Source: Erpobdella octoculata (Eukaryota; Annelida; Clitellata; Hirudinida; Erpobdellidae). From it: a DNA stretch of 64,000 nt. The DNA lies in assembly GCA_963978895.1 (NCBI GenBank), contig OZ022247.1, forward strand, positions 22,837,871 to 22,901,870. The letters are read 5' to 3'. The first letter of the stretch is position 1; the number at the start of each line of letters is the position of its first letter. Below the pieces are notes generated by a model. The model was not told the DNA's origin. It made no database searches and saw only the letters and a program-made list of their open reading frames with translations. The position numbers were made by a program, and so were the translations under genes. Of the stretch, positions 1 through 64,000 are shown piece by piece.

Positions 1-3
1 TAC

Positions 4-381
4 CTTTGGCGCGACTCTTCCAAAACGGCCAGACAGGAGCGGCTCGCTGCTGACTTGAACGACGCACGTCCACTCGCCAGCCGCTCGATAGCCACCACGG
101 CAGCTCGGCTCAGTCGCGGTGTGATTTTCGCTAGTCGCTGAGCCGTTATCGTCGCGGCTACAGACGTGCTCGCTTATCAAGGCAGCCAGGTCGCCGAGTC
201 GAATCGCCACGCTGCCGCCTCTAGCGACTTTGAGTCGAATAGTCGGAAGATCTTTGAAGGAGTTTTCGAAGTGTCGCTGTACGTCGTCCGGCTGACGACC
301 GCTAGCGCTAGCGACAGTCGCTCTCGAAGCCGCCAGATAGCAGAACAACAACACATAACGACAGAGCAACATCAACTCCAT
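4..381 (-). CDS. First coding exon of an unrecognised secreted or cell-surface protein (partial)
   Basis: An ATG at 381 in a good context (GCCATGG) opens 126 codons without a stop, ending in AAG followed by GTA at positions 3-1, which looks like a 5' splice site; the rest lies off the left edge. The first ~26 residues look like a signal peptide: MELMLLCRYVLLFCYLAAS, then small residues (TVASA) suited to cleavage. The mature part has Cys 74, 94 and 106 and two N-glycosylation sequons (NGS near 79, NHT near 87), as expected for an extracellular domain. The exon is GC-rich in an AT-rich setting and has a TATA box upstream. I do not recognise the family; an Ig-like fold is possible (C...W.C pattern) but unproven. 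Confidence 0.65.
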
Positions 382-552
382 GGCAACGCTCTAGCGTGAG
401 TCATGGCTACAAACTTGTTAATAAGTTATTAATATTGAAAAAATTTTTATTTAAAATATGCGTCGTATATATGAATATGATATCTTTGGTCTTCAGTCTT
501 TTAACGGATGCAGCAGAAGTTTTGCGACGAGTTGATGAACAATGGAGAGCGG

Positions 553-563
553 TTTTATATATA
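553..563 (-). promoter_or_regulatory. TATA box of the left-edge secreted-protein gene
   Basis: The minus strand reads TATATATAAAA here, 172 bases upstream of the ATG at 381. Initiation about 30 bases downstream would start transcription near 520 and give a 5' UTR of about 140 nt. The position fits; there is no transcript evidence. Confidence 0.5.
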
Positions 564-1138
564 GCAGATGGAATGGCGCGGAAATAAACAACGAGAGTTG
601 CTTGCATTCAAAAGTTTCATTCCATATGCTCGCCTATTTCTCAATCAGTCTCTGTCAGTCTCTGTGTGCCTTTGAAAACATGTAGGTGTTTATTGCTGGG
701 GTATTTTTCTTTCATTTAAAAGTTAAACATGTAAGTTTTATCAATTTTAAAACTATATTAGTTTGTTTGATTGATTGATTGATGTGTACGTATAATAAAC
801 AATAATAATTATAATGATTGATTGATTTGGCAAATATTTAGTCAATTTTATACGGGCCGTCGAAAAAATGCTTTTATTTTTCTTCGGTGAATTGAATATA
901 TCAATATATATAGTACGTTATTTTTTCGATAATGGAAATGCACCTTCCTCTCTCTCTCTCTCTCTCTCTCTCCATATCTCTTCTTTTTTGTCTCTCCAGA
1001 CCACCCCACGTTCGGCGTGACTTTTAAGACATTATATTATTTAAATATGATTTACAAGTTATCATTACTATTTCCATTATCGCTTACACACGTCAAATAT
1101 CAGCACCTCTTACTAATTTCCATCACCGCTGCCAGTAC

Positions 1139-1390
1139 CATCTTCCCCCCATGCCCCCACCAATACCATCTTCCCCCCATGCCCTCACCAATACCATCTT
1201 CTCACCCATACCCTCACCAGTACCATCCTCTCCCCCCATACTCTCACCAGTACCATCTTCTCCCCCATGCCCTCACCAGTACCATCTTCTCCCCCATGCC
1301 CTCACCAGTACCATCTTCTCCCTCTATGCCCCCACCAGTACCACCCTCCCCTATACTATCACCAGTACCATCTTCCCCATACCCTCACCT
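1139..1390. repeat. 29-bp minisatellite
   Basis: About eight imperfect copies of a C-rich 29-bp unit (CATGCCCTCACCAGTACCAT plus TTCTCCCCC). The unit length is not a multiple of 3, and the Pro/Ser-rich frames that run through it shift between copies, so it is not coding. Confidence 0.85.
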
Positions 1391-2362
1391 TCCATGCGCA
1401 GTCATCACCGCCACCTCCCATGGTACAACGGCCAATCAGTCGGTAAACACAGGAAGCATTGTGGCCCTTTAATTGGACATAAGTTTCCACCATTGTCCTG
1501 CTTTAACAGTCCAATCTGGTAACGAATGTACCTCACAAAGACATGCCCACATGCTACCCACCATACGTCAAACCACCCCCCCACCCCTCTTTCTCTATTC
1601 CCCCATCTCTTCGAGAACATTAAGAACCATTAATTCGTTTGTTTGTTTGTTTGTTGTGTCCTGCACATGTCTTACTCTTGTTAGTCAGAATGTCTGCCTG
1701 CTTGCATGCATGGTTGAAACTTGCTTTCTTTCCTTAAATATATTACTTTGTTTTATTACTGTTTGCTTCTTTTTAGTCTTCGTGCTTACTGGATCGAACT
1801 CCCCCCATTTAATATCTCTCTCTCTCTCTCTCGCTCTCTCTCTCTCTTCCTAACTATCCTTTTTCCCTATCCTTCTCCTATTCTCTTTTTGTTTGAGCAC
1901 AAGGGACTCAAATTGTTTGAAAGCATCTCCTAAACTGGCAACCAACTCGACATACGCAAGCGCATATTTAAGAGCTGCAATACAAAGAACAGACAGAACA
2001 GCAGCACCAGGCAGCAATCGACGGCATAGAATTGACACTTTTTATATCAATAGAATAGAAGAGATGAAGTATATAAGTAAGTTGGGAACATTGGATTGAT
2101 TGCGAACATTGTTCACTGAATGTTGTGAATGAACCAAGACGAACGTTGAACGTGTTACAGTGGTGTGAGGAGGAACTTTTCTCGAACAATGAATGAATGA
2201 ATGAAAGATAGATGGATGGCGAAGCAAATTAGAAGACAAAAATTCAGATGGAAACTTTCCTGTCTCTGCCGTAGTGGGGAGATAGAGAGATAGTAAAATA
2301 GAATGAAAGAAAGATAGAATAAAAGTGAGGACACGTGACCTATCGTGCGCGCTTCTGTGTGT

Positions 2363-2480
2363 CATATATGTCTGTGTGTATATCTATTTATGTCTGTGTG
2401 TATATCTATTTATGTCTGTGTGTATATCTATTTATGTCTGTGTGTATATCTATGTCTGTGTGTATATCTATGTGTAAGAT
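2363..2480. repeat. 24-bp TG-rich tandem repeat
   Basis: Four to five copies of TGTCTGTGTGTATATCTATT plus TATG, the last ones shortened. It is intergenic between the left-edge gene and the 3' end of the spectraplakin. Confidence 0.8.
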
Positions 2481-2857
2481 GTATAGAAGAGTATTCTTGT
2501 ATGTTTGCATGTATGTAACAGTATGCATATGATGATGATGAAGAAGAAGAAACTAAGCACTTTTAAAATGCAAACGCTAACAAACAAAACAAACGATGAA
2601 ACATGTATAAACGGAAACAAAACGCAAACTCTTAAACATATGATAAAAATTTCTATAAAGTAAAATTATATAGTATATATATATATATATGTAGATGTAT
2701 TTATGTGTGTGTGTGTGTGTGTGTGCGTAATAAGGGCATGACAGAACTTATAGAAATTCCCATGACCGCTGGCAGGCTGAAAATTGCATCACCTCCGATT
2801 GGGCCAGACCCGAATGTGCCCGACCAATTGAAATGAAGTTCGTAGAAATAAAACAAA

Positions 2858-2863
2858 TTTATT
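2858..2863 (-). terminator. Candidate poly(A) signal of the spectraplakin
   Basis: The minus strand reads AATAAA here, about 565 nt after the stop codon at 3428-3430. It is one plausible signal; a 3' UTR of this length is ordinary, but other variants nearby cannot be excluded. Confidence 0.3.
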
Positions 2864-3427
2864 GTCAACGACATCGTCGAAAACCTGCCGTAGCAAATAA
2901 AATTAAAAACAAAACGTCACAAATTGAAAAAAATGAAAAAAAAAATCACAAAAATATTCAAATAAATAAAAATTCCCAAACATTTTTCTCTAAAAATAAA
3001 ATAATTCATATTTCTTCCACCAATAATAACAGTTTTTTAATTTAATTAATTACATTTTTAAATAATTATTTATCTTAAAAAAACAACAACAAAGAAACAG
3101 CCAATCAAATGTTGCTTCAAAGAGTTTTAATGCTTTTCTATGTTTATCAATAGTTTGTGCGATTGGGCAGAAAAGCTAAGCCTATCGTCATACGTCGTAC
3201 GTATACTGCAAGATGTCTACAGGTAAGGAGTTGCAGAAGTGATATCATTGGATGATGATAACACGACAAGTGTGTATATTGGTGTCTATATATATATAAC
3301 AAAGAGTGAAAGAAGGAAATGAAGATGAAAAACATGGCGGAAGATCGTCATCATCATCATCATCATCATGATTTGGCTAAGAGTTTGTCAACAACATCAA
3401 CATGTAATCGTGTCCACGACCACCACG

Positions 3428-4546
3428 CTACTTGGAATCTTGGGTAGAATCGGAAGGTTTCTTCACCAGCTCCTGAAAGGAGCTGGTCTTGAATTGAGAT
3501 GTCTCGCTCTGGGCAAGATCTCGCGTCGAGGAGGAAACCTTGAGGTCTCGCGAGGAGGACGAGCCGAGAGCTTCGAGATCGCTGACCGTCTCGTTGGATA
3601 ACGAAGGAGTCGTGGGAAGAGTCCGACTGATCCTGGAACTCGGTCTGCTCCAATCCAGCGAAGAAGAAGAAAAGAGTTTCCCCTTGTTCTTTAACATCAA
3701 CTCCTCTTCGTACTCTTCATCGTCATCGTTCTCATCTCGCTGGCAAGCAAACGGGTCATCTCCTTGGCAACCATTTGCAGCTTCCGTCTTGTTGTTATTG
3801 CTGTTGTTTCTGTTGGTGCAGCTGCCACCGCCGCCTCCGTCGGAGGTAAGTTTCGGTCGAGATTTTTCCGAGCGCCTGGAATTTGACGCAAAAGCCGCCC
3901 TGATGGCAGGCGAGGCCATGACCTCCGTCTTGTACTTGGGATGGTGGGGTTTCTTGAACGGCGTTGAGTCGTCCGAGACTCGACGCTTCGCCAGCAGTGA
4001 AACCGGCGTCTGGCTTCTTTTCGTCTTGATGCTCTTTTGACCCGTCGGAAGAAGTCGCGACCCCGGAGTTTTGTGACTCGCGGATGTCGTCTCGTCGGCT
4101 CCGTCTAAAGAGAGATCGGACTTGCTGCCCACTCTGCTGTTGGTTGCACTGCTGCCTGAATAGTCAATTACTTAAAAGGTTAATAATTTACTTGATAAAT
4201 AAGCTGCATATTATTAATTACTTGATTAATAAGCTGTATATTATTAATTACTTGATTAATAAGCTGTATATTATTAATTGCTTGATTGATACAACAGATG
4301 GCAAAAATGGAATGAAAGAAAAAACTAAGATTGCTCTGCCGACTATATTTCATGTGTGAAGATGATTTTTGCAATATTACCTGGCGATAATAAGTTACAC
4401 AGGACACGGAACTCACTTGGACTGCGAGGTAAGTCTTTCGACTTGCGTCTCCTCTGCAGCAGCAGGTTCGGGCATTGACTCGACTTGCACGGGTCGGGGA
4501 GGGGAGAATACCGGGATGATGCTTTCTGCGGGATTTTCGAAGAGTG
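3428..4546 (-). CDS. Spectraplakin exons 76-77: C-terminal tail with EB1-binding SxIP motif
   Basis: Exons 4417-4546 and 3428-4155. Phase analysis selects the frame [16 protein letters not shown] for exon 76; it contains SKIP in a Ser/Lys/Arg-rich context, the SxIP signal that recruits spectraplakins to microtubule plus ends (MACF1 has SKIP near its own C-terminus). Exon 77 starts [16 protein letters not shown] and is basic/Ser-rich, then has an acidic patch ([13 protein letters not shown]) and a Ser-rich end ([15 protein letters not shown]). The acceptor of exon 77 is a run of AGs (TTCAGGCAGCAG); the first AG fits the frame. Confidence 0.88.
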
Positions 4547-7500
4547 CTGAAATGCAATTAATATTGCAACAAAATATTGCAAATAGCAATAACATTTTTT
4601 TTTAATTGTTTCTAATGAAGAAAAAAATATTAAGAAACGATTATGTATATCTAGGCTGTATAAGCCATCACTAGGACAAGGAATGGTACAGAGGAAAGGG
4701 AGAGAGAGAAGAGAGAGAAAGGAGGAAGAGAAGAAGGGGAGAGAAGTAGATATAGAGAGATATAAAAAGAGAAAAATAAATATACAAATAGAGAGAGATA
4801 GAGATAAAGAAGAGAAAGAGCTGAGAGAAGAGGGGCAGAGAAAAAGGGAGAGAGAAGAAGGGAGAGAGAAGAAGGGCAGAGAAGAGGGGAGAGACACGAG
4901 GGGGAGACAAGAAAGGGAGAGAAGAGTGGAGAGACAAGAAGTGAGAGAAAAGAGGGGGAGAAAAGAGGGAGAAACAAAAAAAGGAGAAAAGATGGGGAGA
5001 GAAGAGTGGAGAGACAAGAGGGGGAGAGACAAGAGGGGGATAGACAAGAGGGGGAGAGACAAGAGGGGAGAGACAAGAGGGGAGAGAAGGGGGGAGAGAC
5101 AAGAAAGGGAGAGAAGACGGGGAGAGAAGAGGGGAGAGACAAAAGAAGGGGACAATAGGGGAGAGAGGCAAAGAGGGGGAGAAACAAGAGGGGAGAGACA
5201 AGAGGGGAGAGACAATAGGGGAGAGACAAGAGGGGAGAGACAAGAGGGGAGAGACAAGAGGGGAGAGACAACAGGGGAGAGACAACAGGGGAGAGACAAG
5301 GAGGAGAGACAAGAGGGGAGAGACAAGAGGGGATAGAAAAGGGGGGAGAGAAGAGCAGATAGACAAAGGGGAGAGAAAAGAGAAGGAGAGAGACGAGAGA
5401 GAGAGATAAGGGGGGAAGGGAAAGGGAGGGATGATTTTTTCCATTATCACTTGTCTACCCTATCCCATCTCTCTCCATTTTTTTTACCCCTACCCATACC
5501 CACTCTTCTCTCCTCTCTCCCCTGCTCCCCTCTTGTCTCTCGTCTCTCCCCTTTCCTCTTGTCTCTCCTCTCTCCCCTCCTCTCTTGTCTCTCCCTTGTC
5601 TCTCCACTCTTCTCTCCCCCTTTTCTCTCCTCCTCTTGCCTCTCTCCCCTATTGTCCCCTTCTTTTGTCTCTCCCCGTCTTCTCTCCCTTTCTTGTCTCT
5701 CCCCCTTCTCTCCCCTCTTGTCTCTCCCCCTCTTGCCTATCTCCCCTATTGTCCCCTTCTTTTGTCTCTCCTCTCTTGTCTCTCCCCTTGTCTCTCCCCT
5801 CTCGTGAGTCTCGTGTCTCCCCCTTGTCTCTACCCTCTTCCTTTTGTCTCTCGTCTCTCCCCTCTCCTCTTGTCTCTCCTCCCTTGTCTCTCCCCTCTCT
5901 TGTCTCCCCCTTTTCTCTTTCCTCTTGTCTCTCCTCTTGTCTTTCTCCCATCTTCTTTCCCTTTCTTGTCTCCTCCTCTTCTCTCCCCCTCGTCTCTTCC
6001 CCTCTTCTTCTCTCCACCTTCCCCTTTTCTATTTCCCCTCTCTCCTCTCTTTTTTCTGTCTTCTCCTTTCTCTCCCTCTTCTCTCTGTCCTTCCTCTCTT
6101 TCTCTCCCTCCCCTCTCTCCTTTCCTTTCTCTTTTTCCTTCCCAACTCCATTCTCTTTTTCCTATCTATCTCTTCCCATTCTCTCCCTCCTATTTCTCCT
6201 CCTTATTTTTCTCCTTCCTCTCCCTTTTCCCCTTTATTCTCTCTGTCTCACTCAGATCCATACGAGCCTATTTAAAACGCTTTTTAATAAAATCCATAGG
6301 CTTACCCTGCTTGGAGTGGCAGCAGTTGGAGGAGGAGTGGTTCTATGTGGGATTTGCTGAGAGACATCGCCCAAGCTCCTACTCGGCATCTTAGCCTTGA
6401 AGTTGGCATAAGCCTGACTGCCTCCGATTGGAATGAGGTACGGTTCACGGAGGTCTATGTTTGTACGTCCTTTGGCTGATCGGTTAATTAAAGAACGATT
6501 ATCAAAAAGAACTTTGAATTTTAAATAAATGTTCAAAAGTAATGAATTTCGAGTATTTCTTTTAATTTCAACTCAGTCGCTTAGCAAATTGAAAACAAAA
6601 CAAAAAAACGTAGCAGCAGCAGCAGCAGTGCAGATTTGAGAGCTTCTATATAGTTTAGTTAGTAAAATTAAATGATAACTATGAAACATTAACTTCTATT
6701 TAAGTTTAAAAATGTAAAACTTAATAAAAGAAGAAACATTTAAAGTATAAAAACGTTAAAAAAGGAAAACATCTTGGAAACAAGAAAAACCAACAAACGA
6801 AGCGAGTTAGTAACTTAAATAAATGTTTATAAAATAATAATACTTCTAACAAAGATATGATAAAAGGAGTGAAATAAAAATGAATTACCGAAGAGAACTT
6901 AAAACAAAATAAGTCATCCAACAGTAAATAAATAAATAAATAAAATAAATAAATGTATAAATGAATAAATAAATAAATAAATAAATGAATAAATAAATAA
7001 ATAAACAAATTAAGAATTAAAAATAAACAAAACATCCATTTGAAAAGAAATAAACGTAAACAAACCACGAATAAGGAACGCGCTGCAGACTCAAAGAACA
7101 ACTCATTCCGTAATTTATTAATTATTCAATGTTAAACCTACACAGACTGGAATAAAACAGCCTCCTCTGAGTAGCAAGCGACCTTGGTGGCCAGAGAGAT
7201 ACTGATAGGGATGGAAGGAAAAGAGAGGGATGGTGATGATTATGATGACAAGATAAAGGTGAATCGGAATAGCAGTGATATTGATTTGAATTATAGTGAT
7301 TAATGATGCAACTCTTGGGGCGGTCAAAAGCCATTATTGGACCGGATGGCCAGTTAATGCGTAATAATATGAATCATATAATAACGACCACAAGGTGACC
7401 AATGTAAGCGAAATAACACCGACCCGTCACCATTTCTTCCGGCAAATAAAAAATTCCCAACAAAAAAGCAACCGGTTCACCCGTTAAATAATACGACCAG

Positions 7501-10500
7501 ACACCAACGAGAAGCACAACAACACAGGCATCCATCGCCAATGGCAACTAACAATCTAGATCATCATCATCATCATCAATGAAAACATTATTATCTCCGT
7601 CATCCTCCATGAGTTGCGAGATGTAACGATGCGGCGCTGTTCCATCGGAAGTTAATTAATTATTCATTCATTATAATATTATAATGACTTCAACAACGAG
7701 GTAACTTTTATTGGAGGTTAAGTAATAATTCATTCATTATGGGATTGTAATATTATAATCACTGTTTAAAACCAAGCTAATTTTGTTATCAAAATTTAAT
7801 AAAACTTATTGAGTCTCTATACTTTGTCACTGAAATCCTACAAAATCAGACTTTCGTCATCAACATCATCATCATCCTCATCATCATCATCACCATCGCA
7901 AAAAGAAACAACTAACCTCTGCATGGATCATTCTTCACCAGGAATTCATCCAACGCCACCCATCCTCCCCCAACTCTCACCATCACGGTACTCCTCAAGA
8001 TGCGCACCAGACGTAACTTCTGCGACTCTCCGAACTGGAAAACAATCAACAGCGAGTTTGCACTGATTACGTTAATTTATTAATTTCAATTAAATTCATT
8101 TCCACACACAAAAAGAATTTTGAAAAAAGTTTCCACATGAACCACTAACTTTTGAGATCATCATAATCATCACACCACTATTACCCTAGTAATAAAAACT
8201 ACAACCATAACCAGCGCAATCATCGGCACCAATAATACGCACTCGATATCTGTCGTTGCCAACTTTGTCGACACTGAACTGCTTGGAGCAGCTGCACTTC
8301 TTGGCCTGCTTGTCCACCTCGTCCCTGATCTTCTGGCCGAGACCTCCCCCGTCGAATCTACCCCTCTGGAATAAACAAGCAAGCAAATGAAATTAAATGA
8401 ATGAATAAATGAATTAAATAATTAATTAAGAGAGAATGACAAGAAAGATGGATGAATGGATAGATAAATAAATAAATTGTGGAATTCCCAGCATTAAAAT
8501 TTGAAGGAAAAAAAACACAAATTAAAAAACTAAATAATTATTTTAATGAAACCCTGTACATCCCTACATACCTTGTCAGGCCACCTTAGAGCAGCGACAA
8601 ACTCCCTGTAGTCAATGTAACCGTCTTGATTGAAGTCAAACTTGTCTGCCACTGCTTCCATCTCCAAGGGGGTCGTCCTGAAACCTGCTTAATACGAGTT
8701 TAATAAAGAGAGAAGATTAACCTATGAATTAAATGGAGAGAAACGTGAAAAACATAAGAAGATAGAGTGAATGAAAGAAAAGTAAAACGAGAAAGAATGT
8801 CACATAAAATAAGTTAGAGATAACGAGAGCATAAGTAAGAGAGTCAGAGAGAAAAAACATTTGTTGTCACCTGATTTAAGTATTCCTTCTATGAATTCTC
8901 TCCTGGTGACTTTTCCATCTCTGTCCTTGTCCTGCCTGTAGAAGAAGTCCATGGTTCGTGTCTTGTTCTGCCTCATCCAGTTCATGTACTGAAGTCGCCA
9001 CATGTCAAAGTCAAAGTTCTTCAGCCGATCCTCCTGTCGAAGGAAGGGGATTAATTTTCACAAAACATAAAATTACCGGTTTTTAATAATATTGACTTAT
9101 TATATATAAAAAAGTTATAAACTCATATTCTCACTCACTTCCTCTAATCTCTCAATCATCTCCTGAATCTTTTTCTGCCTTTCCATGGAGGTCAGCCACA
9201 CCTGTCTCCATCTATTGAACAGGGCAGCCGCCCGAGGATCCTTGAAGGTCGGCTCCGCAGGGGGTGGTGGAGGTGGGGCTGCTTTCCTCCTGAGCAAAAA
9301 AAAAACAAGAAGGTGAGAACTAAGAATGAAAGTTTGAAGTTGATTAATTAAAATAAAAATTAATATTTGATCTACCCAGCCATTCACCATGCCTAGTCTC
9401 ATAATATATAGAAATTGCCTAATTAAATATTAATTTATTCACGACTAATATTCATCCAATCACCTTTTCAGAGCTGAAGACCTCCACGAGAGACCCGTCA
9501 ACGGCTTCTGATTGGTGTCCCAGGCCTGCCTCCTCACGGCAGATGCAAACTTTTCTATTTCCGGCTGCCTGCCGAGTAGGTCCGACTCGAATATCTGCGG
9601 AGATGAATTGATCGGACGAGGTGAATTGATCGGACGAGATGAATTGATCAGACGGGATTGAATTGATCGGACGAGATGAATTGATCGGACAAGATGAATT
9701 GATCGAACGAGATTGAAAGCGTTTTCATAAAATATGTTTATACAAAAGTATAATTGAATAAAAAATGTAGAATAAAATGTACATTAATATTAAATAAAAT
9801 AGTTATATTATTTAGAAAAAAATTATTCAACACGACTGGCCTACGGAAGAGTAGTTATTTTACAAAAAAATTTAAATAAAACAATAGAAAAACGAACAGC
9901 ATGATCCTGCTTGAGTTGCTCCAGGATCGGAATGTTTTCGGGTAGCGGCAGCGTTTCCTTTTCCTTCAATTGGTTTTCCATGCCACCCATCCACTCGTTC
10001 AACTCCTCCATAACCAGACCGTTAGTCCTTGACCTTTCCACCCCCTCCTTGAACCTACGACCCCGCCAGTCACTGGCAGAGGTCACGTCGTCGAGGCGCG
10101 ATCGAATCGTGTTGAGCCAATTGCGAAGGGTGGGAATGGCGTCGTGATGAGCCAGGTGGAGCAGGTGAGTACCAAGAGCAAGGCAGTCCTCCCCGTGACC
10201 TTTCCATGTCTCAAGGTCACGCTCAAATTTCTGTTAGTTGAAAAGATAAACAAGGAGAAGTGAGAAATGTAAGAAAAAACTGCAAACTCGACCGATGACA
10301 TTAAAATCATCATTTTAATAATATTTCAACAATTTAAAACTTTATTGAAGATATATAAAAAAAGTTATTTTATCGGCATATCATACAGATAAACAACAAC
10401 TATACTACACTGGAATCTGAGAAGATATGAATCCTCATTTCTCTCTTAAAATCTCTAACCATCAAATCATGATTTTTAATAATTAATTAATCGATAAAAA

Positions 10501-13500
10501 TTCCTAAATGAAGACCTGATGATCGGTGAGCAGCTGTACGAGCTGTTCTTCTGTATCGACATTCAGCGACTGGTACTTCAGGTGTCTCTCTGCTTCTGCC
10601 AACCAGTCAAGCAGTTGTCGAGCTTTGCTGTGGAATTCTTCCGCCTGTTGAATAAACATTAATTATGAAGAACAGTCCACGGGTGGAGCGAATGGTTGAA
10701 TGGTTGGTGAAAGAATGAAGCGAGAGTCGCATAACAAGTATGGTGGAAATTATAATATTATAATTAACGGCTCAGTTATCCAGCAGGCCTGTAATACTGC
10801 AAAATGGCTAAGGAGAAAATTGAATAAATTACCTTCTCCAAGGCCACTTTTAACTTCTCCTGCCTGCAGACGCTCAAGTTGCAGACGCGATCCCACTTGG
10901 CAGTCATGTCCACCAGCTTCGACTGGACTGACGAGTCGTCCGATGACGTCATCAGCAGCTGCTTAGCTGACTCCCGTACGGCAGCTACCGAAGAAGTTTT
11001 CTTCATCAGCTCTTTCTGGAATGCCTGATAGCAGAACGAATCGATGGATGGATTAATTGATTGATGAATGAACGAATGAAAAATTATAATAAAAAAAAAA
11101 ACTACAACACTACTAGATGTTATTGTTGTCATAACAACGGGAGGTCAAACGACCCGACCGACCTTATGGTGTTCGACGAGCATGCTGACAGTGTCGATGT
11201 CACCGTGGACGGGCGCGTTTTCGTTCAGGTTGGGTTCAGCTTTGTACAGCCAATCAAGAAGCACCTGCACTGCTTCTTTGAACCTGCCCGCCACAAGAAG
11301 GCCGTCCTCAAGTTGTTTTTGTCTGAATATTTCAATCAGATTATTCAATCAATGATTATATTAATCGAGTAATCACAGAGCAAGTAATAAAACATATTTT
11401 GTAACAAAGCTGAAACTACGACCAATCAAAATCTAACTACCAAATTCGAAGTAGCTGCCAAGCTAAATCAGTCGATTATTCCGGCAAGCCAAATAAAAAA
11501 AAGAAACAGCTTACCTGTCCACTGCCTTCCCGCACACGGTCAGCCACAAGCCCTTCAACTTGAGCATCATCTCGTGGAGTTTCGAAGCGCCGACAGCATC
11601 GCAGGTCAGGTTGGCCTTGTCCTTGAGGCCACGACCCGTGCGCATGACCGAGTCGAGAGTCGGTTGTTTCGAGCCGAGAGTTCTTTGGAGGTCCTTGTGC
11701 TTGTCCATCTCGGTCTTTAGAAGTTCTATTTCGCAGCTGACGTCGTCGGTGTCCATCTTTGAATCGAGTTCTGCCAGCCAATCGTAGAGGTTCTGGATAA
11801 AAAACGAATTTAAAGCTATCGAATGTGTCCATGATGATGATGATGATTTATGATGATGATTGATGATGATTTATGATGATGATTTTGATTTATGATGATG
11901 ATGATTACCTTCCAAGCATCAAAAAACAGCTTGGTCTCTTTGTAACCGTTGTCCAACTGTCGTGTCCTGTCGGCACACCTTTGTTAAAAAAATCATTTCA
12001 ATTCTTTTCAAATGTATCATCTCATCAGATAAATATTTTTTAATACAAAATAAATAAAAATATTAAAAATTCGGTTTATTATTATTATACTGACATTATT
12101 ATTATTATTATGATTATCATCATTAGTAGATTAAATCTGATTAAACCATAAAAACTCACTTTGACAGCAGCTTTTCCCACCTCTTGCCCTGATTGGCCGT
12201 TAAATTTTTAATAAGGGCGTGGTCCTGGCGACTCCCCGGGTACTTAAGGTTCAGCTGGGCAGCTTCAAGTTCGTGAATGATGTGGCGACGGGAGTTGATC
12301 TCTTGCTGGAGGTTCTGAAGCAGCCGAAAACTTGTGTAAGCCGATTTAAAATCATTCAGCAGATGGGTTAATTAATCGGTTGAATAACCTACCTTGTGTT
12401 GTTCCATTTGTTCCAGTAGAGTGTCCATGTGCCTGCTAACTGGCTTCAGGTTCGAGAAAGTTCTCTCCGTACTTGACAGCCAGGCCATGGTGGAGTTCAA
12501 AAGGTCGTGGTAGTTGTTGACCTGTACAGTATAAGATAGAAGTGATGATACTGGTATAAAAGCTACAGGTGTATTGCAACAGATAGCTTTGAAGCATGTC
12601 TGATCTCAATAGGTAGACATATGCGGTTTAGAATAAATGATGCAATTGCAATCGATCAAGGCGGCATAACGAAATGTGATCAAGGCGGCATAACGAAATG
12701 TGATCAAGGCGGCATAACGAAATGTGATCAAGGCGGCATAACGAAATGTGATCAAGGCGGCATAACGAAATGTGATCAAGGTGGCATAACGAAATGTGAT
12801 CAAGGCGGCATAACGAAACGTGATCAAGGCGGCATAACGAAACGAACCTGTCCCGAAGCATCTTGTATTCTACTCCTCCTCTCTCCCGTCTTATCCTCGA
12901 TGGCTTCCCACCTCTTGGAAATGTCGTCCAAAGTAATCCTCAACTTCCTGCTGAGTGCCGGAGGGCAGTGCTTGCAGAAGTGACCTCCGGCAGTGAGAAC
13001 GTTCTTCAGAAGGTCGCCTGTCACTTTCGTCTCTTCGATGAAGTTCTGTGGTGATTTTTATGAGTATGTATATAATCTCTACCCAACAATATACATTTAC
13101 ATGACTGCATGCTATGAAGAGGCGCTATACAAATGTTCTATACATTACATTACATTACATTACATTACACTTCCAACCATCCATCCATACGTTGTAACCA
13201 TATTTTCATTCGCTTACATCCAGCTGTTCTTCTTGATTCTTGATGGACTGCGGGAGCAATCCCACCGATTGCGACCCGCTCAACCTCAACTCCAGCTTCG
13301 AAATGTTCGATTGGACGGCTTCCAGGTTGTCGTAGAAACCTTTAACCTGGATGAATGATAACCACGACAACATGAACGACGATTAATTAATTTGAGACTC
13401 CGACCGGCACCGGAAAAACTTTTACCTCTCCCAGTGCTCGCTCCGTCATCTCCAGACGATCTTTGGCTTTCTTCTCGACGTCCTTGAACTTCAACTCGTG

Positions 13501-16500
13501 GTCGTCGACCTGTTTGTGGAAAGTTCCGGAAATGTCCTCGAATGCTTTTTCTGTGAGCTTGGTCCTGATTTCTTCCAGGTGTTCGTGATGTGTCATCAAA
13601 TCCCTCAAGAGACTCTGATTGTTTCGAAACATAAGAAAACTTTATAATCAGCCATCCTATAATTTATCATACAATAAATCAGCCATGAACATTGAAAACA
13701 AATTCACCTTGACATTAGAGATATCTGCTTCTATGACCTTGGCCAAGTCATAAATGATGCAAGGTCGATCCAAGATGGCAGACGACCTCTCCAGCCAGGA
13801 GCCGAGGTCGTCCAGAGAGCTTTGAACCTCACCAAGATTCAGCAATGCTCTTTTCAGTTCACCCTAAGTTAGAAGATTCAAACATTCTACTTCCAACATC
13901 ATCACCACCACCACAACTATCATCATCATCCTCATCAACACCACCATCACGATCATCATCACCACAACCATCATCACCATCATCATCACTACCACTATCA
14001 TCGTCTCATCGTCATCATCATCACCATCATCACCACCACCACCACCATCATCATCACCACCATCATCATCACCACCATCATCCTCACCACCATCATCATC
14101 ACCGCCATCATCATCATCATCATCATCACCATCACCACCGCCAACTGACCTTTCTATCCGAGACAACTTCGAGAATTCTTATCCACCTTCGATTGGCATT
14201 GGTCATCGGCTCGGTGATGATATCCGCACCTTCCCTCGGCGAGGTAGGCATCGTTGAAGAGAGCAGCTGATTGGAGAGACTGTTCAGGTGCGAGACCACC
14301 TGGTATTTCGGCTGAATTTCTTCGTCAAGGTTCTGAAAAGCAAATCATTTATTAAAAATTGTAAAAATCTTAAATCGACTTGAGATTCTTCAAGAAAATT
14401 TTGTCGCTAATTTTTGTCCAACGTTTAATTAATACAATAATAATTCAAATAATAATCTAATATTTAAATTATATTTGAGTTAATAATAATAATAATAATA
14501 GCCAACCTTGATGATATCAATCTGCCACTTGATCGTGAGAGAATCGGTCGGTGTTGGACCGAGATCCACGAATGCCGTTTCGATCTTCTGCAACCACACC
14601 AGGAAGTTCTTGAAGAACCAACGAAAACAAAAACTTCTTTTAAATTTTAGTCAAGTAAAAATAAGTTCACTAAAGAAAAATATTTAACTTAGAAAAAACA
14701 CAGAAAGACAGCAATGTCGATCGATTATACAAAAAAAAATATATATATATATAAATAATTTCAGTGACCTGCATCTCATCGTGGAACTTGGTAGCCCGAT
14801 CCATACTGACCCCCAGCAGCTGTGCCTTCTCTACAGTGGCGTTCTGCACGCTCCTCATCGTCGTCTCTAAACTCTGAATAGACTCTTCCAGCTCTGGTCG
14901 TGGACCTCCAGCTCGCTCTTGCAGGACGGCCGATAATTCCTTCAGAGATTCGAGCTCGGTCGAAATGGCATCGAGCTCTGCTTCGACATCTCTGTGAGCT
15001 GCTATCTTACCCGCAATAACTAACGGATCCAAAGAGCCCTTCCTCAAGCTCTCGCTTTCTTCTTTTTCCGTCGCCAGAGACAACTCCTGGAGGGCGGAGT
15101 TCAGCGACAAGTGACAGTCCCAGAAGGAACGTGATTGGTCGACAAGAGAGACAAGAACCGTCTTCCTGTGATTGACATCTGATGAAGCCTCTTCCAGTTG
15201 GTAGGACACAGACTCGAGGCGGTTGTTTAATTCTATCAGGAATGTTGAAAGCATTGTCATCATTATAATTTCTATGAAATGAAATGAAAATTTGACAATA
15301 TTTAATGTGTCGTTAATCAATAGTTAGACTTCTAGGCCACAGATTTTAATATAACTTCTAATAGAACTTTTAATATAATTTCTAATATAACTTTTAATAT
15401 AACTTCTAATATAACTTTTAATATAATTTCTAATATAACTTTTAATATAACTTCTAATATAACTTTTAATAAAATTTCTAATATAACATAACAAATAAAA
15501 ACATATTAATGCCAAGTAACAATATAGAAGAAAATAAAGTGAAACTGACCCATGTTTTCCGGAGTCAGACTGAACCCGGCCAGTTGGAATTCCCTCTCGA
15601 AACCACCGAGCATGGTCTTTAATTCCTTGACCTCTTCAGTCATGTTTCGACACTCAGCCACCTGATCCAAGATGGCTTCTGGAAACACCGAGACTGGTCC
15701 CAACTGGTTGAACCTTTCCTGGAAGTAGGTCAGCGCCTTCTCCAATCGACGCAGTCTGTCTTCGAACTGGAAAATAAAATTTATTTTTGGAACACAAAAT
15801 ATCTGAAATAACATAATATTAAATAAATAAATAAAAAGAAAATAAAAAACAAACAAATAAATGAGTAAATAAATAACTTCATTTCTCAACTAACTTCATG
15901 TTTTGCCTCGATCTTGTCATCCAACTTCTGAAAGAGCACGTCCAGGTCCGAGGACAACTTGACGAAATGACTCGTGTCCTCGCGTACCACCTCGTCCAAC
16001 TTCTCCACCCGATCGAGCGGGACAACCCTCGAAAGTTCTGACAATGTCCTCGTCAGCTGGTCCAGGACGGGACGCTGCTGTGCCAGGTGCGACTGCAATC
16101 TCTGGAGAAAAAAAACGAAAATAACGTAGCTGAAGCAAGCATTTATATATATATAAATACAAATATAAATAAATATATATATATATATATATATTTCACT
16201 GATATTTAGCACACGCCTTTTCCAAGACAAGCCTTGCTCAAGGCAAGAGAGGGAGGGTCCTTGCAAAGGCAGCCATTTATAGGCGCCTACCCCTTTAGCA
16301 ATGCGAGTGATCTCCTTGCTTAAGGGAGTTACGCTGGTGACGCCGATGAAGCTGGAACTGCCGACCTAACGATCGACAGGTGAACGCTCTACCACTCTGC
16401 AACCAGCACCTCCACAATCTTGAAAATTCAGTAGCATAATAGAGGGCTGCTCGATGAAAAAAGTTTCAACTTTCTCAAGAAAAATGACACGCACCTGGTA

Positions 16501-19500
16501 TGTCTCATCGTTCAGCTCGTCTCCAGTTTCGACGGGATCGACCGACACCAGAACGTCCAACTGCTTCTGGAAGTCCTGGAAGAAGACCAGCAGGGCCTTT
16601 TGCATGTCTCGGAAGTCTCGGGTCAACTCGCTGCCTCGTTCGAGCCTCACGACCGAGTCCGATGCCTTGCGCGAGATGTCCTCCATTTTCTTTTGGAGTT
16701 CTTCACTCTGTTACAGTCACGACCGTTTAACGAATCAACAATAGAAGTAATGATGATGATGATTGCAAAAGATTCGCTGTGGTTACTTTATTAGTGAGGT
16801 AACTAATAATAAGAAAAATTAAAAAAAAATTGACTACTGTAGTCTCAAAACTACGCCACAAACCTTGTGAGGAAGATCGGATTCCTCGCTGAAAGACGAC
16901 GACCTCGACATGGCTCTGACCTTCGACCCGAGCTCTTTCACTTTCTTCCTCAGACTGTCCGCTTCCTCTGCAAGGTTCTTCTGCCTCTCCAGCTTCCGCC
17001 TTGTCAACGTGGGACTTACGTCGTCCGAGATGAGCTCGACGATCGGCTCCCCGTCGGCCGCCAGCTTCTTTTCCAGTTCTTTGGCTTCGTCCAGCAGATT
17101 TTCCACATCGTTTTGAAGCTAATCGTAAAAACAGATTTTTATTCATATATCATAAAACACATCAAATATATCAAATTAATTATATATATTAAAATTAGTC
17201 ATATATCATAAACACATAAAATAATATATCAAATTAGTTTTATATGTTAATCTTAATCAGGTCTAAAATAAAATAATACAAAACTACTTCATAGCAACCT
17301 CTGAAGATCTTTGTTTCTGCACTTTGACCTTCTCCATAGCAACCTTTGCTTTGTTCGAAACAAGGTCAACGATGGCAGTGTCCTTGGCGATGGCCTCCCT
17401 TATCTCTCTGGCCACTGGACCATCGATCAGCTGAGCCAATAAGAGTCCCTCTTTCTTTAGGTCATCCACTAGACTCTGGCATTCTTGCAGTTTTGGAGCC
17501 AAAGACTGGAGATAGAAAAAAGAATAAAAAATAGAATCCTGCCAAATTCTACTTGAATGAATATCCAGTCTTCCTGACTAAGCCCAACCAAATAACTCAC
17601 CAGCAATCCCTTTTCTGGGTCACCGGTTGGTGATTCGCCATCTTGCACGGCCAGCGTCGCAAGGTCATCCAGGTGAGACTCGATTTTTTCCACTTCCAGC
17701 AGAAGAGACTTGTGGCTTCCGTAGAAATGATCCATCTTCTCCGGAATTTCTTTCATGTCGTCGAGGCAGTGCGTCAACGAGAGAGCCAGGTTGGTGAACC
17801 TTCGTTCCGTGGCTGCTACATCGTCGAGGAGGATCCTGGCTTCTTCGGATTGGTCAGCAATGTGAGCTATTTCATTGGCTTGCTTGATCAGGTGATCTCT
17901 GACTGGCACATGATTGGACACGTCGTCGATGGTTTTCTGATCAGGGTGAATAAACAAAATTTTTTTAAACTTATTAATTTCCTTGAAATAAATTTATTTT
18001 AATATCATAAATTCTAATAAAAATTTTATTATTCTTAAATATTATTAAAATAAACAAACTGCAAAACAAATTTACAATAATTCTCTCCAGGAGCTCTGAT
18101 ACTCCGTGAACGGACTTTACGGAATCCTTGGAGTAGAATTTCGACAGTTTCTTCTCCGTGTTCACCAGCCACGACTCCAAGGTCGTCTTGCTCTCCTCAA
18201 AGTCCAACACCAAGACTTTCAGACTTTCCAAGGCCTCGCGATTCTTACGAGACGTTTCCATGGCCTTGTCCCAAGACTTCTTCAAGCCTTCCATCTGTTC
18301 GGAATCCTTGCAGAGGTTGGCCAGAGAGTCGTAGCTTGCTTTCTGGTTGGCCAGCATTTGATCGAGCAGCTAAAAAAAAAACCAATTAATCCTATTTGAC
18401 TTCTCTTTCACTCCTCCCATCCATCCATTTATTTACCTTCTGAGTCTCAAGCTGCTTCTTGATACCACTCGAATCTACGGCATAAGGCTTCTGTTCATCT
18501 TGCATGACCTTGACCTTAGCCAGCCACGAGGCCATTGACCCGAAGGTCTCGTCCAGCCGTCCGTCCTTCAGTAACGACTCGTCTGCTTTCTTTTGCTTAT
18601 CGGACAGCTGGACGCAAAGGAAGTAGAGAGTGTAACTAAACTGAAGATTCAAAAAAATATTATTATAATGATACAACAGTACCTCGGTCAACAGTTGATT
18701 CCACTGCCTGTTCAACTTGTCGGACAGAGCATCGAGGAGAGCATCTGCAACATCTCGATCACGTGACAACACCGATCCACGTCTCCTAAGTTCTTCGATC
18801 GATTGACGGAGAGGTTCGACTCTCGTTTGGTAGAATTCCTGAAATAACAAAATAAAAAGAATAATAAAACTTTATAGCGAAAATTTCTTCTGCAGAATTA
18901 CAGTCTGTCTGTACTGAATTTCTTCAAGCATGTTCGACTCAACGGAAAAAATATTCTCCAACCCTCAAACCTGGTCAACAACAACAGGCTTACTTACCTC
19001 CAAGTCACTTCCATCTTCGCAATTCTTCAGATCTCTTTCAACCAATGTTATCTTCTCAACCACGTCATCGACATCTCTTTCAAAGTCGTCCACGTCTCTT
19101 GACGTCTTCTTCGACGCGTCCGCTTTGTTTCTGACCAAAGACTCTAAATCATCGAGCTGACCGTCTATGTACCTCAGCGAGGAGTCCAGCTTGTCCGAAT
19201 CCCAGGATTTCCCGCGTAAATCTCGGATGATCTCATTTTCGTTTTGACCGAGAGCGTCCACTTTCGTTTTCATCGACGGCAAGATTTCCTTGAGTATTTT
19301 CTCGTAGTTGACGAGTTTCGCTTCCGGAGACGAGTCGTCATTGACGACGTCATCGCGAAGTCTGGAAAGGTCGGACTGCAACTGGTCTGCTTCCCCCTGT
19401 TCAAAAATTATTCCATCTTACCATTAAGAATTTTTTTTTCAACCAATTTGCAAATTTATTTAAAGTTTTTTATTAAATAAAAAAATAACACAATTCCAAG

Positions 19501-22500
19501 TTTCTTACTTGAAGCGACTGCAAGCTCGAGGACAGCGACCTCAGCCGAGAAATCTCGTCGGTCACCTCCCTCAACAGGTCCCGGTGCCGATTGGTCGCCT
19601 GCTCGATCGACTCCGCCTCTTCTGGGAGTACTTCTTCAGTTGTGTCGTGGCACAGGTCGGTCAGGGTCATCTTGGCGTCCTTGAGTTGACCTTCAACAAC
19701 CTTCAAGTCCTTTTGCAGGCTCTGTAACCACGACGACCGATCCGTTAAAGTACATCGATATCTCTACGATTTCTTGAAAGAAAAACACTTACAATCAGCT
19801 GCTCCATTTTTTGCTGAGGATCCGGGGGCAGGCCAGGGGGGCGTAAGAACCCGGACGGTGGGGGTCTGATGACTCGTTCGACCTCCAGCATGCTCGACTG
19901 GATTTCGTTTAGTTGGTCGTTCAGCAGTTCCCTGGCTTCCTGTTTCAATTCGAGACGGCTTCTCTCTTTCTCGACATCTGAGTGTTTGTCATTTTTTTTA
20001 ATTCTATATTTATTTATCTGTTTATTATTTGCTTATGTATGTTAATGGAACTCCAATTAGTTTGATTTTGTTTCACATCAACTCATCATACATTAGTTAT
20101 TATTTAGTAACTCGTGGATACTTTTGCGAAGTCGGATACAACTGTGGCAAGACACGTGATGAAATAATAATAATCACTCACTTTCTCTCAGCTGCTCAAC
20201 ATCATCAGCAACACTGGCCACCTCTTCTTCAACGATACGCCTGTCCCTGGTGCACAGATCGGTCAACGAGGCACACCTCTCCCTCAGACAGTCTAAATCG
20301 TCCAATTGGAACCTCTCCACTTCTCTGAGCAGAGCTTCAAACTCGTCTCTCTTCGATGCGACTTCTCCGGCATCGCGTTCCGGGGACGCCACCGTCCATG
20401 ACGCCTTGTCCACCAGGAGTCGCAGTTTGGCCTTGACCCTGGAGGTTTCAGACATGTAGGCGTCAGAAGCTCTAGAGGCTGTCAGCAAGTTTTCCATAGC
20501 TGCAGATGCCTGTCGACGTAGCTTTTCGTAGTTTTCCGCTAACTTTTCCAAGCGTTGCTTGCCCTGAGCCCTCGAGGCAGGGGATGATGATTCGTCTACG
20601 AGCGACCCGTATTTTTCTAGGTCGAGTTCAAATTCATGCTGGCGTGATGCCAGTTCATCTACGAGGCTCTGAAAAAAAATCAACTTTCTTTAACCTGCAT
20701 ATATGTCTCTTCTCTTCCAACCAATCAATCACTGACCGATTAATTCACTTTGCTACTAACTCGACCAAGCAATCGTGCAAGTAATCCATCACACGTAAGA
20801 AAAATCATCAAAATAATAATTCAACCAATCAACTCATCCACTTGATCTTCAACCCAACCATCCATCGACCAATCAAATTCACCTGACACTCAGACAACTG
20901 ATCGGTGAGCATTTCCCTGCGACAGGAGATGGAGGACACAACTTCAAGAGTGTTTTCGTGTTTAATGATCCAATCTTCTCCACGGGTCAGGAACGACTTG
21001 AGATTGTGCGCGCCTTTCTTCAGGTCGTCCAACTCATCGAGACGGCTCTCTGGTGATGAAACATAAAATATACATTTAAAAACTAAATTAACATCTTTCT
21101 TATTTTGGCAAGACACCAACGATCGACACCCCATTGAATACGGTCACCCTACCGCCCCGAGACTAAATAAACAAGGCACCCACCCAGATCTGCTCTGATT
21201 TGATCCATCTTTAATTTCAAATCTTTTTCTTGCGATTGGAGGTCCGCAGTCGCCGTAGCTGGAGGAGAGTCTGGCCAGTATTCTTCCTGACCTAGCGACT
21301 GACAGATCATGTGATCGATACGACCCAGTTTCTCGAGATCTGGGTGGGCAGAAGTCAGGACTGCCAGCATCTTCTGAAAGATATTTCAATGATTAAAAAA
21401 AATAATATTATTTTTTAATATTTAAAAATTATTCTATTGAAAAAAAAACAACTTAAAATGAGTCAGCTTTACCTTTGCAATGCTACTCTGCTCTTCCAGC
21501 CAATGAACATTCAGGTTATCTGGATTGGGCAGCTCCTCGACTTGTTTGGCGAGTGAATCGATCCTATCGTTGATCGATTCGTAGAGACTGTCTCTGTTGT
21601 TCTTGAGGTCGATTGCATTTTGAAGACGAGACTCCAGGTCAACCAGCAGTGGAGAGAGACGATCTTTTGACTGCTTGGCCTTGTTCAGACCAGACCGAAC
21701 CTTGTGAACTGCTTTGCGATTGGCCGGGTCGCTTTCGAGGTCGCATGCCAACTGGTCGCCGAGTTGAAAGAAATCCTTCAGACTGTCTTGATTAGAAGAA
21801 AGTTCTTCTTTCAAAAGCTTCACCTGCTGCAGCTGGTTGTTAAGCACGTTGATGTCACTAGATACGGGAACGAGCAAAGAGGCCATCTTGGACTTGGTGT
21901 CAAGCCAAGCAAGAAACTTTTCTTGGGCCACCTCGAAGTCCGAAACGCTCGAGACTCTTCCATCTTTCGACGGATCCTGCTGATCTTTCGAGGTCGTCGG
22001 CAGAGAGAGCTTGACCTTCAACCTTTCAAATTTCTCCTCTGAGAGGTCAAAGTTTGATGATTAAATTGCAGCCGATATATGTAAGAAAAAACTCTTCTCA
22101 AGAAGAAAACTCACCCAGGACATTGAACTCTTCCACGATTCTGTCGTGACCTTGAATGTTTTGTTTGCCCTTCAACAAGATCTGATGTGTCCTTGACCTG
22201 AGATGACCTAATTGCTCGTCTTTCTGATGAACGGATTCTTTCATTCCCTGCAAAGAACATAATAAACTCTATAAACAAAAAATATAATGCAAACATCTGT
22301 TCCTGGTCCTTTAGCATTCTCATCCTTTTAGCCACACCTACTAGTCCCACACAATCATTATCATAACCACCAGCACCAAATCACCGACAACCAACCTCGA
22401 GTATTGTTTGGACGTCCTCGCTGTCTGCATCGTGACCGACACTGGCGGAATTATCGCCTCTTTCGAGCAGCGAATCCAGGTCGGTCGAAGTCTCCCCCAG

Positions 22501-23987
22501 CCAATCGTCGTAGGACTTTATTTGCTCCGACAACTGGGTCAGATCGGAGAGGGTGGCCTGAAGTTCCATCTGGCGATCTGCTAAGATCTCGGAAAACCTG
22601 TCGTGCTTGGCATTGATGGTATTCAACTGCTGGTGGTTGTCCGAAAGATCTGATGAAAGAACATTGATGGATGAACGAATGAATGAATGAATGAATAAAC
22701 GAATGAATGAATAGATAACTGTTCAATACAAGGAGATTCAAATAAAGCATAAACACTCTGTAACATTTAATTATGCTAAACCAAAATTTATAAAAAAAAA
22801 ACTAAACATACAACAGCATATAAATCCACAATAAATATTAACTTTCAACGGGCACTCACTTTCAACGTGGAAGAGATTGTCCACGGAGTTCGGTTTGCTG
22901 CTGACTCCGCTCGACTCGCTGGAAGCAGCATGAGGAGGCAGCTGTCCCTCGTTCTCTCCAGTACTGCTGACACGTTGTCGCTGCTGCTGTTGTTGAGATT
23001 CTGAAATCAGCAACATTGAGAATGAAATTAGCAACACACTCGAACGTGATAACTACGACTTTAGCGATCGTTTAAATCAATCGCAATGGCTGTGCACGAT
23101 CTACTTACTCTTGGATGGAGGATAGAATACGGAGTGCATGTTGTTCATCTCCAGCAGCTTTGGAGTTTCCCTGTCGAACATCTCCAGCAGTGGCTGGATT
23201 GAAGAAAAATTAAATCTTATTGGACGACCTCCGTGGCTGCAATCCTCGTGATTGGCCGCAAGAAACTTGTGTGCAAACATATTGAAGTGCATATTGACGC
23301 ACATACAAAAAGGATGTTATAATGCAGCTGCGATTTCATCATTATTACTTAATGTAGTGTGATTGACATATGTTGTTATGAACTGTTTAATAACAATAAA
23401 AACAATAATAATAAAAAAATTACAATAATATAAAAAAAATAATAATAATACAAAAAGTATTCTAATCCACCTCCAACTCAGCCATTTGTTCATTCACAAT
23501 TCCAACATCCAATGCCACAGGCTGCAGAGCGACAATCTGCTTTTCAATTTCCGTCAGCCAATCGGAAGCTTCTTCCATTTTCGTCTTCAGAAGTGCCTCC
23601 TTTTCTTCTCTTTCTTTCATTTTCTCGTTCTTTCTGTCCAAAGCTTCCTTCAGCTCCGCCCAGTTGGCTTCGGCACTCCGTAGCGGCTCGGTGACGGCCT
23701 CGTGTCCGGTGGTGACCAGCGGGGTCAACTCTCCGGGAAGGTGGATGAACGTTGCCGAAAGTCTCCTCTGATTCGTCAACTCTCTAACCAATGACTTGCA
23801 CTGGACGAGGTAGGCCAACAGATCGTTGGATTCGTTCGAGATGCTCTGAGTCTGAAATAATAGATGGCAAAGAACACATTGACCATGGATGTATGATCGG
23901 AGTTATTGCTTAATTATTTGTTAATTTGACAACATGGATATATATATATATATATAATATATATATATATCCATGTTGTACATATGC

Positions 23988-24051
<64 letters not shown>

Positions 24052-27000
24052 GCAATTATATATATATATATAAAATTAGTTTTCACCACATGAACGCGTG
24101 ATCATTCCGTTCAACAACAACTTGAAATAATATAATTACGAGCGAGCAACCAACAGCTGCTTATTACATTTATTTGTACTATCTCGGAACAACGTCGTAA
24201 AAACATAGCATAGAATAATTAATGCTTACCTTATCGGTGAACTGTTTCAACGACATCTTCGTCAGGTCCATAGAGTTCAGGGTCACTAGAGCGGGAATCA
24301 GCCAATCATTGAATCTGTTCAATGTGGTCTTGAACTCTGCGACCTTTGACTTGACTTCTCCGACCTCTGATGCTCTTCGCTTGCACGTGGAAGAGTCGCT
24401 TTTGATGCGCTTGCTCAGCTGCTCCTGACGGAATGAAGACAGGCCAAATCAATGAATGTAGAGAGCAATCATTAACTACTATAAGAACTTCAGCTAATTA
24501 TCTCATCACCACCACTATCACATTACTATCACAACCACCATTATCAAATCACTATCACCACCACCATTTTCACATCACTATCACCACCCCATTACCACCA
24601 CATCACTATCACCACCACCATTTTCACATCACTATCACCACCACCATCATTATCATTCGCATATTGTGGAACCTTCTTTGCTTCTAGAGATGGATTTTCT
24701 TTGGTCTTTATAGATTTCAGAGCTGCTTCCCTGCTTTCCAGTTGAGCCTGGATTTCCCAGAAATCTTGTAGCGTGGCTTGGATGTTTTCGTCCCTCAAGT
24801 TAACTGTCTCGGCATCTTGAAGACGTTTTTCAATGCCTCTCAGCCATTCGTCCGTTTCCATGAATGCCTCTTCCGGATCCAGAAAAGCCATGTGATTGGC
24901 TAACAATTCACCTATGAATACAAAAAATACCTGTCTAGATCCTGCAAATATATACAACAACAAGTAAGAAATTTAATGTAATAAATAATTACAAATTCAA
25001 TGAAAAATACTTATTAAATAAAACATCTAAGAAATTTAATGTAATAATTACAAATTCAATGTAATAATTACAAATTCAATGTAATAATTACAAATTCAAT
25101 GTAATAATTACAAATTCAATGTAATAATTACAAATTCAATGTAATAATTACAAATTCAATGTAATAATTACAAATTCAATGTAATAATTACAAATTCAAT
25201 GTAATAATTACAAATTCAATGTAATAATTACAAATTCAATGTAATAATTACAAATTCAATGTAATAATTACAAATTCAATGTAATAATTACAAATTCAAT
25301 GTAATAATTACAAATTCAATGTAATAATTACAAATTCAATGTAATAATTACAAATTCAATGAAGAATACTTATCAAATAAAACATCTAACCAGTAAGCAT
25401 CTTCGCCTGGTTCATAATCTTTTCCAACCGATCGCTCAATTCATTCCGTCTCGACTTGACGGATTCGACTACGACATCGTCAGCTCCGAGATCGACGAGG
25501 CAGTTGACGTACGAAGACGACACGTTCGTCACGTCGTTCAACTGCTTCAGTCCGGTCTCGTAGGTCGTCGACATGAACTGCTCGGCGTCCTGATGACGAT
25601 CCTTGTTGAAGAAACAAATTTATCGAATATCATTCAAACTGAATTTCAAAACCACTCAAGGTCTACACTGTTCCGCTCAACCCGTAATGCCGCAAAAATT
25701 TCGTAATCTTCTCTAACCTCTTTTCCTTGATCGCTCTCTCTCAGATCCTCCAGCAAGGCTTCAGCCATCTCGCACCACTCTGTCATTTTAGACTCCACTG
25801 CTTTCAGCGTCAGTCCCAGCTGCTTCATGGTGCCGAGCTTGTCGATCAGGTTGTTGGCGCAGTTTGACAGGTTGTCCGACCTCTCGATGATGGATTTCAA
25901 TAGGTCCGCGTGGTCGTGGTGACCTGTCCTGACGAGCTGCTTGGACGGCAAGTCCGGAGAGGCCTGCGAAGGTCGGAAGGCTTCCAGTCGGTCCTCGAAT
26001 TTCTTTTTTTTTTAATGAAAAAAACATTTTTCAGAAGAATGGAAAAAAAAGATTTCAAGAATATTTTTTCACAACCAACCTGAACGGACGACATGATCAT
26101 CTGAGCGCTGTCTATGATCTTCGGTATTTCTTCCTCGCATTCCTGAGTGTCCTCCAGAACCAGCTGAAGAAAACAAAAAACCAACAAACTTGTATAAAAT
26201 GTTTAAAATTAATTTAGAAGACGTAATTAAAATTAATTTAGAAGTTAGTAATTAAAATTAATTTAGAAAACGTAATTAAAATTAATTTAGAAGACGTAAT
26301 TAAAATTAATTTATTCGAATTTCAACTAAATATTCAAATTAGATCAGCACTGCTCTTCTCACCTGACAAATCCTGACCTGCTCTCTGACCCGGTTGGGAT
26401 CTCCGAGGCTTTTCTGGACGGACCTGATCGCGTCTTCGGATCGCGACACGATTTTATCGAGGTCTCCCAGTCCTTTGTCAAACTTGATCTTTTCGTTGTG
26501 GAGCGACTGGAGAAGTTCGTGCCTCAGCCTGGTTTCATCTCCGACCTCGAAGGTGATAAAATACGTTGTGACAAATTATCAGCACATCGAACGTTAAAAC
26601 GTTTCTCGTGCAACATTAACAGCAATGCAATCATTCCGCAATTATTTCAGCAACATCTCTATCGATCAAAGTCGTCCGAACTGGATGCAACAAGCATGGT
26701 TACATGACCATATGATTATACACATAATAATATGATAATTATATACGATTAATACACAAATCATGAGCATTATGATTATTATGATTATTATTATTAAAAC
26801 AAGTTTTTAACAAGAAAAAGTGACAAATGCCACTAACTCGAAAAATAATAAAAACAACTCAACTCATTTCAATCCACTTACAACCGTTTTCATACAAAAT
26901 ACCACCATTTACAACAACAACAACAACCACTACAATACTCACAGAGTCCATGAGGACGATGACCCGATCAGTGAGGTCATTGAACTTGTGCCTGAGGTCA

Positions 27001-30000
27001 GTCGACGGGTTAGAATCGAGAAGGAGAGATGATTTCATGAGAGAGTGCTCGACCGATGCCAGTCTCGACTCGTATTCGTTCAAGATTTTCTGAAAGTATT
27101 TATTCAATTTAAATGCATTCATGGAAACAAATCATCACTCAGAAATAACTTGAACAGGTGTCTGCTAAAAAAAACAGCCTTTCTCTCCCTGGTTGCATTT
27201 ATAGTTATCAGAGTGCCCACTCATCCCCACCACAAATCTAATCCCCCATCAAGGAGAACGTACCTTGCTGTCGGCAAGATGTCTTTCGATCCTCCCGTTG
27301 GAGTTCAGCGAGTCGTATGTCGAACCCTCCGTGCACAGCTGCAGCTCTAAAGACTCCAACCAATCGTGGTGTTCGGTCAACTCTTTCAAGATGCTTCCCT
27401 CCAGGGTGTCTGGTTTTTCCTCCTCTTCTTGAACTTTCGGTTTTTCTTTTGCAACGACCTTCCTGTCTTCATCGAGACGTTCTTTGAATTCTATTCCTTC
27501 TGAACTTGCTGACGTTTTTGTTCCATCCACCATGAAAGTTTGATCTTCTTTGGCAGAAGGCTTCAAACCAGGTTGCAGAGTTTCATGGAAATGTTCATCT
27601 CCTAAACTTTCTTGCTTGGGCTTGAGATGATCATCTTCAGGACAAACAAAATCTGGATCGAGCTGTTTGGTCAATTTACTTTTAAAGACATCTCCGTTTT
27701 CAAAGTCTTTTCCCTCGTCAGGATCTTTTGCCTGATCGTTGAAATCTTGCTCTTCCTTATCATCATCTTCACATTTCTCTGTCACTTCTCTTTCGAGCAC
27801 ACGATAGTCCAACTCTCCGCCTCTTGCTTGGTCCTCACTGAGCTTCTCGAGAGCAAAGTCCACCAACCTCTTTGCATATTCTTCAGCAAAAGTGACAACT
27901 TGACGTCCATCTCCTTCTGGTTCTTCTTCGTCATCGTCGTCATCTCTGACCTCGCTAGGAGGAGCAGTTTCACCACCTTCATCATCAGCATCGTGGTCTT
28001 CATCCCTCTCTCTGATCGGTTGGCCCGAAGGTGCAGTGGAGATTTTTTCCGTCGACTGTTTTCCTCCGCTGGAAGACGAAGAGGAAGAAGAGATGGCGTC
28101 CTCTTCCTGAATCACGGAGAGACGGTGGCTGCTGTCGCTCCTCTCTACCGGTTGCTGGCGTCTGTTTGGCAGAATGACGGCATCTCTGAGCGAAAGAACC
28201 TGCCCGGTGTGAATATTTATGACATTGCCGTTGCGGGAGTCCAGAATTCCGCAGGCCGTTGCTGTGGCGACAGCCATGACCTTCCCGGTGGCTGGGTCAA
28301 CAATGAGTGACCGTGAGTCTATCAAACCGTTGTCGATGGCTTCCTGGAGAGCAAAACACATGCCACAGGTGGGGTCGTAAAACTTGCCAGTTTCCTCGTT
28401 GAAAAGCCCTATGTCGACCGCCGTATTGAGATTCATCGGAAGAGGTATTATAATGCCCCTGCGGGCCGCTTCTACCAAAGATATCTTCTTGCGAGCCTGA
28501 GTATCGTACACGGCCCCGGTTCTGTCCGAGACGAGCCCTCGTATCAGGGCCTCTTCTAGACTGCACACATTTTCCGAGGCCGGATCGTTGAGAACGGCCG
28601 AAAGAGGATCGAGGAGATTTTCATCCAAGGCTTCCGTCAAAGTCAAACGCTCGTCTGTTTCCGGGTCAATGAAATGACCGGTGACTGGATCGTAAAGACA
28701 AAGATCGAGTATCTTCATGAGACTCAGAGGACGTTCCAAGCTTTCTCCTGCTTCCAGATCTCCTTCGTCGGTGAGAAAACCTTTTTGAACGGCATCCGCA
28801 ATGGCCATGAACCCTCCGCCCTCCAGGGCAATATCGCCCGACTTCAAGCTGACGCAGCCACGTCGTAGCAGCTGATCGAAAGTGTTGCGTTTACCAGTCC
28901 CGGGGTCACGGAAAACCGTGCAGCGAGTGATGATGAGACCCCTATCCATAGCTTCCACAAGAGTGTACTGGCGTCCCGAAGCCGGATCCCTAACCAGATT
29001 CGTCTGCGGGTCGAGAATTCCAGACTTCGCAGCATCGACGAGTCCGTACGATTGCCGAGCCTGAGTGATGACGTCGACCGGGCCGCCGATCAATTCCTCC
29101 TTGGGTGGTCGTTGTACTTCCGAGGGTCGCTTGGCGACCGATGTCTGAAGGAGATGATCGTCGGGAGAAATCTCTGGAATGCTGTCGTCCATTATGAGCC
29201 CGCTGTCGAGAGCTTTGGAAAGAGGAAGCGGCGTTCGGTCGTCGGCATAATACAACCCGGAACTGGGATCGATCAACTGCCTCTGGATGGCATCCTTCAG
29301 ACCGATGACCTCCCCGGAATCAAGGTCGGCCACTACTTTTTCATCCACGTCGATCAAACCCTTATCGATGCATTCTTCTAGTGTCATCATCTTACCGCTA
29401 TCCGGATCGATAAACATGTTCATGTCTGCATCGTACCAGCGACTCTGAAGAATCTTGGTTAGAGAGGTGACGCCAGTCCACGCATCGTCTACTTCCGATT
29501 TAGAAGTTTGACTAGCGGTTTTGGTTTCATCATCGACAGATTCGTCTTCAGTTCCTTTTCCACCATTTTCTGGTACATCTTCAGAAGAGCCTGTTCTCTT
29601 TACAGCTTCAGACTCATCTTCTTCTTGTCCGCCAGTTCGGCTTTCGATGATTCCCACTTTTGTCTTTTCTTCATCGTCAAGCCATTCATTTCTACTGTCT
29701 GTATCAACTTCAAGATCCTTAGAGAGGATCTCTTTAGAAACGGTTTTTGAATAATCCTGATCACCTGGTAAGTGACCTGTCCCAGAACCATCATCATGCT
29801 TCATCTGAGATTCGAATGCTCCCCCGGGACCTTTGGCACTATCAGATTGGTCTAATTTGTCATCATCTTTCTCTTTCTCTCCCTCTAACAAAATCTCAGA
29901 TTCACTTCCTGCTCCTTTACCACGATCATCACTAGCAGCGATGCCAGGCGGTTCCTTTGCAGTCGCTGTGAGCGGTTTCTCCAACTGAAGCCCTACCTCC

Positions 30001-33000
30001 TTTGCTGGGCTTGTGTCGATGGATCGGGGATGGTTGAGCCACTCATCTTGAGGATGGTCTCTATTGAAGACCTCTGGATGTCGATCAGGAGTTCCCTTCA
30101 AAGCCTCTGCGATGGCCATTCCTGCCACAACTGGCGCTCCAACAACAGCCATGAGACCCATACCGATGACTTTTGCAGTAGAAACTAAATCCGACTTTGA
30201 CCTCTCTGAATCCTTCTCTGTTGATGATACTGATGGTGAGACAGAACCAGGAATGTCCACTTTTTCGTCCTTTTTTGGGTCGTGGGAGGGCAGGGGTTTG
30301 TCAGATTTTGAAGTAACATCTGGTTTTTGCGGACCTCCAACGTCTTCCACACCTGTTCCTGGTGAACTTTCTTGGTCATCTTCTACAGGGACTCTGTCAC
30401 CCCTGGCAATGTCACCGCCTCCATCTCCAGATTCTTCTTCAACACCTGGAATTTCTTTAGGACGTTCTTTTTCATCTTTTTGCTCAACCAAAACAGGATG
30501 TGTCGCGGCACTACTTTCTTCATCCTCGTTGTCAACCGTTTTTGGTCCTGCGTCCGTTTTTCTCTCTTTCTCATCACCTGACATCTCAGTGGCCATAGTC
30601 CCCTCTTCAAAGCCTTCCTGTGACGATGGCTGATCAACCACCTCACGATCGATATCAGTGATATCACCACCTGTTCTCTTCTTCTCAGTAGATGCTGCAA
30701 GTTCTTCATTCCCGCCGGTCAAAATCTCACTTTCATCTTTTTCACCGGGGATTGAAAACGCATCTTTCACCTTCAATTCATCATCGTCATCTTCAGGACC
30801 TTCGTGTTTCTCAAAGGTATCATCTTGCTCGCTACCTCTTCGAGTAACTTCTTCGCTTTCACTTTCCTTACCGTCCAGAGATTCAGATGCTGTCACTTTC
30901 TGGCTTTTGTCATCTTCGCTGGCCTGAACTGATGGAGATTGTGGTGGTTTTCTATCATCCTCAGCAGATTTCTTCTCAGATGTTTTTTCCGACTCATCTT
31001 CTTTAACGATGTCGAGATCATCAGCTGGTTCCAGTGGCAGCTTGTCACCTCCATCACCTTGCCGATCTACCTGGTCAGGTGATACGACGTCGTCATTAGC
31101 AGCTGGCTGCTCCTGAACTTTGCTGTCATCTTCAACAGCCAGCCTCGTCTCCCCATCGAGCTCACCTCCTGGCAGCAATGTGGGTGTTTTTTCATCAACT
31201 CCAGAAAGAGCAACTGATTCACCTTTATCATCGTAACTGCCACCAGGTGAAGCAGGTTGGTCTTTAATTACATCAGTCTCAGAATATTTCCGATCTTTCT
31301 CAGCCGCATCTTGTGGGGAGCTCTTAACAACTTCAGGAGGCTTTGCATCCTCAAAAAATTCATCTTCGTCTTCGACGATGGTTTTGGAATCCTCCTCGAT
31401 TGCATTATCTTCCTTCGGAGCAGTCTCATCACTAGCCTCCTTCCATTCTGCATCGGAGCTTTCTGCATCGCTGACCTGCAATGGAGTCTTTTGCCATTCA
31501 TCGTTTTCAGTCGACTTCGAGTTTAGAAATTCTTCTGGAAATTTCTCAGTAGCACCTGGTGTACCCTCTTTGACTGGTCTATCAGGCTTCAATTCACCGC
31601 TATCTTCTATGTCACTCCCATCCAAATCAGCCTCATTGGTACTTGTATCCGTGTCATGTTGTTCACCACTTATACTTCCATCAGGGAAAGATATTATTTT
31701 CCTGCCACCATCATCTCCTTTCTCTTCTTGTGGAGATTCAGCGATCACCTCACCTGACACTTCCTTCTCTGGCGATGGAAGCAAATGAGCCGATAGTTCA
31801 TCATCATCATCATCTTTTGAAATTTCACCACCTTTGGGCGTGTCAGCATCGTATTTAGGCAATTCAGGCTTTGTATGCTTAGAAGAATCAGGATATTTCA
31901 GCTTCTCTGAAGGTTGAGCAGCTTCTTCTTCTTCTTTGAGTGCTTTGTCTGTTTTTTCCAATGCTTTCGACTCGCTATCCTCATCAGATTTTTCTCCATT
32001 TCCTTCAGATTGAAAACTTTCTGAAGGTTCAATTTTCCTGCTTCCACTTTCCTCATCCAGGTGATGCGTCCCCTCATCTTCATTCATGGCTCCATCTGCT
32101 TCCACTTTCCATGGATCACTTCCAGCACTCGATTCATCGGGACGACGATTATGACCATCATCATCAAGACCTCCATCACCAGTGACATCCTTGATTCTAA
32201 TACTGCTCTCAAAAGACTCGTCGAAATGAGTCGAAACGTCAACTGAGGGCGCACCGGAATCATCGCAACTTTGCTCATCTTTTCTTTCATCCGTCTCCTT
32301 TTTATCGAGTTGTTTTTCAGGTGCTTCCACGTCTAGACGTGCAGAAGAGTCGGGATCATTTTCGTCTCGAGACCCACCTGGGTGTTCCATGTTTTTCCAC
32401 TTCAAAGTCTCGTCGGTATCAACTTTGTCGTCAACCGTAGGCGTCGACTCCTTTTTGTTGACCGGAAAAGTGATTTCGACCTTTTTGCTGTCGACCTCCA
32501 GGGTGACCTGATCATCGTATTTCTTTTCCGTCGTCTCTCTGCCGTCCAAACCGGTTTCTTGATCTTTATTCTTATCGAATGTCTCCTCTATTGGAGAAAT
32601 AAAATCGAAACCTTTCTCTCTTTCTATTGGCAATCTCAAAATTTCATCCTTTGGACCGGTTGAGTCCTCACCTGAGCCCAAAAGTGAGCGATCTTTCCCA
32701 GGGAATGTGACAGTGACTTTATTCGGTTCAATGTCTAGAGTTATTTTGTCTTGGAACTTTTTGTCTGACGTCTCCAATTCAGGTTGCCGTTCGGAATCTT
32801 TGCCGCGTGGAATGTTAGCTGGAGAATCATCCTCCGTCGATCCTGGAATGAAATCTGTGGCAGTCGTGGGAGAAATATTAACTGTCGTTGCTTGAGACGA
32901 GTAGGACGAGAGTAAGTCAGCAGAAGAATCTGGCTTCGAAACAAGTAACGTAAACTTTGTTGGAATGGAGGCAGAATCGTCCAAAGAAAGTTTCATTGAA

Positions 33001-36000
33001 GGATCAGCATCTCTTCTTGTGCCATCTTCTTCGCCAACATCCTTCTCGCTTTCATCATCTTTTCTCACCTGATTTAGGTAAGACATGAAATCTTCATCTT
33101 CTGTCATTGAGATCTTCTCCTCCTCTTTTCCACGACAGCCAGACTTCTCCAGCTGGTCGCCAAGCTGATCGACATTTCGTTCCTCGTCTTTTTCGTGTTC
33201 TTCGGCATTTTCTCCACCTGTTCCGTCTTTACTCACCTGGCTCAGGTAAGATAGGAAGTCTTCATCTTCCTTAGCTGGAACCTTTCTAGGTTCATGCTCA
33301 TGGCAACCTGACTTTTCTAGACCATCATCGAGGTGATCATTTTCAGGAGAATGAATCTTATCTCCATCTTTCTCCATAGCTGCACTGGCATCATCATCTC
33401 TCTCCATGGTGGCACGATCATCAACATCTCTCTCCATGGTGGCACGGTCATCAAAATCTTTCTCTGCTCCTTCATGTTCTTTCTCTTCAAGTTTTTGATC
33501 ATGTTTCTTGCTGTCATCATGCTTACTCACCTGCTGAAGATAGTTCATGAATTCTTCATCTTCAAACACCACAGCTTTACCATGACCCTCTCCATGGCAG
33601 CCCAACCTCTCCACGTGATCATCCAATCGTTCGCTTTCTTTTGGTTCGTCCTCTTTAGACTGTGAAGATTCAGTTGGGAAATGTTTTTCACCTTGACCCT
33701 CATCGGTTGGCTTTGTTTTGCTTTCGGGTTCGGCCTTTTCTTCTGCTTCTTTTTTGCTCACCTGACCGAGATAAGACAAAAACTCTTCATCTTCAACTGT
33801 AGATGGCTTGTCTTTACTGCATCCAACATTTTCAAGATCATCTCCAAGTTGATGAGTCTTATCCAGTTCACTTTCATCCTTTTCTCTATCAACTTCATCT
33901 TTACTTTTCTCTTCCCTTCTCACCTGATCAAGGTATCTCAAGGACTCTTCATCTTCTAAAGTTGGAATCTTCTCTTCGTCTTCTCTGAGACAACCCGATT
34001 TCTCGATGGGACCGCTAAACTGATCCTCTCCTGGTTTCTCACTTTTCTCTGCGACCTCATCCGTCCCATCTTCATCTCCTCGGTCCTCATCATATTTACT
34101 CACCTGGTCCAGGTATGACATGTAATCTTTGTCTTCTGGCAATACGACTCTGTTTGGATCATCTTTATAACAACCTGACTTTTCCAGAAAGTCGTGTCCA
34201 GGCATGCCGCTTTCATCAATTTGTTCAACTTCGAACTTGCTGGTATCTTTATTTTCAACTTTGTCACGTTCTGATTGATTTCCATCTTCTGTGGATTCCT
34301 GAACACCTGTTGTACCTTTATCAGACTTACTCAGCTGATCAAGGTACTTCGCGAACTGATCGTCTTCTGGTACGAGCATTTTTTCGTCATCACTCCCGTA
34401 GCAGCCGGATGTCTCCAAGTGATCACTAAACTGACTGTCTTCAACATGCTGTTCATCTTTAACAGTCTTACAGGGTTCATCTCCATCTTTATCATTGTTT
34501 CTCATCTGAATCAGGTGTGATGTGTGGTCTTGACCCCCTGGAGATGCATCTTGAACCTCGCGATGATCACCCTCTCTCGTACTTTCTTCTGCATCTTCAT
34601 GACCTGCGTCATACTTTTTGTCATCTTTTGCTGTCTGACTCAGGAAGTTCAGAAAATCTTCATCTTCTAAAGTTGAAACTTTCCCACTATCATCTTTACA
34701 TCGTGCAGACTTCTCCAGTTCAATGCCAGAATGACCAGGCTCCAGTGTTTTGATTTTTTCTTCAACTTGATTGTCACCAGTTTCTTCATCTACTTTGTCA
34801 ACTTCCGGTTCGATTTTTCCTTTTTTATCAAGCTCATCCAAGTGCTCCAGATAAGACAAAAACTCCTCATCCTCTAAAACTGGAACTTTGTTATGATCGA
34901 CTTTTTGGCAGCCAGACCTTTCAAGATGGCCACCAAATTGGTCGCGGTCAGGATCAGGTTTTGTTATTTCATCTGAACTCTCTGCTTCTTTTTTGATAAC
35001 AATCTCACCTTGATCACCCTGTGCTACCCGATTCAGGTAAAGCAGGAATTCTTCATCTTCTAACTTTGGAACATCCTCCTTAGAGCATCCAGTTTTTTCC
35101 AGATGGTCCTCAGATGGCTCGTGATGACCATCGCCACCATCTTTCTTTTTATCTAGGGCATTTTCATCAACTTCACCTCCTTTCATTTGATTCAGGTAGG
35201 CCAAATACTCTTGATCTTCCATTGTTGGTACTTTGCCAGGATCTTCCTTGAAACAGCCCGACTTTTCCAGATGATCGCGAAACTGTTTAGCATCTGTTTC
35301 CTCATCTTTTGCTATTTCAACTTTGTCATCCTTGCTCACCTGACCCAAGTAATTGATGAAATCTTCATCTTCTGAATTTGGAATATCATCTTTTCGACAA
35401 CCAGACTTCTCAAGATGGTCAAGTAAATCATTCTGGCTTGTCTCATCATTTTCGACCTTGTGCCACTTCTCGGGTACACTTGACCCTTCACCTGTGTCCT
35501 CAAAACCCTCCTTTTGTTTGCCATCTTTTCTGAGCTGGTTGAGATAAGACAAATATTCTTCGTCAGCAATATCTGGAAGGTCTTCTTTCGTATGGCAACC
35601 TTTTCTTTCAAGATCATCTCCATACTGGTCGCTCGCTGGTTTTTCATCAATCCCTTCTTTTAAATCACCTGTAACCTTTTCACCTTCATGTGTTTTTTTC
35701 ATCTGCTCCAGGTAGGATAAGTACTCTGCATCTTCTGAACCTGGAACCACGTGTTCTCCATCTCCGAAACATCCAAATCTCTCAACGTGGTCTCCGTTCT
35801 CATCTCGTTCAGAGGTTTTTTCTGGAATTTCAATTTCTGTTCCATCGTCTTTCCTGCCTTTCCCTGGGTGAGATAAGTATTGCTCATCTTTTGATGTTGG
35901 AACTTTGGCACCATCGTTCTTGTGAAGACCAGATTCGTCTAAGTTATCACCAAATTGGTAATGCTCTGGTCTTTCTTGCTGATCTCTGGCACCAGTACCA

Positions 36001-39000
36001 GCATCACCTTTGTCTTCTCCACTCACTTTGCTCAGGTATGTCAGAAATTCATCATCTTCTGGCCTTCTGCTATCTTTACAGCATCCTCCTGATTGCTCCA
36101 GGTGATCATGTTCCAGTTCTTCATTCTCATCCTCTCTTTCTCCAATCGGACTTGTCACCAAATGATCGTCTTCAGCAGTGGAGACTTCATCATCGCCATC
36201 AACACCTTCAGAAACCGGTCCGACAAAATGATCGTCAGCCACTTTTATAACAGCTTCTCCTGGCTTCACAAAGTCATCATCTCTGGGAATCTCATCATCC
36301 GCTTCTTGAATCACAATTTTGACAGCATCTATCCCAGAAGTATCCACAACTTTCTCTTCAGGGGTCGGACACTTCCCCTTGGTTCTTTTTACAATGGAGG
36401 GTTTGAGATTCTCTACGTATTTACCCCATCCGCCATTGTCGAATTCCCTGCCTAGGTCGGTGGTCTCACCCTCTTGTCCAGCCTGCTTTTCGTCCTCAAA
36501 GCTAAATTCAGATTCCAGCTTTGGCGACTTGCCGACTGGCGACACCAGGTGTTCGATGAATGTGATTATGCTGGTGGAAACTGAAAACGAGCAAGTCATT
36601 GCCATCAACATCGCTGCCGTGTCTGCAGTCATCATTCTTTTTTCGTGACATTCCTCGAAGGTCAGGGGTCGAGCCGCAGAAGGTAACCTCATCCGGCCGG
36701 TGTCGAAATCTATCCAGCCCCTCTCGAGACAATCGGGCACATTCAAGACGGTTTTGTTTTCCAACGTGATTTTCGAATCAGTCAGAAGACTGCAAAGATC
36801 TTTCGTTATCAGCAACTCATCTTGAGCTTCCTTCAGACTCAGCCACCTTCCTTCCGGCAAGACGTAGTAAATCGAGTTCGGCGTCGTGGAAGAGTCGATC
36901 TCCAGGACGCCGTACTTCAGTGCTTCTTCCAGGCTCAGTCTCTTTCCAACTTGTGATGAAGAATGTCTCAAATCTACAACTGGTTTTTCTGTCGAATTGA
37001 AAGTCCTGTCAAGGATTTGGTATTTCCCGGCATTCAAGAGTTTAAATATTGTTGGCAAGTCCACAGAAGTCTGCCTGACAGACAATAATCTGCCAGTTTC
37101 TGTTTCCATGATGGCCTTCACCTCAGAGTCAATGACATCCCGATTCCTAACGTTCTCGGCGATGCCGATTCGAGGAACCACTACCAAGATGCTGGCGTTT
37201 CCCGACCGATCGAATGTGGGGAGAGAATAATAGATGAATGCATCGGCTGGTGACACGGCCTTGAAGACGAGACTGTGATTGACGGCCTCCTGCAGGTTCA
37301 CAGATGTCGGGCCTGCCCAGTGAGCCTTTGAAGTCACCATTCCCTGATCTGGATCAAACACCCCTTGCCTTGCAGCTTTCTCCAGGTTGTAGATGAGGTT
37401 TGATTTGTCTGCCAAGAACCTGTCCAAGTTTGGATCGATCAGTCCAAGGTCGATAGCTTGCCTAGGAGTGTACGAAGTTCCGGAAAACACGTCAACGATT
37501 TGACCCGAAACTGGATTGAAAAACTCGTTTTTAATGCAATCCGTCAAAGAGAGTGGACAGGCCGCATCCAAGAGAGAGCCCGGATTGTAGAAGGCACAGA
37601 TCCTCTCGGACCTGTCCATCGTCATCGGCTGTCCGTGAGTCTGGAAATGACCAATTAAAACCAGTAATTAAGTAAATTCATAAAATTATAAAAATAATAA
37701 ATAAATTATTAGAATCTTGAAATAATATATGATAATGAAATTGAAAAAATGAAAGCTACTTTTACAGAAACAACAAACATTCGAGAACGACATAAAAAAA
37801 TTATATAAAGTCATCTTTGACCTCTTCGGCAACAACAGTTTCTGCTCTTTTGATTCGTGTGACGGTCTGCATAACAAAGTCACTCTTCACTCTCTTCCCA
37901 TCATCACCAGTGACTTCGTCCGGAGAAATGGCGACCGCTTCTTCGTGAATGTCATCCCGGGCTGAAGCGGGACGGCGTTCTACGGAATGGGCATCGAGAC
38001 CGGGGTGTTCCATATCTTCGGGGAGATCATCTCTCAGTCCCGTATCTATATCCGTCTCACGGAATGTATCTCTTTCATCTTCTTCTGGTTTCTCGACAAA
38101 AATCGACTTTTCGCCGTCTCGTTCACGTCTCGCATCATCGTTTGGTGACCCGACAATTCCCCGGCCATCCGTTCTACCTTCACCGTTGTCCCCCGGAGTA
38201 GTGCTGCTGCTATCATCTCCAGTGCTGTACTCCTCCTTTACGACCATCGGAATCGACGGATGATGAAGGACGGGCGGACTGAGCTGATCTTCCGACGAGG
38301 AAGACGGGTCGATGTAAACGTCATCTTCGTACTCGTCATCCTCCATGAAGGAGTGGTGGTGATAATCCGGGCCGTCGTGAAGCGGATCGGGCGAAAAAAC
38401 TTCGGTGGTGGTGGAATAATCTCTGTCTCCCCCTTCGTGACTGCCGGTGAAAGGAGGAACGGGGGGAGAAGGAGGATTGTCAAGTTCTGTTGTCGACTGG
38501 TAGGAGGAGTCGGTAATGCCGATGCCCGTCATCGAGCCCTGAAAAATTATAATTGAACACCATTTAAATAATCCTATTAAATATCTACCAACTCATTTAA
38601 AACCAATTACTCGTCAATATTAACCACATAAACGTGAAATGATATTTCCACTCACTTCTTTCCACGGATGTTCGTCGTAATCTTTTCCATCCCTGATTCC
38701 TCTCTTGACCCCACCTCCGTCGACCCCCTTTCTACCGCCGTCGTCATCTTCCATCAAATCTTCGTCGCCGGCTCCGACGTACGAAGCGGACGACATCATC
38801 GACTCCGACATGGTCGTCACCACTCCGGCGTCGCCCGAGGTCGTCGACGTCACCATGGTAGCGGCGGCGGCGGAAGCGGCCAGGCGCTCGTGGATGGAGC
38901 GGGCGACTTGCCGACAGTAGGCGAGTTCGTTCTCGAGTCGCATCAGTTTGGAATTGCTCAGAGAACCGCCGCTCTGAACTTTCATCAGGTACTTTTCGCC

Positions 39001-40566
39001 GTCGGTGGAGATGGCATCGATGATGGAAAGGATCTGTTCCGATCCGACGTTCCCTGGCAACTGTTGTCATTGAAATTAACTTCGGTATAAAATGTACAAC
39101 TAGGACAGAAATAAATAACGCTCATCAACGTAGTCACCGTCACTACCTGGTAGCTATCCCACGATCTGACAAGTTCAACAGTGGCAAGGAGCATTCGGTA
39201 CCTGAGGTCGTTTTCGTAATCCTCGCAAGCCCTTGCCAGATTTTGAATGTCTCCTTGCAAGCTAAATTTAAAAACACAAATAAAACATTTCTAACGTAAT
39301 TCAACGATTCAGCAGCTCGTATAGAACTAAAAATAAATAAGCTAGCATAAAGGTTTAATACAGGAAAAATATAGAAAACATAAAGCAGCAAATAAGAGTC
39401 CTTGCATTCGTTTGTGCTTCAACAACATCCCCATGACTGGCCACTCTTGTTCATAACGACTAATAAGACAAACAGACCTCTCGACTGTATCCAGCACGTT
39501 ACCGCACGGCGGGTTGACCTGGAAACAGACCGACGGAGCCGAGACGACCCGACCCGACCTAGTTTTCACTTTCCAGATGCCGGGGTCCTGATTGGACGGT
39601 CCGAGATCTAATTGGTGGCTCTCTCCTTTGTTCAGTTGGGCCTTGATGATGCATTAAAAACATTTTCAACTTCCGATGATTATAATCAAGAATATACAAA
39701 AATGATTTATCATAAATACAAAGCATATATGTAAAAGTTATTGAAAATTAAATTTAACTTTATCAAATTTTTTATTTGCTGAATGAAAGAAGAACTAATT
39801 AAAAATAAAAGAAAAAAAACTTTAAAGACAGCCACTCAATGGGGGGGAAGTGGATGTCTTAACTCACTCCTCCATCTCTCGTCAGATTGCAGAGACATTT
39901 GACGGAAGCCGTAGATGAATCGCCTCGTTCTCCAAGGTGGAATTGCGTTCGAATCGTGACCGGGCACAACCGGTCGGCATGGTCGCGAAGAGATGACGCT
40001 CGGTTTTCCAATTCTTTAATCACGTGCTGAATTTTCTGCAGACGACCACGATAACATAGGAACACGATAACATAAACAATGACTACAAAAAACACGAATA
40101 CAGATGATAACAACATTTCAAGCACAAGATGACAAACTCACTAGATTGCGAAAATGATAGTAATGATATTAGCTGTCATTTTAACTGATGATGATGATGA
40201 CGTTAATGGTGACGATGTTAATTTCAAACACAAGATAACAAACTCACTAGATTGGGAAATGATAGTAATGATATCAGCTGTCATTTTAACTGATGATGAT
40301 GATGATAGTGATTATGTTAATAATGACCATGTTGATGACAGAACAATGTCCAACCTGCAGCTTCATCAGCAGCTGCTCTCCGTCTTCCAGGCTGACGTCT
40401 TCGTGACTGACCTGGAGAGAGGTCAAGGACGAATTCTGAGACGAGGTCAACCTTCTCAGCTGGTCGACGGAGTTGAAGAACTTGTCGTTCTCTTGTGCCA
40501 CGTTCAGGTGAGTCTGCATGGAAGTTAACGAGTTGAATAACAATAATCAAAATAATAATAATAATA

Positions 40567-40624
<58 letters not shown>

Positions 40625-42438
40625 GTAAGAATTGTTATAAAAATAGTAATCTTTGCATCCATATATGTTCAGCTTATTCATTTAACTGGGCAGTATAAAA
40701 ACATAGTAATGGGTTGCTTTAGATTTCTTGCTCCTTGTTTAATAATTGAGTTAAAAGGTAGTTCCTAATTCATCGCATTTCCACTAGAACACGACTCGAA
40801 CGTTCAGCCTTAAAGCTACCTGGACGAGCAGCAGACACACCTCCCCCTACCCCCCCTACCTACCTGCATGCAGTAGTCAACGACGTCGTGCAGAAACCTC
40901 CACTGGTCGGCAACCATGGCAACTATCGGCTTGGAGGCGGGCAGTCCCGGATGGCGGGAGCGGAGAAGCCGGTCGTTGTTCGTGTTGAGTTGGTTGTATT
41001 CGTCCTCGAGATTCTTCAGTTCATCCGTGTACTTCTGTGTACGGGAAAGTTGTCGTTGTTGTTGTTGTAGATGAATGAAAAATATCGGCACAATGAAATG
41101 GATGGATGGATGGATGGATGGATACGAGTGTTGATTAATAAATGAAGAAATTTCGATAAACGAAGGGAGTTAAAAATTTATACAGAAAAGAACAAAACGA
41201 TTCCACAAAAAATTAAATTTAAAATAAAACTAATAAAATATATACAAAAGTGCCACAAAATATAAGAAATTCAGTCCTAAAGTAAAACCTCCCCACTGTC
41301 TCCCCCTCCCCTCTAACTTCTATGACACGGGGCAAACCACCCCCCCCCCCACACACTGACAGTCAATACCGCCATTCATGACCACCTTCTGTAAGTTCTT
41401 GATGAAGTTACAAGAGAGCGTTTGCGAGTTCCACGGATGCGAGCACAAGTCGATTTCGACGGAGCACAGCTTGTCGAGGAGGTCGAAGGCCTGCCGAGAG
41501 AATTCCAGTAGAGAGGTGGAGTTGTCCAGCCCGGAGGTGGAAGCCCTCTGGTGGTTGGAAAAAAAACTGTTGTTCACTAGTGTTGTTATCAAATTTGTCA
41601 ATCGGTGAAACATGGAACATGTTCAATGCAATGAAATAACATACAATGCACTACAAAACATACAATGCAATAAAATAGCATACAATGCAATAAAATAACA
41701 TACAATGCAATAAAATAACATACAATGCAATAAAATAACATACAATGCACTACAAAACATACAATGCACTACAAAACATACAATGCAATAAAATAACATA
41801 CAATGCAATAAAATAACATACAATGCAATAAAATAACATACAATGCAATAAAATAACATACAATGTAATAAAATAACATACACATTAAGCCTAATTTCCT
41901 TTAACGAATTACTCGCCATTTGAGACGTTAAAATGAAAATTCAAAATCGAATAATGAATCTTATTATGAGAACATCCACCCGCCAGCCACACGGCACCAC
42001 ACGGCACCACCCGCCAGCACACGGCACAACAAACCTGAAGGTGAGAATACGACAGCTCCAGTCGTGAAAGCTCTTCATTCAACTTCCTCATCGATTCAAA
42101 CATCTTCTGCGACTTCTGTTCAACGAGAAGATCATCATCATCATCAACGCTACAATCACTATTGTACTCATTATCATTATAAGTACCACAATCACTATCA
42201 CTACCATTATCAAGGTATCACTATCAAGGTGTCACTATCAAAGTATCACTATCAAAGTATCACTATTGCTCAAAGTATCACTATTGCTCAAAGTATCACT
42301 ATTGCTCAAAGTATCACTATTGCTCAAAGTATCACTATTGCTCAAAGTATCACTATTGCTCAAAGTATCACTATCAAAGAACTACTAACAGAATCAAGAT
42401 AGTTCATCATCATCATCATCATCACCATATGCACCACT

Positions 42439-42487
<49 letters not shown>

Positions 42488-45400
42488 CAATCATTATCAT
42501 AACTTTCTCAACGACCTTGGCTTCCATCAGCTTCTTGACTTCATCTTTAAACTTGAGAATATCATCATTCGACTTCTGCCTTTCCACGAAGACGGCTTCG
42601 ATGCTTCTCGCGTCCGTGCCGAAACCAAGTCCATCGAGGAATGCCTTCGAAATCATATTTATTATTATTATTATTATTTTTATTATTATTATTATTTATA
42701 ATATAATCAGAGTATCACTATTGTAATCACTGTCATTATCATTATCACAATCACCATCATATGTACATGTTATGCTTATATGCATGCATATTTAATATGG
42801 TAATAATGACAATTATAGAAAATATTATTATTATTTTTAATTGATACATCAAATGATATGTTAATGGGAAATAAAACAAAGCTTCATTGCTGAATGCCGT
42901 TTTAAACTATAATTAAACAAACTATTTACTTGTTTTCTTCTGATCCAATCATTGGCTTGTTTGACATCTTCTAGAAGTTTTTCTGACAAATCGGGTGCTG
43001 CCGCTGCAGTCGGATCGGTCGAAACCGTTTCCTGATTGGTCGATTGCTGCATCGATGATGATGATGATGATGATGTAAGTAAAGGGAGGTATTCGTTTTG
43101 TAATGCATCTTGTAGTTTGGACAGCCTTAGCTGCAAGTCTTTGATTCTAAAATCACGAAAATATTCAACCAATGACGAGTCAATCAAATAAACGATCGGC
43201 CAATAGAGTAATGTTCAATCAGTCAACTAATAAGCTGAACACTTAATTGGTCAATCACACACACACACACACACACCAATCATTAGTATCACCAGCCAAT
43301 AGCATTCGAGCTCGTCGACTCACCTCGTTTCCAGATCCGACCCCTCGCAGCAGCCGTTCAACGTTTCGACCTCCCCCACGACCCCTCGAAAGACGGGGTC
43401 GAGCGAATTCGCCGTCCGAAGCATGGCGTCGTAGGTGTGCCGTGACATGAGTTGTGACGACGGTGACAGAGGGAGGAGAGACGTCAGCTTGCTCAGCTCC
43501 TGAAATTTTATTAATAGATGTGCATTTGCGTATCCGTGCTTTAAAGTTATGAATGAATTATTCTAATTAGTTTCAATTATTACCCAGGAATAAATTATTC
43601 TAATTAGTTTCAATTATTACCCAGGAATAAATTATTCTAATTAGTTTCAATTCTTACCCAGGAATAAATTATTCTAATTAGTTTCAATTATTACCCAGGG
43701 AATAAATTATTCTAATTAGTTTCAATTGTTACCCAGGAATAAATTATTCTAATTAGTTTCAATTATTACCCAGGAATAAATTATTCTAATTAGTTTCAAT
43801 TATTACCCAGGAATAAATTATTCTAATTAGTTTCAATTATTACCAGGGAATAAATTATTCTAATTAGTTTAAATTACTACCTGGGAATACTTTCTCTCGA
43901 TGTTCTTCAGGTTGTTATCATGAAGTTGGATGTCGCGACCCAACTTGTCAGCCAATCGCTGCAGTCTCTCCAGCCTGTGAAATAGACGTGAGAACGGACA
44001 TCAACAAACAATCATCCAATAGGAAGCATCATTAAAATTACTTAATTATAATATTCAAATGAGCCTGCACCTAGATAGCTCTGAATGAATGGCAGTGTCT
44101 TTCTCCTGTTGGCTGATTGCAAATCTCTCCCAAGCCCTGTTTATATTCTCCATGTGGAGCGGGTTCTCCCGAGACAAGAATTCCCGGGCGCCGATCGAAA
44201 GAAGCTGGAAATGGAAAGTGAAACCAATGTTTTCCCAGACATAAAAACACGATAAAACACACACTAATGGATCAAATTCGAGACCTATTTGCAAATAGAC
44301 CGAAACGTGGCAAACCAATATCATTGAATAATTTATTAATGATATGCATGACGAGAATCATGAAGAAAAAAATTAAAACAAAAGAATAAATACACTAATT
44401 TCTTCGAAAAGGTTCATCAGTCGCTGCTTTGTCCTCATCATGCTGGGCACCTCCTCTTGCCGAAACCTGTTGAAATCTGATAGGACGATCTGCAATCACA
44501 AAGCACAACTACTGAATATGCATATGCATAATTTATTTCAAAATCAACCCAACTGATGATAACCTATTTCTAGTAAACAGCTAGAAATGTCTGCTAAGTT
44601 ACAAAGAGCTTTAATTTGAAACCGAAAGTGTAAGCAACCTTCATCTGAGGTACGTTTCGCGGGAAATCCCGAACCACCATGTTGGATGTCGCCTCGTAGA
44701 GCATCTGGCTGAGCTGGTTTGCAGTCTCGTGGTATTCTTCGATCTTCATCCTGCGGTCCTAAGAATAGAAACGCAAGCACGTATTCGTGTTACACACGAG
44801 CATGTATTCACTTTACACACCAGCACACACTTTACACACCAGCACACACTTTACACATCAGCACACACTTTACACATCAGCACACACTTTACACATCAGC
44901 ACACACTTTACACATCAGCACACACTTTACACATCAGCACACACTTTACGCACCAGCACACACTTTACACACACACACACACAAAGAAATAGGACCTTGG
45001 ATAAAAATAAAAATATTGGAGAAAAGACACACACACAGAAACAAGGACATCGACAAATAAACAGAACCACGGAGTATAACACAACCAGAAGAGACAAAGA
45101 AAAATGTAAATATAAACAATATAAATTACATAATATAAGTGAAAGAAAGGGACAGACGGACAGACAAGCAAACAATAAACAGAGATCAAACGAAACACAA
45201 ATAAACGAACGTTTTCTCTCAAAGTCCGTTCGATGTTGGAAGCATCCGGAAAGAGATCGTAGAGGAATGACACGTATGTGATCACGGACTTTTCGTCCGG
45301 CTCTGGAACGTCGAGATCTGATCGCGCATGTGTTTAGATTACAACGTCATTCACAAATACTGACTAACAACTTTATCACAATGTATTAATTGACAGTCGT

Positions 45401-48400
45401 TAATTTTTAATAACAACATCAATATTAGTAGTATATATAACAATAACAATAATATTAATAACAACAATAATATAAATCCATAAGTTATTATTCATTCAAT
45501 AAAATAAGACCTCAATCCTGAATTACAACAAAAATTACAACAACAACAACTTATGCAATCAAGTTGACTCGTATGAATGGACACTCAAACCTTCAGGGTC
45601 AAGTAGAGGGGTCACCCCGTACACCTGCTCGGCCACGTCGAAGGCCATGGAGAGGTTTGCCCGGGCCGGCTGTCTCCTTGCCCGACTGAAATCTATCATG
45701 TCTGGTCTGAAAGTAAATGATGATGATAGTGAAGGTGGTGTTAATGACGATGATGATAATGATGGTGATCATGATGGTGATGATGATGATGATGATGGCG
45801 ATGATGATGATGATAAAAGAACAATATAACATTCAAATTCATTTTTCAACAGAAATAAGATCTCAAAGCAAATCTAAGAAATATGACGACATCTGAGGAA
45901 ATATCGAATGAAAATGATTGAAAGATAAGTTTTGTGGTTGTAATCCTAGTGGAGTTAGATTGCATCTATGAAACTATGAAATCGTGGAAGAAAAATTCCA
46001 ATCCATTCTATTTATAGCCGCCAGGTTGCATGACTTGCATGGCTGAAGGAGAAGTAGGTCAAGGTTGGCAGGTGAGAAAAGAAATTGTTCATTAACAAAA
46101 CATTTGCTATGTAAAAATGGCAACATTATGAATGTCGATGATGATGGTAATGATGATGATGATGATGATGATGATAAAGATAAACGGTAAAGAATCTGAT
46201 CAGATTATAGTGGTGTTAAATCGAAATGAATTGTGATTTCAAAACCACTACGATGCATAACCGCGACGATGATTATGATGGTTGGTGATGATGATGATGA
46301 TGGTTGGTGATGATGATGATGGTTGATGATTATGATGGTTGGTGATGATGATGATAGCAGCAAAAATGAATAAAGCACAGAAACACGAACACCTCATATC
46401 TCCTCATGAACAACGCAAAAAAAAAAACAAAACCCAAAAATTAAATTTCCCACCTGTGCTTGTGCAGAATGGCCAAAAAAGCAAGCCCGTCCCTCCATGA
46501 ACTTGAAAAGTCTTTGACCTTGACCCCAGGGTAGCCTTCCACCATCTTCTGACACCACTGAAGCAGCGCCTCCTTGACCGTGGCGTCGGTAGTCGTTTGA
46601 CCTCTGACCACAAGGTCACCTACCTAAAAAGTCGAAATGTATAGAAGTATGACGCGTTGAAATATATAGTATAAATAAATATTTATCTTTAAAGATATAA
46701 GTTCATTTCTATAATTCAGTTATTTCGTGCTTTCTTATCTATCTATTGCCTCCTTTCACGCGATTGTATTTACAGACTCTGAAGATGGCGAAAGCCGAAA
46801 CAAACTGCAAGTCTGAAATAAAGAAGGTTTCTGATGTTGTTACTTTTCTTTATACGTGTTGTAAAAGGACAAAAAATGTTGTTTCAAAACTTCGAAAAAA
46901 GTTTATATTTTATAAATTGAAAAAGCCATGAACTTTCTGCAAGACAAAGCAACACCTCAAGTTCGAGTACTCCTGCACTCGACAGGTGCTGCCATGGAAA
47001 GTGGGCGTGTCCGAGAGTTGATGCATTTTAAAAGACTTGTCAATCAATCCAAGCACAGCTCTACATATGGTCATATTAATTAGTCACAGCTGTTCCTGCT
47101 TCATAACTCTTTATTTGAAAGTTTTTGCATCACAGCCAAGACATGCAATGTCCATATCCACACACAAACAAACACACACACACACACACTCGCACACCCG
47201 ACCGTAACTTTCCAGAATAAATTAACATAAATTACCGCCTCGTAAGTAGGCCCCCTGGGTCTTCGTCTCAACTTTCGGGACTCGGGCAGCAGCAGGTGAT
47301 GTCGAGAGGAGGGCGAGTCGAGAAGAGGAGAAACTTTCAGCCGAAAGTTTCTGTTGCTGACGACTGTCTTTGCAGGCAGAATATCATTAAACCCATTCGT
47401 GCTTACGTAGTCACTGCCGACACTGCTGCCATCGCTGCTATAACTACCACCGCCCTCGCTACGACTGCTGCTACCTGGGAAACCGTCGTCGTCGTCGCGA
47501 CAATTCTCGTAAACACTCGAAGAATCCGTTACCGTCGGACGGTCGAGAAGAGAGTGCGACCTGTGACCCCCGAGGTTTCTGCAAGCGTGGCAGGCGCACC
47601 GACCCCTGTAGAGAAAATGGCAGCACTTGCTACCGTTAACCAGTCTTTGCGCTCTTAAACTCGGACTTCTGCGTATGAATGAGGTTATTCCTACACTGGT
47701 TTTGGAATCTGCAATGACCTCTGATTGGTCGTTCATAGAAGCAGCTCTCGCCATGACGACGTTAGCCGCAGACACGACAGTAGAGGCAGAATGATCCAAA
47801 GATCCGGCTGACCCGATATTAGCTTCCGGTACGTATTGGTAAAGTGTTGCCAGCTTGTAACCTTGCCGAGAAGAAAGGATGAACTGCGGAGATTCATCGG
47901 GGAATTTGCTTTTTTCACGTTTAGTCGAGCAGCCACACGAAAACATCTCGACGGCTAAATAATCGGCTAGCCGATCGGCTGACGGCTTTTAATCGACTGG
48001 CTCGATTCTTGCCATCCACGATGTTGTAATAATTGTTATCAAAGTCGTTTACTCAACCTACAATCGGACGGTTTGCTTCGAACAGATATCGCTAAAATTA
48101 AAAAGTGAATAACCAAACTTTCAGCTCCGAAACAATCCACAGTAGTTAAACATCAGAGTTGAAAGAAAAGAGATAAACTAAGTAGATGTTGCTGATTGGT
48201 GTGTATCACTACGATTCAAGCCAATGAGAATTCTTTCTCTCTATTTCTCTCACTTTATTTCACTTCAATAAACATCTATGAGTAAGCCAACTGAACGAAT
48301 CACTCCAGCAACAGTGGACTATCCAACAGAAAACAAATAAGAAAATACGAAGTTATCCATAAATGAAATACGAAAAATAATCGACCACACGCTCTATCGC

Positions 48401-50680
48401 ATAGCCCGACCTGGGCCCTGAATAAATGCTTATGCTAACTGATTTTCTTAGATCAAAACCAGAAACTATTTTACACGACTATCAAATAAACAACAAATGG
48501 AAGAACTTTATTTTAGCTACAAATTTTCCTTTTAACTATCTTAACTTAACTAGAGCATGATCGAACGAAAATGCTTAATTGCCGAAAATAGAATCTTTTC
48601 TCGAAAACACATCGGGTTCCGAGCAATAACGGAGGCACTTCAACTCTCTAACGTGTTTAAAAAGCAAGAGAGCAAGCAGCCTCCTAAATATATACAAACT
48701 TCGTTACGACTTATGCGTGTGCACGTGCGCTGGTGTGTTTGTGTGTAGATTCACAATCAGATATATTCATCTTAGATTGAAGAAAGAATGGGAAAAGATG
48801 AAAAAGATGTGAGAATTCTCTATAAATACAAGAAAGTGAATAGGTTGTGAACCATGTGTGTGTGTGCGTGCGCGTGTTTGTGTGTGTGTGTCCGTGTGTT
48901 GAGTGCGTAACAACACGTGCTTGAGCAAAAAATATGAAACATATGCAATCCTTTTAAAAAAACAAGGAAGAAATTCACGGTTGGCAGGACGGAAAAGAAT
49001 ATGAAGAGATAGAGAGAAACTCAGTGGTACTAAACAACATCATCTGCTGAGAAAAATGCGCAACTCCTACAAACCAGAGCATACATAGTGCACTGAAGAG
49101 AAGCAAACGCAGAAGCTGAACTTGAAAACGCAAAAAAAATACCTACCACCTAGCGAATAAATATTAATTAAGCTATCGTTTAGTGCTTATAGTTTTAGAC
49201 CCGCCGCCTAGCGAATAAATAAAAATTACATTAATATTAAACTTTTAGTTTTGACTTGCCACCTAGCGAATAAATAGAAATTACACTAAAACTAGTATCT
49301 CAACCAACCAATCAATCAACGATTATACTTTAAAAAATCCCTACTTACTTGGAAATGTAGAATGAACGTCCAGATGAGGCCAAGCGTCAGCTTCGGATTC
49401 CCATCGACGATTTCGTCTGCTCTGATGTTCACGTATTTTATCTGATTGTGTATTTTGGGACAACAATTTAATAATCGATTACAACCATAACAATCAAACG
49501 CTAACTCAAATAACCTTACGTCTATTACTAATTTAGCTACAAAATACCAAGTTACAAACAATCTTAAAAATAATATGACTTCATTTGAGAAATTTCAGAA
49601 TATAGATCCTTAAAAAAGTCTAATGACTCATTATTTTCACATCTAACGTACTCATAAAGACGTGTTGAATATTCATAAACCCACATTACGCATTCATAAA
49701 TGCACATTACACATTAATTAAAATATAATTTATTCATCCCCATGAGGACGGACACTGACTCGTTTCCTCTGTAGATAGTTGAGAACCGTCTGAACGTTCT
49801 GTATCATGTGACACCTCATCCTTCCTCTTTCTCGAGGCTGCAGAGCATCAAAAAGGAATGAGAATAGAAATAGAAACAAAAAAATTGCTTGGGAAAACCA
49901 AGAAAAGTGAAAAATTTTAAATAATGAAAAAAATTAATGATCAGCTTAAAGGAAAACACTTTTTCGGTTTTTTTTTCAAACGACACCAAAAATCATCTAT
50001 AATGAACAATTAAATTAATATTAAAATTAATTTTCTTATTAACAAACTCAAAACGTGAAACATGCATCTGTAAAAATAAAATAAAATTTGAAAAACATAG
50101 ACAAAAGCAAACGACTAACAAATCTCCGATGCGATAGAACCTCCAAAAGAGTAACCAGATTCAATCCGTCTCTCATGTCCTCGAACAAGTCATGGATGAG
50201 CAACCTTTGAACCTGGATTGTTTACAGGTGAGTTGAATACGCGAGAGGAAAGCGAATGATTAACAGGTAAAAACGATTTCGGCAATGTTATTATTCTGAT
50301 TAATTAGTTAGTTAAAGATGAGCGACCTTCATCAGGTGTTTGTTGACCCATTTCGTGAATGTTTTCTTCTGAACTGTATCTCTTTCATCTGTTTGGATCA
50401 TAATCATCACCATCATAATCACTACCATCATAACCATCACCATCATCATCATCGCAACTACCGTTGCTGCCCACTAATATCTCTAGCACAACCTCAGCAC
50501 GATATACCCGTTCGTCACCACAGTTAATTTTGAGCATTTTGACTAACCTGCCACCCGGAGCACAGCCCTGTCGGCACGGTCCAACTGTAAGGCTCCCAGG
50601 GGGAGATAGAGGTCGAGTCGTGGCTCCCTTGAAAACGCCCCGCACCACGAGTGCCGGTCCCAGTCTCTGTAGCCAGCCAT
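3428..50680 (-). CDS. Spectraplakin (shot / MACF1 / dystonin / vab-10 family), whole gene
   Basis: A giant cytolinker joining F-actin, microtubules and junctional or intermediate-filament partners. I assembled 77 coding exons from ATG 50680 to stop 3428; all junctions are GT-AG, phases match throughout, and the sum (25,611 nt) is divisible by three, predicting 8,536 residues. Approximate residue order: CH1-CH2 45-275; plakin domain with SH3 285-943; linker 944-1317; giant plakin-repeat exon 1318-4776; spectrin rod 4777-8022; EF-hands 8023-8114; GAS2 about 8115-8215; disordered tail with SKIP motif to 8536. Size and order match Drosophila Shot and the long MACF1/DST isoforms, so one orthologue is likely. 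Introns are mostly 100-700 bp and filled with private minisatellites. Individual exon edges were placed by eye and could shift by a few bases. Confidence 0.95.
4176..4292. repeat. 30-bp tandem repeat in the last intron
   Basis: About 3.5 copies of a 30-bp unit containing TAAGCTGTATATTATTAATT then ACTTGATTAA. It lies just upstream (gene sense) of exon 77. The unit is a multiple of 3, so frames stay open through it, but it is between splice sites. Confidence 0.8.
4680..6250. repeat. Large purine tract / pyrimidine tract inverted repeat in intron 75
   Basis: On the plus strand 4683-5430 is almost pure purine (GAGAGACAAGAGGGGA-type units) and 5480-6250 is almost pure pyrimidine with the complementary units (TCCCCTCTTGTCTCTC). 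The halves form an imperfect inverted repeat of ~750 bp arms with a ~40-bp centre. The long frames that cross it on both strands are low-complexity artefacts. Confidence 0.9.
6306..8365 (-). CDS. Spectraplakin exons 73-75: GAS2 (GAR) microtubule-binding domain
   Basis: Exons 8243-8365, 7917-8034 and 6306-6475. The joined peptide reads [27 protein letters not shown], then [39 protein letters not shown] and [11 protein letters not shown], a full-length GAS2 domain. The middle exon is only 118 nt and lies between GT-AG sites at 7916 and 8035; it is easy to miss because longer reading frames on the opposite strand cover it. Phases are 0, 0/1 and 2/0. The last exon continues into a Ser/Pro-rich stretch ([12 protein letters not shown]). 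Confidence 0.95.
8572..9033 (-). CDS. Spectraplakin exons 71-72: EF-hand pair
   Basis: Exons 8871-9033 and 8572-8684. After the conserved [18 protein letters not shown] comes EF1 with loop [12 protein letters not shown] (ligands D,D,D,K,T,E) and EF2 with loop [12 protein letters not shown] (D,N,D,Y,D,E), followed by [10 protein letters not shown]. Both loops have canonical calcium ligands at positions 1, 3, 5 and 12. The pair sits directly before GAS2, as in all spectraplakins, where it modulates microtubule binding and EIF5C/Krasavietz-type partners. Confidence 0.95.
9139..13045 (-). CDS. Spectraplakin exons 60-70: spectrin-repeat rod, last part
   Basis: Exons 12848-13045, 12393-12521, 12160-12314, 11909-11978, 11515-11792, 11163-11322, 10833-11024, 10516-10644, 9898-10230, 9464-9594 and 9139-9289. 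These are the best-conserved rod repeats: [63 protein letters not shown] joined to [16 protein letters not shown], and [20 protein letters not shown] at the end, which is the sequence that precedes the EF-hands in Shot and MACF1. With ~3,245 residues from exon 26 to 70, the whole rod holds about 30 repeats if each is ~108 residues (inference). Confidence 0.92.
9598..9712. repeat. 19-bp minisatellite beside exon 69
   Basis: About six copies of GATGAATTGATCGGACGAG, starting four bases outside the acceptor of exon 9464-9594. Confidence 0.85.
12654..12847. repeat. 24-bp minisatellite abutting the exon 60 donor
   Basis: Eight copies of GATCAAGGCGGCATAACGAA plus ATGT, very homogeneous. Being a multiple of 3 it leaves open frames on both strands (GGITKCDQ and DHISLCRL units), but it lies in an intron. 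Its last unit ends at the 5' splice site of exon 12848-13045. Confidence 0.92.
13218..18838 (-). CDS. Spectraplakin exons 45-59: spectrin-repeat rod, middle part
   Basis: Exons 18683-18838, 18437-18607, 18076-18369, 17601-17936, 17299-17505, 16864-17118, 16495-16707, 15895-16101, 15550-15766, 14769-15232, 14507-14608, 14150-14332, 13708-13863, 13426-13614 and 13218-13346. Repeat helices such as [36 protein letters not shown] and [19 protein letters not shown] are clear. The donor of exon 17299-17505 was placed at GAG/GTTGCT because the nearby stronger-looking GTAGTT would break the frame. Most exons here are phase 0-0, so in-frame skipping is easy. The SINE at 16195-16425 lies in the intron before exon 15895-16101. 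Confidence 0.88.
13895..14140. repeat. CAT/CAC microsatellite in an intron
   Basis: A 245-bp interrupted (CAT)n/(CAC)n tract ending ten bases before exon 14150-14332. Translation gives a His-rich or Asp-rich run that is not part of the exon. Confidence 0.9.
15345..15490. repeat. AT-rich ~24-bp tandem repeat
   Basis: Units alternate between TAATATAACTTTTAATATAA and TTTC or CTTC endings across ~145 bp of the intron between exons 53 and 54. Confidence 0.8.
16195..16425 (-). mobile_element. tRNA-derived SINE
   Basis: Read on the minus strand it begins with a pol III A-box-like TTGCAGAGTGGTAGAGCG (16385-16402) and a degenerate B box within GGTCGGCAGTTCCAG (16352-16366), spaced as in a tRNA. A ~130-bp non-tRNA body follows, then an (AT)n tail at ~16160-16196. 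It is more GC-rich than the surrounding intron and has the same orientation as the gene. No target duplication was confirmed. A degenerate tRNA pseudogene is the alternative, but the body and simple-repeat tail favour a SINE. Confidence 0.6.
18998..27089 (-). CDS. Spectraplakin exons 26-44: spectrin-repeat rod, first part
   Basis: Exons 26943-27089, 26363-26545, 26080-26163, 25718-26002, 25391-25589, 24673-24911, 24230-24424, 23471-23851, 23109-23193, 22860-23000, 22396-22649, 22115-22247, 21473-22038, 21184-21373, 20883-21049, 20182-20668, 19793-19977, 19509-19721 and 18998-19396. Three-helix spectrin repeats with the usual W/L heptads ([59 protein letters not shown]). Exon 35 (22860-23000) is a Gln/Ser-rich non-helical insert ([15 protein letters not shown]); exon 34 (23109-23193) beside it is short. 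Exons 34-36 keep phase 1 at their inner borders and look like an inserted, possibly alternative linker. Confidence 0.88.
23936..24072. repeat. (TA)n microsatellite
   Basis: Nearly continuous TA dinucleotides with two interruptions (CCATGTTGTACATATGCG and CGCAAT), in the intron between exons 32 and 33. Confidence 0.92.
25037..25362. repeat. 20-bp satellite-like array
   Basis: About 16 nearly identical copies of AATGTAATAATTACAAATTC. The unit contains the short palindrome GTAATAATTAC. It fills most of the intron between exons 30 and 31 and ends ~28 bp before the exon 25391-25589 donor. Confidence 0.95.
26200..26332. repeat. AT-rich ~22-27-bp repeat
   Basis: Five copies of a unit built on GTAATTAAAATTAATTTAGA, in the intron between exons 27 and 28. 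Confidence 0.8.
27264..37640 (-). CDS. Spectraplakin exon 25: 10.4-kb plakin-repeat exon
   Basis: A single uninterrupted exon of 10,377 nt (3,459 codons), acceptor TTTCCAG at its 5' side and donor GTACG at its 3' side, phase 0 at both ends. Order: plakin-repeat block (~36640-37640); acidic stretch; array of about 17 Cys-containing acidic repeats (~33050-36130); long Glu/Asp/Lys/Ser-rich disordered part (~29500-33000) with one hydrophobic segment (~30103-30180); second plakin-repeat block (~28150-29480); acidic linker. Drosophila shot and C. elegans vab-10 also carry plakin repeats on optional sequence between the plakin domain and the spectrin rod. Skipping this exon joins exon 24 to exon 26 in frame, so it is probably a cassette. 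The acidic composition rules out a globular fold for most of it. Confidence 0.93.
28150..29480 (-). CDS. C-terminal plakin (plectin) repeat block of exon 25
   Basis: About 440 residues of plakin repeats: [126 protein letters not shown] and [19 protein letters not shown]. The regular GLIDP/DPxTG spacing is better preserved than in the N-terminal block. An acidic linker (27264-28150) follows and ends in a helix continuous with the first spectrin repeat ([12 protein letters not shown]). Confidence 0.88.
33050..36130 (-). CDS. Array of ~17 acidic Cys-containing repeats in exon 25
   Basis: A 35-45-residue motif recurs every ~55-75 residues. Consensus by eye: D-H-L-E-[KR]-S-G-C-x-K-[DE]-D, a 4-8-residue spacer, [KV]-[VI]-P, then E-D-[ED]-[ED]-[FY]-[LM]-x-Y-L-x-Q-[VM]-x-K-D-[DE]-K. 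Typical members: [12 protein letters not shown] with [17 protein letters not shown], and [12 protein letters not shown] with [17 protein letters not shown]. About 15 copies keep the single Cys; the copy near 34540-34600 is degenerate and the first one has a CC pair. The motif is neither a plakin nor a spectrin repeat and I do not recognise it. Spacers are disordered Glu/Asp/Lys. Confidence 0.75.
36640..37640 (-). CDS. N-terminal plakin (plectin) repeat block of exon 25
   Basis: About 330 residues with the plakin repeat pattern G-x-x-x-D-P-x-T/S-G and L-x-x-A-x-x-x-G-[LV]-[IL]-D: for example [66 protein letters not shown] and [17 protein letters not shown]. It is followed at ~36540-36640 by a hydrophobic Met/Ser/Ile-rich stretch, then acidic sequence. 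In plakins such repeats bind intermediate filaments or junction components. Confidence 0.85.
37822..39060 (-). CDS. Spectraplakin exons 23-24: disordered linker
   Basis: Exons 38656-39060 (135 codons) and 37822-38538 (239 codons), both phase 0-0. The first starts with the last plakin-domain helices ([20 protein letters not shown]) and becomes Ala/Ser/Gly/Asp-rich. The second is Pro/Ser/Asp/Glu-rich with no recognisable fold. Both can be skipped in frame. The exon 24 donor is weak (GAG then GTCAAA); reading through it reaches a stop six codons later at 37801, so an early-terminating form is possible, but I saw no AATAAA close by. Confidence 0.8.
39147..44758 (-). CDS. Spectraplakin exons 9-22: plakin domain with embedded SH3
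   Basis: Exons 44639-44758, 44394-44489, 44071-44204, 43881-43974, 43324-43499, 42930-43146, 42516-42644, 42035-42106, 41386-41547, 40864-41034, 40355-40513, 39868-40035, 39478-39641 and 39147-39261. Spectrin-type helices are evident ([34 protein letters not shown]). Exon 39478-39641 carries the plakin SH3 signature: [20 protein letters not shown] then QVNPP, matching WKVKT...VPGVCF of vertebrate plakins. A Ser/Ala-rich insertion (run of seven Ser) sits at about 43049-43079 and is encoded by GAT repeats. The plakin domain of this family targets cadherin or integrin junction partners. Confidence 0.9.
41622..41882. repeat. 20-bp minisatellite
   Basis: About 13 copies of GCAATAAAATAACATACAAT, a few replaced by the variant GCACTACAAAACATACAAT. 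It lies in the intron between exons 16 and 17. Confidence 0.93.
42222..42490. repeat. 18-bp minisatellite followed by (ATC)n
   Basis: About seven copies of CAAAGTATCACTATTGCT (42250-42370), then (ATC)n at 42405-42487, which ends ~28 bp before exon 42516-42644. Confidence 0.9.
43552..43880. repeat. 37-bp minisatellite abutting exon 12
   Basis: About nine copies of a 37-bp unit containing CCCAGGAATAAATTATTCTA then ATTAGTTTCAATTATTA. The array runs directly into exon 43881-43974, whose donor and terminal CAG resemble the unit's ACCCAGG segment. Confidence 0.93.
44805..44970. repeat. 19-bp minisatellite
   Basis: Eight copies of AGCACACACTTTACACATC with CA-rich ends. The 19-bp unit shifts frame at each copy, so the Thr/His-rich frames are artefacts. 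It lies in the intron between exons 8 and 9. Confidence 0.9.
45211..46623 (-). CDS. Spectraplakin exons 6-8: CH2 domain
   Basis: Exons 46454-46623, 45591-45706 and 45211-45317. The peptide shows [68 protein letters not shown] and [19 protein letters not shown], diagnostic of a plakin CH2. Exon 6 starts in phase 0 and can be joined from exon 5 (full actin-binding domain) or from the alternative first exon 47236-47946. The acceptor of exon 6 is a tandem AG (TTTTAGGTAG); the upstream AG keeps the frame. Confidence 0.93.
47236..47946 (-). CDS. Alternative first exon giving a CH1-less spectraplakin isoform
   Basis: An ATG at 47946 opens 237 codons ending exactly in phase 0 at a GTAATT donor (47235), inside the intron between CH1 and CH2. 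The CH2 exon 46454-46623 also starts in phase 0, so this exon can replace exons 1-5 and give a protein with CH2 but no CH1. Known precedent: Shot C/D-type isoforms have only CH2 and bind actin weakly. The peptide starts [12 protein letters not shown] (possible palmitoylation) and holds a Cys/His cluster [18 protein letters not shown] near residues 115-132, then a Ser/Gly/Asp-rich part. No homologue is recognised for this segment, and no clear TATA box was seen upstream. Confidence 0.7.
47947..49348. other. Upstream region of the alternative first exon
   Basis: Part of intron 5 of the long isoform and presumed promoter or 5' UTR of the CH1-less isoform. I see no TATA box or clear motif. It holds (TG)n at 48854-48900 and three diverged copies of a ~57-bp unit (see findings) at 49140-49280. 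No coding sequence is supported. Confidence 0.45.
49349..50680 (-). CDS. Spectraplakin exons 1-5: start codon and CH1 domain
   Basis: Exons 50548-50682 (ATG at 50680), 50327-50388, 50120-50212, 49760-49837 and 49349-49441. The N-terminus (MAGYRDW...) runs into [53 protein letters not shown] and [18 protein letters not shown], the hallmark CH1 segments of plakins. The pre-CH1 stretch [16 protein letters not shown] resembles the MACF1 N-terminus. Exon 1 begins at an acceptor two bases before the ATG, so a non-coding 5' exon must lie upstream. CH1 supplies most of the actin-binding affinity in this family. Intron 5 (46624-49348) contains the alternative first exon. Confidence 0.93.
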
Positions 50681-51338
50681 CTCTAAAACAAAACAAAAAA
50701 ATCTAGATCAGCTGACAAACTGAATAGCAGGATAAATGCAAGAACGAATGGATGAAGATAGGAAAGCGGTTGATTGTTTGAATGAATGAATGAAAATCAA
50801 TTCAAAATCAAACGAAACTGAATTTTATTCGGTTGTCGTGGGTCGATACTCTGTGGACAAAAAATGGCAAGACGAAGATAACTCGACCTCGATGACAAAT
50901 TGGCTTTTTTTTGTTAGCGATAAAAAAATACTGAAAATTTTGACTGAAAAGTTGAAAACGTAAACTTTAAAATGATTAGCAGGCTAGATGAGTGAAAAAG
51001 ATGCAAATCACAACAACGACAACGATGATGACGATGAAAATAGCAACGCTGAAGCGCTCTATGTAACAAGCAATTAGCAGTAAAAAGTAGTAGTAGTAGT
51101 AGTCGTAATTGTCTTTCGTTTGTACACTGGCGGAGGAGAGGAGAAGATGGTGAGAAGAATTGGCGACAGAAACCGATTTCGAATATCCGGACAAGCTCGA
51201 GAACGTCTAAAAAAAAATTTGAAGAGGGCACAAAAGTGGCAAGAACAAAAAACGATGATGAGAAGCGAGGAGGGGGCTGCGATCGGTTTCCTACGCTACC
51301 CGAGAAACGGCACGCCCCTCGCGCGCCCGCTTATTTAC

Positions 51339-51415
51339 GGTATCTGTCGATCTTTTATGTCTATCGTGTCCGAGTTCTTGCTGTTAACGTACAGGCCCTC
51401 GTGGAAATGCGGTAC
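51339..51415 (-). other. Candidate upstream exon of the spectraplakin locus
   Basis: A 77-nt segment with a good acceptor (GAATTTCAG) and donor (GTAAAT), open in one frame (VPHFHEGLYVNSKNSDTIDI). It sits in a GC-rich island (51275-51415) ~650 bp upstream of exon 1. Its phase (2 bases left over) does not match exon 1 or 2, so if real it is a 5' UTR exon or belongs to another transcript. Confidence 0.3.
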
Positions 51416-51419
51416 CTGA

Positions 51420-53110
51420 AATTCATTTGAGAAATTATTAAATACAATCCAATCGATGGCTAATGACAAAAAAACAAATCAGTAAATCAGGCTAATTCCT
51501 TAAAAATATGCAATGGCAAAACAAAACGGTGATTTTACTGTCCCCACAGTGTGATGATGATTGTAGTATCGACAATCATCATCATCATCACTACATCATC
51601 ATCAACATCATCATCACCATCATCATCATCATCACCATCCTCATCACCATCATCATCATCACAAGAAAAACAAAGATGAGAAGAAACCCGACTATATCTC
51701 AGTGAGTAACATCTGGTACAGAAGGCGGCTATTCAGCCAGCCAGCTCAGTCGTCAATCAATAACTTTTCTATATTCAGACAGACAGACATGCAAGACTAA
51801 CCAAACAACACACCGCACCTTAGACCTTATCACAACCGTAACATCACCTCAACAACCACCATTTCAGTAGCATCATTTCAACAGTCAATCAATTCCTAAT
51901 ACATCTCCAAAAAAAGAAACACCAATACTATCATCATCATTATCATCACCATCCTATCTTCTCGATAAAACGAGGATGACAATCACACATCTGCTCATCA
52001 ACACTTGTTAAATGACTGTAAATCTTTTCAGAACAGGATATTTAAATACCTACTATAGGCCAAATCAACCAATGAGGGGAAAAAAATTAATATTTCTAGT
52101 ATAAGAAGACTTGAGAACTTGAAGACAGGATACCAAGTACTAGTACTAAGCACTAAGTACACCATTTCAAAAATCCATTGCTCAACTACCACCATCATCA
52201 TCATCATCATCACCAACACCGCCATCACCTTGTGTATCATAATCACCACTGCAACTACCATCATCATCATCACCAACACAGCCATCACTTTGTGTATCAT
52301 AATCACCACTGCAACTACCATCATCATCATCACCACACCAACAAAAAGGAAATGTCACAAAAAAAACAGGAGTCTCACAATCAGCAGTTGGGATAAAATA
52401 TGGAAACATAAAATGTAGGTCGCTCACAATCATAATAATAACAACAACAATAACGCATAATAAAATAATAATAAATGTAATTAATATTAATATTATTATT
52501 GAAAATAAATGCAGGAAAGAGGAAACACCTCTTCCATGACTGTAGCTGGAAAATTATTCCAGCTACACCACCCCCGGCATAATTATATTCAATAGGTCAG
52601 ACACACATGCGGTCAGACACACATGCGGACAGACACACATGCGGACAAACAGAACAGACTATTTTTTTAAATAGTTTATAGTCCTTTACACCAGGTCTTT
52701 TAAGACTGTAATGGCTGTATATTGGAAGCATCTAAGTACTTGTCGTGGATCATAATTTGATCCTTTTAACTTTTCCCTCCTACTTTCTCCAGGCTTGGGA
52801 CTGGCTTGCAAAAGCAAGACGGAGTTCAGAACAGACTACATACATACACACATACATACATACATACATACATACATACATACATACATACATACAGACA
52901 GACATACAGACAGAAAAAACTACATACATTATATACACACCGACAAAGTGTGTTCCATTACATGATTAAACACAATGAATGAATGATTTCTTTTATCAGA
53001 TGTTGCAGTTGTTATCAGTTAGGTAGGTTTGGTTGGTTGGTTGGTTGGTTGGTTGGTTGGTTGGTTGGTGGCGAAAGATGATGATGATAAACGATGCTGA
53101 TATCAGTGGC

Positions 53111-53141
<31 letters not shown>

Positions 53142-53305
53142 GGTGGAGAAGGTCAAAGGTTAAAATGATGGAAAACCCCACCGCTGTGGTGACATTTGAC
53201 GTGACTGAAAAGATGAACATAGAAAAACCATCAACTAAAAATAAAAAAAAATAAAAAATAAAAGCAGCTTGCTGAACATGGCTGGACAGTCTTGTTGTTG
53301 CTTAC
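51420..53305. repeat. Non-coding stretch with microsatellites
   Basis: No supported exon. Contains (CAT)n at 51576-51662, a 60-bp duplicated CAT/CAC block at 52185-52330, a 27-bp perfect hairpin at 52541-52567 (arms TGTAGCTGGAA), a 17-bp repeat at 52595-52640, (CATA)n at 52840-52900, (TTGG)n at 53029-53068 and (GAT)n at 53112-53140. Confidence 0.7.
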
Positions 53306-53359
53306 CGTAGCTGGTAGCTGCTGTGATGACTCATGATATTTTTTTTGGTCTATGCTCAT
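53306..53359 (-). other. Candidate distal first exon
   Basis: ATG at 53359 (AAAATGAG context), 18 codons (MSIDQKKYHESSQQLPAT), then a strong GTAAGC donor at 53305. It is phase 0 and would join candidate exon 51339-51415 in frame, but not the CH1 exons. A TATA-like stretch lies about 105 bases upstream. It may be an alternative promoter of the spectraplakin or a separate small gene. Confidence 0.35.
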
Positions 53360-53462
53360 TTTGATGAATTACATTACACTGGTGAATAATTTAAAAATAA
53401 AACGATGGTGACATTTACTTCTGTACATCTGTGGCCATCTTGTGTATTTATGTGAAAATCGT

Positions 53463-53474
53463 TTATATATATAT
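53463..53474 (-). promoter_or_regulatory. TATA-like element upstream of the distal first exon
   Basis: The minus strand reads ATATATATATAA here. Location relative to ATG 53359 is suitable, but TA-rich sequence is common in this genome. Confidence 0.25.
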
Positions 53475-53985
53475 ATCATTGGTATGATTTTAAATATCAA
53501 AATGAATTAGAATTAAGTTTATCTTTAATCTTGCAAATCTCTGATATCATCATCATCATCGTCATCATCATCATCACCATGACACACAACTACTTCAGTT
53601 TTAAGTACGACACTATTGAATAGTTTTGCATTTAATTTCTATCAAATATAAAAACCAACACAAACCGGAGAAAACCGGGTTTTAAAATCTCCACAGACAA
53701 TAATTAACTCCACACTCCCTTTTACACTATCTCTACACAATAATAAACCCATAAACATTAACTCCACACTATCTCTACACTATAACAAACCCATAAACAC
53801 TAACTCCACACACAGTCTTCTTTCTTTAAAGATTAACTTCACATTAAAGTGTGGCAATTTTAGTATAATTTTTTTCAAAGATTTTTTCCATTTAAATGTA
53901 AGACAAAGGAAACAGCTGTGCAGTCAGCAATTATTCCGTCGAAAACCAACTTTGGAACTGTTTGATGTTTTGCTTGTCTTGCAGA

Positions 53986-54063
53986 TGTCCTTGAGGAAGT
54001 CAACAAATATGCTGATAACTTCCCGGGAACAAAACGACAGCATATCCGATGACGATGAAATCT
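53986..54063 (+). other. Possible plus-strand terminal exon
   Basis: A good acceptor (GTTTTGCTTGTCTTGCAG) is followed by 25 codons (MSLRKSTNMLITSREQ then an acidic end SISDDDEI) and a TAG; AATAAA occurs at ~54221. It has the look of a C-terminal tail, but no upstream plus-strand exons were found. Confidence 0.25.
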
Positions 54064-55129
54064 AGAAATCGTGACCCAAAAGACAGACTTTAAAAGATTG
54101 ATAGTTCTGCTTTCTCTGCCTCAAATCCAGAGTAAACCTGCTGGTCAAGAACTTTCTTGTTTATACCTCATCAAAATGAAACCAAAAAATGTGAATATTC
54201 ACACAAAAGAAGATATGGTCAAATAAAAGAAATGGGAGTAACCTAAAAAAGCAAAAAATTAAGCTCAACCAGCAAGTAATTGCAAAATGATGGCCTCCCA
54301 TTCATCCATCCATTTAACAAAGATTGCAACAAAGTGATAATAAAAATTAACAAGAATGCAGCCATATCTAGAATCTGATTTTTTTATCACCGCCACCAAT
54401 CAATCTTTATAATTCCAAAATAATTTTCTTTTCATGCATTTCTTCCAAACAGAGGAGATCCTCTTATCAGTATTGGGCATACATTGCTGACATAACATAA
54501 ACATCATCACTATCATCATCTAACATACTATTATCATTATCATCCATAGAAAATAGAAATTTTCCTGTTCTATCCTATCACTACCATTCCCCCTCAAAAG
54601 GGACTTAAAATGTGAAGATATATATATAGAAAAATTAAAGTTATGTTTTCTCTATCTAAACAAGATGTTAAAATATAAATAGAGGACAAAGGAATAACCA
54701 GTGGTAGAATCTGAAGATAGGAAAGTAAACTATATAAGAAGTTTTCTGTGAACAAATAAATGAATGAATAAATAAATAAAAAACTAAACAAATAAATAAA
54801 TAACTAAACAAATAAATTAATGAACAAATAAATAAATAAACAAGCAAACAAACAAATAAACAAATAAATAAATAAATACAAACAAACAAACAAACAAATA
54901 AACAATGCAAATTCATTTCATAGACCTAGAAGTCATCTGATGACCTGCATTCGAAATCAAAACCAAGAACTTCCATTTTTAGTATATTTAATTATTTAAA
55001 CATTTCCGAAACTTTTAAAAATGTGAAGAAAATTTTTTAAATCCTACAAAGTTAACTTCACTGACAGGTCTCAACTTTCATCTGATGTCTGTGTATGTGT
55101 ATGTGTGTGAGTGTGTCTGTGTATGTGTC

Positions 55130-55162
<33 letters not shown>

Positions 55163-57128
55163 CTGCTTCCCTGTTTTGCTCATTTGCTTCCCTGTTTTGC
55201 TCATTTGCTTCTTTTGTTTATCCTTATAGCTGTCTGTCTGTATCTTTCTATACTATTTTGCTTATCCTCATATATATATATACAAAACTTTTTTTTAAAA
55301 TTCATCAGCTTCCTAAAAATTCTTCTACAGATATTGAACAGACTTGCACACTGAAATAAGTTATTACTATATTTATATTATAATCAGAAGAAACATTGAA
55401 AGCAAATAATTCCATATCTGATGATGAAGATGATGATGAAGATGACGATGATGATGGTGATGATGATGTGGTGATGATGATGATGATGGAGAACTTGGAG
55501 AGCTAATTTTAACTAACAGCAGCAGAAAAAGTGGAATGTACATTTCCACAAATAAACTTCAAAATCAAAAGAAAAACTTGACAATGGGGCTGTAACCATA
55601 AATAAACTATTTCTTTTTGCATTTCCTCTCTCTCTCTCTCCTTTCCTCACACACAAAAGTACACACACACAAGCACATAATCTTTCATCTAAATGTTATT
55701 AAACTTTCTTCAAGCTCCATCCAAGCCAAATAAATCATAACATATTGAAACATCACATATCATTAAGCTACTTCTATGGAATTTCACAATCTTTATAAAT
55801 AACTGCTTCAAAAATACTAACAGAACAATAAGAGTTATTTTTACCATAATTCATTGCTATCTTTACCATAATTCATTACTAACTTTACCACAATTCATTA
55901 CTTTCTTTACCACAATTCATTACTTTCTTTACCACAATTCATTACTTTCTTTACCACAATTCATTACTTTCTTTACCACAATTCATTACTATCTTTACCA
56001 CAATTCATTACTATCTTTACCACAATTCATTACTTTCTTTACCACAATTCATTACTTTCTTTACCACAATTCTTTATTATCTTAACTAGCTTGAAATGCT
56101 TACCTTAAGGAGAGAATGAGGCAATATCCCAAACATCGATTTCAATAGAAAACAAAAATTACTTCTACATCTTAATATCCGTAAAACAAAAACAATATTC
56201 ACTCGATAAGTTTTCCCTAATCCCCTTGTAAACATAAAATAACTCATGGTGTTATACTAGGAGTTAAGAAAATATCAAAAGGAATAAAAAACTGGCTTGA
56301 AATAATATAGAAACAAAATTTTGAGTCGTGTTATTAAGAATTTGCTTAATTTGAATATTGCAGAATATCTGGTTATTTATATACTATTTCATATTCATTA
56401 GTACTATTCAACTACTAATTAATTAATAGTTAACTTTTTAGTTAATTACTATTAACTCTTTAGCAGCTTATAGAGAAAAGGGTATAAATTTAACAAGGAA
56501 CAAATTGTTTTGAAAAATCTTTCTGCAAAGAATGAAACCATGTCCATCTTCTTTAAAATATTTAAAAAATCAATTAAAATGTAATTAACCAGCTAGAACA
56601 GAAACATAAACAGCTGAGATAATTTATTAAGTTGTATAAGATTATAACTTATAATCTTATAATTTATAAGATAAGTAGAGTTAATTAAGTAAGTTTAAGA
56701 CAGTTTAAGTCAAGTCTCTAAGTCATGTTCAGGGGTAAAACCATAAAACACCATTAACAAAAAAGCTCAACAAACCTGTTCTTATTAATTAATAATGAAA
56801 TGTGTTTTCGTTAACTGTTATAGTATAGTTAATAATGACTAATATAATATGCTTAAATGACATTAACAAACTTCTAGCTGATTCTAGCATGTGAGAGAGA
56901 CGAAGCAAACTGATTTTCATATTATTTGGCAACGAGACTGCCCATCATTATTAACAAAATACCAATCATTAGCTGGCTAGTTAGAAGAAGACCACTTAAA
57001 TAAAATAAACAAACAAATAAATCTCTCTGAAATATCTCTTACTTGCAAATAAATAACTATAAATATGTAATCACAAGCACTGACTCACCAACGCTACCGG
57101 CGCATCAAAATAATAATAACAGAACAGC
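54064..57128. other. AT-rich intergenic region
   Basis: No gene seen. It holds AAATAAAC-type repeats (54750-54905), (TGTATG)n (55088-55165), (GAT)n (55420-55490), a 22-bp minisatellite (listed) and short GA/CA tracts. Confidence 0.6.
55845..56080. repeat. 22-bp minisatellite
   Basis: About eleven copies of ATTACTTTCTTTACCACAAT plus TC, first and last diverged. Confidence 0.92.
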
Positions 57129-57815
57129 AGTACACTGAGCACGGTTTCACTAACTGCCTAAATTTTATTAATCAATTTCTAAAAATAGCTTTCTGGAGAT
57201 GGCTGCAACATTAAAGCATATTTTGTAAAAAAAAAATATTTTATAAGTAATTTTAATAAAACAAAATACAGAGATTATTATTTACAAAAGCAAACAAAAA
57301 TTTACGTAGTAAATTAGATATATTTATTTTTCGATCGCCAGGATAGTCAACGTCAACGTCTTGGCGAGTGGGCTCAATCTCTTTTTCATCGATAATTTAG
57401 AAACACAAAACAATAATAGATTAATTTAAAATAACATGCATACAGTTTACAACTTTAGACTCTTATAGGTCTTATAGTACACTGAGCACGGTTTCACTAA
57501 CTGCCAAAATTTTATTAATCAATTTCTAAAAATAGCTTTCTGGAGATGGCTGCAACATTAAAGCATATTTTGTACAAAAAATATTTATAAATAATTTTAA
57601 TAAAACAAAATACAGAAATTATTATTTACAAAAGCAAACAAAAATTTACGTAGTTAATTAGATATATTTATTTTTCGATCGCCAGGATAGTCAACGTCAA
57701 CGTCTTGCCGAGTGGGCTCAATCTCTTTTTCATCGATAATTTAGAAATACAAAACAATAATAGATTAATTTAAAATAACATGAATACAGTTTACAACTTT
57801 AGACTCTTATAGGTC
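57129..57815. repeat. 347-bp tandem duplication
   Basis: Copy 1 (57129-57471) and copy 2 (57476-57815) start with AGTACACTGAGCACGG and end with GACTCTTATAGGTC. They differ by few substitutions and one short indel in an A-run, so the duplication is recent. No coding potential; each copy holds TCGATCGCCAGGATAGTCAA. Confidence 0.92.
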
Positions 57816-57876
57816 ATTTCTAATAATGAATCAGCAAAGAAAGTCATGTGTGAGCATATCGATAAAAGAGGGTATC

Positions 57877-59510
57877 CTATCAAAAGACCGAAAATATAAG
57901 GGCGAAAACAAAAGGGCGAACATAAAAGGGCGAAACTAAAAAGGGCGAATGCTAAAAAGATCGCACGATAATAAGAGCGAAAATGAAAAGGGCGAAACTA
58001 AAAAGAGCGCACAATAAAAAAGGCGAACGTCAAAAAAGCGAAAACATGAAATATTATAATTTATAATTTTACCCACACACTAGCAGCACAAACCAACTTT
58101 CTTTCTTCTGCTATCTCGCTTTCACTCTCTCTCCCTAGTGAAACGCATGGTACTTTATTATTTGTTCCTCTCTCTTTTTTTCTCTCTCACTCTCACTCTC
58201 GCTCTCTCTTTGTCCTTAGTAAAATGCATGTTTCTTTTTTTCTCATTCTTTTTATTTAATGTTTCTCTCGTTATAATTTTTTATCTATTGTCTTTTTTTG
58301 TTTTGTTTTTCTCTCTTTTCTTTTCTTTTATTTTTTCTATTTGTGTTTTTCTTCTCTCCCTTTTCCTAAATGATAATGATATTGTGGTGCGGGTGTTTTA
58401 AATGTTTAATAAATATTATAACAGTTAATTGTCTCCTTCTCTTTTTCTTCCCCTCGCTCTCTCTCTCTCTCTCTTTCTCTCTCATAGTTCCCATGAAGAT
58501 TCACTCATGTGAATGTTGCAAACACATTAAAAACACATTAGTGCAAGATGCCAATGTCACGGTCAAGAAACTTCCTACTTAATTATAGTTCAAACTTGAA
58601 TTTATAGATAAGTATTTTTTGTACCAATTTGGTTATAGGAAAATTTGCTCATTTAAAAACTTATTTAACTCTACAGTTTCTGTACAAAAAGTGATGCCCA
58701 AATTATACCCAGCAGTGGAGAGTTATAACCAAAAAAATAATAATATTATAAATTACATTGATAAATTAAACTTCAATAATACAATAATGGGTTGAAATAA
58801 CTTTGGACATTTTAACTAGAAACAATTTGATCGCGGACATTGTACATAGCGCTAAAAATTGAAAAAAGAAATTCAAATAAAATACACGTTTTATCACTGT
58901 TCTGTTGATCATGGAACCGAGAGAATGATAGAGAAAACTTTATTTGTTTGTGTGCGTGCCTGAATGAAAAAGAAGATAAAATTCGTGCGCGCGTGCGTGC
59001 GTGTGATAGAAAGAGAACCCGGTAATGGCAAGTATCTGAAATGGCTAAATCTAAAATTACTAACGGGGCTGCTTGGAGTTTTTAGAGGTTTTGCCATCAT
59101 TTTTCTCTCACCTTTTCCCTCCCTCTGTTTCCTTTCCTTTCCTATTTGTTTTCCCGTTCTCGCACACACGGTCCCTGAATGCCCCGCTGCCACTCGCTCT
59201 CCCTTTCCCGCTCACACTCTCACTCACTTGCGCAATCCCACTCGTTCTTCCGCTATCCCTTCATTTTTTTTCAATTTTTTTGCCCATAAAACTTTAAATA
59301 GATTTCTTAAAAATTTATTGAAACATAGATAATACAAACTTATTTTCGCCTTTTTGATGTTCGCTTTTTTTATTGTTCGCCTTTTTTAGTTTCGCCCTTT
59401 TCATTTTCGCTCTTATTATCGTGCGCTCTTTTTAGCATTCGCCCTTTTTAGTTTCGCTCTTTTTTGTTCGCCCTTTTGTTTTCGCTCTTATGTTTTCGCC
59501 CTTTTGATAG
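57877..59510. mobile_element. Foldback-like non-autonomous DNA transposon with long terminal inverted repeats
   Basis: The left end (57877-~58044) and right end (~59342-59510) are inverted copies of each other starting CTATCAAAAG. Each is built of 10-14-bp sub-repeats (AAAAGGGCGAAA, AAAAGAGCGAAA, AAAAAGGCGAAC) in the same order on both sides, including a matching GCGCACGATAATAAGAGCG segment. The 1.3-kb interior has no transposase; a small plus-strand frame (MKIHSCECCKHIKNTL) follows an acceptor-like CT tract at ~58488 but I do not recognise it. No clear target duplication was seen; TA is possible if the ends extend two bases. Confidence 0.85.
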
Positions 59511-59812
59511 TAAACCATAAAAGAGAGCACTTCTTTTCAAGTCCTCGAAGAGTTTTAGAGGTAAGCAAGACTCTTCGGAAAGATATGCAAATTGTGTGGT
59601 CGTATGTTGATACATTTATATATGTAACAGCGTTCAGTAGAGTCAGAGGCTATGAAAACACAACGATTCTACCATTCCGAGTCGTTTGTTTAGGAAATAG
59701 GCGAATTAGCGATTGTTATTAAAATATAAAAAAAATTGAACATGCATGGAACCTTCAAAGAGTTCCAGTTTATACTGACTTGGCTTATTTGGCCGACATC
59801 ATTTATACACTC

Positions 59813-59870
59813 CAGTGGCGGATTTAAGGACCGAGGGCGCCCCGTTCCGCCCTCCAATAAATACGTTTTT
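59813..59870 (+). mobile_element. Possible hAT-type transposon end
   Basis: CAGTGGCGGATTTAAGGACC resembles the left terminus of many animal hAT elements (CAGNGGCGGAT). No matching inverted end was found downstream, so this would be a truncated copy. Confidence 0.3.
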
Positions 59871-60328
59871 TTACAATACGTGGATATCTTGATATAGCTT
59901 TATGCTTCTTTTCTATTGCCATATAAAATTGTTCGTATAAGCAAATTAAAATCACTTACAAATTAACAAATCGGCAACAAAAATCACTTTCATACGGACA
60001 AATCGGCAACTGAAAGCCCATTGGCCGCCTCAGAGAAAAACTATAAACTACGCGTCGCTTGGACAAGAGTTAGTAGATGTAAATTGGAAACAATTGTTAA
60101 GTAAAGGAAAAACGAGTTTTTAACACAAATTTTTTTTAATTGAATCATGTACTGTCATCCAATAAAAAGCTATACTGAAAGTTTCAGCTTCCTAGCTAGT
60201 CAAAAAGCTGGTTAAATTTTACTTGCAAGATTTGCGTACAGAGAAAGACACACACACAAACAGAGATTGTAATCTAAATAAAAAATTGTAAAAAAAAAGT
60301 TAAAAGATACATTACACTGTACCCTTAC

Positions 60329-60709
60329 CTTTGTTTCTGCTGGAGACGCTATATAAATTTGAATTTTAGGGGGTTTGGCAGTCTTATTAAAATCTATTTT
60401 TTGTTCATTATTTTGTATAACTTGTCTCCACCCATCAAAAAACTGTGGTAGTTTAACTGCAAGTGGCAACCGAATTGTGACAGATGCCATATGAAGCATG
60501 AAGGTTCTTAAAAGTGCTTTGTTCAACAAAACTGTACCTAATTGGTCGGAGAAAGCTTCGTCTATAATTCGCGAGCGACCATCGGTCGTAAAGGGTAACA
60601 AAAAGCAAAAACTTGTACTCGGCTGACCACAAAATTCTTCAAGTGCTAGAGTGATTGGATCACGGTTACAATACATTTGGCACAATCCTTTCTTGATATC
60701 AAAAGACAC
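60329..60709 (-). CDS. Internal exon of an unrecognised protein-coding gene
   Basis: A 381-nt open segment, phase 0-0, between an acceptor (CGTCATCAG at 60710) and a donor (GTAAGG at 60328). It encodes 127 residues with ordinary protein composition: starts VSFDIKKGLCQMYCNRDPIT, includes LPFTTDGRSRIIDEAFSD and LPQFFDGWRQVIQNN, and ends PPKIQIYIASPAETK. I do not recognise the family. No neighbouring exon was found: downstream is AT-rich DNA and the hAT-end fragment, upstream is the MITE. It could be an orphan exon of a gene split by long introns or a decayed transposon gene. Confidence 0.5.
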
Positions 60710-60801
60710 CTGATGACGATTGGCAGCAGTGTGCGTGCATTAGACTGGTTTTAAAGACGTGAGAAACACGATACAACGTTATTAGAACCAGTAATCTTTA
60801 G

Positions 60802-61045
60802 CAGAGTACTGCACGGGTTGGGTCGGGCCGTGATTTTTAAGAGTTTAAAACGGGCCGGGCCTAAGTCAAGTCGGACCGGGACGAGCCGGGTCAAGATTTT
60901 TGCTAAGCATAGGGCTTTTGGGCCTGTAAAAACGAACCGTACCGGGCCTGAAGTTTTAGCTTTTGAAACGGATCAGGCTGGGTTGGGCTGGGCCGGGCTG
61001 AATTGCCGACGGACCGCAAAAAATCGCCCCGTGCAGTACCCTCTA
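60802..61045. mobile_element. hAT-like MITE, 244 bp
   Basis: Ends are inverted: CAGAGTACTGCACGGG on the left and, read inward from the right, TAGAGGGTACTGCACGGG. Flanks ATCTTTAG (60794-60801) and ATGTCTAG (61046-61053) agree at 6 of 8 bases, as expected for an old 8-bp target duplication. The interior is GC-rich (GGGCCGGGCC-type runs), unlike its surroundings. No coding capacity. Confidence 0.7.
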
Positions 61046-61276
61046 ATGTCTAGTATTCATTGGTTTGTTTTATTTAAGTACAAGCAGACATGAAAATTCA
61101 ATGTTGTGCTAAATGCACAACGAAAAAGTTCTTGTTTGAATTTGCAGATGGTAATTGAAAATTACGGGCGCAAAATATAATATAAAACATTTTAACTGTC
61201 GGTACAGTTGTGTACAGCGCACACTAATCTACATAATTAATGTGAAAAAAAAGTTTACAAAATTTAAATACGGTTC

Positions 61277-62221
61277 TTAAATGTTCTTCAGTCCTTTTTC
61301 GGCTTTCCATCCGATGTAGGTGTTCCAAAACAGGGCAATGAAGTTGATGAAGAGGACTCGGAACTTGGGAGGAAGGAGGTAGAAGTTGATGACCTGTACG
61401 ACTGGCCACACCTTGTAGCTCACCACGAGACAGGTGAACATGTCCCTGGCAAACCTTTGCTCGATTTCGTTACGACTGTCTCTACGGAGGAGAGCCAGGA
61501 CGAGCAGGTAGACCACCAGGTAAAATGGTAGAAACAGAAGCTACAAGCGTATTGAGAATAATTTATTGATTATGAAGATACTTTAAGCTACAAAAAAAAT
61601 TGAATTTCTGATTGCAGCAAAGATCTCCAAGTTTCCATCTCACGTTTGGAAATAAAACGAGTTTATTAGAGTCGTTTAATGTCTGAAAGCTTTCAATAAA
61701 AAAAAATTGAAGGGTAAATTCAGACTCACTTGATCCAGCAGTGTCTTTCGAACTGTCTGCGACCATTTTGACTCCACGCTGACATGTTTATCTAGCGCTG
61801 AATACCAAAAGTGCATTCCCGGTCCGGCCAGAAACAGCCCGACACCGACGAATCGGCAGGCCCGGAAAAGTTCAAACCCTGCCAGTCCCCTGGACTCGAG
61901 AACGACCTGGGCTACGATGTCTCCAAGTCCCATCACGAAACCGGTATTGATGGAGGTTGATAAACACGGACGATAAGTCATCAAGTGATCCAGGTGAGAC
62001 AGAATTCTAGAAGTTCTCTTACCTGAAGCCGACGCTGCCTGATTTGACCTGGACAGCGTACCAAACGTATTCAACACCTGGAATGACGACGATGGAGGAG
62101 GAAGTGACAAAACTGGAGGAAAGGAGTGAAGACATTCGTACAACGAGGTTCTTCTACAAACGGCCAATAACGGTTGAGTTTTTTTCAAGCTAAACAATCG
62201 ATAGAGGCTGACTCTTAGCAT
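61277..62221 (-). CDS. MPV17/PMP22-family mitochondrial inner-membrane channel-like protein
   Basis: Two exons, 61730-62221 (164 codons from ATG 62221) and 61277-61540 (87 codons plus TAA), GT-AG, phase 0; 251 residues. Family signatures: YRPCLSTSINTGFVMGLGDI near the start of the core, GPGMHFWYSALDKHV, RKTLLDQ, then VWPVVQVINFYLLPPKFRVL and FWNTYIGWKAEKG near the C-terminus. The closest match by eye is MPV17 itself (MGLGDI, NFYLVP, WNSYLSWKA), which forms a non-selective inner-membrane channel important for mitochondrial DNA maintenance. Four hydrophobic segments are visible. The ~75-residue N-terminal extension is rich in Arg/Leu/Ser and nearly free of acidic residues, as expected for a mitochondrial presequence. 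Confidence 0.9.
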
Positions 62222-64000
62222 TTCAACGCCATATTATTATTATTGTTTACGAGCAGTTTTAAAAACCTTACGCGATCGTTCTTTATTGGACTTTAAGACT
62301 CACTGAAAAGCTTTTATTATGATTGCTGCGAAAAAAAACCACGTCTTATTCGACTTACTTGACGAAACGAAGCTTTTCTAGTTGAGAAACTGCAACAATG
62401 AAAACAATAAACGACTAAAACGATCCCTGTTAAATTTTTTTTCGTTCAAATTTGACGCGGTTCGGTACTTAAACAAGTACACGACGACTCGTGTGTGACT
62501 GAACTTTGCTATTAAAAGAGAACACAGAAACGAGTTTTATTATTTTAACGGGTTTTAATGAGTTTTTTTTTTAATTCTAATAACAGTAAACATGAGACCA
62601 TGAGGCCAGGAACGTAACTAACACATATCAATCTCACGAGGGGGTGTCATTGTCGAATCTCACAGACAATTCTTTTTTAAATCATTATATTGTGAACACA
62701 CGTGCCGAAGCATTTTGAATAAAAAAAAGTGCATTATAAAAATAATAGAAAATGGGTTTAATCAATTATTAATGACAATGCATCTTTGGCTTTATTATAG
62801 AACACTTTTTTTCAAAAACTCGCACCTACGACATACGTAAACAGTAATAGTATATACTGAACTTTGCTATTAAAGAAGAACGAAAAGCGTATTTTATGAT
62901 TTACGAGTTTTAATGTGTTTCTTTTTTTAAATTTCATCCAAAAAATCCCCAGAGACTGCGAGATAATCTAAAACATGTTGATAATCTAGCTTACAGAATA
63001 CAGATGTTTCGGACGACTTAATAGATTATTTTAATGTTCTTCCGAGAAGGGAAGGCAAGGTTTAAGAAACAATGATGGACTCCGGAAGGTGGAGAAGTTC
63101 CGTCTCTCGGTGTCAAGTTGAAAGCTTAAACTGTGGAGTGCCGATTTTGTTAGGAGGTTTTTGACCTAGGGCAGGCTGTAGTACCTACTTTCCTCTGACG
63201 AAACTTGTCTGTCAACGAGCTGACCACCGAAGATATCTCAGAGTTGCGTGGGTGTTGTTGTCGTTGTTGTGGTTGTTGTGGTCGTTGTGGTTGTTGTGGT
63301 CGTTGCCCGATGAGTTTTTGTTGGCATCGCAAAGAGTAGAAAGCAGATCGAGCCATTTCATTTTGTTTTATTTTCAAATTTATTTCTTCGTTTTTTATGA
63401 TCATTCATTTTTTTCAATCAGTTTAAATAAAAATATTATTCAAATATTAATAAGATGCTGAGTAAGAAACTGAATCGTTAAAATGAAGAACGTGAACAAG
63501 CACGAGAGAGAGAAAGAGAGGCAGAGAAACAGACAGACAAAAACAGATACATACACAGAGAGACAGAGACAGAAATGCCCAACTGAACTTTGCTACCAAC
63601 TAAACATCAAAATAAGTCCACGTGATGAATAATAAACAATCACATTCATTAGTTATTCGAGGCCTAAAAATGTTCTAAGTTGTTTATTTTCAAATAAAAA
63701 TATTTAAAAAAAATCTGTATAAACACTAGATCATAATCAAGGTTACTCAGAACCCTTAGAAAACCGTCAACTGTTGAAGTACAAAAAAATACACAGTCAC
63801 AAACACACACGCATATGTGAACATAGATACACGCATAACTTCGAAGCCCATAAAAAATAAATAATAGGTATTCATTCAGGAACTGTATAAACGTTCTTAG
63901 TTGTTCAGAGATTTGAAGCATGAAATGGAAAAAAATATTATTATTCATCCAAATATTTTTTATTATTGTTGTAGCCGACAACTATTAGATGCAAGCACAA
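62222..64000. other. Upstream flank of the MPV17-family gene, no gene seen
   Basis: AT-rich. It contains a diverged ~90-bp direct repeat (62498 and 62856, with a shorter third copy at 63582), a GTT/GTC-rich tract at 63252-63306 and a GA-rich tract at 63500-63572. No TATA box was evident directly upstream of 62221. Confidence 0.5.

What the first reader, a model, noticed from the sequence alone, without database searches (positions are those of the whole stretch)
33050..36130. Unrecognised acidic Cys-containing repeat, ~17 copies, inside a spectraplakin exon
Seen: a motif centred on HLEKSGC and [15 protein letters not shown] recurs about every 55-75 residues with one nearly invariant Cys per copy, in otherwise disordered acidic sequence. 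Plakin and spectrin repeats have different signatures. Inference: each copy may be a short linear binding site, giving ~17-fold avidity for one partner, or the Cys array may form redox- or metal-dependent cross-links. Copy-to-copy divergence suggests an old expansion held by selection on the core.
Basis: partly seen in the sequence, partly recalled or inferred. Interest (0 to 1): 0.85.

Follow-up and report, generated by a model that had tools for sequence, protein, structure and literature searches.

The report
Cysteine-and-helix repeat array in spectraplakin
A giant cytoskeletal linker protein of an unnamed animal carries sixteen copies of an undescribed short motif (one cysteine plus a short acidic helix) strung along a disordered stretch; a related species keeps the same core, so it is probably a row of docking sites, but the partner is unknown.

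Summary
One long exon (3,459 codons) of a complete-looking spectraplakin gene carries 16 copies of a ~35-residue unit, DxLEKSGC-x(7-11)[15 protein letters not shown], 51-100 residues apart, in acidic sequence. A profile built only from another species' copies finds 15 of 16 above 10 bits; none of 200 locally shuffled ORFs exceeds 8. That homologue (P0001, unnamed ENA entry) has 13 copies at a ~105-residue period: core shared, spacers and copy number not. Cys is in 15 of 16 window copies and 13 of 13 in P0001, and rare in the disordered sequence otherwise. Codons are randomised at 18 of 25 testable positions. No Pfam, NCBIfam or PDB match is significant; 66 other plakins found (arthropod, nematode, 7 unnamed) lack it. 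AlphaFold2 gives one confident amphipathic helix per unit and no confident packing between neighbours. Best reading: a multivalent array of helical binding motifs, partner unknown. The helix shares hydrophobic spacing with LD motifs and KANK1's talin-binding helix but lacks their defining residues, so talin is only a lead. Unexpected: 7 of 16 copies contain a consensus splice donor in frame with the next exon.

The parts
27264..37640 (-). plakin-repeat (PRR/PRD) exon of the spectraplakin gene, 3459 codons, starts and ends in phase 0
   Evidence: ORF; acceptor TTTCCAG|ACT and donor AGCAAG|GTACGT read by eye; Plectin PF00681 E 3e-27; P0001's spliced model joins at the same place
35997..36128 (-). 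copy 1 (aa 538 anchor; Cys shifted by one)
35829..35960 (-). copy 2 (aa 594; degenerate, no Cys, 0.5 bits by the P0001 profile)
35673..35804 (-). copy 3 (aa 646)
35505..35636 (-). copy 4 (aa 702)
35310..35441 (-). copy 5 (aa 767; contains CAG|GTGAGC)
35157..35288 (-). copy 6 (aa 818)
34998..35129 (-). copy 7 (aa 871)
34812..34943 (-). copy 8 (aa 933; first row of the structure prediction)
34605..34736 (-). copy 9 (aa 1002; Cys shifted by one)
34305..34436 (-). copy 10 (aa 1102)
34074..34205 (-). copy 11 (aa 1179; contains CAG|GTGAGT)
33894..34025 (-). copy 12 (aa 1239; contains CAG|GTGAGA)
33732..33863 (-). copy 13 (aa 1293; contains CAG|GTGAGC)
33501..33632 (-). copy 14 (aa 1370; contains CAG|GTGAGT)
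33207..33338 (-). copy 15 (aa 1468; contains CAG|GTGAGT)
33039..33170 (-). copy 16 (aa 1524; contains CAG|GTGAGA)
26943..27089 (-). next exon of the gene (KILNEYE..., phase 0)
   Evidence: read by eye; boundaries inferred from AG/GT and the open frame

Best explanation
The array is a multivalent set of short binding motifs in a disordered part of the spectraplakin's plakin-repeat region. Each unit has a short turn ending in Gly-Cys (LEKSGC), a variable 7-11 residue linker, and an acidic-capped amphipathic helix ([14 protein letters not shown]) whose hydrophobic face F-x-x-YL-x-x-V docks on a partner, most likely a helical-bundle protein. Many weak sites on a flexible tether would give high avidity for a clustered or polymer-bound partner. 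Shown: the repeats, the shared core in two species, and that core residues persist while most silent sites have drifted. Predicted: the helix and the absence of confident packing between copies. Inferred: purifying selection, that the units bind a partner at all, and the avidity. Guess: a talin-type bundle as partner, linking adhesions to microtubules as KANK does.
For: Core shared by window and P0001 while spacers and copy number are not. At 18 of 25 positions with 30 or more identical-residue pairs, codon variety does not differ from permuted codons, among them Cys (42 differing of 78, 40.0 expected), Gly (74 of 105, 74.7), the Leu and Ser of LEKS, Phe and the Tyr. Hydrophobic residues are concentrated in the core (26% against 12% in spacers). 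AlphaFold2 on 29 aligned units: helix at residues 23-43, pLDDT 93-94 over residues 21-40; a two-copy model keeps two helices with a low-confidence linker and pTM 0.20. The pattern O-O-x-O-O (O hydrophobic) at FLSYL is met in 26 of 29 units and occurs once outside the units in residues 391-2700. Talin lead: hhalign aligns the unit helix with the KANK1 KN helix in the register [16 protein letters not shown], score 15.2, above all of 300 shuffled KN peptides and 600 windows from the presumed spectrin rods of 4 homologues.
Against: No partner, expression or splice data. Silent sites are not fully randomised: overall 847 differing codon pairs against a permutation mean of 1,020 (0 of 1,000 permutations as low), with 7 of 25 positions at P below 0.05, including the L of YL and the S of FLS, so part of the similarity may be residual descent. 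The two species' copies form two separate groups in the tree (99/98 support, 35 columns), so only the core type, not individual copies, is shown to be conserved, and between just two species. The talin lead was picked by eye before testing; its hhalign probability is only 10.5%, the best shuffle scored 15.1 and the best rod window 14.8, and the KN motif's PYG patch and the leading I/L-D are absent. The binding reading does not explain why the residue after Gly is Cys rather than any hydrophobic residue.
Confidence: 0.68

Rival explanations
1. Each unit is an LD/KN-like talin-binding helix: the spectraplakin binds talin directly through many copies (specific form of the best explanation).
For: O-O-x-O-O in 26 of 29 units; register match with KANK1 F45-x-x-Y48-V49 (residues as named in PMC10281804, passages); hhalign above all 300 + 600 controls; KANK links talin-based adhesions to microtubules (abstract starts, passages).
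Against: I/L at the first LD position in 0 of 29 units; no PYG patch; probability 10.5%; no hit of the unit profile to the KN entries in the PDB; in the solved KN complex Y48 points away from talin; chosen after the fact.
Confidence: 0.15
2. The Cys array forms redox- or metal-dependent cross-links, the helix being a spacer or dimer contact.
For: Cys is nearly confined to the motif: 16 of the 18 Cys between residues 434 and 2765 of the window ORF lie in copies (copy 1 has two), and all 13 Cys between residues 575 and 2277 of P0001 do.
Against: One Cys per unit with no conserved His or second Cys near it; several helix positions are at least as conserved as the Cys; the protein is cytosolic by family (recalled). 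L-x-x-x-G-C also fits a helix C-cap in which Cys is just the hydrophobic residue after Gly (recalled rule).
Confidence: 0.12
3. Acidic entropic spacer or brush; the repeats are a by-product of tandem duplication.
For: Strongly acidic sequence and variable spacing; P0001 shows recent unit duplications (copy pairs up to 97% identical); some codons are still shared between window copies.
Against: Core retained at ~42% identity between species with most silent sites randomised; a spacer needs neither F-x-x-YL nor Cys.
Confidence: 0.08
4. Degenerate plakin repeats.
For: The exon carries plakin repeats at both ends and homologues such as P0006 carry many across it; one alignment of the unit with a plakin-repeat profile gave P 0.047.
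Against: With register-fixed profiles 5, 26 and 15 of 100 column-shuffled profiles scored as well; a single plakin repeat of the window gave no alignment; the plakin-repeat profile finds 1 weak hit before and 7 after the array, none in it; Pfam Plectin does not hit the 6 units tested.
Confidence: 0.05

Closest known systems
LD motifs (paxillin, RIAM, DLC1, CDK1) that dock on talin rod domains and similar helical bundles
   Same: Short amphipathic helix with O-O-x-O-O hydrophobic spacing and acidic residues at its start
   Different: Leading I/L-D replaced by acidic residues in all 29 units; preceded by a Gly-Cys turn; 13-16 copies
KN motif of KANK proteins (binds talin R7)
   Same: Helix spacing D-x-[DE]-F-x-x-Y-[LV]-x-x-[VI]-x-K
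   Different: No PYG/beta-hairpin half; an array, not a single motif; no significant family match
Plakin (plectin) repeats of the same exon in other spectraplakins
   Same: Same exon and position in the gene
   Different: Different sequence, acidic and probably disordered; profile comparison at chance level
Plakin repeat region of the Drosophila Shot-PH isoform
   Same: Corresponding exon of the orthologous gene, included by alternative splicing (passages)
   Different: Reported there as functionally unexplored; the motif is in none of the 66 other homologues examined here, none of which is named as Drosophila in the lists shown

Membership tests
Spectraplakin | CH domains, plakin domain, plakin-repeat exon, spectrin rod, EF-hand/GAS2 on one gene | tested here: met
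   tblastn exon series in gene order on the minus strand, 12 homologues together; a 42-residue C-terminal exon is 93% identical to spider and ostracod; plectin match E 4e-4. Domains assigned by homologous order, not by a domain scan
LD motif | O-O-x-O-O hydrophobic pattern on a helix | tested here: met
   26 of 29 units; helix predicted
LD motif | I/L-D at the start (I/LDxOOxOO, PMC10281804 passages) | tested here: not met
   0 of 29 units have I or L there
LD motif | binding to talin, FAT or a similar bundle | not testable with these tools
   needs a binding assay
KANK KN motif | significant profile match; PYG and LDLF patches (PMC9145010 passages) | tested here: not met
   No KN hit in Pfam for the ORF or for 6 of 16 units, which gave only sub-threshold WKF and JmjN; no PDB hit to KN entries; hhalign probability 10.5%
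Plakin repeat | match to a plakin/plectin-repeat profile | tested here: not met
EF-hand | 12-residue loop with fixed spacing before the helix | tested here: not met
   P0001 has one sub-threshold EF-hand hit (17.4 bits, cut-off 27); the stretch between Cys and EDEEF varies from 7 to 11 residues
Spectrin repeat | three-helix bundle, Pfam match | tested here: not met
   no spectrin hit in the ORF (E up to 1) or 6 units (E up to 10); one main helix per unit

The most novel reading that the evidence does not exclude
The array is dual-coded: each unit encodes a docking helix and, at its Q-V-[S/R] end, an in-frame consensus splice donor (CAG|GTGAGN in 7 of 16 copies, phase 0 like the exon's own ends). 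Splicing from one or another donor to the next exon would give proteins with different numbers of docking sites, a ladder that dials avidity.
Probability: 0.07. Interest if true: 0.88.

Novelty: new variant of a known kind. Interest (0 to 1): 0.55.

Why it matters
The plakin repeat region of spectraplakins is called functionally unexplored, with very little known of its partners (PMC9320987, passages read). Here a lineage appears (inference from the comparison with homologues) to have few plakin repeats in that exon and an array of one conserved short motif in their place. A single synthetic unit is an easy bait, so the partner of this region becomes directly testable. If the partner is an adhesion protein, the array would be a many-site microtubule-to-adhesion link of a kind I know no example of.

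Tried and rejected
Rejected: plakin-repeat relic, EF-hand, spectrin or any Pfam family at significance, NCBIfam (a prokaryotic library), PDB relatives (best E 1, fluorescent proteins, chance). PHROGs and PADLOC were not searched. The Atg8-binding pattern [WFY]xx[LIV] is not formed by FLSY (recalled pattern, read by eye). A direct hmmsearch of the KN peptide against the unit profiles reported nothing, so that shuffle control was void; hhalign was used instead. Splice donors: a first threshold of 9 bits was unreachable for the matrix, and at 7 bits the ORF has 5 sites (3 in the repeats) against a permutation mean of 1.5 and maximum of 5 in 500, i.e. only borderline; the stronger result at 6.8 bits uses a threshold chosen after seeing the copies' scores. 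Literature: four motif strings found in 0 papers; a search on lophotrochozoan spectraplakins gave nothing useful in the 15 listed of 742. Per-copy dN/dS between species was not possible: I held no DNA for P0001. Foldseek/VIA searches were not run, because a single helix would match anything.
Full report
What is there. The minus strand of the window holds a complete-looking spectraplakin gene. tblastn with 12 homologues gives, between them, exon matches in gene order at about 50.6-45.2 kb (calponin-homology part), 44.8-43.9 and 39.6-39.4 kb (plakin-domain part), 21.9-9.9 kb (spectrin-rod part) and 9.2-6.4 kb (C-terminal part) (no single homologue hits them all, and the parts are named by homologous order). 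Between them lies one long exon, 27264-37640, its ends read by eye from splice signals, coding 3,459 residues inside a 3,472-residue ORF. It has plakin repeats near both ends: a profile from P0006's plakin repeats gives one weak hit at residues 241-262 and seven at 2745-3164 (Pfam Plectin E 3e-27). About 2,300 residues between are acidic and poor in hydrophobics.

The repeat. Sixteen copies lie at 33039-36128. Consensus over both species: xQxxDxLEKSGCxKDxxxKxPxxEDDEFxSYLxQVxKxD. Spacing is 51-100 residues, median 60. A profile from the other species' 13 copies alone finds 15 of the 16 above 10 bits and the 16th at 0.5 bits; 200 block-shuffled ORFs gave none above 8 bits. Among 1,483 six-frame pieces of the window only this ORF scores above 5 bits, with a profile that includes its own copies.

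Relatives. Three protein searches gave 1, 4 and 65 hits, 67 different proteins in all. P0001 (ENA, unnamed, 2,285 aa) aligns over residues 9-1667 at 31% (54% over residues 9-390) and has 13 copies 91-109 residues apart. A combined profile finds no copy above 8 bits in the other 66; the best is 5.0 bits in P0039. Of the 65 hits, 58 carry names, all arthropods or nematodes, and 7 are unnamed. The search reaches only relatives that share exact 5-residue words and fall in set length ranges, so absence elsewhere is not shown, and the species of the window and of P0001 remain unknown. P0006 (ENA, unnamed) is 40% identical to residues 2761-3172 but has plakin repeats and no array.

Age and selection. 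Over 35 columns, window copies average 44% identity to each other, P0001 copies 71%, and between species 42%; the tree separates the two sets (99/98), with most inner forks unresolved. So either the array grew separately in each line from a shared unit, or copies were homogenised within each line. In the window, 25 positions have 30 or more pairs of copies with the same residue; at 18 of them codons vary as much as permuted codons do (for instance Cys 42 differing pairs of 78, 40.0 expected; Gly 74 of 105, 74.7 expected), including all 10 such positions in the LEKSGC half. At 7 of 15 in the EDEEF half they vary less (P below 0.05): V22, Pro (3 of 40), the E of ED (13 of 91), the S of FLS, the L of YL, and the Q-V pair (11 of 67 and 11 of 39). 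Overall 847 differing pairs against a permutation mean of 1,020. So the copies are old and residues outlast silent sites at most positions, but the drift is not complete.

Splice-donor oddity. The positions that keep their codons include CAG GTG AGN, a consensus 5' splice site. At 6.8 bits or more on a recalled matrix the ORF has 9 donors, 7 of them in phase 0 and all 7 at this place in copies 5 and 11-16; 1,000 synonymous permutations gave a phase-0 mean of 0.7 and at most 4. The threshold was set after seeing these scores; at 7 bits the ORF has 5 sites, 3 of them in the repeats, against a mean of 1.5 and a maximum of 5 in 500 permutations. Only 18 sites of 6.8 bits or more occur on the sense strand of the whole window, and the seven donors that I inferred by eye at exon ends nearby score at most 6.89. 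The exon's ends and the next exon are in phase 0, so splicing from these sites would keep the frame. Against a function: shared descent can also preserve codons, AGN serine codons cannot easily change to TCN, and 0 of 13 P0001 copies have the Q-V-[S/R] needed, so the donor is not conserved there. In Drosophila, deleting this exon caused unexpected splicing defects (PMC9320987, passages); that is context only.

Structure. AlphaFold2 with 29 aligned units gives a helix at residues 23-43 with pLDDT 93-94 over 21-40 and a short weaker helix at 6-10 (mean pLDDT 80.2, pTM 0.43). A two-copy model (8 rows) has mean pLDDT 61.9, pTM 0.20 and two separate helices. This suggests beads on a flexible string, not a solenoid.

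Mechanism. The simplest reading is a multivalent docking array. Its helix has the O-O-x-O-O spacing of LD motifs in 26 of 29 units and once elsewhere in residues 391-2700. The KANK1 KN helix, confirmed in PDB entries 8as9 and 8ivz, aligns in register by hhalign (score 15.2, probability 10.5%) and scores above 300 shuffles (best 15.1) and 600 windows of presumed spectrin rods (best 14.8). But I chose KANK by eye first, the leading I/L-D is missing in all units and the PYG half is absent, so the unit is not a KN or LD motif; at most it works like one. The Cys is confined to the motif (16 of 18 Cys at residues 434-2765 here; 13 of 13 at 575-2277 in P0001), which says it matters but not how. As L-x-x-x-G-C it may simply close a helix cap (recalled rule), or act as a thiol.

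Verdict.

Noticed in passing
35340, 34104, 33924, 33762, 33531, 33237, 33069 (last exon base, minus strand): Seven of 16 copies contain CAG|GTGAGN, a consensus 5' splice donor in phase 0, as strong as or stronger than the seven donors inferred by eye at nearby exon ends.
   Followed up: partly
31332-31472: Two short blocks after the array are conserved in P0001: SDAExSDxxWKEASDE and an acidic stretch ending in EFFEDAK / VFEDAK; the latter resembles a FFAT (VAP-binding) motif by recall.
   Followed up: no
30093-30161: Hydrophobic segment [23 protein letters not shown]; a strict pattern for it recurs in 11 of 67 homologues; unexplained.
   Followed up: no
32454-32519 and 32193-32249: Two further blocks conserved with P0001 ([21 protein letters not shown] and [19 protein letters not shown]).
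   Followed up: no
33365-33464: Short tandem repeat in a spacer, period 30, 3.3 copies ([10 protein letters not shown]...).
   Followed up: no
25041-25360: Intronic array of a ~20-base unit (attgaatttgtaattattac) just after an exon (read by eye).
   Followed up: no
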